In this document: positions 1-64,000 of the stretch, piece by piece
How the letters are laid out: the number at the start of each line of letters is the position of its first letter
How positions within the stretch are numbered: the stretch's first letter is position 1
NCBI RefSeq assembly: GCF_009669325.1
Contig: NZ_SZWE01000001.1
Span: 2,671,501-2,735,500 of the forward strand
DNA: 64,000 nt
Direction of reading: 5' to 3'
Origin: Roseovarius bejariae
GTDB taxonomy: Bacteria; Pseudomonadota; Alphaproteobacteria; Rhodobacterales; Rhodobacteraceae
Program-made: the position numbers and the translations under genes
The notes under the pieces: generated by a model
What the model saw: the letters and a program-made list of their open reading frames with translations, nothing else
What the model was told of the DNA's origin: nothing
Database searches by the model: none

Positions 1-787
1 GGCGGCGGTTGCGGCCTCGGCCGGGCGTGCGGAGGGGGCCAAGCACGCGGTGCGGGAGCCGGATTGGCAGGCGCTTTTCGCGGGTAAGCCGGTGAAGCGC
101 GTTCTGGCGCGGTGGATCATCGGCTGGACCAAGGCGCGGGTGCGCGACCGCGAGAACCTGAGGTTCGAACGCACACGGATTTTCGGCCATGCGCGGCGGG
201 TGTTTCTGGGGATTGGCCGCGAGTTGACAGCACGCGGGCACCTGGCCGCGCCGCGTGACGTGTTTCACCTGACCACGCAGGAGGTTCTGGGTGCCGTCGA
301 GGGGTTCAACCTGTCGCCGGATTTGAAGGGCATCGTGGCAATGCGGCAGGCCGAGGACGCGGCATCAAGCGGGCGGCCCGATCCGCCCGAGCGGATCGAG
401 GTACGAGGGCCTGCGATCCTGCCCCACTGGCAGGAGGACGAGGGCCCGCGCGACGACAGCCGTCGCAAAACCGGCACGGGCTGTTCGGCGGGGCAGGTGC
501 GGGCCAGGGCGCGGGTGATCCGCGATCCGCGCACCGAGGCGCTGGAGCCGGGCGATATTCTGGTTGCGCGGCATACCGACCCCGGCTGGATCGCGGTGTT
601 TTCCAATGCTTCGGCCATCGTGGTTGAGCGCGGCTCGCTTTTGTCGCACTCGGCGATCGTGGCGCGGGAGTTGGGCATTCCATGTGTTGTCGGCCTGAAG
701 GGCGCGACGCAGTGGATCGAGGACGGTGAGACATTGGCCGTCAACGGGGCCACGGGCGAAGTGGAGCGCGTTGATGACGGGAAGTGA
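1..787 (+). CDS. PEP synthase-like protein, C-terminal end (PEP-utilising mobile domain), partial
   Basis: The reading frame is open from the window edge, so only the last ~261 residues are visible. The end contains the swivelling phosphohistidine domain of PEP-utilising enzymes: a GDILVARHTDPGW strand, then LLSHSAIVARELGIP, which corresponds to the family motif G-x-T-S-H-A-A-I-V-A-R-E, with the phospho-accepting His. The preceding segment (NLRFERTRIFGHARRVF) resembles the linker region of PEP synthase and rifampin-phosphotransferase-like proteins, which transfer phosphate from ATP or PEP to a small molecule through this His. The substrate cannot be told. The stop codon lies 14 bases inside the next gene, so it is translationally coupled to the BtaA-like gene and is probably the first visible member of a five-gene operon. 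Whether the N-terminal ATP-grasp domain is present lies outside the window. Confidence 0.8.
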   Translation, partial: AAVAASAGRAEGAKHAVREPDWQALFAGKPVKRVLARWIIGWTKARVRDRENLRFERTRIFGHARRVFLGIGRELTARGHLAAPRDVFHLTTQEVLGAVEGFNLSPDLKGIVAMRQAEDAASSGRPDPPERIEVRGPAILPHWQEDEGPRDDSRRKTGTGCSAGQVRARARVIRDPRTEALEPGDILVARHTDPGWIAVFSNASAIVVERGSLLSHSAIVARELGIPCVVGLKGATQWIEDGETLAVNGATGEVERVDDGK

Positions 788-1874
788 GATCGAAAGCCGC
801 GCCGCGTTTGACCACATCCGCTATGCGCAACTCTGGGAAGATGCCGATGTGTTGACCCAAGGCTTGGGGGAACAAGCGGGCCAGACGCTGGTTTCGATTT
901 GCTCGGCGGGGGATAATGCACTGGCCATGCTGACGCTGGACCCCGCGAAGGTGGTGGTGGTGGACCTCTCCCCGGCGCAGATCGCCTGTTTGCGGGTGCG
1001 GATCGGGGCCTATCGGGCGTTGTCGCACGCGGAGTTTCTGGAACTCATGGGATCGCGGCCAAGTGCGCGGCGCGGCGCGCTTCTGGCGCGGGCTTGTGAG
1101 GGTTTGGATGCGGAAACACGCGCCTTTTGGGAGGATCTTGCACCCGAAGTCGAGGCGCATGGGCTTGGTGGTGTGGGTAAATTCGAACGCTATTTCCGCA
1201 TCTTCCGCCGCTGGCTTTTACCGCTTGTTCATTCGCGCCGGACCATCGCGGCGATATTCGAGCCGCGCGACCCCGAGGCGCGGGAAGAATTTTTTGACAA
1301 ACGCTTTAACACATGGCGTTGGCGGCTGTTGATGCGGGTCTTTTTCTCGCGTTTCGTCATGGGGCGGATGGGCCGTGACAAGGCGTTTTTCGACCATGTG
1401 GAGGGCAGCCCGGCACAGCATGTGGCGCGGCGGTTGCGCCATGCCGGGGTTGGGACCGACCCGTCGCAAAACCCATACCTGCACTGGATCATGACAGGCA
1501 CCCATGGTCCGGCGTTGCCGATGGCGTGGCGGGAAGAGCACTTCGAGGTGATCCGCGACAGGCTGGGCCGGTTGGACATTCGGCCCGGATCGTTGGAAGC
1601 CTTTGTTTCAACGGGGGAAAAGGCGCATGGGTTCAACCTTTCGGATATTTTCGAATACATGTCACCGGATGTGTTTGCGCAGGTTTACGGTACGATCCTC
1701 GGGGCATCGGCACCGGGGGCGCGGCTGGTTTATTGGAACATGATGGCGCCGCGCCGGGTGCCCAAGGTTTATGCCGACCGGGTCGAAAGCTTGAGCGACC
1801 TTGAGGATCGCCTGAAGGCACAGGACATGGCGTTTTTCTATTCCGATTTCGTTGTGGAAGAGGTGCGCGGGTGA
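774..1874 (+). CDS. DUF3419 / BtaA-like S-adenosylmethionine 3-amino-3-carboxypropyl transferase
   Basis: 366 residues, read from the ATG at 774, which overlaps the previous stop by 14 bases; the frame stays open further upstream but only inside the previous gene. The N-terminus (FDHIRYAQLWEDADVL, then LVSICSAGDNALAML and VVVVDLSPAQIACL) matches the DUF3419/BtaA family, in which a Rossmann-like SAM-binding fold moves the 3-amino-3-carboxypropyl group of SAM to diacylglycerol as the first step of betaine-lipid synthesis. SICSAGDN is the SAM-binding loop and VVDLSPAQ the strand-2 acidic end. The protein is shorter than characterised BtaA (about 400 residues), and no BtaB-type N-methyltransferase is adjacent, so the acceptor may differ. 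The last four bases (GTGA) overlap the next start. Family call is firm; the actual acceptor is unknown. Confidence 0.8.
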   Translation: MTGSEIESRAAFDHIRYAQLWEDADVLTQGLGEQAGQTLVSICSAGDNALAMLTLDPAKVVVVDLSPAQIACLRVRIGAYRALSHAEFLELMGSRPSARRGALLARACEGLDAETRAFWEDLAPEVEAHGLGGVGKFERYFRIFRRWLLPLVHSRRTIAAIFEPRDPEAREEFFDKRFNTWRWRLLMRVFFSRFVMGRMGRDKAFFDHVEGSPAQHVARRLRHAGVGTDPSQNPYLHWIMTGTHGPALPMAWREEHFEVIRDRLGRLDIRPGSLEAFVSTGEKAHGFNLSDIFEYMSPDVFAQVYGTILGASAPGARLVYWNMMAPRRVPKVYADRVESLSDLEDRLKAQDMAFFYSDFVVEEVRG

Positions 1875-3194
1875 GCGTGGCGGTGCAAATCGGTTTGGCG
1901 GTCGCTTCGGTTGCCGTGTTGCTGGGGCTGATGGCGCTTGTCCGCAAGGGAGCACGTGCCATGGGCCTTGGCTCCGAGGTGCAGAGGAAACTGGTGCATG
2001 TGGGCACCGGGCTGTATGCGCTGACCCTGCCCTGGCTGTTCCCGGAGCGCTGGCCTGTTTACATGCTGATCGGACTGACGCTGGCCGTGATGCTGCTGCT
2101 GCGCCTGCCGCGCTTTGCCAATGGGATCGGCGGGGCGCTGCATGGGGTTGAGCGCCGGTCCTACGGGGATGTCCTGTTGGCGGCCTCGGTGGGGCTGTGT
2201 TTCTTCTTTGCCAATGGTGATGCGCTTCTTTATGTGTTGCCGCTCGCGGTGCTGACGCTGGCCGATGCCGCCGCCGCGCTTGTTGGTACACGATATGCCA
2301 CGCGGCTTTACCGGGTCGAGGAGGGCTACAAGAGCGTTGAGGGCACGGTAGCATTTTCCCTTGTGACGCTGCTTTTGTCGATCATCTGCCTGATGTTTCT
2401 GGTCGACCTGCCGCCGGGGAACATCCTTGCGCTGTCCGTGATGGTTACCGGCTTTGCCTCGTTGGTCGAGGCGCAAAGCTGGCGCGGGTTCGACAACCTG
2501 TTCCTGCCGCTTGGCCTGTTGGTTTTCCTGTCGGTGCATGTCGATAGCAACCTTGTGGAACTGGTTGTTTTCGCGGTGCTTTTCCTGATCGCGATTGTAG
2601 GCTTTCGGCTGGTCGGAACGCGCGCGGGGCTAAGTGCGCATGCCTGCCGGGTTTACGTGGTGGCGATGTTTTTGGTGTTGGCCGTGACCGCGCCACAAAA
2701 CGCTCTGCTGCCTGCCTTGGTCCTGTTGTCGCATGCCTGGGCCAAGGTTCAGGCGCCGGGGCAGGATGACCATGGCGATCTGGATGTCGTGGCGGCTCTG
2801 GCGATCATCAGCTTTGGCTGGCTGGCTTTGGGCGATGCCACGGGATGGAGTGCGATTGGCTTTTACGGATTGACCGCGATGGGAATGACGATGGGGTTGT
2901 CGGTGATCGCGCTCTGTGGGCATCTCCCATGGATCATACTGATTTCACTGGGCCTTTTGGGGTTGCGTGAGGCCGTTATCGTAGTGAATTCGGACGCCTC
3001 GAACTGGGCAGAGCCCTTGGGGGGGGCTCGCCGGGGCGACGTTGGTGTTGACGGCGCTCATGGCCAAGTTTTGGCCATGGGCCTTTGCCAGCGACCGGGT
3101 TTTGAAGTTAACCCTCTTGTCGCTGTTTTTTCCATTGATTGCATATATTTACATGACATTCACACAGGTCGCTGATGTAGGGGTGCCAAGATGA
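1871..3194 (+). CDS. phytol/dolichol-kinase-like membrane protein, frameshifted in a G8 tract
   Basis: Starts with GTG overlapping the previous stop (GTGA). The first ~200 residues carry signatures of the SEC59/DGK1/VTE5 family of CTP-dependent polyprenol and phytol kinases: RKLVHVGTGLYAL near residue 40, LTLADAAAALVGTRYA near 130 and KSVEGTVAF near 155, set among many membrane helices. A second half of similar size is also polytopic, making this about twice the usual length. As read, the frame ends at 3175 with a hydrophilic tail. If one G is removed from the run of eight at 3019-3026, the protein continues as two further hydrophobic helices and stops at 3192-3194, overlapping the next ATG as ATGA, like the other junctions of this operon. 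The tract is therefore a sequencing indel, a phase-variable switch or a true mutation. Likely role: phosphorylation of a prenol or lipid alcohol in the membrane. Confidence 0.75.
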
Positions 3195-4033
3195 CGAAAG
3201 AGGTTTTGAAGACAGATGGCGGGCGCCTGACATTGTATTGGGATGCACCTGAATGGGATGGCGTGCCAACGGTGGCAATTGGAGACATCGCCTTTCGGTC
3301 GCGCGCAGACGGGAAGCAGATTTTGCAACAAGCCATTGATATGGCAGGGGAAAAAGGCTTCGACCGTATGGTCGGGCCAATGTCGGGGGATACATGGCAT
3401 AGTTACCGTTTCGTCAGTGAAAGCGACGGGAGTCCGGCGTTCTTGATGGAGCCCAAGGAGATGCCGGAGGCGCGGGCGGCGTTTCATGCGGCGGGGTTTT
3501 CGGTGATTGGGCGCTATTTCTCGGCGCGGCAATCCCTTGAGGACATCGGCGCGTCGCCGCCGGAGAGTGAAGGGTTTCGGATCGAGGCATGGGATGGGGC
3601 CGATCCAGAAAACTTGTTCCGGCAGGTGTTCCATGTGTCCTCTCAAGCTTTTGAAAACAATGCCTTTTATAAGCCGATCACGGTGGAGCAGTTCCTTACG
3701 ATGTATATGCCCATCGTGCCGATGCTCAAGAAAGAGCTGATCGTTTTCGCCCGAACGCCCGAGGGGGAATTGGCGGGGTTCCTGTTTGCTATTCCTGACT
3801 ATGCGCATGGGCCGGAGAGTGAAACCGTGATCCTGAAAACCTATGCCAGCCTTGTGCGCGGGGCCGGGCGGGCCTTGGTGCATGCCTGTCAAACTGCGGC
3901 TAAGTCATTGGGGTACAAGCATTTAATCCATGGTTTGATCCATGATGCCAACCAATCCGCTGAGCGCAGTGAACAGGAAGGTGGCAAGATTTTTCGCCGC
4001 TACGAATTGTTGGGTCTTGAGCTAAATGACTGA
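3191..4033 (+). CDS. GNAT-like acyltransferase-fold protein
   Basis: 280 residues. The central stretch RMVGPMSGDTWHSYRFV followed by FLMEPKEMPEARAAFHAAGF is typical of a group of GNAT-fold proteins in which a G-P-(M/I)-x-G-D-T-W-H-S-Y-R signature precedes a comment-like E-P-x(n)-A-A-G-F segment; C-terminal AHGPESETVILKTYASLVRGAGRALVHA fits the acetyl-CoA pyrophosphate-binding loop region (R-G-A-G-R-A). No secretion signal or membrane segment. The start overlaps the corrected stop of the upstream kinase (ATGA), and its own stop overlaps the downstream ligase by eight bases, so it is embedded in the operon. A reasonable guess is transfer of the acyl group activated by the neighbouring adenylating enzyme, but neither donor nor acceptor can be read from the sequence. 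Confidence 0.6.
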   Translation: MTKEVLKTDGGRLTLYWDAPEWDGVPTVAIGDIAFRSRADGKQILQQAIDMAGEKGFDRMVGPMSGDTWHSYRFVSESDGSPAFLMEPKEMPEARAAFHAAGFSVIGRYFSARQSLEDIGASPPESEGFRIEAWDGADPENLFRQVFHVSSQAFENNAFYKPITVEQFLTMYMPIVPMLKKELIVFARTPEGELAGFLFAIPDYAHGPESETVILKTYASLVRGAGRALVHACQTAAKSLGYKHLIHGLIHDANQSAERSEQEGGKIFRRYELLGLELND

Positions 4034-5444
4034 TTTGCTTGATCATTTCGACGCGGCCGTGGCACGGCACCCGGAGCGGGTGGCGATTGTCGATGGCAGC
4101 GGCCGGGAGGTCACGTTTCAGGAATTACAAAGCCTTTCCAGAGGGTTAGCGGAAGAATGGCGGGCCAAGGGAGTGCGACCCGGCGACCGGGTGCTTATGG
4201 CAATGGGGGTTAACGTCGAGCTTTATGCCAGCCTTGCCGCCCTGTGGTCCTTGGGGGCGACGGTGGTTTTGCCGGAACCTGCCATGGGGCTGAAGGGGCT
4301 GCGCCATGCGGTGGCGACGACCAAGCCAAAAGCCTTTTGTGCCAAGGGGTTATACAGGTTCCTGAAGTTGATTATACCGGGGCTTTGGAGGGTGCCGGTT
4401 TTGCGCCCCCACGCGCCAGCGGAGGTAACAGAGGTTAAGGAACGGGTTAACGAGGCGGTGGCGCTCATCTCGTTTACCTCGGGGACCACGGGGGCACCCA
4501 AGGCGATCCCGCGGAGCCATTTTTTCCTTATGGCACAGTATGATGCGGTCGCGTCGATCTTGGAGAGCGAGGGGGAAGAGCGCGATCTGGTGGCATTCCC
4601 TGTCTTTACCTTGGTTAACCTTGCGGCGGGGCGAACCTCGATCCTGCCCTGTTGGAAAATGAGCCGATTGGCGCGCCTGACGCCGGCGCGATTGGGGGAT
4701 TGGTTGCGCGAAACCGGGGCGACACGGGCGCTTTTACCGCCGTCGCTGGCGGGGCTTTTACCCGGGGCGGGCAAGACCGGCCTGCGCCATGTGTTCACCG
4801 GGGGCGGTCCTGTTTTTCCCAATGTTGTCAAACGCCTGCAAGATGATCTTGGGGTTGATGTGACCTGTGTCTATGGCTCCACCGAGGCGGAGCCGATTGC
4901 CCATCTGAAGGGCCAAGAGATCGACGCAGAGGACATGGAGGAAATGGCGCGGGGGGCGGGCCTTTTGGTGGGCCGCCCGGTGCCGGAGGTGCGATTAAGG
5001 ATTTGTGAGGGTGAGATCGAAGTCACCGGAGATCACGTTAACAAGTCTTACCTCGACCCCGCGCAGACCCGTGAGAACAAGATTTTCGAGGGGGACGACG
5101 TTTGGCACCGCACGGGGGATGCCGGGCGCTTGGACACGCAAGGGCGCTTGTGGCTTTGGGGTCGGGTGGGCGATGAGGTTGACGGGCCGGATGGGCCGAT
5201 CCACCCTTTCGTCGTGGAAGTGGCGGCAGCCGGGTGGAAAGGTGTAACCCATTGTGCATTAATGGAAAAATCAAATTCCCCGGTCCTGCTGATCGAGGGT
5301 GAGCGGCGGTATTTGCCAGAGTGGAAAGAGGCCGCGCGGACCTTGGGGATCGAAAAACTGGAGCTTGTATCGGCCATGCCGATGGATGCGCGGCACCATT
5401 CCAAGATCGACCGGGTGAAACTGGCCCGGATGCTGAATGGTTAA
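4026..5444 (+). CDS. AMP-forming acyl-CoA synthetase / fatty-acid ligase family protein
   Basis: 472 residues of the ANL adenylating superfamily. The P-loop motif ISFTSGTTGAPKAIPRSH (around residue 150) and VTCVYGSTEAEPI (around 280, the aromatic-substrate/ATP motif), then WHRTGDAGRLDTQGRLWLWGR (around 365; the conserved TGD Asp) are all present. The C-terminal domain ends HHSKIDRVKLARML, whose SKIDR replaces the usual G-K-I-x-R/K catalytic lysine motif. It is short for the family. It adenylates a carboxylate, which is then passed on to CoA, a carrier or an amine; in this operon the GNAT-like protein or the lipid products of the BtaA-like and kinase genes are possible partners. The TAA stop lies inside the first arm of a palindromic repeat. 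Fatty acid-type substrate is an inference only. Confidence 0.8.
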   Translation: MTDLLDHFDAAVARHPERVAIVDGSGREVTFQELQSLSRGLAEEWRAKGVRPGDRVLMAMGVNVELYASLAALWSLGATVVLPEPAMGLKGLRHAVATTKPKAFCAKGLYRFLKLIIPGLWRVPVLRPHAPAEVTEVKERVNEAVALISFTSGTTGAPKAIPRSHFFLMAQYDAVASILESEGEERDLVAFPVFTLVNLAAGRTSILPCWKMSRLARLTPARLGDWLRETGATRALLPPSLAGLLPGAGKTGLRHVFTGGGPVFPNVVKRLQDDLGVDVTCVYGSTEAEPIAHLKGQEIDAEDMEEMARGAGLLVGRPVPEVRLRICEGEIEVTGDHVNKSYLDPAQTRENKIFEGDDVWHRTGDAGRLDTQGRLWLWGRVGDEVDGPDGPIHPFVVEVAAAGWKGVTHCALMEKSNSPVLLIEGERRYLPEWKEAARTLGIEKLELVSAMPMDARHHSKIDRVKLARMLNG

Positions 5445-5526
5445 CGTACGAGTCGTACGTTTTAACCATGGGTTTCGTACGAAAATCCGGGGGACCAACC
5501 AGAGTTTCGTACGAGTCGTACGAAAC
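5443..5526. repeat. composite palindromic repeat, copy 1 (three CGTACGA palindromes)
   Basis: Three palindromes are packed in 84 bases: AACGTACGA-G-TCGTACGTT (5443-5461, perfect around a central G at 5452), TTTCGTACGAAA (5473-5484, perfect), and a 23-base perfect palindrome at 5504-5526 with the same CGTACGAGTCGTACG core. Core to short site is 13 bases and short site to second core is 23 bases. The same three motifs occur at 56546-56623 with spacings 23 and 13, i.e. the element inverted. The first palindrome includes the stop codon of the ligase gene. Function unknown; it could be a REP-like unit, a protein-binding site or an RNA hairpin array. Confidence 0.85.
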
Positions 5527-5660
5527 GCGGTGCGCCTGCGCGCCCGGCGGTCCGTTTTTTCGCAATAGCCCGATGGTGAATTCTTTGATCTTTGCTCTGG
5601 ACCTGTGGCCGGGGACGCGCGACGCTGTGGGGGACCGCATGTGATGAGCCGGGATTTTTC

Positions 5661-5736
5661 AGGGGCGCTGCCCCTTGGTTGAAAATGGGATTTTCAACCC
5701 ACCCCGGGATACTTGTGAAAAGAAGAAAGGGGGGCG
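5661..5736 (+). promoter_or_regulatory. hairpins and Roseobacter-type leader before kbl
   Basis: The stretch carries a hairpin AGGGGC-gct-GCCCCT (5661-5675), directly followed by a perfect 10-bp stem GGTTGAAAAT-ggg-ATTTTCAACC (5677-5699), then CCCCGGGATACTTGTGAAAAG and a strong purine-rich ribosome binding site (AAGAAAGGGGGG) before the kbl ATG at 5739. Related purine-rich leader-like strings recur near 46763-46845 and 50678-50704, and the GGGGCAGCGCCCCTGA half recurs near 46888. Neither stem is followed by a clear T run in the + direction, so structured 5' UTR is more likely than a terminator. The remaining 5527-5660 shows nothing recognisable. Confidence 0.45.
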
Positions 5737-5738
5737 TC

Positions 5739-6935
5739 ATGCGCGCATCCGAGAGGTTCGATCAGGATTTAGGCGCGCGGCTGAACGGGCTGCGCGAAGA
5801 GGGGCTTTACAGGCGCGAGCGGGTGATCACCTCGATGCAGGCCGGAGAGGTTTCGTTGGAGGGGGGAGCGGAGGTGGTGAACCTGTGCGCCAACAACTAC
5901 CTTGGCTTGGCCGATGATGCGCGGGTGATCGCGGCGGCGCATGAGGCCTTGGACCGCTATGGGTTCGGGATGGCCAGCGTGCGGTTCATTTGCGGCACCC
6001 AAGAGGAACACAAGGCGCTGGAGGCGCGGATCGCGGCGTTTCTGGGGATGGAGGATGCGATCCTTTATGCGGCGGCGTTCGATGCCAACGCGGGGTTGTT
6101 TGAAACGCTTCTCGGGCCGGAGGATGCGATCATCTCGGATGCGCTCAATCATGCGAGCATCATTGACGGGGTGCGTTTGTGCAAAGCGCAGCGGTATCGC
6201 TATGCCAATTCGGATATGGCGGACCTTGAGCGCTGTTTGCAGGAGGCGCAGGGCGCGCGGCATCGGATGATCGCCACCGACGGGGTGTTTTCCATGGACG
6301 GTTATATCGCCAAGCTGGAGGCGATTTGCGATCTGGCCGAACGCTATGACGCGATGGTCATGGTGGATGATTGCCATGCCACCGGGTTTCTGGGCGAGAC
6401 CGGCCGGGGGAGCCATGAGCATTGCGGGGTCATGGGGCGGGTGGATATCCTGACAGGGACACTTGGCAAGGCGCTTGGCGGGGCCTCGGGCGGGTATACC
6501 GCGGCCAGTGCGCGGGTGGTGGATTGGCTCAGGCAACGCTCGCGGCCGTATTTGTTTTCCAACACGCTGGCGCCGGTGATTGCCGGGGCATCCCTGACGG
6601 TGTTCGATTTGTTGGAGAGCGAGGGTGCGGCGATGCGCGCGCGGCTTTGGGAGAATGCGGCGTATTTCCGCGAGCGGATGGGGGCCTTGGGTTTCGAGTT
6701 GTTGCCGGGAGAGCATGCGATCATTCCGGTGATGTTGCGCGACCCGAAGCTGGCGCAGGACATGGCGGCGCGCTTGGGCGAGCGGGGGGTTTACGTGACC
6801 GCCTTCAGCTTCCCGGTGGTGCCGAAGGGGCAGGACCGGATCAGGACACAGATGAGCGCGGCGGTCACGCGCGAGATGCTGGATCGGGCGATTGATGCCT
6901 TCGAGGCGGTGGGCCGTGAACTGGGGGTGATCTGA
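5739..6935 (+). CDS. kbl: glycine C-acetyltransferase (2-amino-3-ketobutyrate CoA ligase)
   Basis: 398 residues, the same length as the E. coli enzyme. A PLP-dependent alpha-oxoamine synthase: it cleaves 2-amino-3-ketobutyrate with CoA into glycine and acetyl-CoA in the cytosol. Visible signatures are [12 protein letters not shown] (about 49-60), [16 protein letters not shown] (80-95), [10 protein letters not shown] (210-219, PLP-contacting Asp and His) and [15 protein letters not shown] with the Schiff-base lysine at K244. The start is the ATG at 5739 with a strong AGAAAGGGGGG site; an upstream in-frame extension is just leader sequence. The stop shares one base with the tdh start, so the two enzymes are co-translated and catalyse consecutive steps of threonine catabolism. 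Confidence 0.96.
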
Positions 6936-7978
6936 TGGAAAACCGGATGAAGGCGCTGGTCAAGGCGCGGCCCGAGCCGGGGCTTTGGATGGAGCATGTG
7001 CCGGTGCCCGAGGTTGGCCCCGGTGAGGTGCTGATCAAGGTGCGCAAATCGGCGATATGCGGCACGGATGTGCATATCTGGAAATGGGATGAGTTCAGCG
7101 CCAAGACGGTGCCGGTGCCCATGGTGGTGGGCCATGAGTTCATGGGCGAGGTGGTGGATTGCGGGCCGGGGGCCGGGAAGTACCACCTTGGCCAGCGGGT
7201 GAGCGGCGAGGGGCATATCGTGTGCAATGCCTGCCGCAATTGCCGTGCGGGGCGGGGGCATTTGTGCCGCAATACCAAGGGGGTGGGCGTGCAGAGGCCG
7301 GGGAGTTTCGCGGAATACATCTGTTTGCCGGAAAGCAACGTGGTGCCGATCCCCGATGACATCCCCGACGAGATCGCGGCGATTTTCGACCCCTTCGGCA
7401 ATGCGGTGCATACCGCGTTGAGTTTCGACCTGGTGGGCGAGGATGTTCTGGTGACCGGCGCGGGGCCGATCGGCATCATGGGCGCGCTGGTGGCGCAGCG
7501 GGCCGGGGCGCGCAAGGTGGTGATCACCGATATAGCCCCCTATCGGCTGGAGCTGGCGCGCAAGATGGGGGTGCAGCACGTGGTGGATACCTCGGCGGTG
7601 ACCCTGCGCGAGGTGATGTCGGATATCGGCATGAGTGAGGGGTTCGACGTGGGGCTTGAGATGTCGGGGGCGGCGCCGGCGATGCAGCAGATGATCGCGC
7701 GGATGAACAACGGCGGGAAGGTGGCGTTGCTCGGGATCGCGCCGACGGCATTCCCCGTGGATTGGAACACGGTGATTTTCAAGATGCTGCATATCAAGGG
7801 CATCTATGGCCGCGAGATGTACGAGACGTGGTACAAGATGATCGCGCTGGTGCAATCGGGGCTGGATGTTTCGGGGGTGATTACCCATCGGATCGGGATT
7901 GATGAGTTCGAGGATGGCTTTGCCGCCATGATCTCGGGGCAGTCGGGGAAGGTGGTGATGGATTGGGGGGGCGCCTGA
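6935..7978 (+). CDS. tdh: L-threonine 3-dehydrogenase
   Basis: 347 residues of the zinc-dependent medium-chain dehydrogenase family. It oxidises L-threonine to 2-amino-3-ketobutyrate with NAD, supplying the substrate of the upstream kbl product. Catalytic-zinc residues C42 ([11 protein letters not shown]), H67 and E68 (VVGHEF) are present, as is the structural-zinc lobe with four cysteines ([15 protein letters not shown]). The NAD fold is [45 protein letters not shown] is characteristic of Tdh rather than general alcohol dehydrogenases. TGATG junction with kbl. The next gene converges from the opposite strand 15 bases downstream, with no clear terminator between them. Confidence 0.95.
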
Positions 7979-7993
7979 GCGGCGGCCCCCGCC

Positions 7994-9289
7994 TTACATC
8001 TGCCCCGGCAGGTAGGTGACGATGCCGGGGAATACCGCGATCAGGACCAGGGCGGCGACCATCAGCAGGAAGAAGGGCAGCGCGGCCTTGGCGACGAAGA
8101 GGATGTCGCGCCCGGTGAGCGACTGGATCACGAAGAGGTTGAAGCCCACGGGCGGGGTGATTTGCGACATCTCGACCACGATCACGAGGAAGATCCCGAA
8201 CCAGAGCGGGTCGATCCCGGCCTCAAGCACCATGGGCATGATCACCGAGGCGGTCAGGACCACGACCGAGATACCGTCGAGAAAGCAGCCCATGATGACG
8301 AAGAACACCGTCAGCGCGGCCAGAAGCGTGAAGGTGGACAGCCCGAGGGAGCCGATCCATTCGGCAAGGATGCGCGGGATGCCGGTAAAGCCCATGGCCA
8401 CCGTCAGGAAGGAGGCCCCGGCGAGGATGAAGGCGATCATGCAGGAGGTGACCGTGGCGCCCATCAACCCGTCGATGAATGTTTTCTTGGTGAGTGAGCC
8501 GCTGCTCCAGGACAGGAGGAGGGCCAGCACCACGCCCACGGCGGCGGCATCGGTGGGCGAGGCGAGGCCTGCGTAGATCGAGCCGATCACGCCGAGGATA
8601 AGCAGGACGACCGGGATCAGGCGGCGGGATTGCCGGAGCCGCTCGGCAAAGCCGACGTGGAGCGTTTCATCGGGAAGGCGCTTGCGGTTGAGCAGCGCCC
8701 AGAGGATCACGTAGCCCACGAAAAGCCCGACCAGAAGCACACCCGGCAGGACGCCCGCGACGAAGAGCCGGGCGATGGATTGTTCGGTGGCCACGCCATA
8801 GACGATCAGGATGATCGAGGGCGGGATCAACAGGCCGAGGGTGGCCGACCCGGCCAGCGTGCCGATGATCATTTTCTCGGGGTAGCCGCGCTCTGACAGT
8901 TCGGGGATCGAGAGTTTGCCGATGGTGGCGGCGGTGGCCGCCGAGGAGCCGGAGACGGCGGCGAAGATCCCGCAGGCAAAGACATTGACGTGGAGCAGTT
9001 GCCCTGGAAGGCGGGTGAGCCATGGCGAGAGCCCCGCGAACATATCGTCCGAGAGGCGCGAGCGGAACAGGATCTCACCCATCCAGATGAACAGCGGCAG
9101 GGCGGCAAGCGCCCATGAGTTGCCATGCCCCCAAAGGGTGGTGGCCATGACAAGGCCAAGGGGGGCGCCGCTGTAGAGGGCCATGGCGGCCATGCCGACG
9201 CCCAGAAGCGCGAAGGCCACCCAAAGTCCCGCGCCGAGAAAGGCGAAGAGCAGGACAAGCAGGATGATGGACAGAAGGGCAATGGACAT
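7994..9289 (-). CDS. dctM: TRAP transporter large permease subunit (DctM family)
   Basis: 431 residues, almost entirely hydrophobic with about 12 membrane segments, as usual for DctM proteins. Recognisable family stretches are SSAATAATIGKLSIPELSERGYPEKMIIGTLAGSATLGLLIPPSIILIVYG (first half; the conserved SGS/SAA and GLLIPPS turns), SPTDAAAVGVV, and the C-terminal MSQITPPVGFNLFVIQSLTG. DctM is the cation-coupled transmembrane pore for small organic acids delivered by the periplasmic DctP protein. It is the last of three genes reading dctP-dctQ-dctM, with 9 bases between dctQ and dctM. The substrate is not determinable from sequence; the neighbouring threonine-catabolic genes only weakly hint at an amino acid-derived compound. 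Confidence 0.92.
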   Translation of the reverse strand: MSIALLSIILLVLLFAFLGAGLWVAFALLGVGMAAMALYSGAPLGLVMATTLWGHGNSWALAALPLFIWMGEILFRSRLSDDMFAGLSPWLTRLPGQLLHVNVFACGIFAAVSGSSAATAATIGKLSIPELSERGYPEKMIIGTLAGSATLGLLIPPSIILIVYGVATEQSIARLFVAGVLPGVLLVGLFVGYVILWALLNRKRLPDETLHVGFAERLRQSRRLIPVVLLILGVIGSIYAGLASPTDAAAVGVVLALLLSWSSGSLTKKTFIDGLMGATVTSCMIAFILAGASFLTVAMGFTGIPRILAEWIGSLGLSTFTLLAALTVFFVIMGCFLDGISVVVLTASVIMPMVLEAGIDPLWFGIFLVIVVEMSQITPPVGFNLFVIQSLTGRDILFVAKAALPFFLLMVAALVLIAVFPGIVTYLPGQM

Positions 9290-9298
9290 GGCCGGGCC

Positions 9299-9847
9299 TC
9301 ACTCGTTCAGAAGGGTTTCGCCCTTGTCCGCCCAGCTGGCCGGGTGGCCGCGCAGGAGGCTGACAAGTTCATCGGCGAGGGCGAGGGTGAGCACCGCGAG
9401 GCCAAGGGCCACGGGAAGTTGCGGAATCCACAGAGGGACCGAGACCATGCCGGAACTTTTGTCGCCGAATTCATGCGATTCCAGCACCAGCAGCACCATG
9501 TACCATGTCCCGAAACCGGCCATGCCGAGGGCCAGCGTGGTGACCACGATCTCGGCCACGTGGTTGGCGCGTTGGCCGAGCCCCTGGGTGATGAGCGTGA
9601 CGCGGATATGGCCGCCCTTGCGCAGGGTATAGGCCAGCGCAAGGAAGCTGGAGGCGGCGAGGAAAAAGCCGGTGAAATCGGCGTAGGAGGGGATCGTCAC
9701 GCCGAGGCCGGTGCCGGTGAGGGCGGCGGTGATCTTGTCCGCGAGATTGAGGCCGACCTGTGCAAAGACCAGGGCCACGATCGCCACGATAAAGAGCGCC
9801 GCAAGGCCGCCAGCCGCACGATAGAGCATGTCGAGTGCGCGCCGCAT
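9299..9847 (-). CDS. dctQ: TRAP transporter small permease subunit (DctQ family)
   Basis: 182 residues with four predicted membrane helices: an N-terminal pair (LYRAAGGLAALFIVAIVALVFAQVGLN; FTGFFLAASSFLALAYTLRKGGHIRV) and a C-terminal pair around VVTTLALGMAGFGTWYMVLLVLES and PQLPVALGLAVLTLALADELVSLL. The LRKGGHIRV loop is the most conserved feature of DctQ proteins. It pairs with the large permease to form the membrane complex. It lies between dctP and dctM in the same orientation, separated from dctP by 70 bases. Confidence 0.88.
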   Translation of the reverse strand: MRRALDMLYRAAGGLAALFIVAIVALVFAQVGLNLADKITAALTGTGLGVTIPSYADFTGFFLAASSFLALAYTLRKGGHIRVTLITQGLGQRANHVAEIVVTTLALGMAGFGTWYMVLLVLESHEFGDKSSGMVSVPLWIPQLPVALGLAVLTLALADELVSLLRGHPASWADKGETLLNE

Positions 9848-9917
9848 GAGTGGTGTCTCCCTGTGGGTGGAGGGGGTGCCCGGGCGCGTCTTGCGCGCGC
9901 CGCGGGCTTTGGTCGGC

Positions 9918-10889
9918 TTAGCCCTGGTAGGCGTCGAGAAGCTGCTGGCCGGTGTCGCCGGCGTCTTCTTTCCAGCTTTCCAGCATTTGCGCGCCGATTT
10001 CGCGCAGGCCGGTCATCAGGTCATCGGAGGGGTCAACCACGGTGATGCCGTTTTCCTTGAGGACCTCGACCATTTCGGCGGATTCCGCCTTGCTCATCTC
10101 CCAGCCGCGGGTTTCGGCCTTGGCGGCGGCATCGAGGACGGCCTGTTGGGTGTCCTCGTCAAGGCGACGGAAGGCGCGCTTGTTCACCACGACGATGTTT
10201 TTCGGAATCCAGGCCTGGATGTCGGTGTAATGCGACAGGAAATCCCATGCCTTGGAGTTCACGCCGGTGGAGGGCGAGGTGATCATCGCCTCGACGCGGC
10301 CGGTGCTGAAGGCCTGCGGGATGTCGGGCACTTCGACCTGTGTCGGGGCCGCGCCCGCGAGGTTGGCGAACTGTTCCAGTGTGGCGTTGTAGGTGCGGAA
10401 TTTCAGGCCCGCGAGGTCATCGACCGAGGCGATTTCCTTGGTGGTATAGAGCCCCTGCGGCGGCCACGGCACGGCGTAGAGCGGCATCAGGCCCTGTTCG
10501 TCGAGCAGGCCGGTGATGACCTCTTCCTGCGCGTCCCAGAGCTTCATCGCCTCGTCATAGCTGGTGGCGAGGAAGGGCAGGGAGTCGGCACCGAAGACCG
10601 GGTTGTCGTTGGCCAGAAGCGACAGGAAGAATTCGCCCGCGGGGACCTGCCCGCTGCGGACCGCCTTGCTGATTTCGGGGTGTTTGAAGAGCGACCCCGC
10701 CGAGTGGACCTTGATCGACAGATCGCCGCCGGTGGCCTCTTCGATGTCCTTGGCGAACTCGTGGATGTTCTTGGTGTGGAAGGTGGCGTCGGGGTATGGC
10801 GTGGGCATATCCCATGTTTCGGCACTGGCCGGAATGCTGAGCGCGGCGATGGCAACGGCGGCCCCGCCAAGAAGTCGTGACATAAACAT
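9918..10889 (-). CDS. dctP: TRAP transporter solute-binding protein (DctP family)
   Basis: 323 residues from the ATG at 10889 (start MFMSRLLGG), which has GGGAG eight bases upstream; the frame is open further upstream but without a ribosome binding site. N-terminal signal peptide (LLGGAAVAIAALSIPASA) directs export to the periplasm, where DctP proteins capture the substrate and present it to DctQM. Family landmarks are GLKFRTYNATLEQF, in which the Arg typically makes the salt bridge with a carboxylate ligand, and VPDIPQAFSTGRVEAMITSPSTG. The conserved Arg points to an organic-acid substrate. Promoter and possible operator sequences lie just upstream, facing the divergent MarR-like gene. Confidence 0.92.
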   Translation of the reverse strand: MFMSRLLGGAAVAIAALSIPASAETWDMPTPYPDATFHTKNIHEFAKDIEEATGGDLSIKVHSAGSLFKHPEISKAVRSGQVPAGEFFLSLLANDNPVFGADSLPFLATSYDEAMKLWDAQEEVITGLLDEQGLMPLYAVPWPPQGLYTTKEIASVDDLAGLKFRTYNATLEQFANLAGAAPTQVEVPDIPQAFSTGRVEAMITSPSTGVNSKAWDFLSHYTDIQAWIPKNIVVVNKRAFRRLDEDTQQAVLDAAAKAETRGWEMSKAESAEMVEVLKENGITVVDPSDDLMTGLREIGAQMLESWKEDAGDTGQQLLDAYQG

Positions 10890-10924
10890 CGGTTTTGGCT
10901 CCCTGTGTTTGTTATGATGTGGGA

Positions 10925-10957
10925 ACACTGGGTTAACGTTTGCAATTTGTCAACGTT
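10925..10957 (-). promoter_or_regulatory. candidate dctP promoter with paired AACGTT sites
   Basis: On the minus strand TTGACA (plus coordinates 10948-10953) sits 17 bases from CAGTGT (10925-10930), a plausible though weak sigma-70 promoter for dctPQM. Two identical self-complementary hexamers AACGTT (10935-10940 and 10952-10957) are spaced 17 bases centre to centre and overlap the -35 region, a good position for a dimeric regulator such as the divergent MarR-like protein. Motif reading only. Confidence 0.35.
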
Positions 10958-11121
10958 TTGTCATTTTTAGATCGCGGTCGCGACTGCCCGTCCGCGCGGT
11001 AGCCCCAAGGCGCGCTTGGACATCGGCGCGGTGGTTTGGGCGAACGGGCAATTGTCATGGGCCGGGAAATGTGAAAAAGTTTGTAAAACGCAGGTGTTTT
11101 GACAGCGATGAGGGCGAAAGC

Positions 11122-11643
11122 ATGGTTCAACCCCAATCCGACAACCGCCGTATTGTATCATCCCGGCATCTTGCCGAGGGCGAGGGTTGGGAAATGTCGG
11201 AGTTCGAGTTTGGCCTGATTATCGCGTTCAATGCGTTTTCGCGGTGGATGACCCGCTGCATGGCGGCGGCGGGGCAGGCGGATCTGAACCCGCTGGATAT
11301 CCTGATCTTGCACAACACGAATCATCGCAACCGGGACAAGCGGCTGTCGGATATTTGCTTTTTGCTCAATATCGAGGATACGCACACGGTGAATTACGCC
11401 TTGCGGAAATTGTCCAAGGCCGGGCTGATCGTTTCGGAGAAGCGCGGCAAGGAAGTGTTCTATCGAACTTCGCAGGAGGGGGCCGCGCTTTGTGAGGCCT
11501 ATCGCGATGTGCGGCGACAGTGCCTTTTGGATGTCTCGGGTGGAACCGGCGTGTCAGGCGAGGAACTGCGCGAGTTTGCCCGGACCCTGCGGGCCCTTTC
11601 GGGGCAATACGATCAGGCCAGCCGCGCGGCAGCCTCCTTGTAA
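11122..11643 (+). CDS. MarR-like winged-helix transcriptional regulator
   Basis: 173 residues from the ATG at 11122, preceded by GAGGGCGAAAG; an open extension upstream to 11071 is unlikely to be translated. The middle of the protein (SDICFLLNIEDTHTVNYALRKLSKAGLIVSEKRGKEVFYRTSQEG) is a winged helix with an H-T-V recognition segment followed by the wing, typical of the PF13463 MarR-like group often found beside TRAP transporters in Rhodobacteraceae. It is transcribed divergently from dctP and likely controls it, perhaps through the AACGTT pair near 10935-10957. It converges with the response regulator downstream, only two bases separating the stop codons. Confidence 0.75.
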   Translation: MVQPQSDNRRIVSSRHLAEGEGWEMSEFEFGLIIAFNAFSRWMTRCMAAAGQADLNPLDILILHNTNHRNRDKRLSDICFLLNIEDTHTVNYALRKLSKAGLIVSEKRGKEVFYRTSQEGAALCEAYRDVRRQCLLDVSGGTGVSGEELREFARTLRALSGQYDQASRAAASL

Positions 11644-11645
11644 CG

Positions 11646-12041
11646 TCACGCGGTTGCGGCTTTGGCCCATATCTCTTCGATGCGGGTGGCAAGGGTCATG
11701 GGATCGACCGGCTTGGTGATGACGGCCAGGGCACCTTTGCGCAGCAATTCCTGAGACAGGGAATCCTCGGCTTTGGCGGTGAGGAAAATGGTTGGCAGAT
11801 TGCCTCCGGCGGGTTGCTCGGAAATCTTGCGCCAGACATCTTCGCCCGACATGTCGGGCATCATCATATCAAGCAAAAGCATCTGGGGCTGGACGGTTTC
11901 GACGGCATCCACGGCCTCTTGTCCGGTGGCGAACTGGTGCACCTCGAAGGACCCCACGGTTTCCAGGGCCATCTGGATAATGACGCGGATATCGACATCG
12001 TCGTCGACATGGAGGATCGTTTTCAAAGTGTCTTGTGGCAC
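11646..12041 (-). CDS. single-domain (CheY-like) response regulator
   Basis: 131 residues, just one receiver domain with no output domain. The acidic pocket (ILHVDDDVDI), the phospho-acceptor D58 (LLLDMMMPDMSGED), the conserved Thr (IFLTAKAEDS) and the signalling Lys (VITKPVDP) are all present. I chose the GTG at 12041 because AGGAGAC lies six bases upstream; a longer alternative starts at the ATG at 12095, which overlaps the kinase stop as ATGA and would add 18 residues. Being cotranscribed with a PAS histidine kinase, it is likely that kinase's receiver, either acting by protein contact or feeding a phosphorelay. Confidence 0.85.
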   Translation of the reverse strand: MPQDTLKTILHVDDDVDIRVIIQMALETVGSFEVHQFATGQEAVDAVETVQPQMLLLDMMMPDMSGEDVWRKISEQPAGGNLPTIFLTAKAEDSLSQELLRKGALAVITKPVDPMTLATRIEEIWAKAATA

Positions 12042-12091
12042 GCCTGTCTCCTGTTTGGGGGCGATTGGAAAGGGTAGGATGCGCGCGGCAG

Positions 12092-13243
12092 TCATGCCGC
12101 TCCGGTGGTTTTTGTCCGCGGGGCATCGGTCTGCACGACGCGATGTTCGGGGATTCGGAATGAAAACGTGCTGCCTTGGCCCACTTCGGATGCGCAATCG
12201 ACCGGATATTCAAGACGATGCAGGATTGCCGCCACGATCGCAAGGCCAAGGCCGGTGCCCGGCCTTTTGCTACCGTCCCCGGCGCGGGCCTGTGAAAAGG
12301 GTTTGAACAGCATGGTCTGATGATCTTTCGCGATTCCGGGCCCCTCGTCAGAGACGGAAAACAGAATGCTGCCGTCTTTGGGCGTGACCCCGAATGTTAC
12401 GGTGCCGCCCTTGGGAGAATACTTGATGGCATTGGAGGCGAAGTTGGTGATGACCTGCGCCACGCGGTCGGGATTTCCAAGGACCGTGGCACTGTCCAGA
12501 TGGGTTTCCACGTCAAGCGTGACATCGTTTTCGGCGGCGATCCCCGAGACCAGCTCAAGGGTGTCGTGCAGGCACTGAAGGATGTCCATCTCGGCAATCG
12601 AGAAATCCATCTTGTTGCCCTTGATCTTCTCGAAGTCGAGAATGTCGTTCACGATGGACAAAAGCCGGTCGGTATTGCGCGAGGCGATATCGACGATGCA
12701 GCGCGCATTTTCATCAAGGTTGGCCACCGCCCCGGCCTGCAACAGGCGCAGCGCGCCGTGGATTGAGGTCAGTGGGGTGCGCAATTCGTGACTGACTGTC
12801 GAGACGGTTTGCAGCTTGGCGTTTTCGAGGGTCTTGCGGCGGGACAGGTCGCGCACGACCGAGAGGAAGAAGTTGCCCTCGCCCTTCGTTTTGAGAAGTT
12901 TTGTCGAAACTTCGATCGGGCCGCTGGGGAAGGTCAGTTCGACGATGAGCATATCCTGCCGACCGTCCAGCAGGGGGGCGGTTTTGCGGTGAAAGGCGTC
13001 GGTGTCGAAGGTGGCGACGGTGTCATGGATGCACTTGTCACGCGCCTGTTCCATGGTCCAGCCGAGGCGCTGGCGCGCCGCCCCGTTCAAGTAGCGAAAG
13101 CGCATCGTGTCACAGGCATAAACGTAAACCTCGTCCTGCAAATCTTCGAGCACGGTTTCGAGGAAAGACAGGTCTTCCGTTTCGGGCAAGGATGGGCTTG
13201 CCGCGATCTGCAAGTGGCTTTGTCTGTTTGCGTCTTGATGCAT
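12092..13243 (-). CDS. PAS-domain histidine kinase, soluble
   Basis: 383 residues. No membrane segment, so cytoplasmic. Domain order: N-terminal PAS fold (about 25-135, DEVYVYACDTMRFRYLNGAARQRLGW), dimerisation/phosphoacceptor domain with H152 in VSHELRTPLTS, and a HATPase domain with N-box FASNAIKYSPKG, G1 box DEGPGIAKDH and G2 box GTGLGLAIV. Its stop codon overlaps a possible ATG of the downstream response regulator (ATGA), supporting a functional pair. PAS suggests sensing of redox, light or a small ligand; the cofactor cannot be told because no Cys of the LOV type is visible in context. Confidence 0.9.
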   Translation of the reverse strand: MHQDANRQSHLQIAASPSLPETEDLSFLETVLEDLQDEVYVYACDTMRFRYLNGAARQRLGWTMEQARDKCIHDTVATFDTDAFHRKTAPLLDGRQDMLIVELTFPSGPIEVSTKLLKTKGEGNFFLSVVRDLSRRKTLENAKLQTVSTVSHELRTPLTSIHGALRLLQAGAVANLDENARCIVDIASRNTDRLLSIVNDILDFEKIKGNKMDFSIAEMDILQCLHDTLELVSGIAAENDVTLDVETHLDSATVLGNPDRVAQVITNFASNAIKYSPKGGTVTFGVTPKDGSILFSVSDEGPGIAKDHQTMLFKPFSQARAGDGSKRPGTGLGLAIVAAILHRLEYPVDCASEVGQGSTFSFRIPEHRVVQTDAPRTKTTGAA

Positions 13244-13366
13244 TGTTACTTTCCTACCCTGAACGCTTTGTTACAAAACTTATAAAGCAACCATACGGTT
13301 GTCTTAGGGCCTGATCGTGGTCATCTTTGGGCAGGCGCGGGTTAACCATGTCGGAGACTGGCGTCA

Positions 13367-15433
13367 TCATGCGGCATACCCCAATTTACACAGCCTGACC
13401 GGAAGCGTGATTGTGAAGGTGCTGCCATTCCCCAGTTCGCTGTCAACGGTGATGTCACCGCCGTGCAGGTTGATGATTTCGCGGGTGATGGCCAGCCCGA
13501 GCCCCGCGCCCGAATTGCGGCGTGTCACGGATGTATCGACCTGCACGAATTGATCGAAGATGTCCTCGTGATCCTTGGCCCCGATGCCGCAGCCCGTATC
13601 CCGGATGGTGAGCCGGATTTGGTTTTCATCCTGTTCGGAGGAGATATAGACGCCGCCCGTTTCAGTGAACTTGATGGCGTTGCCGATCACGTTGATCAGG
13701 GCCTGCCGAAGGCGTTTGGCATCGGCCAGGAGAATAACGTCGCTGACATCGCTTTCAAGAGTGAGGCCTTTTTCAGCGGCCTTGAGTTCAAGCGTTTTCG
13801 TCACGCTTTTCACAATGTCCCGAAGGTTGCATTGGGCGGTGTAGAGGTGGATTGTTTCGGCCTCGAATTGCGCCCGGTCCAGAATGTCGTTGATCAGGCC
13901 CAGCAAGTGATCACTGGATGATGCGATCCGGTTGGACATATTCGCGATCTCGTTGTGCAGCTCGGTCAGTGCGCGTTTCTGTGCGTCGGCCTCATGGCCT
14001 TTGGCGATGCTGTCCTGGACCTTCTTGAAGGCGGGCAGAACCGACAGGTTTTCGAGAAAGCGGGCGTACCCGATGACGGAAGTCAGGGGCGTGCGCAACT
14101 CGTGACTGATGATGTTGAGGAAATCGGTCTTGGCCCGGTTTGCGGCTTCGGCTTTTTCGCGTGCCAGTTTCAGTTCGGTCACATCGACGCGGAAGCCGGC
14201 GGTGTTGCCCTCTGGTGAACGGGTTTCCGCGATCTGGAGCCAGCGGCCGTCTGCCAGCTTTTGTTCGACGGGCTCACAGGGGTTGCGGTGGGCCGCAAGC
14301 CGTTCCTGAAGCCATTCTTCCTCACGTCCGATCGCCTCGTCGTACTGGCCTTCCTCAAGACCGGTGCGGAGAATGTTTTCGAATGTATTACCGGGATATA
14401 TCGCGTCGCCTGACAGGGTGTAATAGCTGCGATATTTGTCATTGGCGAACACGAGGCGGTCATGCTTGTCATAAAGCGCGAACCCGTCTTCGATGGAGTT
14501 GATGGCCGAGCGGAGCTGATTTTCGGTAATGGATTTGGACCGGTACATCGTCCAGAGGGCCAAAAGCAGAAACCCCAAAAGCCCGTACGCCAAAGCGGTT
14601 GCCACCCAGACCGCGAGTGATGCGCCGGGTTCTTGTGGCCAGCCTGTGCTGGGCCGCAGGCCGATTTGCCATGTGCCTGTATCGGTTGGAAGATTGCGCA
14701 AGACCGGGTGGAGATTGAAAACAGTCGGGTCGCCGTAGAGCAGCCCGGCGGGGCGCGCCCTTTCGTTGAGCTTGCGCAGTGCGATATCCATGTGACCGGG
14801 GCCGTGGTTTTGCATGGTTTGGGCGATCAGCCTGTCGCGATCAATGATCAGGGATATGATGCCTGTTGCAGGGCCGCCGTTGTTTTGATCCTCCTCGGCG
14901 TAATAGGGGGAGCGCTGGATGAAGGCGGTGCCCCCCTGAACAAGGTCAATGGGCCCCAGAAGCTTGGTGTCTCCGCTGCGCAAGACCTCATTGACCGCTG
15001 GGAACTGATCGGGAATGTCGCGATAATCCAACCCGATCGCGGCCTGATTGCTTTCGAACGGATAAACCCGGTCGACAATGAAGCCATCGGAGCGGGCGGC
15101 ATTGATGATCGAGGGCGATGTTTCGACCAAGGGCTTCACAAGTTGTTGGTATTCCTGTTGGTTCAGGTTCGGGTGCCGTTCGATGACGGATCGTATCGCG
15201 TGCGCGATGACCTCGAATTTTATGATTTCCCGTTGCAGGGAGCGCGCAATCATCTCGGCTTCGCGGCTGGCGTCTTGCACGGCTTCCTGGCGTGCGTCTC
15301 TCAGCAGAAAAGCATTGATCTTGTTCGCGGTTATGGTGGTCATGAGAATGGTCAACGTGACCGCGATCATGACCGCGATGGGGAAATCGCGCGGTTTGAA
15401 GACTTTGTTCAGCCTGTCAGGTTTTCCAACCAC
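13367..15433 (-). CDS. membrane CHASE-domain sensor histidine kinase with PAS
   Basis: 688 residues. A membrane helix at about 17-35, a periplasmic CHASE domain (about 75-265; LNQQEYQQLVKPLVETSP, AARSDGFIVDRVYPFESNQAAIGLDYRD is the CHASE core), a second helix at about 272-295, a PAS domain (300-420, INSIEDGFALYDKHDRLVFAND), a HisKA domain with H444 (IISHELRTPLTSVIGY) and a HATPase domain (NVIGNAIKFTETGG, DTGCGIGAKD, GAGLGLAITREI). There is an unusual insertion of ~50 residues between the two HisKA helices (VLPAFKKVQDSIAKGHEADAQK). CHASE domains bind small extracellular molecules. It precedes the soluble kinase in the transcript, suggesting both feed a common relay. Confidence 0.9.
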   Translation of the reverse strand: MVGKPDRLNKVFKPRDFPIAVMIAVTLTILMTTITANKINAFLLRDARQEAVQDASREAEMIARSLQREIIKFEVIAHAIRSVIERHPNLNQQEYQQLVKPLVETSPSIINAARSDGFIVDRVYPFESNQAAIGLDYRDIPDQFPAVNEVLRSGDTKLLGPIDLVQGGTAFIQRSPYYAEEDQNNGGPATGIISLIIDRDRLIAQTMQNHGPGHMDIALRKLNERARPAGLLYGDPTVFNLHPVLRNLPTDTGTWQIGLRPSTGWPQEPGASLAVWVATALAYGLLGFLLLALWTMYRSKSITENQLRSAINSIEDGFALYDKHDRLVFANDKYRSYYTLSGDAIYPGNTFENILRTGLEEGQYDEAIGREEEWLQERLAAHRNPCEPVEQKLADGRWLQIAETRSPEGNTAGFRVDVTELKLAREKAEAANRAKTDFLNIISHELRTPLTSVIGYARFLENLSVLPAFKKVQDSIAKGHEADAQKRALTELHNEIANMSNRIASSSDHLLGLINDILDRAQFEAETIHLYTAQCNLRDIVKSVTKTLELKAAEKGLTLESDVSDVILLADAKRLRQALINVIGNAIKFTETGGVYISSEQDENQIRLTIRDTGCGIGAKDHEDIFDQFVQVDTSVTRRNSGAGLGLAITREIINLHGGDITVDSELGNGSTFTITLPVRLCKLGYAA

Positions 15434-15501
15434 TTTTATAGGCCCCTTTCGTGGTGTTCTTATTGGCCGTGCGCGTGCCAGTGGCGGTTCGTGCAGCGTG
15501 G

Positions 15502-15882
15502 CTATTCTTCGTTCAGTTCCTGCTCAAGGCGGTCAAGAAACCCGTTTATCCGGGTGTCGAGCTCGGCCAGATCATGTTCTTGCAACGCGCTTTTGGATGT
15601 CGCCATGATCCGCGCTTCCAATTCATGTGCCTGCGTGCCCAGGCGTTTGAGGCCGAGGCTTCCGGCGACGCCGCTGATCCGGTGGGCTTCAAACTCGACA
15701 ACGGAAAGGGCGTCGCCCATATCCATGCTGCCGTTTTTGGCCGAGACCCATGCCGTTTCAATGCGGCAGATGCGTTCGTCCAGCCCATCGCAAAAGTTAT
15801 TTCGAAGGGTCAGAAGTGCCTGTTCGAAATTGGCGCCGTTTTGCGATTGCCGGTCGGGGGTTTGGGCGAGTGTCCGAGTCAT
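15502..15882 (-). CDS. HPt (histidine phosphotransfer) domain protein
   Basis: 126 residues, a single helical bundle. The phosphotransfer motif is EFEAHRISGVAGSLGLKRL with H67 as the likely phospho-accepting residue; the family consensus is H-x-L-K-G-S-A-x-x-x-G. Its start overlaps the stop of the preceding response regulator by four bases (ATGA), so they are translationally coupled. In a multi-step phosphorelay HPt shuttles phosphate from a receiver to another receiver; here both receivers available are the REC proteins in this same cluster. No other domains. Confidence 0.85.
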   Translation of the reverse strand: MTRTLAQTPDRQSQNGANFEQALLTLRNNFCDGLDERICRIETAWVSAKNGSMDMGDALSVVEFEAHRISGVAGSLGLKRLGTQAHELEARIMATSKSALQEHDLAELDTRINGFLDRLEQELNEE

Positions 15883-16835
15883 GCGCTGTCTCGCATAAAG
15901 ATTTCATCGTTGTGTCGGGGCGGCTGACCTGCCGCGTCGCGCGCCTTGCTGATAAGGGTCGTCGGGCATTGCATACGCCACAGGCTGACATGGGTGGGGG
16001 CGCCCATCCTGACGGTCGGGACGGTCATGTCGAGGTTCGCCAACCGCAAGCGGAGCTTGGTCATTTCCTCTTGGAAGTTGCGTTCGAGGCTCTGGGCATC
16101 GGGATTGGGGTGATCCAGCAGAAGCGCCACGACATCCCCTTTTCCGGGGCAGACCAACATATGGGGGCAAAAATCCAGAGTTCTTGAGACCGCCAGCGAT
16201 ACTTCCCCCATCAGGACCGCGTAATAGGTCGGGTCCATCATGCGGAAATAGCTTTCGGCGTTGAGCATGTGAAAGCCGATGGCACAGCTTTGGCGCAGGC
16301 GGATATTTCCCTGTTTCAACAGGAAATTTTCCATCGACATCATGCTGATCGAACTTTGGACATCTTCCAGGATGATTTCGTCTTCGAAATTCATGGGGGC
16401 GTAGAGCGCCGCTTCCTGTCCCAGAAGGTGCTCGTGCAGGAGGCGTGTCTGGGCACGTTCTTCCAGAATGGAATTCGCCATTTCGAGCCGGATTTTCAGC
16501 TCTACCGTATCAAGCGGCTTGGTGATGTAGTCATTGGCACCGGCCATGAAGGCCGCATCGATCGAGGCCTTGTCGGTCAGGGACGAGATCATGATGATCG
16601 GTGTGCTCATGTGGTGCGGGATCGCGCGGATTCCCCGGACGATCTCGATGCCATCCATCGGGATCATCCGGATGTCGACAAGGAAGCAATCGAACGGATT
16701 GTCGGTGTCAGACGCTTTCTCAAGCGCCTCCTGCCCTGTGTAGGCGGTTTCGACATCTGAGATACCGAGTTGTGCAAGCCGTGTTTGCAGCAGGTCGCAA
16801 AATGTCGGTTCGTCGTCTATCGCAAGAACGCGCAT
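15879..16835 (-). CDS. response regulator: receiver domain plus degenerate GGDEF-like C-terminus
   Basis: 318 residues. REC domain at 1-125 with AIDDEP acidic pocket, phospho-acceptor D54 (CFLVDIRM), S/T switch (MISSLTDK) and K in ITKPLD. The C-terminal ~190 residues carry no helix-turn-helix. Segment CPGKGDVVALLLDHPN occupies the place of the GGDEF signature with surrounding helices and strands of similar spacing, but the residues needed for cyclic-di-GMP synthesis are not there; this is an inferred resemblance only. It heads a possible transcript running toward HPt, CHASE kinase, PAS kinase and CheY-like protein, and is translationally coupled to HPt. Confidence 0.8.
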   Translation of the reverse strand: MRVLAIDDEPTFCDLLQTRLAQLGISDVETAYTGQEALEKASDTDNPFDCFLVDIRMIPMDGIEIVRGIRAIPHHMSTPIIMISSLTDKASIDAAFMAGANDYITKPLDTVELKIRLEMANSILEERAQTRLLHEHLLGQEAALYAPMNFEDEIILEDVQSSISMMSMENFLLKQGNIRLRQSCAIGFHMLNAESYFRMMDPTYYAVLMGEVSLAVSRTLDFCPHMLVCPGKGDVVALLLDHPNPDAQSLERNFQEEMTKLRLRLANLDMTVPTVRMGAPTHVSLWRMQCPTTLISKARDAAGQPPRHNDEIFMRDSA

Positions 16836-17152
16836 TGTTTTTTCCTGGCTCGATTATTGTTCTCGCTGAAGTTGTTCTCGTGATAGTTGGGCGAAATTAA
16901 GGCAATTGGCAAACTGAAGGCGATTATTAACAGTAAATTCTTCTTTAGGTTGAGTTTGTGGCGCGTATTTCCCGTTAATGAGGTTCAATCCTTTGAGTGT
17001 AGCGGTTTTGTTGTGAAAACGGAAAAAATTGGCGCCTGCACGAGCCGAGCTTTTGAGGCCAGCTTCGGGCAAGTGGGCGTCGTGCCGTGGGCCTGCTCGT
17101 GGCGTGTTATAACAAGTTTTGCAGGATTTGCGCCGCAATTCGGGGCGCGGGT
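16836..17152. other. AT-richer intergenic region between phosphorelay and thi operon
   Basis: About 317 bases with no open frame of credible codon usage. Local AT content is clearly above that of the neighbouring genes (e.g. around 16920-17030), as expected for divergent promoters of the relay and thi operons. Apart from the promoter next to the riboswitch, I see nothing specific. Confidence 0.5.
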
Positions 17153-17181
17153 TTGACAGGGCCGGGGGGAGTTGGTACCGC
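17153..17181 (+). promoter_or_regulatory. candidate promoter of the thi operon
   Basis: TTGACA at 17153-17158 and TACCGC at 17176-17181 with 17-base spacing. Transcription would start about 17188, just before the first stem of the TPP riboswitch, which is the strongest support for the placement. The -10 element is a weak match. Confidence 0.45.
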
Positions 17182-17189
17182 TTTGCGTA

Positions 17190-17276
17190 ACCGTTGGGGT
17201 GCCTTTTCAAGGCTGAGAGGCGTGATTGCGTCAACCCATCGAACCTGACCCGGGCAATGCCGGCGTAGGGAACGGT
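17190..17276 (+). promoter_or_regulatory. TPP (thiamin pyrophosphate) riboswitch
   Basis: Conserved THI-element pieces in order: GGGGTGCC (17196-17203), GGCTGAGA (17211-17218), GAACCTGACCCGGGCAATGC (17241-17260) and CGGCGTAGGGAA (17261-17272). The closing helix P1 pairs CCGTT (17191-17195) with AACGG (17271-17275). Binding of TPP would lower expression of the downstream thiOSGEF genes. The leader then runs about 60 bases to the first small reading frame. Whether control is transcriptional or at initiation cannot be told; no terminator T run is obvious before the coding region. Confidence 0.95.
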
Positions 17277-17335
17277 CTTCTATATCTGGATGGACAGTTT
17301 CCGCGTTCGGTGCCCTTGGTAAACGGAGCATCGAC

Positions 17336-17386
17336 ATGGCTCATGTGTCGGCGATCATCGCAGGCAGTGATTGGGGGGCGGAATGA
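17336..17386 (+). CDS. 16-codon leader ORF, ThiD-like start remnant
   Basis: ATG at 17336 gives MAHVSAIIAGSDWGAE and stops at 17384-17386, overlapping the thiO ATG (17383) as ATGA. The IAGSD string at residues 9-13 is where hydroxymethylpyrimidine kinase ThiD begins its signature (IAGSDSGGGAG), and thiD is a usual member of thi operons but is absent from this one. It may be the scar of a deleted thiD whose translation start is kept to drive thiO, or a leader peptide with chance resemblance. Confidence 0.4.
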   Translation: MAHVSAIIAGSDWGAE

Positions 17387-18357
17387 CCTGTTTTACCGTT
17401 ATCGGCGCCGGGGTGGCGGGGCTTGCCGTTGCCACCGAACTGGTCGGGCGCGGGGCAGAGGTGCAGGTTTACGACCCCTCCGGCCCGCCGGGTCCGCATG
17501 GCTGTTCATGGTGGGCCGGGGGCATGTTGGCCCCGTGGTGCGAATATGAAAACGCAGAAGAGCCGGTTTTGCGCCTTGGGCAGGAGGCCATTGGCTGGTG
17601 GGCGGACAAGACCGAGGTGGCGCATCGCGGAACGCTCGTGGTGGCCGCGCGCCGGGACATCCCGGATATGCGCCGGTTTGCCCGGCGCACGGAGGCGTTC
17701 CGCGAGGTCGGCCCGGAGTTGGCCGAGCTTGAACCCGATCTGCCCGGATTTTCCAGGGGCCTGTTTTTCGAGGGGGAGGCGCATCTGGACCCGCGCAAGG
17801 CATTGCAGGACCTTTACAAGGGACTGCAGGCCAAGGGGGTGCCGTTTCACAGGAAGCCGGCGCCGCCACGCCTGAAAAATGCCATTGATTGCAGGGGGTT
17901 ACATGCCCGCGACATCCTGCATGATCTGCGTGGGGTGAAGGGCGAGATGCTGGTTATTCGCTGCCCGGATGTGAACCTGTCGCGGCCCGTGCGCCTGCTG
18001 CATCCGCGTATCCCGCTTTATATCGTGCCGCGCGGCGACGGGATTTACATGCTGGGCGCGACGATGATCGAAAGCGAGGACAGCAGCCGGATCACCGCGC
18101 GGTCCATGCTGGAACTGCTCAGCGCGGCTTATGCGCTCAACCCTGCCTTCGGCGAGGCGGAGGTTCTGGAAATCGGCGTCGATCTGCGCCCGGCGTTTCC
18201 CGACAACCTGCCGCGTATTCGCAGGCTGGGACATACGATTTATGCCAACGGGCTGTATCGGCACGGGTATCTTCTGGCGCCTGCGCTGGCGCGGGGGGTG
18301 GCCGATCTGGCCCTGAACAACAGACATTCGGAGATGGTCGATGAAGATCGTAGTTAA
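17383..18357 (+). CDS. thiO: glycine oxidase ThiO (FAD-dependent)
   Basis: 324 residues from the ATG at 17383; the AGGGGGGCGGA purine run upstream is its ribosome site. N-terminal FAD-binding motif TVIGAGVAGLAVATELVGRGAEV and, around residue 40, GCSWWAGGMLAPWCE, the D-amino acid/glycine oxidase type ASxxAGGMLAP segment. The C-terminal half has the DAO-family YIVPRGDGIYMLGATMIES and GLYRHGYLLAPALARGVADL. ThiO oxidises glycine to iminoacetate/glyoxylate with oxygen, providing dehydroglycine for ThiG. First complete gene after the riboswitch; its end overlaps thiS by 17 bases. Confidence 0.9.
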   Translation: MTCFTVIGAGVAGLAVATELVGRGAEVQVYDPSGPPGPHGCSWWAGGMLAPWCEYENAEEPVLRLGQEAIGWWADKTEVAHRGTLVVAARRDIPDMRRFARRTEAFREVGPELAELEPDLPGFSRGLFFEGEAHLDPRKALQDLYKGLQAKGVPFHRKPAPPRLKNAIDCRGLHARDILHDLRGVKGEMLVIRCPDVNLSRPVRLLHPRIPLYIVPRGDGIYMLGATMIESEDSSRITARSMLELLSAAYALNPAFGEAEVLEIGVDLRPAFPDNLPRIRRLGHTIYANGLYRHGYLLAPALARGVADLALNNRHSEMVDEDRS

Positions 18358-18535
18358 CGGAGACCCCCGCGAGGTCACCGCCGCCACCCTGTCGGGTTTG
18401 CTGGCGGAATGCGGCTTTTCCGGGCGGGTTGCAACGGCGGTGAACGAGGCGTTCGTTCCTGCGGGCCTGCGGGAGCAACACAGGTTGAACGAGGGTGACC
18501 GGGTCGAGATCGTCGCCCCGATGCAGGGGGGATAA
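18341..18535 (+). CDS. thiS: sulfur carrier protein ThiS
   Basis: 64 residues, ubiquitin-like fold, ending in the required Gly-Gly (APMQGG). The C-terminal Gly is adenylated by ThiF and converted to the thiocarboxylate that donates sulfur to the thiazole. The start at 18341 lies inside thiO. NEAFVPAGLREQHRLNEGDRVEIVAPMQGG corresponds to the N-x-x-x-V-P-R...L-x-x-G-D-x-V-E-I-V family pattern. thiG follows after three bases. Confidence 0.93.
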   Translation: MKIVVNGDPREVTAATLSGLLAECGFSGRVATAVNEAFVPAGLREQHRLNEGDRVEIVAPMQGG

Positions 18536-18538
18536 GCC

Positions 18539-19309
18539 ATGAAGACGTTTTATGGGACCGAATTGCCCAATCCTTTGATGCTGGGCACGGCGCAGTATCC
18601 AAGCCCGGCCATCCTTGAACAGGCGTTCAGGGAAAGTGGCGCGGGGGTCGCCACGGTTTCCTTGCGCCGGGAAGGCGCCGGGGGCGCGGGACAGGCCTTT
18701 TGGCAGGTGATTCAGGACCTTGGTGTTCTGATCCTGCCCAACACCGCCGGGTGCCATACGGTCAAGGAGGCGGTGACGACGGCCCAGATGGCGCGCGAGG
18801 TCTTTGGGACCAAGTGGATCAAGCTGGAACTGATCGGCCACACCGATAGCTTGCAGCCAGATGTGTTCCAACTGGTCGAGGCGGCCCGCATCCTGACCGA
18901 CGAGGGGTTCGAGGTGTTCCCCTATACCACCGAGGACCTGATCGTGGCCGAGCGCCTGTTGGGCGCGGGTTGCGAGGTGTTGATGCCATGGGGCGCGCCG
19001 ATCGGGTCGGGGCGGGGCCTGACCAATGAATATGCCCTGCGCGCGATGCGGGCGGAGTTCCCCGATGTTCCCTTGGTCGTCGATGCGGGGATCGGTTTGC
19101 CCAGCCATGCCGCACGGGCGATGGAGCTGGGCTTTGACGCGGTGCTGCTGAATACCGCCGTGGCGCGGGCCGGGGACCCGGCGGCGATGGCGCGGGCGAT
19201 GATGGGGGCGATTCAGGCCGGGAAACTGGCGCATGAGGCCGACCCCATCGAGGCGCGGGACATGGCCGAAGCCTCGACCCCGGTGATCGGAAAGGCCTTT
19301 TTGTCATGA
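18539..19309 (+). CDS. thiG: thiazole synthase ThiG
   Basis: 256 residues, a TIM barrel. Builds the thiazole phosphate ring from deoxyxylulose 5-phosphate, ThiS thiocarboxylate and dehydroglycine. The Schiff-base lysine sits in [11 protein letters not shown] (about 98-108); [49 protein letters not shown] and [35 protein letters not shown] are all canonical ThiG strings. The ATG overlaps nothing upstream but the stop overlaps thiE (ATGA). Confidence 0.97.
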
Positions 19310-19902
19310 CGCTTGATCGGTTTTACCCCATTTTCGACCATTCCGATTGGCTGCGCCGGATGCTGCCGCTGGGCGTGAAGCTGGTGCAGTTGCGGATCAA
19401 GGACCAGCCCGAGGACGTCATCCGAGACGAGATTGCCGCATCGCGGGACCTGTGCCGCGCGCATGGGGCGGTTCTGGTGGTGAACGACCATTGGCGGGAG
19501 GCCATCGAACTGGGCTGTGACTGGGTGCATCTGGGGCAGGAGGACCTTGATGAGGCGGATTTGCAGGCGATCCGCGCGGCGGGACTGAAACTGGGCGTGT
19601 CGACCCACGACGAGGCGGAGTTGGAGCGCGTGCTGGACATGCGGCCCGATTACGTGGCGCTGGGCCCGGTCTATCCGACGATCCTGAAGAAGATGAAATG
19701 GCACCAGCAGGGCCTGCCGAGGGTTGCCGAATGGAAGGCCCGGGTCGGTGTTGTGCCCCTGGTCGGGATTGGTGGCATGTCGGTGGAGCGCGCGCCGGGG
19801 GTCTTCGAGGCGGGGGCGGATATCGTCTCGGTCGTGACGGATATTACCCTGAATACCGACCCCGAGGCGCGGGTGCGCGCGTGGATCGAGGTGACGCGAT
19901 GA
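19306..19902 (+). CDS. thiE: thiamine phosphate synthase ThiE
   Basis: 198 residues, TIM barrel. Joins HMP-pyrophosphate with thiazole phosphate to give thiamine phosphate. Motifs seen: [36 protein letters not shown] (the substrate-binding ND/H-L-G-Q-E-D), [10 protein letters not shown], and C-terminal [28 protein letters not shown]. In many organisms R-x-K sits where LRIKDQ lies here; this is conserved. ATGA overlaps on both sides show coupled translation with thiG and thiF. Confidence 0.95.
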
Positions 19903-20855
19903 GCCGCTATGCCCGCCAGATGATCCTGCCGGAGGTGGGCGCGGAGGGGCAGGCCCGCATCACCGGGGCGCGTGTTCTGGTTGTCGGGGCCGGTGGGCTG
20001 GCCGCCCCGGCCTTGCCGTTGCTGGCCGGGGCCGGTGTGGGCCATCTGACGATCGTCGATGCCGATAGGGTTTCCCTGTCGAACCTGCACCGGCAAACCC
20101 TGTTTGCCGAGGAGGATTGCGGGACGCCCAAGGCCGTGGTTGCCGCGGATCGCTGCCGGGCGATCAACGGGGAAATCAAGGTTGAGGCGGTTGAGACCCC
20201 CCTGACCCCGGCCAATGGGCCGGGCCTTGTGGCGGCGGCGGATCTGGTTCTGGATTGCGCGGACAGCTATGCCGTCAGCTATACCCTGAGCGATATTTGC
20301 ATGGCGCAGGGTGTGCCGCTTATCAGTGCCTCGGTTCTGGGGCTCGGGGGCTATGCGGGCGGGTTTTGTGGCGGGGCGCCATCGCTGCGCGCCCTGTTCC
20401 CCGAGGCCCCGGACAGCGGGGCGAGTTGCGAAACCGCTGGTGTTCTGGGGCCGGTTGTCGGGATGATCGGGGCGATGCAGGCGCAGATGGCGTTGAGTGT
20501 TCTGCTGGGGCTTGCGCCCTCGCCACTAGGGCAGTTGGTGCAGTTCGACGGCCTGCGCTTTCAGTCCAGCAGTTTCCGTTTCGATGGCGCGCCGGAACCT
20601 GACGCGCGGTTTGCCTTTGTCGCGGCCTCGGAGCTTGGGGCAGGGGACAAGATCATCGAGTTGCGCGAAGATGGCGACCCTTTGCATCCGTCGGCGCACC
20701 GCCTGGCTGCCGCCGAAGTGTCCGGGCATTTGCCCGACCCCGGGACGCGCCTCGCGTTGTGCTGTGCAACGGGCCTGCGGGCGTGGCGGACGGCCGAGCA
20801 GGTCAGGCAGGTCTGGCCCGGGGAGATTGTTCTTGTGGCTGCGGCGGCGTCCTGA
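19899..20855 (+). CDS. thiF: ThiF-type adenylyltransferase with C-terminal rhodanese-like domain
   Basis: 318 residues from ATG 19899 (ATGA with thiE). E1-like fold: VLVVGAGGLAAPALPLLAGAGVGHLTIVDADRVSLSNLHRQTLF is the nucleotide-binding motif, with the DNLHRQ-type Arg. It adenylates the ThiS C-terminus. The crossover-loop Cys is in GASCETAGVLGPVVGMIGAMQAQ. The zinc-binding Cys pair of typical ThiF/MoeB (C-Y-R-C before LFP) is replaced by SLRALFP, and no second pair is seen. After about residue 225 there is a rhodanese-like tail ending LCCATGLRAWRTAEQV, with a Cys in the active-loop position. Closes the thi operon. thiD, thiC and thiM are not in the window. Confidence 0.9.
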   Translation: MSRYARQMILPEVGAEGQARITGARVLVVGAGGLAAPALPLLAGAGVGHLTIVDADRVSLSNLHRQTLFAEEDCGTPKAVVAADRCRAINGEIKVEAVETPLTPANGPGLVAAADLVLDCADSYAVSYTLSDICMAQGVPLISASVLGLGGYAGGFCGGAPSLRALFPEAPDSGASCETAGVLGPVVGMIGAMQAQMALSVLLGLAPSPLGQLVQFDGLRFQSSSFRFDGAPEPDARFAFVAASELGAGDKIIELREDGDPLHPSAHRLAAAEVSGHLPDPGTRLALCCATGLRAWRTAEQVRQVWPGEIVLVAAAAS

Positions 20856-20994
20856 TCAAGGCCGACCGGGGTGGTTTTCGCCCGCCACAATCGCTATTGG
20901 CGAGGGGGCTGAATTCCCGCCCTGTCGGGCATTTGGTTAATAAAGGTTAACCTCGTCGCCGAGGATTGATATAAATCATTATTAACAAGGGAAA

Positions 20995-22080
20995 ATGTTC
21001 CATACTTGGCGTATTCGGGCAGGTGCGGTGTGCATCGGTTTACGAATCCCGCCGCAGAAGTCTGGAGTTTCCGGTGACCGCCTTGATGGAGCAAGTACAA
21101 TAGCGCGCCTTGGAAAGACAGTGATCGTGACTGGCGGGAGTGGATTCCTGGGGTCGTGGCTATGTGATCGGTTGCTGAAGGAAGGCCACCGGGTCATTTG
21201 CATCGACAACTTGATGACAGGCCGGATTCAGAACATCCAAGCCTACCTGAGCCTGCCGAATTTTACCTTCTGGCAGCAGGATATCATCAACCCGGTCTAT
21301 ATCGACGAGCCGGTACACCAGATTTACAACCTTGCCTGCCCGGCCTCGCCGAAATGCTATCAGGCCGATCCGGTACACACTTTCAAGACCAGTGTTATCG
21401 GGGTCATGAACATGTTGGAACTGGCCGGCCGGCACGGTGCGCGGCTTTTGCAGGCCTCGACATCCGAGGTTTACGGCGACCCCGAGTTCAACCCGCAAAG
21501 CGAAACCTATTTCGGCAACGTCAATGTCTATGGGCCGCGTTCCTGCTATGACGAGGGGAAGCGCGCGGCGGAAACCCTGATCCGCGAATACCACCTGCAT
21601 CGCGGTGTCGACACGCGCATCGCGCGGATATTCAACACCTACGGACCGCGCATGCGGTACGATGACGGGCGCGTTGTTTCAAATTTCATTGTCGAGGCCC
21701 TGAAGGGTGAGGATATTACCGTTTACGGTGACGGGTTGCAGACGCGATCCTTCTGTTTTTACGAGGATCTGATCGACGGTCTGGTCCGGCTTATGCACGC
21801 GTCTTCCGAAGTGGATCATCCGGTGAATCTTGGCAATCCGGACGAGCACACGATACTGGACCTCGCCGAGCGGGTGATCGAGATGACCGGCGCGAAATCC
21901 CGGCTTGTGTTCTCGGACATGCCACAGGACGACCCGCACATTCGTCGGCCCGACATCGCCTGTGCGATGCGAGAGCTGGACTGGAAACCCAAGGTGCCGC
22001 TGCAAGACGGGTTGGCCCGGACCGTTGCTTATTTCCGGCAAGACCTGCAAGACCGTGGCGCCACGGAGGTGGCAGGATGA
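20995..22080 (+). CDS. UDP-glucuronate decarboxylase-like NAD-dependent epimerase (UXS 1)
   Basis: 361 residues from the ATG at 20995; the N-terminal ~40 residues before VIVTGGSGFLGSWLCDRLL look unlike family members, so a start as far in as 21028 (GTG after AGG) or another internal codon is possible. Extended SDR fold: NAD motif [18 protein letters not shown], the catalytic Y and K in RSCYDEGKR, and [22 protein letters not shown] and VNLGNPDEHTILDLAERV, all typical of UDP-xylose synthases (UDP-glucuronate decarboxylation). Second UXS-like enzyme at 26854-27894 is a paralogue on the other strand. Stop overlaps galE (ATGA). Supplies UDP-xylose for exopolysaccharide; the sugar specificity is inferred. 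Confidence 0.85.
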   Translation: MFHTWRIRAGAVCIGLRIPPQKSGVSGDRLDGASTIARLGKTVIVTGGSGFLGSWLCDRLLKEGHRVICIDNLMTGRIQNIQAYLSLPNFTFWQQDIINPVYIDEPVHQIYNLACPASPKCYQADPVHTFKTSVIGVMNMLELAGRHGARLLQASTSEVYGDPEFNPQSETYFGNVNVYGPRSCYDEGKRAAETLIREYHLHRGVDTRIARIFNTYGPRMRYDDGRVVSNFIVEALKGEDITVYGDGLQTRSFCFYEDLIDGLVRLMHASSEVDHPVNLGNPDEHTILDLAERVIEMTGAKSRLVFSDMPQDDPHIRRPDIACAMRELDWKPKVPLQDGLARTVAYFRQDLQDRGATEVAG

Positions 22081-23060
22081 GCGGTGAACCCATTTTGGTG
22101 ACCGGCGGCGCGGGGTATATCGGCAGCCATGTGTGCAAGCAGCTGTCGAAGGTCGGGAACCTGCCGGTGGTGATGGACAATCTTTCGGTCGGTCATGCCG
22201 ATGCGGTGAAATGGGGGCCGCTTGTAACGGCCGATATTCGCGATACGACGGCGGTCGAGGCCACGCTGCGCGATTACGGGATCAAGCGCGTGATGCATTT
22301 CGCCGCCTTTGCCTATGTCGGCGAGTCCGTCGCGCATCCAATCGCGTATTACGACAACAATGTCGGGGGCATGATCTCGTTGCTCAAGGCCTGTGGCGCA
22401 GCCGGTGTCGAGTCGCTTATCCTGTCCAGTAGCTGTGCCACCTACGGCATCCCCGAGCACCTTCCGATCTCGGAGGACACGCCGCAAAATCCGGTCAATC
22501 CTTATGGCCGGACAAAGCTTATCTGTGAACACATGCTGCGCGATGCGCAAACGGCACCTGGCCTGCGCTTTGCGGCGTTGCGGTATTTCAATGCGGCGGG
22601 GGCCGACCCCGAGGGCGAGTTGAGCGAAAGACACGACCCGGAAACCCATGTCATCCCGCTGGCCTTGATGGCCGCCGCCGGACGGCGGGCGCATTTCGAT
22701 GTCTATGGCACCGATTACCCGACGCCGGACGGCAGTTGCATTCGCGATTTCATCCATGTCGAGGACCTGGCGCGCGGCCATGTCGAGGCCTTGGCGCATC
22801 TTGACGCCGGGAAAGACAGCTTTGCCGTCAATCTTGGCACCGGGAAAGGGCATTCGGTTCTGGAACTTGTGGCGGCGATTGAGCGATTGACGGGATCACG
22901 CCTGCCGGTGCGCCATCGGCCCAGACGGGCAGGGGACCCGCCTGTTCTGGTGGCTGATGCCGCGAAAGCGCGGGATTTACTTGGTTTCGAGGCACGGTCA
23001 AGCGATCTGGATACCCTGATTCGTGATGCAATGCCGGGATTTGTGGGACCCATGCAATGA
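22077..23060 (+). CDS. galE: UDP-glucose 4-epimerase
   Basis: 327 residues, extended SDR. NAD motif VTGGAGYIGSHVCKQL at 6-21, LSSSCATYGIPEHLPI with the catalytic Ser/Thr, NPYGRTKL with Tyr and Lys, RYFNAAGADPEGELSERHDPETHVIPL and CIRDFIHVEDLARGHVEAL are all GalE hallmarks. Interconverts UDP-glucose and UDP-galactose. Translationally coupled to the upstream UXS gene, so this pair makes nucleotide sugars for the EPS cluster. The C-terminus is ordinary; no truncation. Confidence 0.93.
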   Translation: MSGEPILVTGGAGYIGSHVCKQLSKVGNLPVVMDNLSVGHADAVKWGPLVTADIRDTTAVEATLRDYGIKRVMHFAAFAYVGESVAHPIAYYDNNVGGMISLLKACGAAGVESLILSSSCATYGIPEHLPISEDTPQNPVNPYGRTKLICEHMLRDAQTAPGLRFAALRYFNAAGADPEGELSERHDPETHVIPLALMAAAGRRAHFDVYGTDYPTPDGSCIRDFIHVEDLARGHVEALAHLDAGKDSFAVNLGTGKGHSVLELVAAIERLTGSRLPVRHRPRRAGDPPVLVADAAKARDLLGFEARSSDLDTLIRDAMPGFVGPMQ

Positions 23061-23151
23061 CCCCAGCGTTCCAAATCCTTGAAGGATATAGTATACTTAC
23101 CGGATATAGAGGCGCATATTCCAAGGCGCCCCGTTAAGAAGGGAGACGAAA

Positions 23152-24069
23152 ATGACGTTCCTGATTGCGGCGAAAGACCATTGCGGGGGGCGATGGTTGT
23201 CCGTTTTGGCACTGGCCTGTGCCGGAGTTTTTTCATTTGCTCCAGTCCATGCCGCCCCGCCGGGTGAATTGCCCTTCGGTGTTTATGACCCGAATGGCGA
23301 TTTCGAGTCTGATCCCGAAGTGACCATCGAACATTTGTTCCTGCCGTGGGAAGACGTTTTCCTGCCAAGCCTCGTGGATGCCGATGTTTACGCCAAGGAT
23401 CGAAATCGCGCCATTCTGGCGACGATCGAGCCTTGGACATGGTCACGCTCGGAGCGCAACAGCCCGGATATCCTCAAGCGTAATCTGGCGTCGGGTGAGT
23501 ATGACCAGTACATGCGCGGTATCTGTGCGGTTCTGGGCACGATGGAAAGCCCGGTCACCGTGCGCTGGGCCCAGGAGATGGATGACTACACCAGTCAGTT
23601 CATCTGGGCAGGCTGGCAGCCCGGACAGTATATCGAGGCGTATCGCCGGGTCGTCGATATTTGCCGGGAAGAAGCCCCGAACGTGAATTACATGTGGTCG
23701 CCGCTTGGATATGAAAACCTTGCCGAATTCTATCCCGGCGACGATTACGTGGACCTTGTCGGGGTATCCGTCTTCGGCTTGCAGGCGTGGGAGCAAGAGA
23801 AGTTCGGCGAGGAATTGAGTTTTGTCGATATTCTGACGCCGCGCTATGAGCGTGCCGTGGAATTCGGCAAACCGGTTGTGGTGGCCGAATTGGGATACGT
23901 CGGTGATAGCGACTATGTTCAAAAATGGGAGAACGACGTGCGCCAGGCCTATCCGCAGTTCCCGGAGTTGGTGGGCGTGGTCTATTTCAACCAACACGAG
24001 GTTTACCCGTGGCCCGATGGCTATGGCCTGCCCGATTGGCGTATCGATCACCGGGTGACGGACCAATAA
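23152..24069 (+). CDS. secreted GH26-like glycoside hydrolase
   Basis: 305 residues from ATG 23152 with GGGAGACG just upstream. An N-terminal signal peptide (WLSVLALACAGVFSFAPVHA) predicts export. The TIM-barrel catalytic pair of the GH26/GH5-clan is visible: acid/base E142 in VTVRWAQEMDDY and nucleophile E246 in PVVVAELGYVGDSDYV. Beta-mannanase-like GH26 proteins have exactly these two spacings. It sits after galE and before a rho-independent terminator at 24092-24121, so it is the last gene of the first EPS transcript. It could trim or release the polysaccharide during export. Activity on mannan is not implied by the sequence. Confidence 0.7.
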   Translation: MTFLIAAKDHCGGRWLSVLALACAGVFSFAPVHAAPPGELPFGVYDPNGDFESDPEVTIEHLFLPWEDVFLPSLVDADVYAKDRNRAILATIEPWTWSRSERNSPDILKRNLASGEYDQYMRGICAVLGTMESPVTVRWAQEMDDYTSQFIWAGWQPGQYIEAYRRVVDICREEAPNVNYMWSPLGYENLAEFYPGDDYVDLVGVSVFGLQAWEQEKFGEELSFVDILTPRYERAVEFGKPVVVAELGYVGDSDYVQKWENDVRQAYPQFPELVGVVYFNQHEVYPWPDGYGLPDWRIDHRVTDQ

Positions 24070-24091
24070 CGCCGGACAGCCAGTTTTTTGG

Positions 24092-24121
24092 GGGGCGCTG
24101 CCGTTGCAGCGCCCCTTTTTG
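24092..24121 (+). terminator. rho-independent terminator after the GH26-like gene
   Basis: A perfect 10-bp stem GGGGCGCTGC (24092-24101), loop CGTT, and GCAGCGCCCC (24106-24115), followed by five T residues. It lies 22 bases after the stop codon. Ends the uxs-galE-GH26 transcript. Confidence 0.9.
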
Positions 24122-24481
24122 TATGAGGTGGTGTGTCAAATGGCGAAAATCCGCTAGCGTTCGAAGGGCCGGAAAAGCGCCGCCTGAGTTTTGGCGCTAG
24201 TTTTAAGAAATTATTCAGAAAATCAGCCTAAGCCTGTCTGTCATTCGAAAGGTTTTGTCACGAACAGACCCTGCAAATGCCGCAAAAAGACCACGCTTAT
24301 GTGGTCCTTTGGGAATTGCGAGTTGCTCGTGTCAAAGGTTGCACGGTATTTGTAGCTTGTGAGGGAAACCTCGCGTTACAGGCAAGTCAGCAGTGACTAC
24401 CGCAAGATTGGACCTTTGATTTTACCGCTTTGGCGGGCGGGTGACGTTTTGCTGGTCAGATCCTCAACAAGGGGCAGACGA
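24122..24481. other. intergenic region before the small secreted protein
   Basis: About 360 bases without a credible open frame. AT-richer than the flanking genes and with a short run of inverted-repeat-like CGCTAG/TGGCGCTAG strings near 24152-24199, but no firm promoter or RNA gene. It presumably carries the promoter for the small secreted gene at 24482. Confidence 0.4.
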
Positions 24482-24757
24482 ATGAAGACTATCGGAGCAT
24501 ACACGAAGCGCGCCATCGCCATGAGCTTGATTTCGGCGGTGACGCTATCGGCGGCCCCTGCATTGGCAGGTGGCAAGGTGGGTCAGAACGGGCGCGCCAT
24601 TCAGGTGAGCTATGATTGGCTGAGCGAGTCCAGTTCCTCGCGTCTTTCGGCAGCAGAGCGCCGCCGTCTTGCCGCGCGTATCGCGAAACACGGCAATGGC
24701 TCGTATATCTGTTCGCCCTCGGGGTTCGGGAAGAAATCGCGCTGCTACGCGCGGTGA
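24482..24757 (+). CDS. small secreted protein, unknown function
   Basis: 91 residues from the ATG at 24482 after AAGGGGCAGACGA. A clear signal peptide (RAIAMSLISAVTLSAAPALA) then a basic, Ser/Arg-rich body with exactly two cysteines near the C-terminus (SYICSPSGFGKKSRCYAR), consistent with a disulfide in the periplasm or outside. Not recognised as any family I can name. It is between the EPS gene blocks, transcribed toward the GT2 gene, which converges from the other strand after ~85 bases. The C-terminal Cys-Tyr-Ala-Arg ending is intact. Confidence 0.75.
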   Translation: MKTIGAYTKRAIAMSLISAVTLSAAPALAGGKVGQNGRAIQVSYDWLSESSSSRLSAAERRRLAARIAKHGNGSYICSPSGFGKKSRCYAR

Positions 24758-24842
24758 CGTGATCTAGGTTAACCCGGCTGGGGCATTCTTGAGCGCGCTT
24801 TCGGGGCCAACCCGCCCCGCTTGGGCGCCGGGGGTCTTGCGC

Positions 24843-26696
24843 CTATTCATCCTGCCAGGGCGATACGAATTGGTAATGTACCGGTGCGCCGCGCCCCCTG
24901 AGCCCGGCGCCCGAAACGACGTATTGCACCTTGACGAACTGGTACTTTCCCAAGCCCGATGAGAGTGCATAAAGCCCATCCATCCCACGTAAATACAAGG
25001 ATGCCGTTGCAAGGGTGACCAGCAGCGGGATCATCGCCATCTGCGGCGCAAGGGTGCGTAACGCCCGGCCAAAACCGATCTGGTGGTCGCGGATATGGCG
25101 CACGACGATCACGATGACCACGACCAGATAGGCAAAACCGCTGATGAAGGTGAGCAGGTAAAACCCGGCCGCGTCCTGCAAGAAATCCACCATGATCACC
25201 GGAATGAAACAGCCAAGGGCCAAGCCGACATAGGGCAACACCACCCGAAGCGGCAGCTTTATGTCAACGGCTTCGCCCTTGGGCGTTATCCGGAAATCCA
25301 CGAACCCTCCGAATACGCGGTCTCGTACGGCCATGAGACAGCCCCATAAAACCCAGGGCCATTGCAATGCGGGAAACAACGCCTTTTCCCAGCTCCAGAC
25401 GCGCCCATCCTTTGGGCGATAGAAACCATCGCGTTTCAATGAGACGGAAAAGGCGATCATGGCCAGGGTCGGTGCGGTTATATGCAAGATGAACTGGGGA
25501 TATGTCACATCGGCATAGCGTATGTCGAAGAGTACCGCGACGATCGGCACAAAGTAGAAAACGACCATCACCCCGGCGATGATGGGGTAAAGCAACTGGC
25601 ACAGCACGAACTGGTAACGCAGGCGCCTTGGCAGGTCCTGAAAATATCTCGGTGTATGGAAGAGCAACAAGGATACAAGGCTGCGTGACCACTGGAATTC
25701 CTGTGTGCACAGGTCGCTGACCGTGGCTGGCCCGTCCCCCATGGCGATAGCGTCGAAGGCATGCACGCCTTTCCAGCCGCCCGCACTCATGATCATGGTC
25801 GTGGAGTGATCCTCGGCCAGTTCCGGCCCGAGGCCGCCAACCTGTTTCAACGCCTTTGTCCTGACGGCGTAGTGTGACCCGATGCACATGGGCGTCAGGG
25901 TTCCGGCATAGCCGCATTGGAATATTCCGTGAAACCCGGCCTCGGTATGAAGGCGGGTGCGTGCGGCCCAGCTTTCGTCGGCATTCGCGCCACAGATGCT
26001 TGGCGCGCTGACATAGCCGACCTCGGGGTCGGCGAAGCCGCGCATGATTTCCTCAAGGTAGGTGGGGCGTGGCACGTGGTCGGCATCAAATTGTGACACG
26101 AAATCATACTGGTCATAGCCGTAATGATCATAGAAATAGGCAAGGTTGCCTTCCTTGCACCGCGTGCGGCGCGGCCAGCTTTGGCGATGGTAATCGGGAC
26201 GGTCCTTGCGTGTGGAGATTTTGACGCCATGCGCCTTGCACCAGGCGATGGTTTCTGGCTGCGGGTCTTCGTCGGCCAGCCATGTATCGTGCGGATAGGT
26301 CTGGGCGAGCATTGCCTCAAGCGTTTTCCTGACCAGTGAAAACGGTTCGGACGGGGTTTTGGTGACAATCATCGCCACGCGAACATCATCCGGGTTTGGG
26401 GGATCGAGCGCCGGAACAACGGCCCGCCGCGACACGACGATCAGCAGGATTTGCAGTATGAACAACCAACTGAGGGCAAAGGTTACGACCCAGTAACGCG
26501 CCCCGGGCAGGATGTGATCGGGATGTAGCCACCACGCCCAGAACCACAGTGCTGCCAAGGCCCAGATTATCGCCAGAATATGATATTTTATGCGTTTGCG
26601 GCCTTGCAGGAGAGGCTTTGTATAGGTCGTCTTGCCGGACTCCTGCCGGGGTTTGGGCGATGTCTCAGATGTGACTGTGTCAGGCGCCGATTTCAT
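24843..26696 (-). CDS. GT2 polysaccharide synthase, cellulose-synthase-like
   Basis: 617 residues from the ATG at 26696 (an upstream TTG at 26729 keeps the frame but has weaker support). Two N-terminal membrane helices (~37-57, ~68-88), a cytoplasmic GT-A domain and about five helices afterwards. Catalytic residues: WLADEDP (D142, D144), QFDADH (DxD, D204/D206), LAEDHSTT (E295 D296, the general base region) and QEFQWSRS at 332-339. In cellulose, hyaluronan and curdlan synthases the last is Q-x-x-R-W; here the Arg is Gln (Q-x-x-Q-W). It lacks a PilZ domain. Probably makes the backbone of the EPS whose nucleotide sugars come from the uxs/galE genes. Confidence 0.85.
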   Translation of the reverse strand: MKSAPDTVTSETSPKPRQESGKTTYTKPLLQGRKRIKYHILAIIWALAALWFWAWWLHPDHILPGARYWVVTFALSWLFILQILLIVVSRRAVVPALDPPNPDDVRVAMIVTKTPSEPFSLVRKTLEAMLAQTYPHDTWLADEDPQPETIAWCKAHGVKISTRKDRPDYHRQSWPRRTRCKEGNLAYFYDHYGYDQYDFVSQFDADHVPRPTYLEEIMRGFADPEVGYVSAPSICGANADESWAARTRLHTEAGFHGIFQCGYAGTLTPMCIGSHYAVRTKALKQVGGLGPELAEDHSTTMIMSAGGWKGVHAFDAIAMGDGPATVSDLCTQEFQWSRSLVSLLLFHTPRYFQDLPRRLRYQFVLCQLLYPIIAGVMVVFYFVPIVAVLFDIRYADVTYPQFILHITAPTLAMIAFSVSLKRDGFYRPKDGRVWSWEKALFPALQWPWVLWGCLMAVRDRVFGGFVDFRITPKGEAVDIKLPLRVVLPYVGLALGCFIPVIMVDFLQDAAGFYLLTFISGFAYLVVVIVIVVRHIRDHQIGFGRALRTLAPQMAMIPLLVTLATASLYLRGMDGLYALSSGLGKYQFVKVQYVVSGAGLRGRGAPVHYQFVSPWQDE

Positions 26697-26853
26697 CGCT
26701 TGGTCCAAACCGTCAGGGAAGGCGTGCAAAATGTCTTGCGTTATGAATCAGGTTATCCGCTTGTCCTTTAAAGACAAGCTTTGAAACTTGCGGAAGCGGT
26801 GGAAATCAGTCCTCAGTGGGATGTATGGCGGGCAGGTAGATCCCCAAGGGGAT

Positions 26854-27894
26854 CTACTCGGCCACAAAGATTTCCGGCGACGGGTTGCGAAGTTCCCGGG
26901 CGAAGTAGGGAATTGTCCGGCGCAATCCCTGTCGCAAGCTCACCTTCGGCTGCCAGCCCAGCAACGCCTTGGCCTGAGTGATGTCAGGGCACCGTTGCAA
27001 CGGGTCATCCTGCGGTAAAGGCTGGAACGTGATCCCGGATTTCGAGCCGACCTCTTCTATGACAATCTCTGCCAGTTCGCGCATGGTGAACTCGCCGGGG
27101 TTGCCGAGGTTGACGGGAGTGTGGATCGGCGGCTCGGAATGCATGAGCAGAACAAGACCGCGCAAGAGATCGTCGACATAGCAGAACGAGCGGGTCTGCA
27201 ACCCGTCCCCATAGATCGTGATGTCGTCACCACGCAGGGCCTGCGTGACGAAATTTGAAACCACGCGCCCATCTGCGGGGTCCATTCGCGGCCCGTAGGT
27301 ATTGAAAATCCGTGCAATGCGGGTGTCGATCCCTTGCCGGAGACCGGATTCGTAGAAAAGGGTTTCGACGGCGCGTTTGCCTTCATCATAGCAGGCGCGC
27401 GGCCCCATGGTGTTGACGTTGCCATGATATTCCTCGGGTTGCGGCGTTATATCGGGATCGCCGTAAACCTCGGATGTCGAAGCCTGAAGGATGCGCGCGC
27501 CTTTCGCCTTGGCCAACTCAAGCAGGGTTTCGGCACCGTGCACGTTGGTCCAGAACGTCTTGATCGGGTCAAGCTGGTATCGCGGTGGCGATGCCGGGCA
27601 GGCCATGTTGTAGATCAGGTCGATCTTGGCCTCGGTCCAATAGCGTTCGGTCACGTCGTGCCGGACAAATTCGAAGTTTGGCCGGTCGAGAAGGTGCGCG
27701 ATATTCGCTATTCGTCCTGTCGACAGGTCGTCAAGGCACAGGACGCGGTCCTTCCGCTTGATATAAATGTCGCAGAGTTGAGAGCCGAGAAATCCCGCCC
27801 CTCCTGTAATCAAAACCGTTGTAACATCACTTTTTATTGTATGGAGCGGACCGAGCTTTGCGACGCTCACAGTGTCTACCGAGTCGTACAACAT
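26854..27894 (-). CDS. UDP-glucuronate decarboxylase-like NAD-dependent epimerase (UXS 2)
   Basis: 346 residues from the ATG at 27894, chosen because GGGGG lies eight bases upstream. NAD motif [18 protein letters not shown] at 26-43, [19 protein letters not shown] with catalytic Tyr/Lys, [27 protein letters not shown] and [15 protein letters not shown]. It shares these long strings with the UXS protein at 20995, so the two are paralogues on opposite strands. It produces UDP-xylose from UDP-glucuronate if the usual specificity applies. The gene lies downstream of a long divergent intergenic region and upstream of the GT2 gene; the 157-base gap makes co-transcription possible. Confidence 0.88.
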
Positions 27895-28564
27895 TGTTTT
27901 CCCCCACAAAGTGGGCACACAATGCGCCTGCTCGTTGGATTTTCTGGATTGTTCCCCCAATCAGATCATGACGCGATCTGGAAACATCCGCGCAATCGAA
28001 GGTTTTTCCCCCGTGTTTTTAAAGTGTACCCAGCATCCAAAATTGGACGTTTCAACAAATTTAGTACGAACCCTTGGCGACATTTCGTCAATGACTATCG
28101 CGGCGAACGTACGAAATAGCAATAAATTCAATCAATTAGTGTGATTCCGCGCGGCGCGACCACTTTTGCGCGAGTCCACGGGGAAGTGGTGATCACTCTT
28201 GTCGTAGGCCATGACGGCTGAGGTCCGCGGGTGGGCGGCTTTCTGCCATGCGGCCGGGTAGGGGGGCGCAACGGTTGACCCTTGGTCGCGTTGCTTTAAA
28301 CGCAAATGAAGTGATGAGTATCTGGCGCCGTGTGGAGACTGCTTCAAGAAGAAAGCGCTCCGCCTGCGCCGCAAGCGATGTCTGGTCGCAGGTTGATTGG
28401 TGGGGATAGTCGAGCAGATCTTCGATCTCCGTTCATGTTTGCCGGAATACGCGCGGGCTTGTCCTGTCGTGTCGTGGCTGTGCAAATGATCGGAAAATCG
28501 TCTCGTTACGGCCTCATTTCCGCCGCCCTGATTTGCGACCATCAGAGGCCAGATCGAGGTGGAC
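27895..28564. other. long divergent intergenic region between UXS 2 and the GH128-like gene
   Basis: 670 bases between two divergent starts. No convincing open frame on either strand. AT-rich tracts (27990-28140) fit two promoters. It includes one AACGTACGAAAT string (28106-28117), which overlaps the CGTACGAAA half of the composite repeats elsewhere but is not palindromic beyond the core. No ribosomal or transfer RNA signature seen. Likely carries regulatory sites for EPS expression. Confidence 0.5.
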
Positions 28565-29407
28565 ATGACCAGATTTCTACTCATCTTTGCGACACTTTTG
28601 GCGCTTGCCGGGCAAGCGACCGCGCAGAAGGCCGGGGTGGGTGCGTGGGAAAACCCGCGCCGGACCATGATGTCGTGGATAGAAGAGACCCCAGCCTTGG
28701 GGTGGTATTACAATTGGCGCACCGATCAAATCCATTCACGCAAACACACGGCACGTGATGTCGAATTCGTGCCGATGATCCACGGGGCCAAGGACATCAA
28801 CAAGCGCATCCGTTCGGATGTTCCGGTGCGGGCGCTTTTGGGATTCAACGAGCCCGATGGCGGGCAGGGCGCCCATCAGGCGAATATGCCCATCCGGGAG
28901 GCTGTGCGCCTTTGGCCGCGGCTTGAGCGTCGGGGCCTTCGCCTGGGCAGTCCGGCCACGACACAGGGGCAGACGCTTGGCCGCAATTCGTGGCAGCGGC
29001 GCTTCATGAACCAAGTCGAGGCCAAGGGCCTGCGGGTCGATTTCATGGCCGTGCACTATTATTCGACCACCGGCGACGTCAGGGAGTTTCAAAGGTGGCT
29101 GAAAGCGGTTTATGCCGAATATCGCCGCCCGATCTGGGTAACCGAGTTCGCCTTTATAGATTGGCGCCGGCCAAGCAGCGCGTCATACGCGAAAAACGCC
29201 AGGTTCATTCAGCAATCCATGCTCATGATGGAACGTCTGCCCTTCGTTGAGCGCTATGCGTGGTTCGCGGCCAATCCCTATCCTTGGAAAGGCCGCGCGC
29301 CACAAATTAATCTGGTCAGCAATGATCTGGCTCGTACCCCAGTGGGGCGGGCTTTTGATCAGGCGTTGTCGCAAATTTCCGGTGTCCGGGTGTCGTCGGC
29401 GGACTGA
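28565..29407 (+). CDS. secreted GH128-like glycoside hydrolase (PF11790 fold)
   Basis: 280 residues from ATG 28565 (GAGGTGGAC just upstream). Signal peptide FLLIFATLLALAGQATA. Catalytic acid/base E96 in LLGFNEPDGG and nucleophile E194 in WVTEFAFIDW have the positions typical of the TIM-barrel family PF11790 (GH128, endo-beta-1,3-glucanases and relatives). MAVHYYSTTGDVREF carries the conserved HYY. It is divergent from the second UXS gene and converges with the DUF995 gene. In an EPS cluster, an endoglycanase commonly trims the chain, and by this family one would suspect a beta-1,3-glucan-like backbone; that is inference only. Confidence 0.75.
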   Translation: MTRFLLIFATLLALAGQATAQKAGVGAWENPRRTMMSWIEETPALGWYYNWRTDQIHSRKHTARDVEFVPMIHGAKDINKRIRSDVPVRALLGFNEPDGGQGAHQANMPIREAVRLWPRLERRGLRLGSPATTQGQTLGRNSWQRRFMNQVEAKGLRVDFMAVHYYSTTGDVREFQRWLKAVYAEYRRPIWVTEFAFIDWRRPSSASYAKNARFIQQSMLMMERLPFVERYAWFAANPYPWKGRAPQINLVSNDLARTPVGRAFDQALSQISGVRVSSAD

Positions 29408-29431
29408 TCCGGCCGCGCCGTGTGGCCACCT

Positions 29432-30271
29432 CTATTGACCAAGCCGCTTTTTCTGACGGGCAAAGCGTTTGGCATAGACATTTCCCCTGACCAGATTGTC
29501 ACGCGGTGCAAAAACGCTCCAAGCCCAGTTTTGACCGGTTGGAGATTGCCAGATCGTGCCCTTCTCGTCCTTGGCATGGCGCCAGCAACGTTTGTTTTCC
29601 ACGCTGCCGTATTCGGGGCTTGTCCAAGTGGCGTCAACGCAAAGCCGACCCTGTGAGGTGGCATACCACTTGCCTTCGCCAATCTCGTTGTCCCCTGCAA
29701 TGGCGGTGAATGTGCCGTCATTGCCAAAGTATCCGTGGCCGTTTTTCCAAGTCCAGGTTTTCCCCAGGAAGGTATCGGCCACGGCCCGGGCCTCCAACGG
29801 CTTGGCATTGATGCCTGGCCGCTGCCCGGTGACATACTGGTACCGGTATTCGTAGATATTGCCGGTGACGAGGTCGTCGCGGGGATCGAAGCGCGAGAAG
29901 TTGTACCAAAGACCGCCTTCAAGCGGGGCTTGCCAAACCTGTTTTTGTTCGTCCGCGACATGCTTCCAGCATTTCTTGGCCGGTGCCGCCGTGTTTCCAC
30001 TGGACCACTCGGCCTTGAAGCAAACCTTGCCGCCCGGTGCGGTGTACCATTCGCCTTTGGCGCTTTGCGTGCGCCCTACAACGGCCTGAAAGCTTCCGTC
30101 CGGCCCAAAGTAGGCGTGGCCGTCGTCCCATTCCCATGTCTTGTTGCTGAAAGCCTGAGACAGCCAGTCCTGAGCTATGGGCAAGGGGTTGTGTTCCGGG
30201 GTTTCAGCCGAACTTATGCTCCCGATCATGGCGACCACGGAGAAGACGGCGAAAAAGTCTTTCAATTTCAT
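29432..30271 (-). CDS. DUF995 family secreted protein with two tandem domains
   Basis: 279 residues from the ATG at 30271 (GGGGA eight bases upstream). Signal peptide FFAVFSVVAMIGSISSA. The body is an internal duplication: residues about 41-140 and 165-265 align, with KTWEWDDGHAYFGPDGSF against KTWTWKNGHGYFGNDGTF, CWKHVADEQKQVWQAP against CWRHAKDEKGTIWQSP, and PRDDLVTGNIYEYRY against PRDNLVRGNVYAKRF. DUF995 proteins accompany alphaproteobacterial exopolysaccharide genes; single-domain versions are the usual form. Its role is not known; presumably periplasmic, within the EPS block. Converges with the GH128-like gene. Confidence 0.8.
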   Translation of the reverse strand: MKLKDFFAVFSVVAMIGSISSAETPEHNPLPIAQDWLSQAFSNKTWEWDDGHAYFGPDGSFQAVVGRTQSAKGEWYTAPGGKVCFKAEWSSGNTAAPAKKCWKHVADEQKQVWQAPLEGGLWYNFSRFDPRDDLVTGNIYEYRYQYVTGQRPGINAKPLEARAVADTFLGKTWTWKNGHGYFGNDGTFTAIAGDNEIGEGKWYATSQGRLCVDATWTSPEYGSVENKRCWRHAKDEKGTIWQSPTGQNWAWSVFAPRDNLVRGNVYAKRFARQKKRLGQ

Positions 30272-30490
30272 GGCAATAATCCCCAATAATCATGTTATCA
30301 TACCAGAGAATTCACAAATATTCCAGATACTTGTAGCGATTATGCCTGATCGGGGCCTTTGGAATACCGGGGGTCTGTTGCGTATTTTGAGGCAAAACAT
30401 CTGCAACCGCGCACTACATAATTGCTTTGTCGGGTGCGCTGCCCCTTGGCGGGCATTTCTTTCATCTCGGGTTCGTGCTTTTAATCGGTC

Positions 30491-31378
30491 ATGGACAAGT
30501 TGTCAGTCATGTACGCGTTTTGCCGGATCGTCGAGCGCAGCAGCTTTGCACGTGCTGCAGAGGATATTGGTGTATCGCCGGCCTTGTTGAGCCGTGAGGT
30601 GAAGCTTTTGGAAGAAAGCCTTGGGGCGAGTCTGCTGACCCGCACGACGCGCAGCATGTCGCTGACCGAGAATGGTCAGCTATTTTATGACGAGGCCCAT
30701 CGGATTCTCGGTGCTGTCGGCCAAATGGAAGACCGCATCCGAAAAGGGGCGGGGGAGGTCAGCGGACACCTCAAGATCAACGCGCCGAGTTCCTTCGGGC
30801 AGATGGTGATCGCGCCCATGCTGCCGGATTTCGTGGAACGGTATCCCGACTTGCGCCTGACCCTGTCGCTTGATGATCGCGTTGTCGACATGATCGAGGG
30901 CGGCTTTGATGTCTCGATCCGCATTCGACCGTCCATGCCCGATTCCGCGCTTATCGCCCGAAAGATCGGGACCATGCGGCAACGCATCTTCGCCGCTCCG
31001 GGATATGTCGCCAAGCATGGCGCACCAAAGTCACCGGGCGAGATTGTTCAGCATCGTATCATCGGGTTCCTGCTTGCGGACCACCTGACGTCTTGGGCTC
31101 TGCACAGGGATGGCGAGGTCACCGAAGTCCCGGTGGACCCTTCGATACGGGTCGGGAACAGCCTTGTGCTCAGGGATCTTCTGATCGCGGGGCAGGGGAT
31201 CGGGACCTTGCCGGATTTCATCTCGGATGCGGAAGAGTCAAAAGGGGCGCTTGTCCGAGTGCTGCCGGATTATGACCTTCCGGCGCCGGGGATTTTCGCG
31301 GTCACCGGATCGCGGCTTGGGCTTGATGCGCGCGTTTCGGCATTCCTTGAATATCTTTACAAGGTGCTGCGGCGCTGA
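30491..31378 (+). CDS. LysR-type transcriptional regulator (LTTR 1)
   Basis: 295 residues. N-terminal winged helix (1-60): SVMYAFCRIVERSSFARAAEDIGVSPALLSREVKLLEESLGASLLTRTTRSMSLTENG, the classical LysR HTH. The C-terminal substrate-binding portion (about 90-290) is a periplasmic-binding-protein fold with GGFDVSIRIRPSMPDSALIARKIG. It belongs to the group of LTTRs that usually control adjacent oxidoreductases or quinone-handling genes; here wrbA follows 104 bases later. Because both are co-directional, an autoregulated operon or a shared regulatory region is plausible. Confidence 0.9.
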   Translation: MDKLSVMYAFCRIVERSSFARAAEDIGVSPALLSREVKLLEESLGASLLTRTTRSMSLTENGQLFYDEAHRILGAVGQMEDRIRKGAGEVSGHLKINAPSSFGQMVIAPMLPDFVERYPDLRLTLSLDDRVVDMIEGGFDVSIRIRPSMPDSALIARKIGTMRQRIFAAPGYVAKHGAPKSPGEIVQHRIIGFLLADHLTSWALHRDGEVTEVPVDPSIRVGNSLVLRDLLIAGQGIGTLPDFISDAEESKGALVRVLPDYDLPAPGIFAVTGSRLGLDARVSAFLEYLYKVLRR

Positions 31379-31482
31379 CATTCTTCAATCAGCGTAAAGA
31401 GTGATCTTACATCGCGCCGGTTATTCCGCCGCCTTCCATGACCGATCTTCTTGGCAGTTCAAACCAAGCCAAGGAGATTCCC

Positions 31483-32106
31483 ATGACCCGGATCCTTATT
31501 GCCTATTATTCCAGCTATGGCCATGTGCGCGCACTGGCCGAGGCCGAAGCCGAAGGGGCCCGTGGTGTGCCCGGCACGACGGTCGACATCCGCCGGATTC
31601 CCGAAACAGTTCCAGAGGCCGTTCGCGAAAGCGCGGGTTACGTGGCCGATGACACCCCCGAGGCGTCGCCGGCCGATCTGGCGAATTACGATGGCATCCT
31701 TTTCGGCACGCCCACCCGGTTCGGGATGATGGCGGGGCAGATGAAGCAGTTTCTCGATCAGGCGGGCGGCCTTTGGGCGCAAAACGCACTGGTCGGCAAA
31801 GTCGCGGGCGTCTTTGCCTCGACCGGCTCCCAGCACGGCGGCCACGAGGCCACCCTGCTGTCCACACAGATTCCGCTCCAGCATTTCGGCATGTTGATCG
31901 CGGGGATGCCCTATACATTCGCGGGCCAGACGTCGCGCGAGGGCATCATCGGGGGCGCGCCCTATGGTGCGGGGACGATTGCCGGTGCCGACGGGGCGCT
32001 TGCGCCGACCGAGACAGACCTTGCCGGTGCCCGCTTCCAGGGGGCGCATGTGGCGCGGATCGCCGCACAGCTCGCGGCGGGTGCAGATAGGTCGGAGGCG
32101 GCATGA
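31483..32106 (+). CDS. wrbA: NAD(P)H:quinone oxidoreductase WrbA
   Basis: 207 residues from the ATG at 31483 (AAGGAGATTCCC upstream). Flavodoxin-like fold with [24 protein letters not shown] (FMN phosphate loop), [56 protein letters not shown] and [22 protein letters not shown], which are diagnostic of WrbA. It reduces quinones by two electrons, avoiding semiquinone radicals. It overlaps the FrnE-like gene by four bases (ATGA) and follows LTTR 1, suggesting an inducible quinone/aromatic stress response. Confidence 0.93.
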
Positions 32107-32765
32107 TGACCCGTTCTCTGACCATAGATTTCTACCATGACGTTGTTTGCGTCTGGTGCTTCAATATCTCGTCCCGAATGCGCAGGTTGGTGTCCGAATG
32201 CGATCTCGACATTCGCCACCGGACCTTCGTGCTTCAGGACAGCGAGCAGGCGATGGCCGAACGCTGGGGCACCCCCGATCAGGCCCGCGAGACCATTCTT
32301 GGCCACTGGGCCGCTTGCCGAAGGGCCAGCGATCATCCCGAAGACATCAACATCGACGGGATGCGCCAAGCGGGGTTCGATTACCCGCATGGCATGGTGG
32401 CGGCGCTGGCCTGCAAGGCGGCCGAGCTGATCTCGGGGCACACCGGCCATTGGGATATGTTCGACCGCTTGCAACACGCGCATATCACCGAGGCACGCAA
32501 CATCGCGGACCGCGATGTCGTGGCCGGGTTTGCCGCATCCATTGGGTATGACCGCGCCGCGTTCGTAACGCTGCTGGACGATCCCGAAACAGCGCGGCGC
32601 GTGGAGGCCGACCGCCAACACGCGCGACGCTTTCAGGTCTACAGCATTCCGACGCTGATCGTACGGGAGACCGGGACACGCCTTGTGAATGGGCCGGTCG
32701 AGGACCTGCGGGCCCAGCTGAGCTTTGCCCTTCGCCTTGCCGAACAGCGGGAGGGAGCGGTCTGA
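32103..32765 (+). CDS. DsbA-family (FrnE-like) thioredoxin-fold oxidoreductase
   Basis: 220 residues. Thioredoxin fold with CxxC in the form C16-V-W-C19 ([19 protein letters not shown]); the C-terminus contains the cis-Pro YSIPTLIV (about 180). Resembles FrnE/2-hydroxychromene-isomerase-like DsbA members, which usually have C-P-W-C; Val in the second position makes it unusual but keeps both cysteines. No signal peptide, so cytoplasmic. It is coupled to wrbA by ATGA. Function probably thiol redox or glutathione-dependent isomerisation in aromatic or disulfide stress. Confidence 0.75.
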
Positions 32766-32935
32766 TGCGGTGTCTTGCCCCTCTTCAGCGGTGGTATCGC
32801 GCGCGGCGCCGCCTGCGCGGCGTGCCCGATGACCTTCCCCGTACCTTATGCGCGACATAGGGCTTGAACCACGAGCCGAGTTGCGCCGCCTTCCGTCCAC
32901 GCTCCATTGGTGAGCCCTTAGCGGAGATGCATGTC

Positions 32936-33832
32936 ATGTCTCGAACTTCCGATATTCTTATCACGGCGCTTGCCCCGGCCATCTGGGGCAGCACCTATTT
33001 CGTCACCACAGAGTTCCTGCCGGCGGGCTACCCGATCACCCTTGCGGTGTTGCGGGCCCTGCCGGCGGGCCTGCTGCTTCTGGCCGTCACACGGTGCCTG
33101 CCGCCGCGTGATTGGCTGGGCCGGGTGTTCCTGCTCGGGGCGCTGAACTTCGCGGTGTTCTGGACGCTTCTGTTCGTTGCGGCCTACCACCTGCCGGGGG
33201 GCGTTGCCGCGACCGTGACCTCGGTGCAGGCCCTCATCGTGATCGGCATGGCGCGCGGGTGGCTGGGCACACCCGTCCGCTCGGCGGCTGTCATCGCGGC
33301 CATCACGGGGATCACGGGCGTCGGCCTTCTGCTTCTCGGGCCGGGTGCGGCGCTTGATCCGGTCGGGGTCACCGCGGCCCTTGGCGCCGCGGCGGCCATG
33401 GCCGCGGGAACCGTCCTCAGCCGTAAATGGCAACCCCCGGTCGCCGCCTTGAGCTTTGCGGCGTGGCAGTTAACCGCAGGTGGCCTTATCCTCCTGCCTC
33501 TGTCACTCATCGTGGAACCCGCCCTGCCGCCGCTTACGCTGACCAATATCGGCGGACTTCTTTGGCTCGGGCTGATCGGGGCCGCGGTGACCTACTGGAT
33601 CTGGTTCCGGGGTGTTGCCCGGATTGAACCCGGCGCGGTTTCGATGCTCGGGATGATGAGTCCTGTGACCGCGGTTGTCCTTGGCTGGACATGGCTTGGA
33701 CAGGCCTTGAGCCCACTCCAGATACTCGGCGCGATCGTGGTGTTGGCATCGGTCTGGGTCAGCCAAGCGGCGAACCGCCCCGGCGGGATGGCGATGCCGC
33801 GGTTGTTTATGCGGCGCAGGCCTTCGATCTGA
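32936..33832 (+). CDS. EamA/DMT family transporter
   Basis: 298 residues from the ATG at 32936 (GCGGAG nine bases upstream). Ten membrane helices in two internal repeats of the EamA type, beginning DILITALAPAIWGSTYFVTTEFLPAGYPITLAVLRALPAGLLLL and with GPGAALDPVGVTAALGAAAAMAAGTVLSRKW at the repeat junction. Drug/metabolite exporters of this type move amino acids, metabolites or xenobiotics. It lies in the redox cassette following the FrnE-like gene after a 170-base gap. The substrate cannot be told. Confidence 0.88.
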   Translation: MSRTSDILITALAPAIWGSTYFVTTEFLPAGYPITLAVLRALPAGLLLLAVTRCLPPRDWLGRVFLLGALNFAVFWTLLFVAAYHLPGGVAATVTSVQALIVIGMARGWLGTPVRSAAVIAAITGITGVGLLLLGPGAALDPVGVTAALGAAAAMAAGTVLSRKWQPPVAALSFAAWQLTAGGLILLPLSLIVEPALPPLTLTNIGGLLWLGLIGAAVTYWIWFRGVARIEPGAVSMLGMMSPVTAVVLGWTWLGQALSPLQILGAIVVLASVWVSQAANRPGGMAMPRLFMRRRPSI

Positions 33833-34471
33833 CTTTGCAAGGTTCGAATATTGCGCAGAAGCAAGGAGGGCGCCCCGATCCCTTCATGAAAACAGGCATA
33901 TTGCGGGCTCGTGATGCGAGCCTGCTTTGCCATGTCATCATTTGTGGATCATGGCGTGACCGACTGTCCTGTCATCTTCGTTGGCGACATGGGGCAGGTG
34001 GGCTACCGGCCCGAGCACCCCATGCAGATGATCTTGTCATTGGATGAAATGACAGCCGCCGCCTGAAGGCTGAAGGCGGCCCAGGGATCGAAGTGCGAAG
34101 GGGGCTTTGGTCTTCCTCCAGCGAGACTTCATTGGATGTCGCCACCTGCGCTTACTGCCAAGGACACCTCATCGTTCAATACTGCGGCCCACTGGACGAG
34201 ATGCAAAAGGGAATGACGCTCTGATCAAACAAGCGCTGTTTTGAAAGAAGAGATCGCCTTTCCAACGTCCTCATCGCGCCGTTTCTTGGGAGTCACGCAG
34301 GCCATCGCGCGGGGGCGCTGGATGAACGTGGGACGGTCCGGCGAAAGGCAGCTACAGAGGCAATACGGACATTTGGCAGTGGATTCCTTTGTTGCTGTTG
34401 CACGAGCGTTCTGATCGCGCTTTATCCGGGGGGATGAGGCCGCCCCGAACATGCAGGACGGCCCAGATGGA
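33833..34471. other. intergenic stretch with possible decayed short coding sequences
   Basis: 639 bases between the EamA and SDR genes. One short + frame, ATG at 33914 or 33932 to the stop at 34064-34066, ends VIFVGDMGQVGYRPEHPMQ... in a plausible protein style, and another fragment near 34122-34224 ends with two CxxC-type cysteines and MTL. Neither has a ribosome binding site I trust, nor do I recognise a family. These could be eroded gene ends. No tRNA or clear mobile element. Confidence 0.4.
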
Positions 34472-35218
34472 TCACACGGGTTGCACCGTCGGACGAAACA
34501 GGATTTCGTTTACATCGACGTTTTCAGGTTGCGACACCGCGAACGAGACCATGTCGGCCATCGTGTTCGCAGGAACCGCGATCTGGCTGACAAACTCACG
34601 CACATTGTCGCCGAGTTCGGGTTCGGTGATGTGCTGGGTCAGTTCGGTGTCCACCGCGCCGGGCGAGATGACCGTGACACGCACGTTGTAGTCCTTAACC
34701 TCTTGACGCAGCCCCTCGGAGAGAGACCGGACGGCATGTTTTGTCGCACAGTATACGGCGCCGGACGCAACCGTGATGTGGCCATAGACGGAAGAAACAT
34801 TGATCACCTGGCCTGATTTCTGTTCCTTGAAAATCGGCAGGGCGGCGGCGATGCCGTAAAGCGTGCCTTTGATGTTCACATCGATCATCTGGTCCCATTC
34901 GTCGATCCGCAGGCTTTCGAGCGGTGAAAGCGGCATCAGACCCGCATTGTTGAAGATCACGTCAACACGGTCGAACCTGTCCTTCGCAGTATCGACGAGA
35001 GCCTGAACATCGGCGCGCTTGGTGACATCCGTGGCGACAGCGACCGCTTCGCCGCCGGCCTCGGTGATGTCCTTCACGATGCCGTCGAGCCGGTCCAGCC
35101 GCCGCGCGCCGAGGGCGACCTTGGCCCCATTGGCGGCGAGATCCCGGGCGGTTGCCTCGCCCATACCGCTGGAGGCGCCGGTGATGACGATGACTTTTCC
35201 TTTGATGTTGTCGGTCAT
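34472..35218 (-). CDS. SDR family oxidoreductase
   Basis: 248 residues from the ATG at 35218 ([31 protein letters not shown]...). Classical short-chain dehydrogenase: cofactor motif [20 protein letters not shown], catalytic Ser in NVSSVYGHI and YxxxK in [15 protein letters not shown] after strand 2 favours NADPH. Very like YdfG-type serine/3-hydroxy acid dehydrogenases often found in LysR-controlled redox loci. The downstream neighbour is a cyclophilin-like gene, divergent from LTTR 2. Confidence 0.92.
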
Positions 35219-35305
35219 GATTTTTCCTTTTGCATTGGACAAGATCGAGTAACAGCGATCCAAGGTCGGACCGCCTGCATATGTGTTTGGAATTGGGTTT
35301 TGGGA

Positions 35306-35764
35306 TCAGTCGGTTGCTTCGATGCGGACCGGAATGGACCCATCCCGGATCAGAGCGTCGATCGGCCCGTCGAATTCGCCCAGGCGAACGAGACCGCGAG
35401 ACTCCTGAAACGGCTTGTAGAAGATCGCAAGATTGCCCCAGGGCGCATAAAGCGTGATGTCGCCCGTCTCGGGCTTGTAACTGGCGGGCGCGCCGGAGGT
35501 GTCAATCTCACGCGGAAGATCTGCGACCTTCTCGATCCCGTGGTAATCCGTCAGCGTCACTTCCAGCGGAAGCATTGCGGCGAAGTCCTGTCCCGGCGTC
35601 GTGTCGTCAAGTGTGGCGAACAGCACGTTACCACCGACGGTCACCTGGATTCTGGTCATGGCGGAGTGATCCTTCGTTTCTACTACGGTGTCGGCCAGTG
35701 CCGGACCGACAAGGGACAGCACCGACGATATCGTCACAACTATGATCCTGGACAGCTTCATCAT
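35306..35764 (-). CDS. secreted cyclophilin-like fold protein
   Basis: 152 residues from ATG 35764 (GAGGGG nine bases upstream); a second Met follows immediately. Signal peptide MKLSRIIVVTISSVLSLVGPALA, so periplasmic. The mature part (MTRIQVTVGGNVLFATLDDTTPGQDFAAMLPLEVTLTDYHGIEKVADLP...) matches the small cyclophilin-like proteins of PF18050, with the T-P-G-x-D-F-A-A-M-L-P-L-E-V-T-L-x-D-Y-H-G-x-E-K string. These commonly sit with SDR and LysR genes in redox-stress loci. Prolyl isomerase activity is not assured for this subgroup. Confidence 0.82.
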   Translation of the reverse strand: MMKLSRIIVVTISSVLSLVGPALADTVVETKDHSAMTRIQVTVGGNVLFATLDDTTPGQDFAAMLPLEVTLTDYHGIEKVADLPREIDTSGAPASYKPETGDITLYAPWGNLAIFYKPFQESRGLVRLGEFDGPIDALIRDGSIPVRIEATD

Positions 35765-36184
35765 CGAAATCCCCTCGATTACGGATGACATAAACCTACA
35801 CGCTGCCTCTTTAATCTGCTTTTTGCCACTACCTCTCATGAGGAAAATTCATCAATCCGAGAGTCGCAGGCGAACCCCGGATATCATCCCGTCATGCGAG
35901 AGGACGGCACCGGAAACGTCTGTTGCATGTAGAGATGGGCCCACACGGCCAATGGAAATTAACCGTGCCAGAGAACGTGATGGCATGACTGGCGGCAAGG
36001 GCGATCTTACCGGAACGGCATACATCAAGCCTGTGTTCCCGGCCTGTGACCGGTTCGTCGTGGCGGTCCGCAGGCCATGACGATACCTGTGTCGAAACGG
36101 ACACTCCATCGACACATGAGTTGTGCACATATATCCTGAACATGGCGCCCAAATATCAACGACCAACAGATCACGGAATTCTTC
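35765..36184. other. divergent intergenic region between the cyclophilin-like gene and LTTR 2
   Basis: 420 bases. No supported gene. The final 80 bases before the LTTR 2 start (around 36120-36150) contain the AT-rich string GTTGTGCACATATATCCTG which could hold a promoter or the LysR operator; the region should be expected to carry regulatory sites for both divergent units. Longer antisense open frames across it have no support. Confidence 0.45.
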
Positions 36185-37081
36185 ATGCTCCGAGAGAACA
36201 TTCAAGACTTGATTGCGCTTGCCGCAGTCGCCGAGGAGCGCAGCTTTACCCGCGCCGCCGCCCGCCTGAATGTCTCGCAATCGGCACTCAGCCATACCAT
36301 CAAGGGGCTGGAGCAGCGGCTTGGATTGCGTCTTCTCACTCGGACGACCCGGTCGGTTGCTCCGACGCTGGAAGGCGAGGATCTGTTGGCAGCATTGAAC
36401 CCGTGTTTCGAGACAATCGAGGCTCGGCTGCAAGCCTTGAACGATTCACGGGATGTGCCTTCGGGGACAGTGCGGATTGCCGGGGTGGAATATGCAATCG
36501 AGTCTCTTCTGTGGCCCAAGCTTTCGCCGGTGTTGAAGCAATACCCGGACGTCAAGATCGAGTTCGTCATGGACTATGGATATACCGACCTGGCCGAAGC
36601 GCAATGTGATGCAGGCGTGCGCTATGGCGACCAAGTGAGCGAAGGCATGATCGCCATGCGTATCGGCCCTGATGAACGCATGGTCTGCGTGGGCGCGCCA
36701 TCCTATTTTGAAACAGTCGGCACACCCGAAACACCGTACGACCTTGCAAACCACCAATGTATCAATCTGCGCCTGTCGAACCACGGCGCGCTCTATGCGT
36801 GGGAGTTCGAGGATACGGACGGAAACGAGATCCGCATAAAGGTGCGGGGGCAGGCAATCTTCAACACGATCAATCCCGTGTTGCGGGCGGCGAAAGATGG
36901 TCACGGTCTTGCGCTGGTTCCCGAGAGGCTGGCGCAGGAGCTTCTCGACAAGGGCGATCTGCGGATCTGCCTGGGCGATTATTCGCCTTATTTTCCGGGG
37001 TTCCACCTTTACTACCCCAGTCGGCAGCGTCCATCTTCCGCGTTCGAGGTGGTGCTTGAAGCACTGCGAGAGCGGGGCTGA
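36185..37081 (+). CDS. LysR-type transcriptional regulator (LTTR 2)
   Basis: 298 residues. HTH at the N-terminus (DLIALAAVAEERSFTRAAARLNVSQSALSHTIKGLEQRLGLRLLTRTTRSVAPTLEGE) followed by an effector domain ending with RRPSSAFEVVLEAL. Divergent from the cyclophilin-like/SDR pair and upstream of the small secreted peptide, F420-type reductase, cupin and isoquinoline-oxidoreductase-like genes, so it is the likely controller of the whole 34.5-41.1 kb unit. No auxiliary domain. Confidence 0.9.
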   Translation: MLRENIQDLIALAAVAEERSFTRAAARLNVSQSALSHTIKGLEQRLGLRLLTRTTRSVAPTLEGEDLLAALNPCFETIEARLQALNDSRDVPSGTVRIAGVEYAIESLLWPKLSPVLKQYPDVKIEFVMDYGYTDLAEAQCDAGVRYGDQVSEGMIAMRIGPDERMVCVGAPSYFETVGTPETPYDLANHQCINLRLSNHGALYAWEFEDTDGNEIRIKVRGQAIFNTINPVLRAAKDGHGLALVPERLAQELLDKGDLRICLGDYSPYFPGFHLYYPSRQRPSSAFEVVLEALRERG

Positions 37082-37189
37082 GGATTTATTAGGGTCCCTC
37101 ATGAATGGCTTGCAGATTTGGGCCATTAACCGCAGCGCAGGGTTGCTCCATATCTGCGGAGACTGAATACCATCCTCAAGGAGTTGCCG

Positions 37190-37312
37190 ATGAAGATCTA
37201 TCTCACCGCCTCCGCTCTTGCATTGATCACGACAACTGCTGTGGCTCAGGACGCTTCGGGAACCACATGGAGCAAGAGCAGGCATCGGGGCCCGAACGCC
37301 CCGTTCGTCTAA
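37190..37312 (+). CDS. 40-residue secreted peptide, possible truncated cupin
   Basis: Too short for most gene callers. ATG at 37190 follows AAGGAGTTGCCG. The signal peptide (MKIYLTASALALITTTAVAQ) is convincing; the mature part would be only about 20 residues (DASGTTWSKSRHRGPNAPFV). The next but one gene is a cupin that lacks a signal peptide and begins with a similar Ser/Pro-rich lead, and secreted cupins of this type open with a signal peptide and such a lead, so this may be the severed N-terminus of a second cupin, or a real small peptide. It precedes the F420-type reductase by 22 bases. Confidence 0.5.
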   Translation: MKIYLTASALALITTTAVAQDASGTTWSKSRHRGPNAPFV

Positions 37313-37334
37313 TCCGAAAAGGAGCTAGCAGGAC

Positions 37335-37970
37335 ATGAAGATCGGGATTCTCGGATCGGGATTGATGGGCGCCAATCTGGGCAAGCTATGGGCCCGAGAG
37401 GGGCATGAGGTAATCTTTGCTTACTCCCGCAGCGTGCAAAAGCTCGAACGCCTCGCGCAAGAATGCGGTGGATGTCATGGATCCGTTTCCGATGCTGCGA
37501 ACACGGCCGATGTTCTGTTGCTGGCGGTCCACTGGTCCCGTATCGAGGATCTGCTGGAAAAGGCGGGCGAACTGTCGGGAAAGGTTGTTCTGAACTGTTG
37601 TGTCCCCCTCAACGAGACAGATACCGAAATCGCAGTCGGCACGACAACCTCGGGCGCCGAAGAACTGGTCCGGTTGCGGCCGAAGGCGCGGTGGGTGTCG
37701 TGTTTCAACACGGTCCCGTCCGAAGCCTTCGAGCCGGTATATGCCCGCAAGGGTGCCATCCCCCAGCCGCAGGTGCTGATGTATGGCGACGACGCGGGCG
37801 CGAAAGACGTCGCTGACGGCCTGATCCGCGAGATCGGCTTCGAGCCGCTCGAGGCAGGCCCTCTGCGAACCGCCCGGTTTGCAGAACCCTTCGCCATGGT
37901 CACCGCCGAGCTGGCCTATTCCCAGCCCGGCGGTCCAGCTCTGACCTATCGTTTTGAAAAGCTGCGCTGA
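37335..37970 (+). CDS. NAD(P)-binding reductase, F420-dependent NADP reductase-like (COG2085)
   Basis: 211 residues. Rossmann start [33 protein letters not shown], then [19 protein letters not shown] and [49 protein letters not shown], all matching the NADPH:F420-oxidoreductase-like family, whose alphaproteobacterial members act on unknown substrates, since this group does not usually make F420. Stops 20 bases before the cupin. [28 protein letters not shown] is the usual C-terminal tail. Confidence 0.8.
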
Positions 37971-37990
37971 CTGCGCGGGAAAGGAAAGAC

Positions 37991-38386
37991 ATGAAAATCA
38001 CGCGATCCGGTGCAAACCCGTCCAATCCCGGACCCGAGGACTATTTCACAGGCACAGTTCGCATCGATCCGTTGTTCGCAGCCGAAGACCCGGGGAGGGC
38101 CAGCGGCGCGCAGGTCACGTTCGAGCCCGGTGCGCGTACGGCATGGCATACGCATCCGGCGGGCCAGACACTCATTGTAACATTCGGTCGGGGCCGCGTT
38201 CAGCGCGACGGCGGCCCTGTCGAAGAAATCCGCCAGGGGGATGTTGTCTGGTTTCCCGCCGGGGAAAAGCACTGGCATGGGGCCGAGCCGGATACGGCCA
38301 TGAGCCATATCGCCATTCAGGAAAGCATCAATGGCTCACCCGTCACCTGGATGGAGAAAGTTTCGGATGAAGACTACGGCGGTTGA
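37991..38386 (+). CDS. cupin domain protein
   Basis: 131 residues, one double-stranded beta-helix. Metal-binding motif 1: [21 protein letters not shown] and motif 2: [22 protein letters not shown], both with the His ligands. The C-terminus [27 protein letters not shown] is typical of the RmlC-like cupins found beside aromatic-degrading or redox genes. Overlaps the following alternative start by four bases. No secretion signal. Confidence 0.88.
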
Positions 38387-38505
38387 AATCCGCCGATGTC
38401 CCGATCAGCCGTGGCTTTGCAGCGGCAGGGCCCTACCATCCAAAGCAACAAGGGGAATCATCGAAGCGCCGCCCCGACCGCAACACAGACCCGAAAGGAG
38501 TTCTC

Positions 38506-38952
38506 ATGCAGCTTAACATCAATGGAACGACCCATGAGGTCGACGTCGAGCCAGATACCCCGCTTTTGTGGGTCATCCGCGAAGAGATCGGGCTGACCGG
38601 CACGAAATTCGGGTGCGGGATTGCACAATGCGGAGCCTGCACCGTGCTGGTCGATGGTCAGCCCACCCGGTCCTGTGTGACCCCGGCCGAGGGGCTTGAA
38701 GGGGCAAAGATCACCACGATCGAAACCGTTGAGAATGATCCGCTCGGCAAAAAGGTGGTCGAGGCCTGGGTCGATCACCAGGTACCGCAATGCGGCTATT
38801 GCCAATCCGGGCAGGTGATGGCGGCGACCGCGCTTCTGGCGCAGACCCCGAACCCGAGCGAGGCGGACATCGACGCCGCGATGACCAACCTTTGCCGCTG
38901 TGGCACCTATAACAAGGTCCGCGCCGCCATTCGCAGCGTTTCGGAGGCCTGA
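38506..38952 (+). CDS. [2Fe-2S] subunit of an isoquinoline 1-oxidoreductase-like molybdenum hydroxylase
   Basis: 148 residues from the ATG at 38506 (AAAGGAG nine bases upstream), though the frame opens earlier. Plant-type ferredoxin cluster C37, C42, C45, C57 (FGCGIAQCGACTVLVDG...SCVTP) and the C-terminal second cluster C96, C99, C130, C132 (QCGYCQSGQ, NLCRCGTY). This is the small subunit of xanthine-oxidase-family hydroxylases of the IorA type. Its partner follows after three bases. It feeds electrons from the molybdopterin centre. Confidence 0.93.
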   Translation: MQLNINGTTHEVDVEPDTPLLWVIREEIGLTGTKFGCGIAQCGACTVLVDGQPTRSCVTPAEGLEGAKITTIETVENDPLGKKVVEAWVDHQVPQCGYCQSGQVMAATALLAQTPNPSEADIDAAMTNLCRCGTYNKVRAAIRSVSEA

Positions 38953-38955
38953 ACC

Positions 38956-41130
38956 ATGAAAGACCTGACACCAGACCCCAACCGCCCGCTCAATGTCTCG
39001 CGCCGTGGCTTTATGACTGGAACCGCTGCGCTTGTCCTCTCGGTCAGCCTTCCGACACGGAACGCCCGCGCGCAAGGCGAAGCCGCTCCGGTCGACGCGT
39101 ATCTGACACTGAAGACGGATGGCACGGCCACCCTGCAAAGCCCGTTCATCGAGGGCGGGCAGGGCGTCTTTTCGGCATTGGCGCAGATCGTCGGCGAAGA
39201 GCTCGATCTCGACCCTGCGCAGATTGCCGTGGAATGTGCGCCTCCCGGCGACGCCTACAAGACCATCGACGGCGCCCGCTTTACCGGCGGCAGCCTGTCG
39301 ATCCGGTCAAGCTATACCCTCATGCGGACGCTCGGTGCATCCGCCCGCGCGATGCTGGTGCAGGCGGCGGCCGAAAACTGGGGCCTGGACGCCAGCGAAG
39401 TGACGACCGAGCCCGGCCATGTCCTGCACGAGGACAGCGGCAAGCGGGCCGGGTACGGCGACTTTGCCGAAGCGGCGATGGATATGCCCGTGCCCACGGA
39501 TGTCAGCCTGCGCGATCCCGCCGATTTTCGCTGGATTCGCCAGCCCTTGCCGCGCTTCGATGTGCGGTCCAAATCCACGGGACAGGCGAAGTACAGCATC
39601 GACGTCGACGTCGATGGCCTTCTGAATGCTGCCGTGCGTCACGCACCGCGCCTTGGTTTGACGCCGGTGTCGGTGAACAACCTCGATGACATCGAAGCGA
39701 TGCGCGGCGTGCATTCCGTGCATATGCTGGACGGCGCCGTCGCCGTTGTGGCCGATAAGTTCTGGCAGGCCCGGCGCGCGGTCGAAGCCGCGAAGATCGC
39801 GTGGGAGGCAGGCGATTCCAACTACCCGATGCCCGCCGACTTCTCGTCGACGGGATTTCATGAGGTACTGCGGGCCGAGGCCGGACCCGGCGTCGAAGTG
39901 GAAGCCGAGGGCGATGCGCCTCAAGCGCTGGCAAACGCCGAGACCGTGATCGAGGCGGACTACGACGCGCCCTTCCTTGTCCATGGTCAGCTTGAGCCGC
40001 CCTCGACAACCGCACGGTTCAACGAAGACGGGACGCTCGATCTGTGGCTGCCCAACCAAGCGCCTGAAATGTTCCAAGGGGCTGCGGCGGGCGCCGCCGG
40101 TATCCCCGCGGAAAACATCCGCATCCATTCGCAGCTTCTGGGTGGCTTTTTCGGGCGGCATTTCCTTTATGCCGGCGCCAGCCCGTTTCCGCAGGCCATC
40201 GAACTGGCCCGTGCCACGGGTCGTCCGGTCAAGGTGCTGTGGACCCGCGAGGAAGAGTTCCTGCGCGATGCGAACCGACCCATGGCGGTTGCCCGGTTCC
40301 GCGGCGCAGTCGATGCAAACGGCCCCTCCGCACTGACGATCGAAGCGGTCGGCGAAGGCCCTGTCGGTCGCTGGTTCGGGGCGCCACCGGGCCAGGACGG
40401 CTCGGCGCACGAGGGCCTGAGCGGAAAACCCTACGCTATCGACAACCGGCGGGTCGGACATGTCTTCGTGCAGAACCCGGCGATGATCGGTTTCTGGCGC
40501 TCGGTCGGGCACTCGATGAATGACTTCTTTTATGAAGCGTTCCTCGACGAGCTGGCGGATGCGGCGGGGCGCGATCCGTTCGAAATGCGCCGCGGCTTGC
40601 TGGAGGGATCGGACCGCCACCGCAGGTTGCTGGAGGCCGTCGCGGACCTGTCCGGCGGCTGGCAGGGCGCGGCCTTCGACGCCGAGGACGGCAGCCGCCG
40701 GGCGCGCGGCGTGGCCATGGCCTCACCTTTCGGCTCGGAGACGGCCACTATCGCCGAGGTCTCGCTCGACGGCGGCGCAGTGCGCGTGCATCAGGTCTGG
40801 GTCGCGATCGACCCGGGGCAGATCGTCAATCCGGCGGTGATCGAGGCGCAGGTCCAGTCCGCCGTCGCGCTCGGCGTGTCGCAAACACTGGTCGAGGAAC
40901 TGGTCTACGAGAACGGCGAGCCGCAGGCGCGCAATTTCGACCTCTATCCCGTCCTGCGCCCTGATCAGATGCCCGAGGTCCATGTCCGGATCGTCGAAAG
41001 CGGTGCCACCATGGGCGGAATCGGCGAGCCCGGCCTGCCCGGGGTCGCACCGGCTATCGTCAATGCCGTGGCGAACCTGACAGGACAACGGGTACGCAGC
41101 CTGCCGATGTCAAAACACGATTTCGGATAA
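38956..41130 (+). CDS. molybdopterin-binding large subunit, isoquinoline 1-oxidoreductase-like, Tat-exported
   Basis: 724 residues. A twin-arginine signal NVSRRGFMTGTAALVLSVSLPTRNARA with RR at 16-17 predicts folded export to the periplasm with the iron-sulfur subunit as hitchhiker. The domain order fits IorB-type proteins (two Ald_Xan_dh_C2 modules) and the C-terminal MGGIGEPGLPGVAPAIVNAVANL contains the catalytic Glu of the GxGEP signature. Probably oxidises an N-heteroaromatic or aldehyde using water as oxygen donor. There is no XdhC-like maturation gene in the window. Followed by a strong hairpin. Confidence 0.9.
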   Translation: MKDLTPDPNRPLNVSRRGFMTGTAALVLSVSLPTRNARAQGEAAPVDAYLTLKTDGTATLQSPFIEGGQGVFSALAQIVGEELDLDPAQIAVECAPPGDAYKTIDGARFTGGSLSIRSSYTLMRTLGASARAMLVQAAAENWGLDASEVTTEPGHVLHEDSGKRAGYGDFAEAAMDMPVPTDVSLRDPADFRWIRQPLPRFDVRSKSTGQAKYSIDVDVDGLLNAAVRHAPRLGLTPVSVNNLDDIEAMRGVHSVHMLDGAVAVVADKFWQARRAVEAAKIAWEAGDSNYPMPADFSSTGFHEVLRAEAGPGVEVEAEGDAPQALANAETVIEADYDAPFLVHGQLEPPSTTARFNEDGTLDLWLPNQAPEMFQGAAAGAAGIPAENIRIHSQLLGGFFGRHFLYAGASPFPQAIELARATGRPVKVLWTREEEFLRDANRPMAVARFRGAVDANGPSALTIEAVGEGPVGRWFGAPPGQDGSAHEGLSGKPYAIDNRRVGHVFVQNPAMIGFWRSVGHSMNDFFYEAFLDELADAAGRDPFEMRRGLLEGSDRHRRLLEAVADLSGGWQGAAFDAEDGSRRARGVAMASPFGSETATIAEVSLDGGAVRVHQVWVAIDPGQIVNPAVIEAQVQSAVALGVSQTLVEELVYENGEPQARNFDLYPVLRPDQMPEVHVRIVESGATMGGIGEPGLPGVAPAIVNAVANLTGQRVRSLPMSKHDFG

Positions 41131-41175
41131 GGCAAATGGATAGCCGGCGTATTGTACGCGGCGGCAGAACCTGAT

Positions 41176-41216
41176 CGGCCGCTTGATCTCTGCTCAGCAC
41201 AGCGATCAAGCGGCCG
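41176..41216 (+). terminator. large hairpin after the molybdenum hydroxylase operon
   Basis: A perfect 13-bp stem CGGCCGCTTGATC (41176-41188) against GATCAAGCGGCCG (41204-41216) with a 15-base loop, lying 46 bases after the stop. The T tail is poor (TGCCCTTCTA), so it may stabilise the 3' end rather than terminate alone. Confidence 0.5.
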
Positions 41217-41462
41217 TGCCCTTCTAAACAATATCCAGAAATTCATGACGGTAGATCAGGCATGTGTCTCTCGCTGACCAAGGTCACCGCCTGATGACCG
41301 CGCATCGGAACGTATTGTGGGGAACGACCTTCCGATTGTCAGGAATTGGCCGGGGTTGAACATTCGGTCGCGCAGGTCCAGAGCGGAATCAAGGCCGCAG
41401 GCCGCTGCGCATCTCTGGGCCGCCGCCCCCGGTACGGCGATTTGGCAAAGCTAAAGAAGAAG
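41217..41462. other. intergenic region before tRNA-Gln
   Basis: About 246 bases, no supported gene; neither a tRNA 3'-end duplicate nor an integrase is visible. It follows the iorB-type hairpin. Confidence 0.4.
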
Positions 41463-41537
41463 TGGCTGGGGTGGTAGGATTCGAACCTACGATACACTGT
41501 ACCAAAAACAGCTGCCTTACCACTTGGCTACACCCCA
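41463..41537 (-). tRNA. tRNA-Gln (anticodon TTG)
   Basis: Reading the minus strand from 41537: acceptor TGGGGTG pairs with CACCCCA; D arm around AGCCAAGTGGTAAGGC; anticodon stem CTGT/ACAG closing the loop TTTTGGT with TTG; T arm GTAGG-TTCGAAT-CCTAC; discriminator G and the encoded CCA at 41463-41465. It lies on the minus strand so its 3' end faces the accessory cassette at lower coordinates. Confidence 0.95.
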
Positions 41538-41589
41538 ACGGTGACGCGCTAGTTACTCTGGTCAGGCATCGGTTTCAAGAGTGCACCGT

Positions 41590-41630
41590 TAAAAAAATCG
41601 CGGCTTTTTGAAATGACCGTTAAAAGCCGC
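41590..41630 (-). terminator. rho-independent terminator of the SH3-domain gene
   Basis: Reading the minus strand directly after the stop at 41631: a perfect 9-bp stem GCGGCTTTT (41630-41622) with AAAAGCCGC (41608-41600), loop of 13 bases, followed by seven T residues (41597-41591). Confidence 0.9.
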
Positions 41631-42131
41631 TCACTCAAGGATTTCACCGGCCTTCACGCCCCATAAACTCGTCTTGGGGGCCCAGCCTTCGTAACCGCCT
41701 GCCGAGATGTCGCACCAGTCGGTGCTGCATTCTTCAAGATGGGCGATCACGCCCATTTCCAACCGTGCCACTACCATCGCCCCCTCCACGGGTTTCGACA
41801 ATAGTTCCAGCATGTCTTTCTCAACGATGGCCGTGCGGGCGCCGGACAGCAGGGAATAGTGAATCCAGCCCCCCGCACCATCGCGGTCGCGCACCCGGCG
41901 CCAGTGGCCGTGCTCGGCGGTGATCTCAAGCGGAACATCCTTGCGCTTGAATACCCAGTCGATTCTATGGGTCAGGCTGGGCCCGCGCCGCACGTTGCCT
42001 TCCGAGGCCTTCATCGACACGAAGCGGGGCAGCGGCAGGTTGGTCACCGGTCCACGATCCTGGGCCCGTGCCGCCCCTCCGACGATCAGGGCCACAGCCA
42101 CGGCCAATGCCACGCTCGTTTTCATCCGCAT
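41631..42131 (-). CDS. secreted SH3-domain (bacterial SH3) protein
   Basis: 166 residues. Signal peptide MKTSVALAVAVALIVGGAARA, then a bacterial SH3 fold ( PRFVSMKASEGNVRRGPSLTHRIDWVFKRKDVPLEITAEHGHWRRVRDRDGAGGWIHYSLLSG, about 35-100) and a second SH3-like half with LEMGVIAHLEECSTDWCDISAGGYEGWAPKTSLWGV, with two cysteines. Typical periplasmic protein of the DUF1236/SH3 kind, probably binding cell wall. Divergent from the D-2-hydroxyacid dehydrogenase with about 105 bases between starts. Confidence 0.85.
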   Translation of the reverse strand: MRMKTSVALAVAVALIVGGAARAQDRGPVTNLPLPRFVSMKASEGNVRRGPSLTHRIDWVFKRKDVPLEITAEHGHWRRVRDRDGAGGWIHYSLLSGARTAIVEKDMLELLSKPVEGAMVVARLEMGVIAHLEECSTDWCDISAGGYEGWAPKTSLWGVKAGEILE

Positions 42132-42235
42132 CTTCCGATTTCTGCCCGATACTCACGGCGGGGTTCTTGTGCCCCGGCCTTTCCTGCGTCACTCTGACAG
42201 CAATGCGCGGGATTTGGAAGATGAAGGAGGCCCCC

Positions 42236-43222
42236 ATGGCATCTGATCGCCTGAGTGTTGTCGTAACGCGACGCTTGCCCGACCCGGTCGAGCAGCGATT
42301 GGGCGAATTGTTCAACGTCCGATTGCGCGAGGAGGATACCCCCATGACCCGCGAGGAATTGATCGCGGCGGTGCAGGAGGCGGATGTTCTGGTGCCCACC
42401 TTGACCGACAGGATCGATGCAGGGCTCATCGGGCAGGCCGGCGAACGGCTCAAGCTGATTGCAAACTATGGCGCGGGGGTCGATCATATCGACGTGCAGA
42501 CCGCGCGGGAACGTGGCGTTCTGGTCTCCAACACGCCGGGTGTTTCGGCCGATGACACCGCCGATATGGCGATGGGGCTGATTCTGGCCGTCACCCGCCG
42601 CTTGCCCGAAGGGCTGGCCGTGATGCAAAGCGGAAACTGGCAGGGCTGGGCACCCACCCGGCTTCTGGGTGGGCGCATCGCGGGGCGGCGCCTTGGTATC
42701 CTTGGCCTTGGCCGCATCGGTCAGGCGGTGGCCCGCCGCGCGGCGGCCTTCGGGATGGAAATCCATTATCACAACCGCCGCCGCCTGCGGTCGGAAATCG
42801 AGGATGAGCTTGCCGCGACCTACTGGGAAAGCCTTGATCAGATGGTGGCGCGCATGGATGTAATTTCGATCAACTGCCCGCATACCCCGTCAACCTTCCA
42901 CCTGATGAATGCCCGGCGTCTGAAACTGATGAAACCCGATGCGGTGATCGTGAACACCTCGCGCGGAGAGGTGATTGATGAAAACGCCCTGACCCGCATG
43001 TTGCGGGCTGGCGAAATCGCCGGGGCCGGTCTGGATGTGTATGAAAACGGGGCCGAGGTGAACCCGCGGCTTCGGGATCTGGAGAACGTGGTTCTCTTGC
43101 CGCACATGGGCTCGGCCACCGTGGAAGGACGGCTTGAGATGGGCGAGAAGGTGATCCTGAACATCAAGACCTTCGACGATGGCCACCGCCCGCCGGATCA
43201 GGTGGTTCCGGCGATGCTGTGA
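42236..43222 (+). CDS. D-2-hydroxyacid dehydrogenase (glyoxylate/D-glycerate type)
   Basis: 328 residues from the ATG at 42236 (AAGGAGG eight bases upstream). NAD(P) fold RRLGILGLGRIGQAVARRAAAFGM; catalytic residues Arg in VNTSRGEVIDENAL context, Glu in the NPRLRDLENVV neighbourhood and His in LPHMGSATVEGR. Likely reduces hydroxypyruvate or glyoxylate, a reaction linked to glycine/serine metabolism, which suits the sarcosine and glycine context. Divergent from the SH3 gene; the ggt gene follows 32 bases later. Confidence 0.88.
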   Translation: MASDRLSVVVTRRLPDPVEQRLGELFNVRLREEDTPMTREELIAAVQEADVLVPTLTDRIDAGLIGQAGERLKLIANYGAGVDHIDVQTARERGVLVSNTPGVSADDTADMAMGLILAVTRRLPEGLAVMQSGNWQGWAPTRLLGGRIAGRRLGILGLGRIGQAVARRAAAFGMEIHYHNRRRLRSEIEDELAATYWESLDQMVARMDVISINCPHTPSTFHLMNARRLKLMKPDAVIVNTSRGEVIDENALTRMLRAGEIAGAGLDVYENGAEVNPRLRDLENVVLLPHMGSATVEGRLEMGEKVILNIKTFDDGHRPPDQVVPAML

Positions 43223-43254
43223 TCCATTATCGCACCCGTCCCGGAGGTCCGGCC

Positions 43255-45027
43255 ATGAAACGACTCGTCCCGCTCTTGCTGTCGCTGGCGCTTGCCTTGC
43301 CGTTGTACGCTCAACAGGCTGCCGATGCGGTGGCCCCCGAAGGGGCAGGTGCGGGGGCGGTTTCGAGCTCACCTGCGGTGACCAAGGCACAAGAGGCGAA
43401 GGCCGCTGGCCGCCCCGTCGCGGCGCGCGACTGGATGATCTCGGCGGCCAACCCGCTCGCGGTCGAGGCCGGGGCAAAGGTCTTGCGTGCGGGCGGCACC
43501 GCGGCCGACGCCATGGTGGCCGTGCAATCGGTGCTGGGGCTTGTGGAACCGCAAAGCTCCGGCATGGGCGGCGGGGCCTTCCTTGTCTGGTATGATGCCG
43601 CGACAGGGCAGGTGACAACGCTGGACGGTCGCGAAACCGCGCCGCTTGCCGCCACCCCGCGCCTGTTTCAGGACGATGAGGGCGAACCACTGCAATTCTA
43701 CGATGCGGTCGTCGGGGGCCGTTCGGTCGGTGTGCCGGGCACGCCCGCCCTGATGCAGGCCGCGCATGACCGTTGGGGCACACGGCCTTGGGCCGGGTTG
43801 TTTAAGGAAGCCATCCGGCTGGCCGACGACGGTTTCGCCGTCAGCCCCCGACTCTCGACCATGGTGGCGGGCGATGCCCTGCGGCTGTCGCGGTTCGAGG
43901 CCACGCGCGACTATTTCATGCCAGACCTGCAATTGCTGGAGGTGGGCCAGACCCTGAAAAATCCCGCCTACGCCGAAACCCTCCGCCAGATCGCAGGGCA
44001 GGGGGCAAAGGCGATCTACACCGGCGAGATCGCCCGCGACATTGTAAAGACCGTCCGCACGGCACCGGGCAACCCCGGTGTGCTGCAAGAGATCGACCTA
44101 GCGATTTACGAGGTTCACGAACGCGCCCCCACCTGTATTGAATACCGCGCGTATGAGGTCTGCGGCATGGGCCCGCCATCCTCGGGTGGCTTGACCGTGG
44201 GCCAGATCCTCGGGCTTCTCGAACCCTTCGACTTGGTCGCGCTCGGCCCTGACAGCCCCGAGGCATGGCGCCTCATCGGCGATGCCAGCCGCCTCGCCTT
44301 CGCCGACCGGGGCCGTTACATGGCCGACAGCGATTTCGTGCCGGTGCCGGTCAAGGGCCTGCTCGACAAGGCATATCTCGGCAAACGCGCCGACCTTCTC
44401 AAAGGCGACGACGCGCTGCCCGAGGTCACCCCCGGAACCCCCGAATTCGACCATGCCCTGAACCGCGCCGACGACGAGTCGATCGAATTTCCCTCGACCT
44501 CGCATATTTCCATCGTCGATGGCATGGGCAACGCACTCTCGATGACCACCACCATCGAAAACGCGTTCGGTTCGCGCCTGATGACCCACGGGTTCCTGCT
44601 CAACAACGAATTGACGGATTTCTCCTTTCGCACGCACCGCGATGGCCGCCCCATCGCCAACCGGGTGGAACCGGGCAAGCGGCCCCGCTCATCCATGGCG
44701 CCCAGCATCGTTCTGAAAGACGGCAAGCCGATCCTGATCGTCGGCAGCCCCGGCGGCAGCCGGATCATCGGCTACGTGGTCAAAACCCTGATCGCCCACC
44801 TGGATTGGGGCATGGACGTGCAAGAGGCCATTGACCTGCCCAATCTGGTCAATCGGTTCGGCCCCTATGACGTGGAGCCCACAAGCCCCCTTGCCCCCGC
44901 GTTGCAATCACTCGGCTACGAGGTCAACACCCGCCCGCTGATCTCGGGCCTCCACGCCATTGCCATCGGTGATACCCTGCAAGGCGGGGCCGACCGGCGG
45001 CGCGAGGGCGTGGCTCTGGGCGACTGA
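43255..45027 (+). CDS. ggt: gamma-glutamyltransferase
   Basis: 590 residues from the ATG at 43255, preceded by GGAGGTCCGGCC. Signal peptide MKRLVPLLLSLALALPLYAQ. Ntn-hydrolase: the autoprocessing nucleophile is T415 in STSHISIVDGMGNALSMTTTIENAFGSRL (E. coli T-T-H-Y-S position), and MGPPSSGG and GSPGGSRII are the other active-site strings. In the periplasm it cleaves glutathione and other gamma-glutamyl compounds, or transfers the glutamyl group. A lid-loop is not conspicuous. The TauE-like sulfite exporter follows in the same direction 65 bases later. Confidence 0.93.
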   Translation: MKRLVPLLLSLALALPLYAQQAADAVAPEGAGAGAVSSSPAVTKAQEAKAAGRPVAARDWMISAANPLAVEAGAKVLRAGGTAADAMVAVQSVLGLVEPQSSGMGGGAFLVWYDAATGQVTTLDGRETAPLAATPRLFQDDEGEPLQFYDAVVGGRSVGVPGTPALMQAAHDRWGTRPWAGLFKEAIRLADDGFAVSPRLSTMVAGDALRLSRFEATRDYFMPDLQLLEVGQTLKNPAYAETLRQIAGQGAKAIYTGEIARDIVKTVRTAPGNPGVLQEIDLAIYEVHERAPTCIEYRAYEVCGMGPPSSGGLTVGQILGLLEPFDLVALGPDSPEAWRLIGDASRLAFADRGRYMADSDFVPVPVKGLLDKAYLGKRADLLKGDDALPEVTPGTPEFDHALNRADDESIEFPSTSHISIVDGMGNALSMTTTIENAFGSRLMTHGFLLNNELTDFSFRTHRDGRPIANRVEPGKRPRSSMAPSIVLKDGKPILIVGSPGGSRIIGYVVKTLIAHLDWGMDVQEAIDLPNLVNRFGPYDVEPTSPLAPALQSLGYEVNTRPLISGLHAIAIGDTLQGGADRRREGVALGD

Positions 45028-45092
45028 CCTTCCCATCCCCCGCGCCTGCGTGTATCCGGGGCGAAAAGACCCCCTGCAAGAAAGACGCCCCC

Positions 45093-45917
45093 ATGCCCGA
45101 AACCATGCTTCTGATCCAAATGCTTGTCGTGCTCCTCGTGATCGGGGGCTTTGCCGGGGTCCTTGCCGGCCTTCTGGGCGTCGGGGGTGGCATCGTTCTG
45201 GTGCCGGCTTTTTTCTATGCCTTCCAGACGCTTGGCTATGACGGCCCGCAACTGATGCAGATCTGCCTTGCCACCTCGCTGGCCACGATCATCGTCACCT
45301 CGGTGCGCTCGGTCCTGAGCCACAACAAGAAGGGCGCGGTGGATTGGGGCATTCTGCGCACATGGGCGCCGGGGATCGCGCTGGGCGCGATATTGGGCGT
45401 ACTGGTGGCCTCGAACCTGCGCTCCAACACCCTGCAAGGGATCTTTGGCGTGCTGGGATTGGTCATCGGGGCCTACCTCGGGCTGGGCCGGTCCGAATGG
45501 CGGCTGGGTGCGGCAATGCCCAAGGGGGCCACCCGCGCCGTGCTTTCGCCGATGGTCGGGTTTCTCTCGGTTTTGATGGGCATCGGCGGCGGAAGCTTCG
45601 GCGTGCCTCTGATGAGCCTTTACGGCACGGCCATCCACCGCGCCGTGGCCACCGCCGCGGGCTTTGGCGTGACCATCGCCGTGCCCTCGGTGGCAGGGTT
45701 CCTGTTCCTTGAAATCGCCGCCGAAAACCGCCCGCCGTTCACCATCGGGGCGGTTAACCTCGTGGCCTTTTTCATCGTGATCGCCATGACACTCATCACC
45801 GCGCCCTGGGGCGTGAAACTGGCCCATGCGATGGATCCCAAGCCGCTCAAACGTGTCTTCGCGGTGTTCCTGACGCTGGTGGCCCTCAACATGCTGCGCA
45901 AGTCGCTCGGATGGTAG
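45093..45917 (+). CDS. TauE/SafE (TSUP) family membrane permease
   Basis: 274 residues, about eight membrane helices in two halves, opening with LIQMLVVLLVIGGFAGVLAGLLGVGGGIVLVPAFF (the GVGGG motif of TauE/SafE) and repeated as VGFLSVLMGIGGGSFGVPLMSLYG. Members export or take up sulfite, sulfonates and related organic anions. The stop overlaps the next gene by seven bases. Follows ggt; a link to sulfur released from glutathione is possible but unproven. Confidence 0.9.
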   Translation: MPETMLLIQMLVVLLVIGGFAGVLAGLLGVGGGIVLVPAFFYAFQTLGYDGPQLMQICLATSLATIIVTSVRSVLSHNKKGAVDWGILRTWAPGIALGAILGVLVASNLRSNTLQGIFGVLGLVIGAYLGLGRSEWRLGAAMPKGATRAVLSPMVGFLSVLMGIGGGSFGVPLMSLYGTAIHRAVATAAGFGVTIAVPSVAGFLFLEIAAENRPPFTIGAVNLVAFFIVIAMTLITAPWGVKLAHAMDPKPLKRVFAVFLTLVALNMLRKSLGW

Positions 45918-46699
45918 AGGGGCTGCTTGAGAAAGGCTGGACGCGCTTCCCGGCGGAACAAGGCGTTCTGGAGTGGGCGGAGGAGGCCCGGCGTGTCGCG
46001 CTTGACCGCATTAACGACCCCGAAGAACAGGCCAAATGGCTGCAATGCGAAGGCACATGGTTCGTGGGCGTCGATACCCTGCCCAATGATGCAACCGGCG
46101 CAGTGGGGCAGGCGGGGCAACTCCCCGGAGCCGCCATCGCCGCGGCGCGCAGCCTTTACGGCAACCTGCCCCTTCACCCCGGCCAGGTCTCGGTCACCTA
46201 CCCGGGTTATCCAAAACCCCGCCAAGGCGAAGGCGAGGCCGCCTTCCGCTACCGGCTGAAGCGGGATGCGGCGCATGTGGATGGCCTGATGGCCGTGGGG
46301 GAGGCCCGCCAGCGTATGCTGCGCGAACGCCATGCCTATATTCTCGGCCTGCCTCTCACCGCCACCGGCCCCGGCGCCAGCCCCTTCGTGGTCTGGGAGG
46401 GCAGCCACAAGATCATGCAGGCCATGTTTGCCGACCGTCTGGGGGCAGACCCCGAACCAGACTGGGGCAACATCGACTTGACCGAGGCCTACCAAGCGAC
46501 GCGCCGCGAGGTGTTCGAGACCTGTAAACGCGTCGAAATAAGCACCCAACCGGGGGAGGCCTACCTTGTCCACCGCATGGCCCTGCACGGCGTCGCCGCC
46601 TGGACTCCGGGTGCCAAGGCCCCGCTCGAAGGCCGGATGATCGCCTATTTCCGTCCCGAACTGCCCTTCGGCACCCGCGACTGGCTGGACCTGCCCTGA
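45911..46699 (+). CDS. 2-oxoglutarate/Fe(II) dioxygenase-like (phytanoyl-CoA dioxygenase fold) protein
   Basis: 262 residues, start overlapping the TauE stop. The metal facial triad can be placed at H122, D124 (KRDAAHVDGL) and a distal His at H221 or H226 (GEAYLVHRMALHGV), with R242 as 2-oxoglutarate-binding Arg (EGRMIAYFRPE). Other motifs are conserved Rhodobacteraceae hypothetical-protein style. The reaction is unknown. No signal. Ends before the 46.7-46.9 kb dispersed element. Confidence 0.65.
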   Translation: MVEGLLEKGWTRFPAEQGVLEWAEEARRVALDRINDPEEQAKWLQCEGTWFVGVDTLPNDATGAVGQAGQLPGAAIAAARSLYGNLPLHPGQVSVTYPGYPKPRQGEGEAAFRYRLKRDAAHVDGLMAVGEARQRMLRERHAYILGLPLTATGPGASPFVVWEGSHKIMQAMFADRLGADPEPDWGNIDLTEAYQATRREVFETCKRVEISTQPGEAYLVHRMALHGVAAWTPGAKAPLEGRMIAYFRPELPFGTRDWLDLP

Positions 46700-46702
46700 C
46701 CA

Positions 46703-46938
46703 AATTGAGCGCGCTTCGCGCGCGCCTTATATCTCGTCAATCGCCTGCGGCGCTTGCCTCGGGATGCCTCCGGCGGGGGTATTTCACCAAGAAAAAGCCA
46801 AAGCTCTTTTCGGCTTCATTTTTCTTGAAATACTCTGGGGGGTTTGGGCCGTCTTGCAATCGCCCCGGGGGCGATTGAGGCCCAAACGGGGCAGCGCCCC
46901 TGATTCCTGCAAAACCTGTGCGGCGCAGCCGCGCCTTT
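46703..46938. repeat. intergenic dispersed-type element with hairpins
   Basis: Starts with GAGCGCGC-TTC-GCGCGCGCC. A longer imperfect inverted pair (GTATTTCACCAAGAAAAAGCC at 46779-46800 against the complement of GGCTTCATTTTTCTTGAAATAC at 46812-46833) could form a bidirectional terminator between the converging genes. CAATCGCC-ccg-GGGGCGATTG (46858-46877) is another hairpin, followed by GGGGCAGCGCCCCTGATT, whose first half also occurs before kbl. Similar AT-rich strings appear at 5703-5730 and 50678-50704, so the sequence belongs to a short repeat family. Confidence 0.5.
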
Positions 46939-46941
46939 TGG

Positions 46942-47178
46942 TTAGCCGCGTGCCAGTCGCGCGGCACGTCCGCCGCGGCGTTTCTTGAGAAGGCTGGCGC
47001 GGTCGGGCAAGGCGTCGATCACCTCGCGGCGGGCTTCGGCACTCATTTTCGACCAGCGGGTGATCTCGTCGATCGAGCGGTAGCAGCCTGTGCAGATACG
47101 CGCCTCGGGGTGTACCACGCAGACCCGCACGCAGGGGCTTTCGATCTCGTCGCGGCTCCAGACCTTGTCGTCACTCAC
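46942..47178 (-). CDS. DUF1289 family protein
   Basis: 78 residues. ESPCVRVCVVHPEARICTGCYRSIDEITRWSKMSAEARREVIDAL is the diagnostic DUF1289 (PF06945) pattern with four cysteines (C, C, C, C) in a small zinc-ribbon-like or Fe-S-like arrangement. Function unknown. Its start overlaps the stop of ruvX by four bases, a common Rhodobacteraceae order. Basic C-terminus (KKRRGGRAARLARG). Confidence 0.93.
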   Translation of the reverse strand: MSDDKVWSRDEIESPCVRVCVVHPEARICTGCYRSIDEITRWSKMSAEARREVIDALPDRASLLKKRRGGRAARLARG

Positions 47179-47651
47179 GTCTCTGTCCTCATGTGCCTTA
47201 GGCGGTCCAATGCACCTTGCAGGATATAGGAGGCGGCGACATTGTCGATAACCTCGGCGCGACGCTTTCGTGTCGCATCCGCTTCCAGAAGCGCCCGTTC
47301 GGCGGCCACGGTGGACAAACGCTCGTCCCAGAAGGTGATCGGCAGGTCGGTGAGTTTTTCCAGGTTACGGGCAAAGGCGCGGGTCGATTGACAGCGCGGG
47401 CCTTCGCTTCCGTCCATGTTGCGTGGCAGGCCGAGGATGATCCCGCCGGCCTCGCGCGCCATGGCGATCTCAAGTAGCCGCGCGGCATCCAGACCGAATT
47501 TCTTGCGCTTGATGGTTTCCAAAGGCGAGGCCACCGACAGAAGCCTGTCGGACAGGGCGACGCCGATGGTCTTGGTCCCAAGATCAAGGCCCAAAAGACC
47601 CCGGCCCATTGGTACGGCCACGGCAAAGCCTTCGATCTCCTCGTAGATCAT
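47175..47651 (-). CDS. ruvX: Holliday junction resolvase-like RuvX / YqgF
   Basis: 158 residues from the ATG at 47651, overlapping the ccmI stop as ATGA; longer in-frame starts are inside ccmI. RNase H fold with GLLGLDLGTKTIGVALSDR (catalytic Asp), ILGLPRNMDGSEGPRCQSTRAFARNLE and DERLSTVAAERALLE (D-E-R-L-S-T-x-A-A signature). Implicated in 16S pre-rRNA 5'-end processing; resolvase activity is only known for some relatives. Part of the ccmI-ruvX-DUF1289 transcript. Confidence 0.93.
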   Translation of the reverse strand: MIYEEIEGFAVAVPMGRGLLGLDLGTKTIGVALSDRLLSVASPLETIKRKKFGLDAARLLEIAMAREAGGIILGLPRNMDGSEGPRCQSTRAFARNLEKLTDLPITFWDERLSTVAAERALLEADATRKRRAEVIDNVAASYILQGALDRLRHMRTET

Positions 47652-48883
47652 TCTGCCACGCCCGCCGCCTGCGCTGCCTCGCGTACGAGAGCCATGGCCT
47701 CGGGCGCCTCGGCAAAGCGCGTCTGAGCCTCGCCCCAGATGGCGGCGGCCCGGTCGGTTTCGCCCATCACGCCGAGGGCGCGGATCAGGCGGGCCCATTC
47801 GGCAGGGGTGCCGCCCTCGTTGGCAAGCCGTTCGGACAGGCGCTGCACCATGCCCTGGATCATCTGCTGACGGTCCTCCGTGCTCATCTCGCCCGCGGCT
47901 TCGATATCCGCAGCGCTCGGGCCGGGGGCCGTTTGCCCCGGGGCGGAGGGCAGTTGGTAATCGGTCACGCCCGCGCGCCAGGCCAGTTCCTCGATCCGCT
48001 CACGGATCGTCGGCACCCAAGGCGCCGAAGGATCGCTTTCGCGCAGCAGCGCATCCCATGTCCGGAAGGCTCCGTCGGGCCGGTCCACTTGCATCAGGTA
48101 AACGCCCAGGTAATACCGTGCCGTCGGTTCGTCCGGGTTGCGTTCCAGCGCCGCGCGCAGGGCCTGTTCGGCCTCTTGGCTGACATATCCACCCGCCGCA
48201 CTGATCATCAGGTCGGCCATATGGGCGTAATCCCCGGCGCTGGCCCCGTTCCCCTTGGCGGCAATCAGCTTGGCTTGCGCCTCATGTGCCGCCGTGAAAT
48301 TGCCAAGCGCCGCCTCGTTGCGCACCAGAAGGGTCAGCCCGCGCAGATCGCCCCCGCGTTCGGCCACCGTCTGGCGCAGCTTTTCCATCAATTCCAGGAA
48401 CTCGGGGCTGGCCTCGGGGGTCACGTCGGGGGCGGGGACCTTTGCCTCGGCCTCGGCCTGGGTCAACCGGTTTTGCCGCGCCTCATCCGAGACCGCCAGC
48501 CGCGTTTTCAGGGGCAGGTCGCGATATCCCGGCGCGCCGACTTGGCTATAAAGCGCGAAAGATCCACCAGCCAATCCAAGGATCACCAACCCCGCCACGA
48601 TAAGGCCCGCACGCCCCGGTTGCCCGCCGCTTTCACCGCCCGCGCGCAATTGCGCATCCGCCGCCAGCACCCGGCGCGAGACCTCGGCGCGCAGCCGTTC
48701 GGCCTCGGCCTCGGAAATCACCCCGCGCGCAAGATCGCGGTCCACTTCCTTCAACTGGTCGCGATAGACCTGCAAATCATAGGCCGCAGGCGGCGCATCG
48801 CCCACCCGTCCGCGCAACAGGGCAAGCCCCAGTATCAAGCTGACAACTAGGGCCAACACCCCGGCGATGATCCAAAATAACAT
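47648..48883 (-). CDS. ccmI: cytochrome c biogenesis protein CcmI
   Basis: 411 residues. Two N-terminal membrane helices (LFWIIAGVLALVVSLILGLAL, and AGLIVAGLVILGLAGGSFALYSQ near 110) with the characteristic YDLQVYRDQLKEVDRDLARGVISEAEAERLRAEVSRR between them. The C-terminal half has TPR-like helices (MADLMISAAGGYVSQEAEQALRAALERNPDEPTARYYLGVYLM). CcmI presents apocytochrome c to the haem ligation complex. Divergent from soxB with 207 bases between starts. Confidence 0.93.
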   Translation of the reverse strand: MLFWIIAGVLALVVSLILGLALLRGRVGDAPPAAYDLQVYRDQLKEVDRDLARGVISEAEAERLRAEVSRRVLAADAQLRAGGESGGQPGRAGLIVAGLVILGLAGGSFALYSQVGAPGYRDLPLKTRLAVSDEARQNRLTQAEAEAKVPAPDVTPEASPEFLELMEKLRQTVAERGGDLRGLTLLVRNEAALGNFTAAHEAQAKLIAAKGNGASAGDYAHMADLMISAAGGYVSQEAEQALRAALERNPDEPTARYYLGVYLMQVDRPDGAFRTWDALLRESDPSAPWVPTIRERIEELAWRAGVTDYQLPSAPGQTAPGPSAADIEAAGEMSTEDRQQMIQGMVQRLSERLANEGGTPAEWARLIRALGVMGETDRAAAIWGEAQTRFAEAPEAMALVREAAQAAGVAE

Positions 48884-49090
48884 GGCTTCTCCCCAAAATC
48901 CGCCCCCTCATGTAGCCATCGTGCCCGCGTGATGAAAGAGACAAGAGGTCACAATCGCGCCGATGCGCGCCGATGTCGCTTATCGCGCAATTTATGCCGC
49001 GCAGAATGGGATTCCAAAGGCGATCCTGTACCATACCGGAATCCATGCGGCCCCCGGGCCCGCGAATCCATCAGATTTCTGAGAGCGCGC

Positions 49091-50335
49091 ATGAAACGTT
49101 ATTCCGCCTTTGCCGTCGCCCGCGAAGCCCTGCGTTACCACATGGGGTGGGAGCGGGCCTGGGCCTCGCCCGAGCCGAAGAAAAAATACGATGTCATCAT
49201 CGTGGGGGCAGGGGGCCACGGTCTCGCCACCGCCTATTACCTGGGTAAAAACTTCGGGATCACCAATGTGGCGATCCTTGAAAAGGGCTGGCTGGGGGGC
49301 GGCAACACGGGCCGCAACACCACGATCATCCGCTCCAACTACCTGCAGGATCCTTCGGCGGCGATCTATGAAAAATCCCGCTCGCTCTATGAAACCCTGT
49401 CGCAGGATCTCAACTATAACGTCATGTATTCGCCCCGCGGCGTGATCATGCTGGCCCAGACCGAGCACGAGGTGCGCGGCTACAAGCGCACGGCGCAGGC
49501 CAACGCCCTGCAAGGCGTCTCGACCGAGTTCATCTCGCCCCAGCGCGTCAAGGAAATCGTGCCGATCATCAACCTCGACGGCCCGCGCTATCCGGTCCTT
49601 GGTGGCCTCTGGCAGGCCCGCGCCGGCACCGCGCGCCACGATGCCGTGGCCTGGGGCTTTGCCCGCGCCTGCTCGGCCATGGGCATGGACATCATCCAGA
49701 AATGCGAAGTCACCGGCGTGTCGCGCGACGGCGACAAGGTCACCGGGGTGACCACCAACCGCGGCGATATCGCCTGCGATAAACTGGGCATCGTCGTGGC
49801 GGGCAACTCCGGCCACCTTGCCGATATGGCGGGCTTCCGCCTGCCCATCGAATCCGTCTCGCTTCAGGCGCTGGTGTCCGAGCCGATCAAACCCTGCATG
49901 GATTGCGTGGTGATGGCCAACACCGTGCATGGCTACATGTCGCAATCCGACAAGGGCGAAATGGTCATCGGTGGCGGCACCGACGGCTTCAACAGCTACA
50001 CCCAACGCGGCTCCTTCCACCATATCGAGGAAACCGTGCGCGCCCTCGTGGAGACCTTCCCGATGGTCGCCCGCCTCAAGATGCTGCGTCAATGGGGCGG
50101 CATCGTCGACATCACCGGCGACCGCTCGCCGATCCTGTCGAAAACCCCGGTCGATGGCGTCTTCATCAACTCCGGCTGGGGCACCGGCGGCTTCAAGGCC
50201 ACCCCCGGCTCGGGCTGGGGCTTTGCCGAGCTGATCGCCAAGGGCCACTCGCCGCTTTGCGATGAATTCTCGCTCACCCGCTTCAAAGAAGGCCGGTTTA
50301 TCGACGAATCCGTCGCCGCCGGCGTCGCACACTAA
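49091..50335 (+). CDS. soxB: sarcosine oxidase, beta subunit
   Basis: 414 residues from the ATG at 49091. FAD motif KYDVIIVGAGGHGLATAYYLG at 32-52; IVVAGNSGHLADMAGFRLPIES in the middle. H183 in GTARHDAVAWGFAR corresponds to the histidine that covalently holds FMN in heterotetrameric sarcosine oxidases. The complex demethylates sarcosine with oxygen and tetrahydrofolate to glycine, methylene-THF and peroxide. First gene of soxBDAG; soxD follows after 12 bases. Confidence 0.95.
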   Translation: MKRYSAFAVAREALRYHMGWERAWASPEPKKKYDVIIVGAGGHGLATAYYLGKNFGITNVAILEKGWLGGGNTGRNTTIIRSNYLQDPSAAIYEKSRSLYETLSQDLNYNVMYSPRGVIMLAQTEHEVRGYKRTAQANALQGVSTEFISPQRVKEIVPIINLDGPRYPVLGGLWQARAGTARHDAVAWGFARACSAMGMDIIQKCEVTGVSRDGDKVTGVTTNRGDIACDKLGIVVAGNSGHLADMAGFRLPIESVSLQALVSEPIKPCMDCVVMANTVHGYMSQSDKGEMVIGGGTDGFNSYTQRGSFHHIEETVRALVETFPMVARLKMLRQWGGIVDITGDRSPILSKTPVDGVFINSGWGTGGFKATPGSGWGFAELIAKGHSPLCDEFSLTRFKEGRFIDESVAAGVAH

Positions 50336-50347
50336 GGAGGGAAAGAC

Positions 50348-50677
50348 ATGCTCATTCTCGATTGCCCCTGCTGCGGCGTGCGCGGCGAAGAAACCGAATT
50401 CCACTCCGGCGGCGAGGCGCACCTCAAACGCTTCGGCCCCGGCTCCTCGGATGACGAGTTCCACGGCTACCTTTTTGAGAAGGTAAACCCCAAGGGCGTG
50501 CATTTCGAACGCTGGCGGCATGTCAACGGCTGCGGCAAGTGGTTCCACGCCGCCCGCTGCACCATGACGCTTGAGGTTTTCGGCACCTACTCGGCCCAAA
50601 CGCTTGAGCCACCGCAAGAGATCAAGGACAAGATCACAGCCAAGCGCCCCGGCTGGAGCTGGAGAGAATTCTCATGA
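50348..50677 (+). CDS. soxD: sarcosine oxidase, delta subunit
   Basis: 109 residues. Zinc-site ligands are C6, C9, H58 and C62 (LDCPCCGVRGEE... HVNGCGKWFHAARC). FHGYLFEKVNPKGVHFERWRH is a hallmark of SoxD. It is the small zinc-binding structural subunit of the complex. GAGGGAAAGAC precedes the start. 62 bases separate it from soxA, containing a copy of the AT-rich dispersed string (50678-50704). Confidence 0.96.
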   Translation: MLILDCPCCGVRGEETEFHSGGEAHLKRFGPGSSDDEFHGYLFEKVNPKGVHFERWRHVNGCGKWFHAARCTMTLEVFGTYSAQTLEPPQEIKDKITAKRPGWSWREFS

Positions 50678-50739
50678 GGCTTCATCTTTCCGAAAATACT
50701 CACATTCCGACCATCACCACTGGCACGAGGGCCTAGGAC

Positions 50740-53700
50740 ATGAGCACACGTCTCGCCACTGGCGGCCGCCTTCTCAATAAATCCCGCACGCTGGGCTTCT
50801 CTTTCAACGGCAAACAGTTGAAGGGCGTCGAGGGCGATACGCTCGCCTCCGCGCTTCTCGCCAATGATCAGATGCTCGTCGGGCGGTCCTTCAAGTATCA
50901 CCGCCCGCGCGGCATCGTCGCCTCGGGTGGGGAAGAACCTAACGCGCTCGTCGGTCTGGGCGAGAACAACAAGTTCGAACCCAACCAGCGCGTCACCACG
51001 ACCGAGCTTTTCGATGGTCTGACCTGCGCCTCGCAGAACCACTGGCCCAGCCTCGAATTCGACGTAGGCGTCATCAACTCCAAGCTTTTCGCGCGCTTCC
51101 TGCCCGCGGGCTTCTATTACAAGATGTTCATGCATCCGCGCCCCCTGTGGAAGCACGTCTATGAGCCCTTCATCCGCCAGTCGGCGGGTCTGGGCAAGGC
51201 GCCGCGCGACCGCGATCAGGACCGCTATGAACATTTCTACGCCTTCTACGACGTGGTGGTAATCGGCGGCGGCGTCGCCGGGCTTCAGGCCGCCAGATCG
51301 GCGGGGCAGGCCGGGGCCAAGGTCCTGCTGATGGAACAAGACCCCCACTGGGGCGGTCGCGCCCCCGTGGATGGCGGCACCATCGACGGCGACACCCCCG
51401 AGGCCTTCGTCGAGGCCACGCTGGCCGAGTTGCGCGACATGCCCAACGTCACCCTGCGCAACCGGATGATGGCGGCGGGCGTCTATGACCACGGCTATGT
51501 TCTGGGCTACGAGCGCGTGAACGATCACACGCCCGAGGCCAAGGGTCCCCGGCATCGCCTCTGGCGTATCCGCGCGGGGCAGGTCGTCACCGCTACTGGC
51601 GCCATCGAACGTCCGCTCAGCTTTGCAGGCAACGACATTCCCGGCGTGATGCTGGCCTCCGCCGTGCGCGACTACGCGGTCAACTACGGCGTGTCGATCG
51701 GCGACCGCACTGTCGTTGTCACCAATAACGACGATGCCTACCTCACCGCGATCACCCTCAAGGAAATCGGCCTTGATGTGCCGGTGATCCTCGATGCCCG
51801 CGCTTCGGGCGGTGGGGCTCTGGCCGACCGTGCCCGCGAGATGGGTATTCGCGTCGAGACCGGCAAAGGCATCGCCAAGGTCAAGGGCAACAAGCGCGTC
51901 GAAGGCGTGGCCATCTGTGCGCAGGCCGGCGAAGGCGCCGTGCTGGAAGAGGTCAAGTGCGATGCGGTCGCCATGTCGGGTGGCTGGTCGCCGGTCGTGC
52001 ACCTCTGGTCGCATTGCGGCGGCAAACTCCTCTGGGACGAGGATGAGGCCATGTTCCGCCCCGACTCCGACAAGGCGCCGACCGGCGACGATGGCAAACC
52101 CTTCGTCATTGCCACCGGCGCGGCCAACGGCATGTTCGGCCTTGCCGACACCCTGAGCGATGCGCAAGCCGCCGGGCAGGCCGCCGCCACCGCGACGGGC
52201 CACAAGGGCAAGGCCACCAAGGCCCCGGCAGGTGAGACACCGCAATATGCCCCCATCGAACCCGTCTGGCTGATGCCGCAGGGCGCCAACATCAAGCTGC
52301 GCATGAAAGCATGGCTCGATTACCAGAACGACGTGAAGGTGTCGGACGTGCAACTGGCCGCCCGCGAGGGCTTCGAGTCGGTCGAGCACGCCAAGCGCTA
52401 TACCACGCTCGGCATGGCCACCGATCAGGGGAAACTCAGCAATATCAACGGTCTGGCGATTCTCTCGGATGCGCTCGGGCAGGCGATCCCGCAGACCGGG
52501 ACCACCACCTTCCGGCCGCCCTATACGCCGATTTCGCTGTCCTCCATCGCGGGCAATGCCATCGGCGACACCTTCCAGCCGATCCGCAAATCGCCCATGC
52601 ACGACTGGCACGACGAGAACGGCGCCCATTGGGAGCCGGTGGGCGCATGGCGCCGCCCCTATACCTTCCAGAAACCGGGGGAAAGCGTCGAAGAGGCCGT
52701 CAACCGCGAGATCACCCAGACTCGCGAAAGCCTCGGACTGCTGGATGCCTCGACGCTTGGCAAGATCATCGTCAAGGGCCCCGACGCGGGCAAGTTCCTC
52801 GACATGCTCTACACCAACATGATGTCGACCCTGAAACCGGGCCGCTGTCGTTATGGCCTGATGTGCGGCGAGAACGGCTTCCTCATGGATGACGGCGTCG
52901 TGGCGCGAATCGACGAGGATACCTTCCTGTGCCACACCACCACCGGCGGGGCCGAATCGATCCACGCCCACATGGAGGAATGGCTGCAAACCGAATGGTG
53001 GGACTGGAAGGTTTACACCGCCAATGTCACCGAACAATACGCCCAGATCGGCGTTGTCGGCCCCAAATCCCGTGAAACCCTGCAAAAGCTCACCGATGAC
53101 GACATCAGCGCCGAAGGCCTGAGCTTCATGGGCTGGAAGGACATCACGCTGAATAACACCACTGCGCGAGTTTACCGCATTTCATTCTCTGGAGAGTTGA
53201 GTTATGAAGTCTCCGTGCCTGCCAGCCAGGGGCGCGCTCTTTGGGACAGGTTGATGCAGGCTGGGGAAGAGTACGGCGTGACCCCATACGGTACCGAAGG
53301 ACTGCACGTGATGCGGGCCGAGAAAGGTTTCATCATGATCGGTGATGAAACCGACGGTACCGTCATTCCCCAGGACCTGATGATGCACTGGGCCATTTCC
53401 AAGAAGAAAGAGGATTACCTGGGCAAACGCGCGCAGGAACGCTCCTTCATGGCCGATCCCAACCGCTGGAAACTGGTGGGGCTGGAAACCACCGATGGCA
53501 GCGTCCTGCCCGACGGTGCCTATGCCGTGGCCGAAGGCACCAATGCCAACGGGCAGCGCAACGTGCAGGGCCGGGTCACCTCGACCTACCACTCGCCCAC
53601 GCTGGGCCGTGGCATCGCCATGGGCCTTGTCCACAACGGGCCCGACCGCATGGGCGAAGTGCTCGATTTCCCCAAGGTGGATGGCACCGTGGTCAAGGCG

Positions 53701-53754
53701 AAAATCGTCGATCAGGTCTTCTTTGACAAGGACGGAGAAAAGCAGAATGTCTAA
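50740..53754 (+). CDS. soxA: sarcosine oxidase, alpha subunit
   Basis: 1004 residues, the normal length. An N-terminal plant-type ferredoxin-like fold (SFNGKQLKGVEGDTLASALLAND, QMLVGRSFKYHRPRGIVASGGEEPNALV), a pyridine-nucleotide binding domain (YDVVVIGGGVAGLQAARSAGQAGAKVLLMEQ near 170), a second dinucleotide fold (SIGDRTVVVTNNDDAYLTAI), and a C-terminal GcvT-like folate domain (from about 600) with GMCGENGFLMDDGVVARIDEDTF and the FSGELSYEVSVPASQG part. Channels the methylene group to tetrahydrofolate. Its stop overlaps soxG by eight bases. Confidence 0.96.
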   Translation: MSTRLATGGRLLNKSRTLGFSFNGKQLKGVEGDTLASALLANDQMLVGRSFKYHRPRGIVASGGEEPNALVGLGENNKFEPNQRVTTTELFDGLTCASQNHWPSLEFDVGVINSKLFARFLPAGFYYKMFMHPRPLWKHVYEPFIRQSAGLGKAPRDRDQDRYEHFYAFYDVVVIGGGVAGLQAARSAGQAGAKVLLMEQDPHWGGRAPVDGGTIDGDTPEAFVEATLAELRDMPNVTLRNRMMAAGVYDHGYVLGYERVNDHTPEAKGPRHRLWRIRAGQVVTATGAIERPLSFAGNDIPGVMLASAVRDYAVNYGVSIGDRTVVVTNNDDAYLTAITLKEIGLDVPVILDARASGGGALADRAREMGIRVETGKGIAKVKGNKRVEGVAICAQAGEGAVLEEVKCDAVAMSGGWSPVVHLWSHCGGKLLWDEDEAMFRPDSDKAPTGDDGKPFVIATGAANGMFGLADTLSDAQAAGQAAATATGHKGKATKAPAGETPQYAPIEPVWLMPQGANIKLRMKAWLDYQNDVKVSDVQLAAREGFESVEHAKRYTTLGMATDQGKLSNINGLAILSDALGQAIPQTGTTTFRPPYTPISLSSIAGNAIGDTFQPIRKSPMHDWHDENGAHWEPVGAWRRPYTFQKPGESVEEAVNREITQTRESLGLLDASTLGKIIVKGPDAGKFLDMLYTNMMSTLKPGRCRYGLMCGENGFLMDDGVVARIDEDTFLCHTTTGGAESIHAHMEEWLQTEWWDWKVYTANVTEQYAQIGVVGPKSRETLQKLTDDDISAEGLSFMGWKDITLNNTTARVYRISFSGELSYEVSVPASQGRALWDRLMQAGEEYGVTPYGTEGLHVMRAEKGFIMIGDETDGTVIPQDLMMHWAISKKKEDYLGKRAQERSFMADPNRWKLVGLETTDGSVLPDGAYAVAEGTNANGQRNVQGRVTSTYHSPTLGRGIAMGLVHNGPDRMGEVLDFPKVDGTVVKAKIVDQVFFDKDGEKQNV

Positions 53755-54325
53755 CGCAGCTGTCAGCGCCCTCAATGGCGCCACCGTACAGGGCTTTGCC
53801 CGCGTCGAAGAGATGGGCCTTCAGGGCATGATCACCCTGCGCGGCGATCTGGCCTCGGACAAGGTGAAGAAAGCCGTCAAGGAGGCCACCGGGCAGGACA
53901 TCCCCGCCACCCGCACCATCAACGCGGGCGAGGGCGGCGCGGTGGCATGGATGTCGCCCGATGAACTGCTCATCATGGTGGGCTACGACAGCGTGACCGA
54001 CACGCTGGCCGCGATCGAAACCGCGCTGCAAGGCGAACACTTCCTTGCCGTCAACGTCTCGGATGCGCGTGCCATGTTCCGCGTCACCGGCACCGGGGGC
54101 GGGGTTCGCGAAGCACTGGCCAAGCTCTGCCCGGTCGACATGACCCCGGGTGAGTTTGAGCCGGGCATGTTCCGTCGTAGCCGCATGGCGCAAATCCCCG
54201 CCGCCATCTGGATGCCCGATGCCGAAACGGTGCAGATCGTCTGCTTCCGCTCGGTGGCCGAATACACCTTCAACCTGCTGCGCGACGCGGTGGCCGAAGG
54301 TGGCGAGGTCGGGCTCTTTTCCTGA
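53747..54325 (+). CDS. soxG: sarcosine oxidase, gamma subunit
   Basis: 192 residues, start at ATG 53747 within the soxA end (GACGGAGAAAAGCAGA upstream). GcvT-like fold fragment; LLIMVGYDSVTDTLAAIETAL, VNVSDARAMFRVTGTGGGVREALAKLCPVD and RSRMAQIPAAIWMPDAETVQIVCFRSVAEYTFNLLRDA are characteristic. Completes the operon. The usual folate-cycle partners (folD, purU) are not adjacent in this window. A hairpin follows before sodB. Confidence 0.94.
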   Translation: MSNAAVSALNGATVQGFARVEEMGLQGMITLRGDLASDKVKKAVKEATGQDIPATRTINAGEGGAVAWMSPDELLIMVGYDSVTDTLAAIETALQGEHFLAVNVSDARAMFRVTGTGGGVREALAKLCPVDMTPGEFEPGMFRRSRMAQIPAAIWMPDAETVQIVCFRSVAEYTFNLLRDAVAEGGEVGLFS

Positions 54326-54354
54326 CGGTTTTAGATGGATTTATGCGCCTTTGG

Positions 54355-54386
54355 GCCTTGACCTTACCGGGTCAAGGCTACCATGT
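54355..54386 (+). promoter_or_regulatory. hairpin and candidate promoter upstream of sodB
   Basis: Perfect 9-bp stem GCCTTGACC-ttaccg-GGTCAAGGC (54355-54378) without a T tail. TTGACC at 54358-54363 could be a -35 box with TACCAT (54379-54384, 15-base spacing) or CCATGT (54381-54386, 17-base spacing) as -10; the match is weak. It could be an attenuator, an mRNA end or an operator for the superoxide dismutase. Confidence 0.35.
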
Positions 54387-54424
54387 AGTGGCATATGAAT
54401 TTTCAAAACGAACAGGGGGCCCTC

Positions 54425-55024
54425 ATGGCTTTTGAACTTCCCGATCTTCCCTATTCGCATGACGCCCTTGCCGACCACGGCATGAGCCGCGAAACCCTGG
54501 AATACCACCACGACATCCACCACAAGGCCTATGTGGACAATGGCAACAAGGCCATCGCCGGGACCGAGTGGGATGGAAAATCCGTCGAAGAGATCATCAA
54601 GGGCACCTACGACGCCAAGGCGATCGCCCAGTCGGGTATCTTCAACAACGCCTCGCAGCACTGGAACCACACCCAGTTCTGGGAAATGATGGCGCCGGGC
54701 GGCACCGGGATGCCCGGTGACTTGGAAAAAGCGCTCACCGAAAGCTTTGGCTCGGTCGATGAATTCAAATCGCAATTCGCCGCCGCAGGTGCGGGTCAAT
54801 TCGGCTCGGGCTGGGCGTGGCTTGTGAAAGACAGCGACGGTTCGCTCAAGGTCACCAAGACCGAAAACGGCGTGAACCCGCTCTGCTTCGGCCAGACCGC
54901 GCTTCTGGGCTGTGACGTGTGGGAGCACTCCTACTACATCGACTTCCGCAACAAGCGTCCGGCCTACCTCGACAACTTCCTGAACAACCTCGTGAATTGG
55001 GAAAACGTCGCCTCGCGCATGTAA
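54425..55024 (+). CDS. sodB: iron superoxide dismutase
   Basis: 199 residues from the ATG at 54425 (AACAGGGGGCCCTC upstream). Metal ligands are positioned as in Fe/Mn-SOD: His in ETLEYHHDIHHKAYVDNGN, His in NNASQHWNHTQFW, then Asp/His in LLGCDVWEHSYYIDFRNKRPAYL. AQSGIFNNASQHWNHTQFWEMM and GSGWAWLVKD are the standard neighbourhoods. The sequence reads more like the Fe-type from Rhodobacteraceae than Mn-type, but metal choice is uncertain. Followed by a strong terminator. Confidence 0.93.
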   Translation: MAFELPDLPYSHDALADHGMSRETLEYHHDIHHKAYVDNGNKAIAGTEWDGKSVEEIIKGTYDAKAIAQSGIFNNASQHWNHTQFWEMMAPGGTGMPGDLEKALTESFGSVDEFKSQFAAAGAGQFGSGWAWLVKDSDGSLKVTKTENGVNPLCFGQTALLGCDVWEHSYYIDFRNKRPAYLDNFLNNLVNWENVASRM

Positions 55025-55050
55025 TCGCGAGTTTGAACGACTGTTCACCG

Positions 55051-55088
55051 CGCCCCTCGGCCCCTGCTGGCCGGGGGGCGTTTTTTTT
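55051..55088 (+). terminator. rho-independent terminator after sodB
   Basis: Stem CGCCCC-tcggcccctgctggcc-GGGGCG (inner GGCC pairs also possible) followed by a run of eight T, about 27 bases after the sodB stop. This is one of the clearest terminators in the window. Confidence 0.92.
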
Positions 55089-55370
55089 AAAAAAAAATCT
55101 GTGCCACCGGGTTTGCGTTTCATCAATGACATCGACGCGACCGAGGCAAGAATGATAAAATGTCCAAGGGCAACAGATAGACGCGGCACCTGTGGGCCAA
55201 GTCTTGGCACGCTGGCAACGCCCCTCTGGGTGGTCCGCGCCTAAGGCAATCTTGCCCGCAAGATTGCGGCCCGTAACGAATGAAACCGTGCCAGCCACCT
55301 CCGGGCGGGATGCACCGCCTCACGGACATGGGAAAGGGGGATGGCGGCACAGATCGGGGAGAAGACAAAG
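55089..55370. other. intergenic region between sodB and the host-attachment protein
   Basis: About 280 bases, AT-rich at its start and purine-rich near its end. A GCAATCTTGCCC-gcaa-GATTGCGGCC type inverted repeat (about 55246-55271) is present. No supported gene. Confidence 0.4.
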
Positions 55371-55829
55371 ATGCCAGTTTTGACAAACGGAACATGGGTT
55401 CTGATTGCCGATGGCGAAAAAGCCCTCTTTCTCAGAAATACCTTGGACGCAATCAATCCGGGGTTCGAGGTCGTGAAAAAAGAGGAACAGGATAACCCCT
55501 CGGACTTTGAACAATCCGCCAATCGCCCCGGGCGGATGCACGATGGTGCAGAGCATCAGCTTTCCGCGATGGATGACACCGACTGGCACGAACTGGCCAA
55601 GGAGCGTTTTGCCGATGATCTGGCGGACAAGCTTTATGCTTACGCGCACAAGGGGGCATTTGACCGGATCGTTCTGGTGGCCTCGTCCCGGGTTCTGGGC
55701 CAGTTGCGCAAGACACTCCACAAGGAGGTCGAGACTCGCATCGTCGGTGAATTGGCCAAGGATCTCACGAACCACCCGCTCGACAAGGTCGAGACCATGC
55801 TCAAAAAGGAATTCGATCCGAACCTGTAA
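55371..55829 (+). CDS. host attachment protein family (PF18856/COG5622-type)
   Basis: 152 residues from the ATG at 55371 (GGGGAGAAGACAAAG upstream). The sequence NGTWVLIADGEKALFLRNTLDAINPGFEVVKKEEQDNPSDFEQSANRPGRMHDGA then RIVLVASSRVLGQLRKTLHKEVETRIVGELAKDLTNHPLDKVETML is the family pattern: a beta-strand opening, R-P-G-R-M-H-D-G turn and a helix with S-x-x-L-G-x-L-R. Such genes have been annotated as required for attachment of Agrobacterium-type bacteria to hosts, and similar folds occur in ribosome-associated translation factors; role here is not established. Confidence 0.85.
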   Translation: MPVLTNGTWVLIADGEKALFLRNTLDAINPGFEVVKKEEQDNPSDFEQSANRPGRMHDGAEHQLSAMDDTDWHELAKERFADDLADKLYAYAHKGAFDRIVLVASSRVLGQLRKTLHKEVETRIVGELAKDLTNHPLDKVETMLKKEFDPNL

Positions 55830-56545
55830 GGGCGCGGCCGGGGCTTGGGCGGATCAAGTCAGCCCGGGGTTTAAACCATGAACAACGCCTGACGTTCACG
55901 CGGGGATCTGGGCCTGAACTGGGTCACGGCCTCGATGTGCCTCTCGTCTTTTGGTCAAGCACGGCCACTATTGATGGCCTTGATACACGCACCGCATTTC
56001 GCTTTGTACCTGAAGCGTCCCGCCTTATACCTGAGACAGGAATGGGGCGGGGCGCCGCGCAACATATGAGCGTTGCGCACATTTCGCCAAAATCCAGTGG
56101 TTCAGGTTTTGGACGAACGCTGTAGGATAGCAGCCACCGGTAGAAGCGCGAGCACCGACTGTGTGGTGCCTGGCATTTTGCGAAACGCTTACGTGCCGGG
56201 GGTGTCCGCTGGCCTTGGGGGCAACACCTGCCCCGCGATGCAAAGTTCACCGTAACGATGTCCCGATCCGCTGTACCGGGCCTGCCCCGATCCAAACAGG
56301 GCGCCTCGGTAGGCTCGCTGCCAAGACACAAGGGCTTAGCCCCAAGGCACCGTATGGTCAGCCGGGAGGTCCGCGCAGGTGCCCAACGTCTGAATGAGAC
56401 TCTCGATGAGATCCGGGCAGGCCATTTTGTGACGCTGCCGGTCGGATCGTGTCGTGTTGCGGTGTGTCGATGCCCGTTTCCATCCCGATTCCCGATCTGT
56501 TGCTGGGTTTCAAGATGCCATCCAAAGGTTAGCAAAGGGTTTAAA
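55830..56545. other. gene-poor region with no supported gene
   Basis: 716 bases without a convincing ORF on either strand; the longest frames (antisense 55924-56535; sense near 56258) have no family resemblance, no ribosome site and atypical composition (many Arg, Cys and Ser). It may hold the remains of a decayed gene. The composite repeat copy 2 begins where it ends. Confidence 0.5.
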
Positions 56546-56623
56546 CGTACGAGTCGTACGATCGCCCGAAATCATCGCCCGATTTTCGTACGAAACGCGC
56601 GTACAAAACGTACGACTCGTACG
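56546..56623. repeat. composite palindromic repeat, copy 2 (inverted relative to copy 1)
   Basis: CGTACGAGTCGTACG at 56546-56560, TTTCGTACGAAA at 56584-56595, CGTACGACTCGTACG at 56609-56623. Spacings 23 and 13, the mirror of copy 1 (13 and 23). Taking the reverse complement of this copy, the first core plus TTTT and the short site plus AATC match copy 1 base for base over 19 and 15 bases; the intervening segments are not alike. Ends 63 bases before rarD. Confidence 0.85.
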
Positions 56624-56686
56624 GTTTCCCGCTTGCCATTCCGCGCGCCATACCCCACCCCTTGAGCGTGGCCAAAACGAACGGGA

Positions 56687-57589
56687 ATGATGATGCGCGA
56701 GCCGGTCAAAGGTGTTCTTGCAATGGTGTCTTGTTGCACCATCTGGGGTCTTTCGGCCATCTATTACAAATTGCTCGAACATATCCCGCCAATCGAGATA
56801 TTGGCCCATAGAACCCTGTGGTCATTGGTTTTTTTCGCCTTGGTCCTGATCGTTCAAGGCCGGTTTCACATGCTGGTATCCGCCGTGGGCACCCGCCGTT
56901 CGGCGGCGGTGATCGGCGCGGCGGCGCTTCTCATCTCGCTCAACTGGTTTACCTTCATCACCTCGATTCAACTAGGGAAAGCGGTCGAGGCGTCCCTGGG
57001 CTACTACATCTTCCCTCTGGTCAGCGTCATCATGGGTGCCATCGTCTTCAAGGAACGGTTGGGCCGGGTGCAACTCATGGCCGTCATGCTGGCCGGATTG
57101 GCGGTCGTGACCCTGACGGCGGGCCTCGGTGTGGCCCCATGGATCGCCCTCGTCCTGGCCATGAGCTTTGGTATGTACGGTGTTGTAAAGAAAGGCCTTT
57201 CCGTCGGGCCCGTGGTCTCGGTCACGGCCGAGGTTCTGATGCTGTCGCCCATCGCCATCGCGGTTCTTGGCATCGTGCACGGCCAAGGCGGCGGCACCTT
57301 CGCCACCAACTGGCACGACAGCCTTCTATTGGCCTTTTCCGGCATCCTCACCGGCCTTCCCCTGATCCTGTTCAGCTACGCCACCAAGCGCGTGATGCTG
57401 TCGACCATCGGGCTTGTCCAGTACTTGAACCCCAGCCTGCAATTCCTTGTTGCGACACTGATTTTCCGCGAAGTCTTTAGTGTCTGGCACGCCATTGCCT
57501 TCGGTATGATCTGGACGGCTTTGGCGCTCTATACCACCTCGGCCCTGCGTCAGGACAGGGCCGCGCGCAGGGCCGCCATCAGTTCTTGA
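56687..57589 (+). CDS. rarD: EamA family transporter RarD
   Basis: 300 residues, with three consecutive ATG codons (56687, 56690, 56693) of which any may initiate. Ten membrane helices with the RarD pattern: GVLAMVSCCTIWGLSAIYYKLLEHIPPIEILAHRTLWSLVFFALVLIVQGR and ALLISLNWFTFITSIQLGKAVEASLGYYIFPLVSVIMGAIVFKERL. RarD members are presumed exporters of small metabolites such as chloramphenicol-like compounds. Its end overlaps the converging LOG gene by 40 bases. The composite repeat lies just upstream. Confidence 0.92.
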   Translation: MMMREPVKGVLAMVSCCTIWGLSAIYYKLLEHIPPIEILAHRTLWSLVFFALVLIVQGRFHMLVSAVGTRRSAAVIGAAALLISLNWFTFITSIQLGKAVEASLGYYIFPLVSVIMGAIVFKERLGRVQLMAVMLAGLAVVTLTAGLGVAPWIALVLAMSFGMYGVVKKGLSVGPVVSVTAEVLMLSPIAIAVLGIVHGQGGGTFATNWHDSLLLAFSGILTGLPLILFSYATKRVMLSTIGLVQYLNPSLQFLVATLIFREVFSVWHAIAFGMIWTALALYTTSALRQDRAARRAAISS

Positions 57590-58101
57590 ACATCCTCGAT
57601 TTCCTCGATGAACCCAAGCAGGCTTGCATCGGCGAACCCTTCGTCGATCACGTGGTTCATCAATCGCATGAGGGGCGTCCAGTAGCCATCTGTATTCAAT
57701 AGATAAATCGGCTTTTCATGAAGGCCCAGTTGCCGCCATGTCAGAACCTCGAAAAACTCGTCCAATGACCCGGCGCCCCCGGGCAGAACCACGATCACGT
57801 CCGAATTCATGAACATCACTTTCTTGCGTTCATGCATGGTTTCGGTCACCACGTAACGGGTCAGGTCGGTCTTGCCCACTTCCCAGCGCACCAGATGCTC
57901 GGGGATCACGCCGAAGGTCTCGCCACCCGCAGTTTGCGCCGCCCGCGCCACGGCCCCCATCAATCCAACGTCCCCCGCTCCGTAAACGAGGCGATACCCA
58001 GCTTCGGCAAGCAAGGCGCCAAGCCGGGTGGCCTCGGCTTCATAGGCGGGCTTGCCCCCCGCGCGTGAGCCGCAAAAGACACAGACCGAATGTGTTGACA
58101 T
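57550..58101 (-). CDS. LOG family protein (cytokinin riboside 5'-monophosphate phosphoribohydrolase-like)
   Basis: 183 residues from the ATG at 58101. Rossmann-like fold with VCVFCGSRAGGKPAY, RLVYGAGDVGLMGAVARAA, VIPEHL and the catalytic VVLPGGAGSLDEFFEVLTWRQLGLHEKPIYLLN, whose GG-G-T-x-x-E signature appears as PGGAGSLDE: the usual Thr is Ser and the Glu is present a few residues on. Family members cleave nucleotide monophosphates to base and ribose phosphate. Its 3' end overlaps rarD by 40 bases, tail to tail. Confidence 0.9.
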   Translation of the reverse strand: MSTHSVCVFCGSRAGGKPAYEAEATRLGALLAEAGYRLVYGAGDVGLMGAVARAAQTAGGETFGVIPEHLVRWEVGKTDLTRYVVTETMHERKKVMFMNSDVIVVLPGGAGSLDEFFEVLTWRQLGLHEKPIYLLNTDGYWTPLMRLMNHVIDEGFADASLLGFIEEIEDVQELMAALRAALS

Positions 58102-58203
58102 GAAATTGTCCCCGTTTGTCAAAGGGTTGTTTTGACCAGTGATAGCCTTGTTGCTATGGTCCGGCAAGCGTGTGGCGTGGGGACGTCTCACAGGGGGAAG
58201 AGC

Positions 58204-59391
58204 ATGAGCAAACTCGGTGGACTGGCTAGTGGACAGGGGCTTGCGATGACAGCGGCGGTGGTCGTTGTCATCGGCGGTGGCCTTGGGCTCTGGGGATCGG
58301 GGATATTGACCCGAGACACCCCTGTGGAAACGGCTGAACCTGTTGTTTTGAAAGACGAAAACCATGTGTCGCCCTCGGAGCCCGACCAACCCACGGCTGA
58401 AGCAGCGGCCCCGGTGGATATGCCCGAGGCCCCCCGGATTTCCAATTTCCGCTTGTCGCCTGACGGGGCTTTGCTGGTGGCGGGGCAGGCCACGGCAGGT
58501 TGGGACGTGGCCGTGCTTCTGGATGGCACGGAATTGACGCGGGTGCCCACCGAACCCGATGGGGCCTTCGTGGCCTTTGACGATATCGCGCTCAGTTCAG
58601 ATGCGCGTGTCCTGACCTTGACCATGTATGCACCGGATGGAACGGCATCGCTTGCCTCCAAGGATGAGATCATCGTGGCACCGATGTCAGCGCCTTCGCA
58701 GGTCGCTACGATCGAAGGTTCGGATGCGCCTGAGATACCAGTCGCCGCACCGGAGCAACCTGCCCCGGACACAACTGCGAAGGATGCACCCGATCTCGCG
58801 GCGACCTCCACTCAACCTTTTGAAGCAGATGGGAAAAAACCTCCGGCCCAGACGGTTCTTCTGTCCAATGCCAGTGGGGTTGAAGTGCTGCAAACCGCTG
58901 CCCCACAGGCGACGTCCCCCGAGGTCATGGAAGGTGTGGCACTCGATGCCATCACCTATGCCGAGGATGGAGACGTGCGCCTTACGGGACGGGGTCAGGG
59001 GCAGGGGTTCGTCCGGATTTACCTCGACAACAAGGCCGTGACCTCATCTCGTATCACCGAGGACGGGGCGTGGCGCACCGACCTGCCAAGCATCGATACA
59101 GGGGTCTATACCCTTCGCGTCGATGAGATGGACGCCGGGGGGCAGGTAACGTCGCGCGTCGAAACCCCCTTCAAACGCGAGGCCGAGGAGGTTGTGGCCA
59201 CTCAAGGCGATCTAGATCAAAGCGTGCGGGCCGTGACGGTCCAGCCAGGCTCGACTCTCTGGGCCATTTCGCGTCGCAACTATGGTGAAGGCACCATGTA
59301 TGTCCGCATCTACGAGGCCAACCGAGACCGCATACGCGACCCGGACCTGATTTATCCCGGACAGGTCTTTACGGTGCCCGAGGGCGACTGA
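58204..59391 (+). CDS. LysM-domain protein with bacterial Ig-like regions
   Basis: 395 residues from the ATG at 58204 (GGGGGAAGAGC upstream). A single N-terminal membrane helix (LAMTAAVVVVIGGGLGLWGSGIL, about 14-37), an acidic Pro/Ala/Glu-rich linker, two Ig-like strand regions around 85-160 and 260-320 (RISNFRLSPDGALLVAGQATAGWDVAVLLDG; DAITYAEDGDVRLTGRGQGQGFVRIYLDN), and a C-terminal LysM domain at ~343-395 (VTVQPGSTLWAISRRNYGEGTMYVRIYEANRDRIRDPDLIYPGQVFTVP). Probably an envelope protein binding peptidoglycan in the periplasm. The Atm1-type exporter follows 67 bases later. Confidence 0.85.
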   Translation: MSKLGGLASGQGLAMTAAVVVVIGGGLGLWGSGILTRDTPVETAEPVVLKDENHVSPSEPDQPTAEAAAPVDMPEAPRISNFRLSPDGALLVAGQATAGWDVAVLLDGTELTRVPTEPDGAFVAFDDIALSSDARVLTLTMYAPDGTASLASKDEIIVAPMSAPSQVATIEGSDAPEIPVAAPEQPAPDTTAKDAPDLAATSTQPFEADGKKPPAQTVLLSNASGVEVLQTAAPQATSPEVMEGVALDAITYAEDGDVRLTGRGQGQGFVRIYLDNKAVTSSRITEDGAWRTDLPSIDTGVYTLRVDEMDAGGQVTSRVETPFKREAEEVVATQGDLDQSVRAVTVQPGSTLWAISRRNYGEGTMYVRIYEANRDRIRDPDLIYPGQVFTVPEGD

Positions 59392-59458
59392 AGGCAGGGG
59401 TGGCCTTTCGGCCCGTCGCGGCCTATCTGTGGACGGTATATTCAAGACAGGCCGATCC

Positions 59459-61270
59459 ATGCGCCGCAACACCCTGACAACAACCGAAATGCCCGCCAAT
59501 GGCTGGTCCACGATCCGCCGGGTCGTGCCTTACCTGTGGCCCGAGGGGCAGACATGGGTGAAGCGCCGCGTGGTTCTGGCATTGCTTACGCTTTTCTTCG
59601 CCAAGCTCGTGGCGGTGGGCACGCCCTATTTCTACAAGGCCGCCGTGGATGCGCTGGCGGGCGAGGGGCAAAACCCGGCCTGGATGCTGGGCGCGGGGGC
59701 CGTGGGCCTGACGGTGGCCTATGGCATGGCGCGTCTGATGAACGTGGGATTTCAACAGCTTAGGGACGTGATCTTTGCCCGCGTGGCACAACGTGCCCTG
59801 CGGCAACTTGCGCTTGAGACCTTCACGCATATTCACCGCATGTCCCTGCGCTATCACATCACCCGCAAGACCGGCGGCCTCAGCCGCATCATCGAGCGCG
59901 GGGTGAAAGGCGTCGAGTTCCTCTTACGGTTCCTGCTGTTTTCCATCGGGCCACTGGTGCTGGAATTGCTCTTGATCAGCATCGTCCTCTGGACGCTGTT
60001 CGATTTCTGGTATCTCGCGGTGGTCGTGGGGGTGATCGCCGCCTATGTGGGGTTCACCTTCAAGGTGACCGAATGGCGCGTGAAGCTGCGCAAGCGGATG
60101 AACGATCAGGACACCGACGCCAACCAAAAGGCCATCGACAGCCTGTTGAATTTCGAAACGGTCAAGTACTTTGGCGCCGAAGAGCGCGAGGCCTCGCGCT
60201 ATGACGCGGCGATGGAGGGGTATGAGGCGGCGGCGCTGCAAACCTCCTATTCACTGGCGTTCCTGAATTTCGGGCAATCCCTGCTGATCACAAGCGGGTT
60301 GGTCGCGGTCATGGTGATGGCCGCACTCGGCGTGCAGAACGGCAGTTTGACCGTGGGGGACTTCGTCATGGTGAACGCCTACATGGTCCAGATCACCATG
60401 CCGCTGAACTTTCTGGGAACCGTGTATCGCGAAATTCGGCAATCCCTCGTTGATATGGGGGAAATGTTCGGATTGTTAGAACAAGCGCCGGATGTCGTGG
60501 ATAAATCTGATGCCAAGGTTCTGAATGTTAAAGGTGGTGAGGTTCAGCTTGAGAGCGTGGAGTTTGGGTATAACCCCGAACGCCCGATCCTGAAAGGGGT
60601 CGATCTGCGCGTAGGCCCGGGGGAAACCGTGGCTGTGGTCGGGCCTTCGGGCTCGGGGAAATCCACCATCGGCCGGCTGCTTTTCCGGTTTTACGATGTG
60701 CAGGGCGGCGCGTTGCGGATCGACGGTCAGGACCTGCGCGACGTGACGCAGGACAGCCTGCACGCCGCCATCGGCGTGGTGCCGCAGGATACCGTGCTGT
60801 TCAACGATACCGTGGGCTATAACATTGCCTATGGTCGTGACGGGGCGACTCAGGCCGAGATCGAGGAGGCCGCCAAGGCCGCGCAAATCCATGACTTCAT
60901 CCAAGGCCTGCCAGACGGCTACAATACACAGGTAGGCGAACGCGGCCTGAAACTCTCGGGCGGCGAGAAACAGCGCGTCGGCATTGCCCGGACCCTTCTC
61001 AAGAACCCGCCGATCCTGCTTCTCGATGAGGCGACAAGCGCGCTGGACACCGAGACCGAGCGTGACATCCAAGGCGCGCTGAAGCGTGCAGGTGAGGGGC
61101 GTACCGTCATCACCATCGCGCATCGTCTGTCCACGGTGGCCGATGCCGACCGGATCGTGGTGCTTGAAGAGGGCCGCATCGTCGAAGCGGGCACTCACGC
61201 GGATCTCTTGGCAAGACAGGGGCGCTATGCCGCTCTGTGGCGGCGCCAACAAGCGGACGAGGCGGCCTGA
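59459..61270 (+). CDS. Atm1/HMT1-type ABC exporter (fused TMD-NBD)
   Basis: 603 residues from the ATG at 59459. A six-helix ABC-B transmembrane domain (about 1-330, including FARVAQRALRQLALETFTHIHRMSLRYHITRKTGGLSRIIERGVKGVEFLLRF and FGAEEREASRYDAAMEGYE), and a nucleotide-binding domain (365-600) with Walker A GPSGSGKST, signature LSGGEKQRV, Walker B ILLLDEATSALD, H-loop IAHRLSTV. NFETVKYFGAEEREA is a signature of mitochondrial ATM1 and bacterial homologues that export glutathione-conjugates or metal adducts. Start could be the in-frame GTG at 59429. Confidence 0.92.
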   Translation: MRRNTLTTTEMPANGWSTIRRVVPYLWPEGQTWVKRRVVLALLTLFFAKLVAVGTPYFYKAAVDALAGEGQNPAWMLGAGAVGLTVAYGMARLMNVGFQQLRDVIFARVAQRALRQLALETFTHIHRMSLRYHITRKTGGLSRIIERGVKGVEFLLRFLLFSIGPLVLELLLISIVLWTLFDFWYLAVVVGVIAAYVGFTFKVTEWRVKLRKRMNDQDTDANQKAIDSLLNFETVKYFGAEEREASRYDAAMEGYEAAALQTSYSLAFLNFGQSLLITSGLVAVMVMAALGVQNGSLTVGDFVMVNAYMVQITMPLNFLGTVYREIRQSLVDMGEMFGLLEQAPDVVDKSDAKVLNVKGGEVQLESVEFGYNPERPILKGVDLRVGPGETVAVVGPSGSGKSTIGRLLFRFYDVQGGALRIDGQDLRDVTQDSLHAAIGVVPQDTVLFNDTVGYNIAYGRDGATQAEIEEAAKAAQIHDFIQGLPDGYNTQVGERGLKLSGGEKQRVGIARTLLKNPPILLLDEATSALDTETERDIQGALKRAGEGRTVITIAHRLSTVADADRIVVLEEGRIVEAGTHADLLARQGRYAALWRRQQADEAA

Positions 61271-61333
61271 CGACACCGTAATTTCCTTGCAATCTCCATC
61301 TTTTGACCACGGTCTGGGAACAGGGTGGCGCGC

Positions 61334-62926
61334 ATGACACAAGTGGAGTCCTTCAAGATGCCGCAACGGGCGGTCTGGATCTGGATGCTATTCGCGGCGG
61401 AGCTGGTGGCGATCGTGGTTGCCTTTCAGGTTCTGGCCTCGGTCGAGTGCCGATTGACCAGCCTTGAGGTGGCCTGCCGCGGTTTGCGCGGTACCGTGGT
61501 GCGGACCATGTGCTTTGGCTGTATGGTGGGCATTTACCTTTGGGCACGATCTCCGGCCCGGCGTGACTTTGCGGCCATGGCCGCTTCGCAAGAGGCGGGC
61601 ACGCCATGGATGATCCTGCACGCGGTTGGCCTCGGGGTGGCCTTCCTGCCGCTGCTTCTGGTGCCCCAGGCCGAGATGAACACGATGTTTGGCCTGATCT
61701 TCCCTGTGCTGGTGGCCGGTGGTGCCATGGCCGCAGTGGGAGGGCTTTTCTGGCTGGCGCGGCCCGGTGATTGGCGGGCATGGCTGCGACCGCGCTGGCG
61801 CGAGCTTCTGGGGCTGAGCGTGGTGGCTCTTGTACTGCCGGATGTCGCCGATTTGGTGGCGCCGCTGTGGTATTGGCAGGTGCTGACCGAGATCACCTTT
61901 TTTGGTGTGGCGGTCCTTCTGACGCTTCTGTCCGGTATGCCAGTGGTGAATCCCGAGGCCCAGATCATCGGCACCAACGGTTTTCTTGTAGCGGTGGCTG
62001 ACAGCTGTTCGGGGATCGAGGGGTTTGCCCTGATTACGGCCTTTCTGGGGCTCTACGCCATGCTCTTTCGCGATACCCTGCGAATGGGGCGGTTCTGGCT
62101 GGTGGTCTGGCCGGTATCGATTTTCCTGAGTTGGCTTCTCAACGTGGTGCGGATTACCGTGTTGATCCTCATCGGCGCCCATGCCTCGCCCGAATTGGCC
62201 GTGAACGGCTTTCACAGTTTTGCAGGCTGGCTGTTTTTCACGGCTCTGGCCATCGGGGTCCTGATCGCGGTGAGCAAGCTTCGCTGGCTTCATAAAGAAG
62301 CGGCAGCCTGGGGTGCCACGCCCCTGTCACATGACGGTATGGCGGCCCGCATCCTGCCTTTCGTGGTTTTCATGCTGTCGGGGATCGTGGTGAATGCCTT
62401 CTGGCAGGCGCCCGAACTGGGCTATCCCTTGCAGGTTCTGGGCATGGCGGGGGCGCTTTGGTATGTACGCCGCCCTCTGAGAGCTTATTTCGCGCGGCCC
62501 TCTTGGTTGGCTCTGCTGGCGGGGCTTGCGATTGGGGTCGGGTGGGTCCTGATGGCCCCTGCGCCCGAAACGCCCGCGTCGGCGCTTACCGCACTCACGC
62601 CGGCGGTTTTCGCGGCTTGGGCGGCGGTACGCATCCTTGGCACGGTGGTTTTCGTGCCGCTGATCGAAGAGTTGTTTTTCCGCGGCTACCTGCAAACCCG
62701 GATCGACGATGGCACTTGGCCGCGCCGTATTCTGGCGATCGCCTTGTCTGCCGCGGCCTTTGCCCTGTTGCATGGCCGCTGGATCGAGGCCGGGGTTGCC
62801 GGGGTCATCTTTTCAGCGCTCTATATAAGGAAAGGGCGGCTGGCTGATGCCATAACCGCCCATGCCGTGGCCAATGCCCTGATCGCCGTTCTTGCCGCTT
62901 GGCGAGGCGATTGGACCTTGATCTGA
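61334..62926 (+). CDS. xrtE: exosortase E with fused CPBP-type protease domain (VPEID-CTERM system)
   Basis: 530 residues from the ATG at 61334. N-terminal part is an exosortase: many helices with the Cys-Arg-His triad C225 (ADSCSGIEGF), R273 (NVVRITVLILIG) and H294 (GFHSFAGWLFF). The C-terminal part is an ABI/CPBP-type membrane protease with E445, E446 and R450 (PLIEELFFRGYLQTRI), H480 (ALLHGRW) and H510/N514 (TAHAVANALI). This fused architecture is the established exosortase E, defined by its pairing with proteins having a VPEID C-terminal signal. Such a protein is encoded convergently at 62930-63181, starting three bases after this stop. It recognises the sorting signal in the inner membrane, probably with transpeptidation. 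Confidence 0.94.
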   Translation: MTQVESFKMPQRAVWIWMLFAAELVAIVVAFQVLASVECRLTSLEVACRGLRGTVVRTMCFGCMVGIYLWARSPARRDFAAMAASQEAGTPWMILHAVGLGVAFLPLLLVPQAEMNTMFGLIFPVLVAGGAMAAVGGLFWLARPGDWRAWLRPRWRELLGLSVVALVLPDVADLVAPLWYWQVLTEITFFGVAVLLTLLSGMPVVNPEAQIIGTNGFLVAVADSCSGIEGFALITAFLGLYAMLFRDTLRMGRFWLVVWPVSIFLSWLLNVVRITVLILIGAHASPELAVNGFHSFAGWLFFTALAIGVLIAVSKLRWLHKEAAAWGATPLSHDGMAARILPFVVFMLSGIVVNAFWQAPELGYPLQVLGMAGALWYVRRPLRAYFARPSWLALLAGLAIGVGWVLMAPAPETPASALTALTPAVFAAWAAVRILGTVVFVPLIEELFFRGYLQTRIDDGTWPRRILAIALSAAAFALLHGRWIEAGVAGVIFSALYIRKGRLADAITAHAVANALIAVLAAWRGDWTLI

Positions 62927-62929
62927 TGT

Positions 62930-63181
62930 TTACTGCGCGCGGCGGCGCTTGAGTTCCCACGCCAAGGCCAGAGTGGCCAGAACAGCCGCCAATGCCAGAA
63001 GGCCGGTCGAGGCATCGATTTCCGGAACCGCCGACGCGGTCGAGGTGTCTGTCGACGAGCCCGAAGAACCCGACCCCCAATTGTACCACGAATCCCACCA
63101 GCTATAGCTTTGGGCCGATGCCATTACAGTGGTGCTTGCATAGGCAAGAGCGGCAAGCGTGGATGTTTTAAGAAATTTCAT
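62930..63181 (-). CDS. VPEID-CTERM sorting-signal protein (exosortase E substrate)
   Basis: 83 residues from ATG 63181. A signal peptide (MKFLKTSTLAALAYASTTVMASA), a ~27-residue middle rich in aromatic and small polar residues (SYSWWDSWYNWGSGSSGSS), then VPEID at 52-56, a hydrophobic helix (LLALAAVLATLALAWEL) and the basic end KRRRAQ. This is the full tripartite exosortase recognition pattern, matching the VPEID subtype. The adjacent xrtE gene converges with it and codes for the cognate enzyme. After cleavage, the mature exposed part would be only about 28 residues. No other VPEID protein is in the window. Confidence 0.94.
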   Translation of the reverse strand: MKFLKTSTLAALAYASTTVMASAQSYSWWDSWYNWGSGSSGSSTDTSTASAVPEIDASTGLLALAAVLATLALAWELKRRRAQ

Positions 63182-63389
63182 GGTTACAGTCCCCAGATGT
63201 CTATCTTGTTTCATCATACACCAAATTCGAATTATGGCAAAAACTTGGTGCACGGTGACTCGGTTTGTTGCCAAACTGGAAACGCCTTGGGGCTCATCGT
63301 GAAATTGTACGGCGAAATGCGATAAAAATTCCCAATCCGCAGGGGATTGAGGCGAAAAGGTGGCCGTGTCCGGTGATTCGATACGGGGC

Positions 63390-64000
63390 TTATTCGGCCG
63401 CGCGTAGAGGGCGGCCGTTTTCGTCTTTTTCCATCCTTGATTTGTCGCGATCAGCGACCACGCTCTTGATGGCTTGGGCATCCGGCGCGCCGCCTTGCTC
63501 GTCCTCATACGCGCTCCAATCGCCATGCTCGCTCCACAGGATTTCGGGGGCCGGGGTATGGCCTGCGGCACGGTTGAGCGCCCAGTCCTGCGCGGCGCGG
63601 CTACTGCGCCCGAGCGAGAGCATAGCCAGACCCCGCGCGCCCCATTGTACATAGGTCGTTGCCCAGACCCGCAGCGCCAGCATTGAGGGTGTGAAAACCA
63701 GTGTCAGAACCGTCGCGATACCAAGGCCGAAAACCACCGCCGTGGCCAGTTGTTTCCACCACAGGGCAGTGGGCGAGTTGAAGGAATAGCCGCCGTTGAT
63801 GAAATCAAGGCTCAGGCCGAACATCATTGGCGCAAGGCCCGCCATGGTGGTGATCGTGGTCAGCAACACGGGGCGAATGCGCGCCTCGGCGGTGCGGGTG
63901 ATCGCATCGATCCGCGGCATGTAGCGGCTGTATTCCTGGTAGGTGTCGATCAGCACGATGTTGTTGTTCACCACGATCCCGGCAAGCGCGACAATCCCGG
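63390..64000 (-). CDS. RND efflux transporter permease, C-terminal end, partial
   Basis: The frame is open at the window edge (codons for PGIVALAGIVVNNNIVLIDTYQEYSR enter from 64000), so only about 203 residues remain. AITRTAEARIRPVLLTTITTMAGLAPMMFGLSLDFINGG is the TM10-TM11 signature of RND pumps (including the R-x-R-P-V-L-x-T-x-x-T loop), followed by the last helix WWKQLATAVVFGLGIATVLTLVFTPSMLAL. A hydrophilic C-terminal tail of ~110 residues follows, longer than usual. The pump class (AcrB-like versus metal) cannot be decided here. 208 bases separate it from the VPEID gene; nothing else is seen there. Confidence 0.9.
   Translation of the reverse strand, partial: GIVALAGIVVNNNIVLIDTYQEYSRYMPRIDAITRTAEARIRPVLLTTITTMAGLAPMMFGLSLDFINGGYSFNSPTALWWKQLATAVVFGLGIATVLTLVFTPSMLALRVWATTYVQWGARGLAMLSLGRSSRAAQDWALNRAAGHTPAPEILWSEHGDWSAYEDEQGGAPDAQAIKSVVADRDKSRMEKDENGRPLRAAE

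Follow-up and report, generated by a model that had tools for sequence, protein, structure and literature searches.

A conserved seven-gene operon of Rhodobacteraceae encoding an orphan HMG-CoA reductase, a BtaA-like DUF3419 protein and a putative N-acyltransferase

The DUF3419 family is known from BtaA, which with the methyltransferase BtaB makes the head group of betaine lipids (DGTS), and 26 of 29 BtaA-type proteins have a BtaB-like motif just downstream, with a methyltransferase motif as well in 17 (by a loose pattern, used without a control). The other described systems closest to the locus reported here are the phosphotransferases Rph, PigC and RedH, the adenylating enzymes OleC and PRK09274, the Caulobacter ceramide synthase CerS, class I HMG-CoA reductase, and a rhizobial DUF3419 cluster. 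The present locus joins enzyme types that are not normally found together into one unannotated set. Our literature searches, several of them narrow queries that required all terms jointly and one judged on the 12 listed of 5,105 matches, returned no description of this operon; four open papers contain the name DUF3419, and the excerpts of PMC6298996 (glutamine lipids) and PMC3847144 (DXR-II) do not describe it.

Extent and conservation of the operon

The window, a stretch of 64,000 nt from Roseovarius bejariae, opens inside a gene whose start lies ca. 1.67 kb upstream. The original prediction was of five overlapping genes from this edge; their frames and their overlaps of 14, 4 and 8 bases were confirmed, but the upstream sequence (L002; subtract 11500 for the window position) revealed that they are the tail of an operon of seven genes, A to G:

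L002 7646-8926, likely start near 7661, upstream of the window: A, HMG-CoA reductase (PF00368, 362 bits)
L002 8923-9834, upstream of the window: B, UbiA prenyltransferase (PF01040, 50.1 bits)
L002 9831-12287, window 1..787 (C-terminal 261 residues), + strand: C, phosphohistidine phosphotransferase, 818 aa (PF01326, PF00391)
774..1874, + strand: D, DUF3419 (BtaA-like) protein, putative SAM-dependent 3-amino-3-carboxypropyl transferase (PF11899)
1871..3194, end inferred from relatives, + strand: E, polytopic phytol/polyprenol-kinase-like protein (no Pfam match)
3019..3026, + strand: run of eight G inside E, frame break relative to intact relatives
3191..4033, + strand: F, tandem GNAT, putative N-acyltransferase (PF00583)
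4026..5444, + strand: G, AMP-forming acyl/acid ligase, nearest PRK09274 and OleC beta-lactone synthetases (PF00501)

The overlaps are of 14 bases between C and D, 4 between D and E and 8 between F and G, and the two added genes, A and B, contribute 4 bases each. The window's E is out of frame with respect to its relatives at the run of eight G, which represents either a sequencing error or a real lesion. A 4-base overlap of E and F had been proposed after frame correction, and relatives with an intact E do mostly overlap F by 4 bases.

Of 18 carriers, 16 (12 genera) have A to G in this order and on a single strand, so the arrangement is not due to chance and the expected co-conservation is strongly borne out, for seven genes. 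The two remaining carriers (G196 and G147) are cut by contig ends and keep the visible order C to G; in G147, gene F was matched in two pieces. Gene content, order, overlap and conservation are thereby established. Occurrence is patchy: 14 of 198 genomes of the family hold the operon, strong matches were found in 5 of 79 genomes of the genus, and Roseinatronobacter sp. S2 carries a plasmid copy. A search of the genome contigs with F matched one locus.

Over 120 genome pairs, the distances of genes B, C, D and E are similarly ranked (Spearman 0.83-0.91), with weaker agreement in gene pairs involving A, F or G (0.53-0.72), these being values from non-independent genome pairs and without a shuffled control. 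For this comparison, each gene was represented in each genome by a single tblastn piece, also where the gene is split (A in G013), and G196 and G147 were left out. For alignments A1-A7, only L019 (= G615) represented the same-genus carriers G615, G632, G647 and G650. The window's E, because it is out of frame, and L032 were omitted from A1; L023 was omitted from A2-A7, L032 from A3-A7, L030 from A5-A7, and L024 and L026, with the reductase split or cut, also from A5.

No flanking gene is common to more than three of the 15 loci compared, and the seven genes are therefore the unit. This extends to transporters, for which the original prediction had proposed a look upstream: ABC-transporter genes lie near three of the 15 loci, at differing positions. 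A divergent sulfotransferase (PF13469) and a P450 (PF00067) adjoin the operon in three carriers, with a sulfotransferase remnant in a fourth; the best scores of the P450 are to terpene oxygenase models, below their cut-offs. Such neighbours are as compatible with a tailored small molecule as with a lipid. Pho-box-like sites upstream of the reductase at 14 loci gave best scores of 8-10, compared with shuffled means of ca. 8.6-9.0, so there is no Pho-box signal. In the one annotated record examined, E and F are labelled just 'hypothetical protein', and standard annotation thus misses the pathway.

Families and relatives of the encoded proteins

Family membership is established for A, B, C, D and G. 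Reductase A contains the catalytic Glu, Lys, Asp and His of class I HMG-CoA reductase, as aligned with 6hr7 and 1dq8 (human and archaeal-type chains), the roles of the four residues being our assumption. It scored 315 bits with the NADPH-type model TIGR00533 versus 33 with the degradative NAD-type TIGR00532, both below cut-off. HMG-CoA synthase (PF01154) was found in none of 12 carriers, by a search whose control was positive in 7 of 14 known genomes, and mevalonate kinase (TIGR00549) passed its cut-off in none of 16, with one weak match in G007. All 16 carriers have DXR, which belongs to the alternative isoprenoid route. Reductase A is an orphan, mevalonate-pathway partners being undetected in the carriers. 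At E 1e-10, HMG-CoA reductases occur in 21 of 398 genomes of the phylum, its own genome included; the nearest outside relatives among these genomes, at ca. 51 % identity, belong to one genus of another class, presumably Vibrio, and are not accompanied by the operon. Genes B, D, E and F were absent from all 14 outside reductase loci fetched (just 4.6 kb for L092), which gave a weak C-like match ca. 5 kb off in L091 and weak G-like matches in L093 and L094.

Protein B exceeds the UbiA cut-off of Pfam (34.2 bits for PF01040) and lies below every NCBIfam subfamily cut-off. Its conserved acidic stretches, DExKDxxxD and ExxGVxxYS, we take to be a variant of the usual UbiA motifs, and the sole solved relative found was DGGGP synthase, a weak match (E 0.024).

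Protein C matches PPDK_N (PF01326, 161 bits) and PEP-utilizers (PF00391, 91 bits) and ends after the His domain, with no C-terminal PEP/pyruvate domain seen by Pfam; its phosphohistidine motif, catalytic His included, aligned with 5fbs. The earlier label of PEP-utiliser is at best incomplete: the layout, an ATP domain plus a C-terminal phosphohistidine domain, is that of an Rph/PigC-type phosphotransferase such as rifampicin phosphotransferase, with the third domain unseen. In NCBIfam, however, C scored highest with models labelled PEP synthase (652 bits, cut-off 883), and those of RedH, PigC and rifampicin phosphotransferase gave 266-289 bits, cut-offs not reached.

Protein D is well above the DUF3419 cut-off (PF11899, 195 bits versus 28.2). 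It had been described as a BtaA-family protein with no BtaB, and indeed none of the seven genes of the operon encodes this methyltransferase. In a tree with BtaA, D fell outside the BtaA-type clade: the 14 DUF3419 proteins of the operon form one clade (100/100), on a long branch beside the clade of 30 BtaA-type proteins (98/94). The two sets have 28 nearly fixed columns in common and 42 nearly fixed differences, 3 of them gaps, so the reaction of D may differ. We regard D, with its separate clade, as a candidate SAM-dependent 3-amino-3-carboxypropyl transferase. A solved-structure search with D found nothing, and those with E and F returned chance matches only.

Relatives of E have ca. 440 aa, with a kinase-like N-terminal half and a poorly conserved C-terminal half, and the Pfam search of E gave no match beyond chance. 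A stand-alone protein shares 34 % identity with E over 186 residues, and among the matches listed for that protein 14 of 58 relatives bear the JGI name phytol kinase. The sole other genome of the phylum matching E, G533, contains a stand-alone putative kinase, with none of the other operon genes within the 19 kb read.

Protein F is barely over the GNAT cut-off (PF00583, 20.8 bits versus 20.7) and by profile matches GNATs of 378-395 aa (probability 98.1, 250 of 284 columns). All three loci matched contain a pair of LptF/LptG genes, and in two of them the GNAT is directly followed by an NTP-transferase gene; in L126, a serine palmitoyltransferase also passed its cut-off (835 bits versus 670). 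It is by this gene setting that we judged the three GNATs to be CerS-type. According to an excerpt of PMC11324152, the setting of Caulobacter CerS (CC_1154) is comparable. F is a putative N-acyltransferase for which the predicted fold and a distant relationship to ceramide-synthase-type GNATs are established, and this kinship with the GNATs of sphingolipid clusters strengthens the acylation step of the original prediction. No sphingolipid gene recurs near the operon in the 15 loci compared; the product of kbl, a neighbour in the window, passed the cut-off for glycine C-acetyltransferase.

Ligase G matches AMP-binding (PF00501, 126 bits), PRK09274 (284 bits) and the OleC beta-lactone synthetases (154 and 148 bits; cut-offs of 900 and 850 not reached). 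Because it resembles OleC and PRK09274, G may not feed F.

A proposed pathway and its alternatives

Our leading, still tentative reading is that the operon encodes one dedicated, membrane-associated biosynthetic pathway, which would lead to a prenyl (or mevalonyl) conjugate bearing an N-acylated aminocarboxypropyl group. We infer all substrates, the order of the steps and the product. Reductase A would reduce an acyl-CoA to an alcohol such as mevalonate, used as a building block and not as an isoprenoid precursor; the simplest candidate for the acyl-CoA is HMG-CoA derived from leucine catabolism. E would phosphorylate a prenyl-type alcohol and B would put a prenyl group, supplied by the MEP pathway of the cell, on an acceptor. 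C may pass phosphate from ATP via its histidine to an intermediate, which would so be activated; D would attach the 3-amino-3-carboxypropyl moiety from SAM and so provide an amino acid head of the homoserine type; G would convert an acid to acyl-AMP, and F would acylate the amine. The idea of a prenyl lipid, already put forward from the window, gains the adjacent UbiA prenyltransferase upstream of it, although the lipid nature of the product is still something that we infer. It is possible, but rather doubtful, that this product belongs to a new bacterial lipid class, with a prenyl- or mevalonate-based core and a SAM-derived homoserine head N-acylated by a ceramide-synthase-like enzyme, made with a recruited HMG-CoA reductase in cells lacking the mevalonate pathway. 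Were the proposal true, a patchy yet taxonomically broad set of aquatic Rhodobacteraceae would make an uncharted conjugate, an orphan HMG-CoA reductase would have a role in bacteria whose isoprenoids come from the alternative route, DUF3419 would be active outside betaine lipids, and the ceramide-synthase type of acyltransferase would extend to another substrate.

Instead of a membrane lipid, the product might be a small natural product of the meroterpenoid or beta-lactone-like kind, tailored and perhaps secreted, which we hold to be a real but unlikely possibility. The scores of G with OleC and PRK09274 and those of C with RedH, PigC and rifampicin phosphotransferase point this way, as do the neighbouring sulfotransferase and P450, the latter nearest terpene oxygenases, and the patchy distribution with its plasmid copy. 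On this reading, G would activate or lactonise a beta-hydroxy acid such as mevalonate, C would phosphorylate for a condensation like that of PigC/RedH, and the P450 and sulfotransferase would decorate the product in some strains. However, no ketosynthase, NRPS, exporter or regulator is common to more than three of the 15 loci, G is far under the OleC cut-offs, and E and B, like the relatives of D and F, are proteins that we take, in part, to act on lipids.

Improbable, in our judgement, is a role in the salvage or breakdown of algal isoprenoids or of HMG/mevalonate, in which E would phosphorylate imported prenols and B would use them again. A phytol-kinase-like E in one operon with a UbiA protein recalls plant phytol salvage, and the carriers include Ruegeria and Lentibacter, which we take to be marine genera; but salvage offers no role for D, F and C, the reductase is far closer to the NADPH than to the degradative NAD type, and no uptake gene is common to more than three of the 15 loci. 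Synthesis of archaeal-type prenyl ether glycerolipids, with B as digeranylgeranylglyceryl phosphate synthase, is very improbable: the weak DGGGP synthase match of B speaks for it, but geranylgeranylglyceryl phosphate synthase (PcrB, PF01884) exceeded its cut-off in none of 16 carriers, with six weak partial matches below it. Least credible of all is a DGTS operon with methylation done elsewhere; D does belong to the family of BtaA, but on its own long branch, and besides the missing BtaB, six further conserved genes would be superfluous for DGTS.

Comparison with known systems

Compared with class I HMG-CoA reductases, A has the catalytic domain and all four catalytic residues but none of the mevalonate-pathway partners was found. 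C shares the ATP-binding, middle and phosphohistidine domains of Rph, PigC and RedH and aligns at the catalytic His, but is below all curated cut-offs shown and nearest to models named PEP synthase. OleC and PRK09274 are the nearest models to G, which differs in lying below the cut-offs and in an operon without an OleA-type thiolase. F aligns over 250 columns with the three GNATs of sphingolipid-type clusters, which stand in here for Caulobacter CC_1154, but has 280 aa versus 378-395 and lies outside any sphingolipid gene cluster.

A rhizobial cluster of KASIII, SDR, MBL, 'CoF synthetase' and DUF3419 genes (plasmid CP041205.1 and two others) is likewise a conserved multi-gene cluster in which DUF3419 has no adjoining BtaB, but all its other genes differ from those of the operon; its 'CoF synthetase' has no AMP-binding domain by Pfam. 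The 368-aa product of its last gene, which adjoins DUF3419, was tried as a relative of F and did not match (probability 0.1). With the BtaA/BtaB pathway, the operon shares the DUF3419 family and the 28 nearly fixed columns; it differs in that D forms a separate clade with 42 nearly fixed differences and stands without BtaB, inside a seven-gene operon.

Extent and structure of the operon

The five adjoining genes of the original prediction are real, but they belong to a unit of seven. Upstream sequence showed that gene C (phosphohistidine phosphotransferase), truncated at the window edge, codes for a full-length product of 818 aa, and that it is preceded by genes A (HMG-CoA reductase) and B (UbiA prenyltransferase), overlapping head to tail. 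The unit is therefore A-B-C-D-E-F-G, where D is the DUF3419 (BtaA-like) protein, E a phytol/polyprenol-kinase-like membrane protein, F a tandem GNAT and G an AMP-forming ligase; it spans about 9.3 kb of a 3.5 Mb genome (window at G000:C1:2671501-2735500). Among the overlaps originally listed, those of 14, 4 and 8 bases were found; in E, whose frame had been corrected, there is a frame break at a run of eight G (3019-3026).

Genes flanking the operon (window, or own coordinates of each fetched locus L)
Window 5730-7978: kbl (glycine C-acetyltransferase) and tdh (threonine dehydrogenase), ordinary genes that come after the operon
L117 526-2888, L118 361-2741, L119 471-2821: immediately before the operon, genes for a divergent sulfotransferase and a cytochrome P450 (genomes G026, G161, G006)
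L111 16014-16202: sulfotransferase remnant (genome G013)
L022 6949-7818, L028 2-2304, L031 16041-16697, L127 10990-15858: genes for ABC transporters, variably placed in the neighbourhood of four operon copies and possibly there by chance

No flanking gene was common to more than three of 15 loci, whose flanks differ in length. The sulfotransferase and P450 pair flanks three of them, with the remnant in a fourth, and ABC-transporter genes also flank three, in differing places. Among the loci searched, kbl and tdh follow the operon elsewhere only in L019/L120; L019, from a Roseovarius MAG, is a close copy of the locus (protein identity 76-97% across nine genes).

Distribution and conservation

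The expected co-conservation was borne out: 16 of 18 genomes carrying the operon, from 12 genera, share the complete set of seven in identical order and on a single strand, counting two in which contig ends cut the reductase gene (G079, G144) and one in which it is split between frames (G013). The latter, matched in two frames (L024 2282-3558), may thus be broken or misassembled. In the remaining two carriers contig ends interrupt the operon, and C to G are retained as far as visible. On a plasmid of Roseinatronobacter sp. S2, genes B to G adjoin the start of the record, where the annotation calls E and F hypothetical proteins. Pairwise protein distances (120 genome pairs) gave rank correlations of 0.83-0.91 among B, C, D and E; those of A, F and G track the other genes less closely (0.53-0.72), so that some exchange or faster change is possible there.

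Using F as query, matches were found in 14 of 198 family genomes, including the source, and in six of 79 genus genomes above threshold, five of them strong; the sixth (43 bits) is a different GNAT, of the bacterial ceramide synthase (CerS) type, and was rejected. In a sample of 289 class genomes, F matched the source and six weak sequences (48 bits or less), and the two inspected were both CerS-type loci. Within a sample of 398 phylum genomes, D had one strong match, the source, and weak BtaA-type matches in 29 genomes, and E matched the source and one stand-alone kinase. A UbiA 73% identical to B is named from Roseibium (Stappiaceae; P0209), known from the protein alone, so the family boundary is not absolute.

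Predicted roles of the enzymes

Reductase A could be aligned with solved structures of class I HMG-CoA reductase and retains their catalytic Glu, Lys, Asp and His. HMG-CoA synthase was found in none of 12 carriers searched and mevalonate kinase above the cut-off in none of 16 (one weak match, G007), whereas DXR, of the MEP route, is present in all 16. The product of A therefore most likely serves the operon; the source of its substrate is something we infer. Separately, eight genomes of one genus (f53 g308), which we take to be Vibrio, contain a class I reductase about 51% identical to A. The operon's other genes are absent at the seven loci fetched from it (L086-L091, L099), except for a weak C-like match in L091, some 5 kb from the reductase.

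Protein C consists of ATP-binding and phosphohistidine domains and ends after these. Its nearest solved relatives (5fbs, 5hv1, 5hv2), deposited as "phosphoenolpyruvate synthase", are rifampicin phosphotransferases, and its invariant H773 aligns with their family His. A role as PEP synthase was set aside on domain layout, although the best NCBIfam models bear that name, below the cut-off (652 vs 883).

The 14 operon D proteins form one clade (100/100) separate from 30 BtaA-type proteins (98/94), its deeper placing being unsure because of its long branch and the program's warning of long branches meeting. Of the nearly fixed columns, 28 are shared by the two groups and 42 distinguish them, including three gaps. 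Just downstream of 26 of 29 BtaA-type genes lies a BtaB-like motif, accompanied in 17 by a methyltransferase motif (a loose pattern, with no control). A betaine lipid is an unlikely product of the operon. A review of SAM chemistry (PMC10491745) counts BtaA among aminocarboxypropyl transferases acting on small molecules, and the word DUF3419 is absent from its main text. Rhizobial plasmids carry a second DUF3419 gene without adjoining BtaB, in a conserved cluster that is probably another undescribed pathway:

L128 5856-12194 (CP041205.1), L130 1832-8161, L131 1848-8161: six genes on Rhizobium and Shinella plasmids (ketoacyl synthase III, SDR, MBL hydrolase, annotated CoF synthetase, DUF3419, 368-aa hypothetical protein)

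In relatives, E is about 440 aa long, with most invariant columns in its first half and poor conservation in the second. Pfam gave no match beyond chance; the first half shares 34% identity over 186 residues with a 221-aa stand-alone protein; of the latter's 58 listed relatives, 14 have phytol kinase as their JGI name. The models closest to ligase G are PRK09274 (284 bits) and OleC (154 bits), both below cut-offs. The enzyme may make either acyl-CoA for F or the beta-lactone of a beta-hydroxy acid, for which mevalonate, such an acid, would be a candidate.

Proposed product and comparison with known systems

It is quite possible that the operon makes an N-acylated aminocarboxypropyl conjugate, which would have a prenyl or mevalonyl core. 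The main rival, a tailored small molecule, appears somewhat unlikely; the P450 beside three operons, whose nearest models are terpene oxygenases, is consistent with an isoprenoid moiety under both interpretations. Ether lipids of archaeal type are unlikely, because GGGP synthase exceeded the cut-off in none of 16 carriers.

No description of the seven-gene operon was found in the open-access literature, where most subscription papers are missing. The enzyme families are known, that of E least surely, and their combination is not one that we can match to a system described in that literature. The operon would belong to lipid or conjugate biosynthesis, and there is a real chance that it makes a new lipid class.
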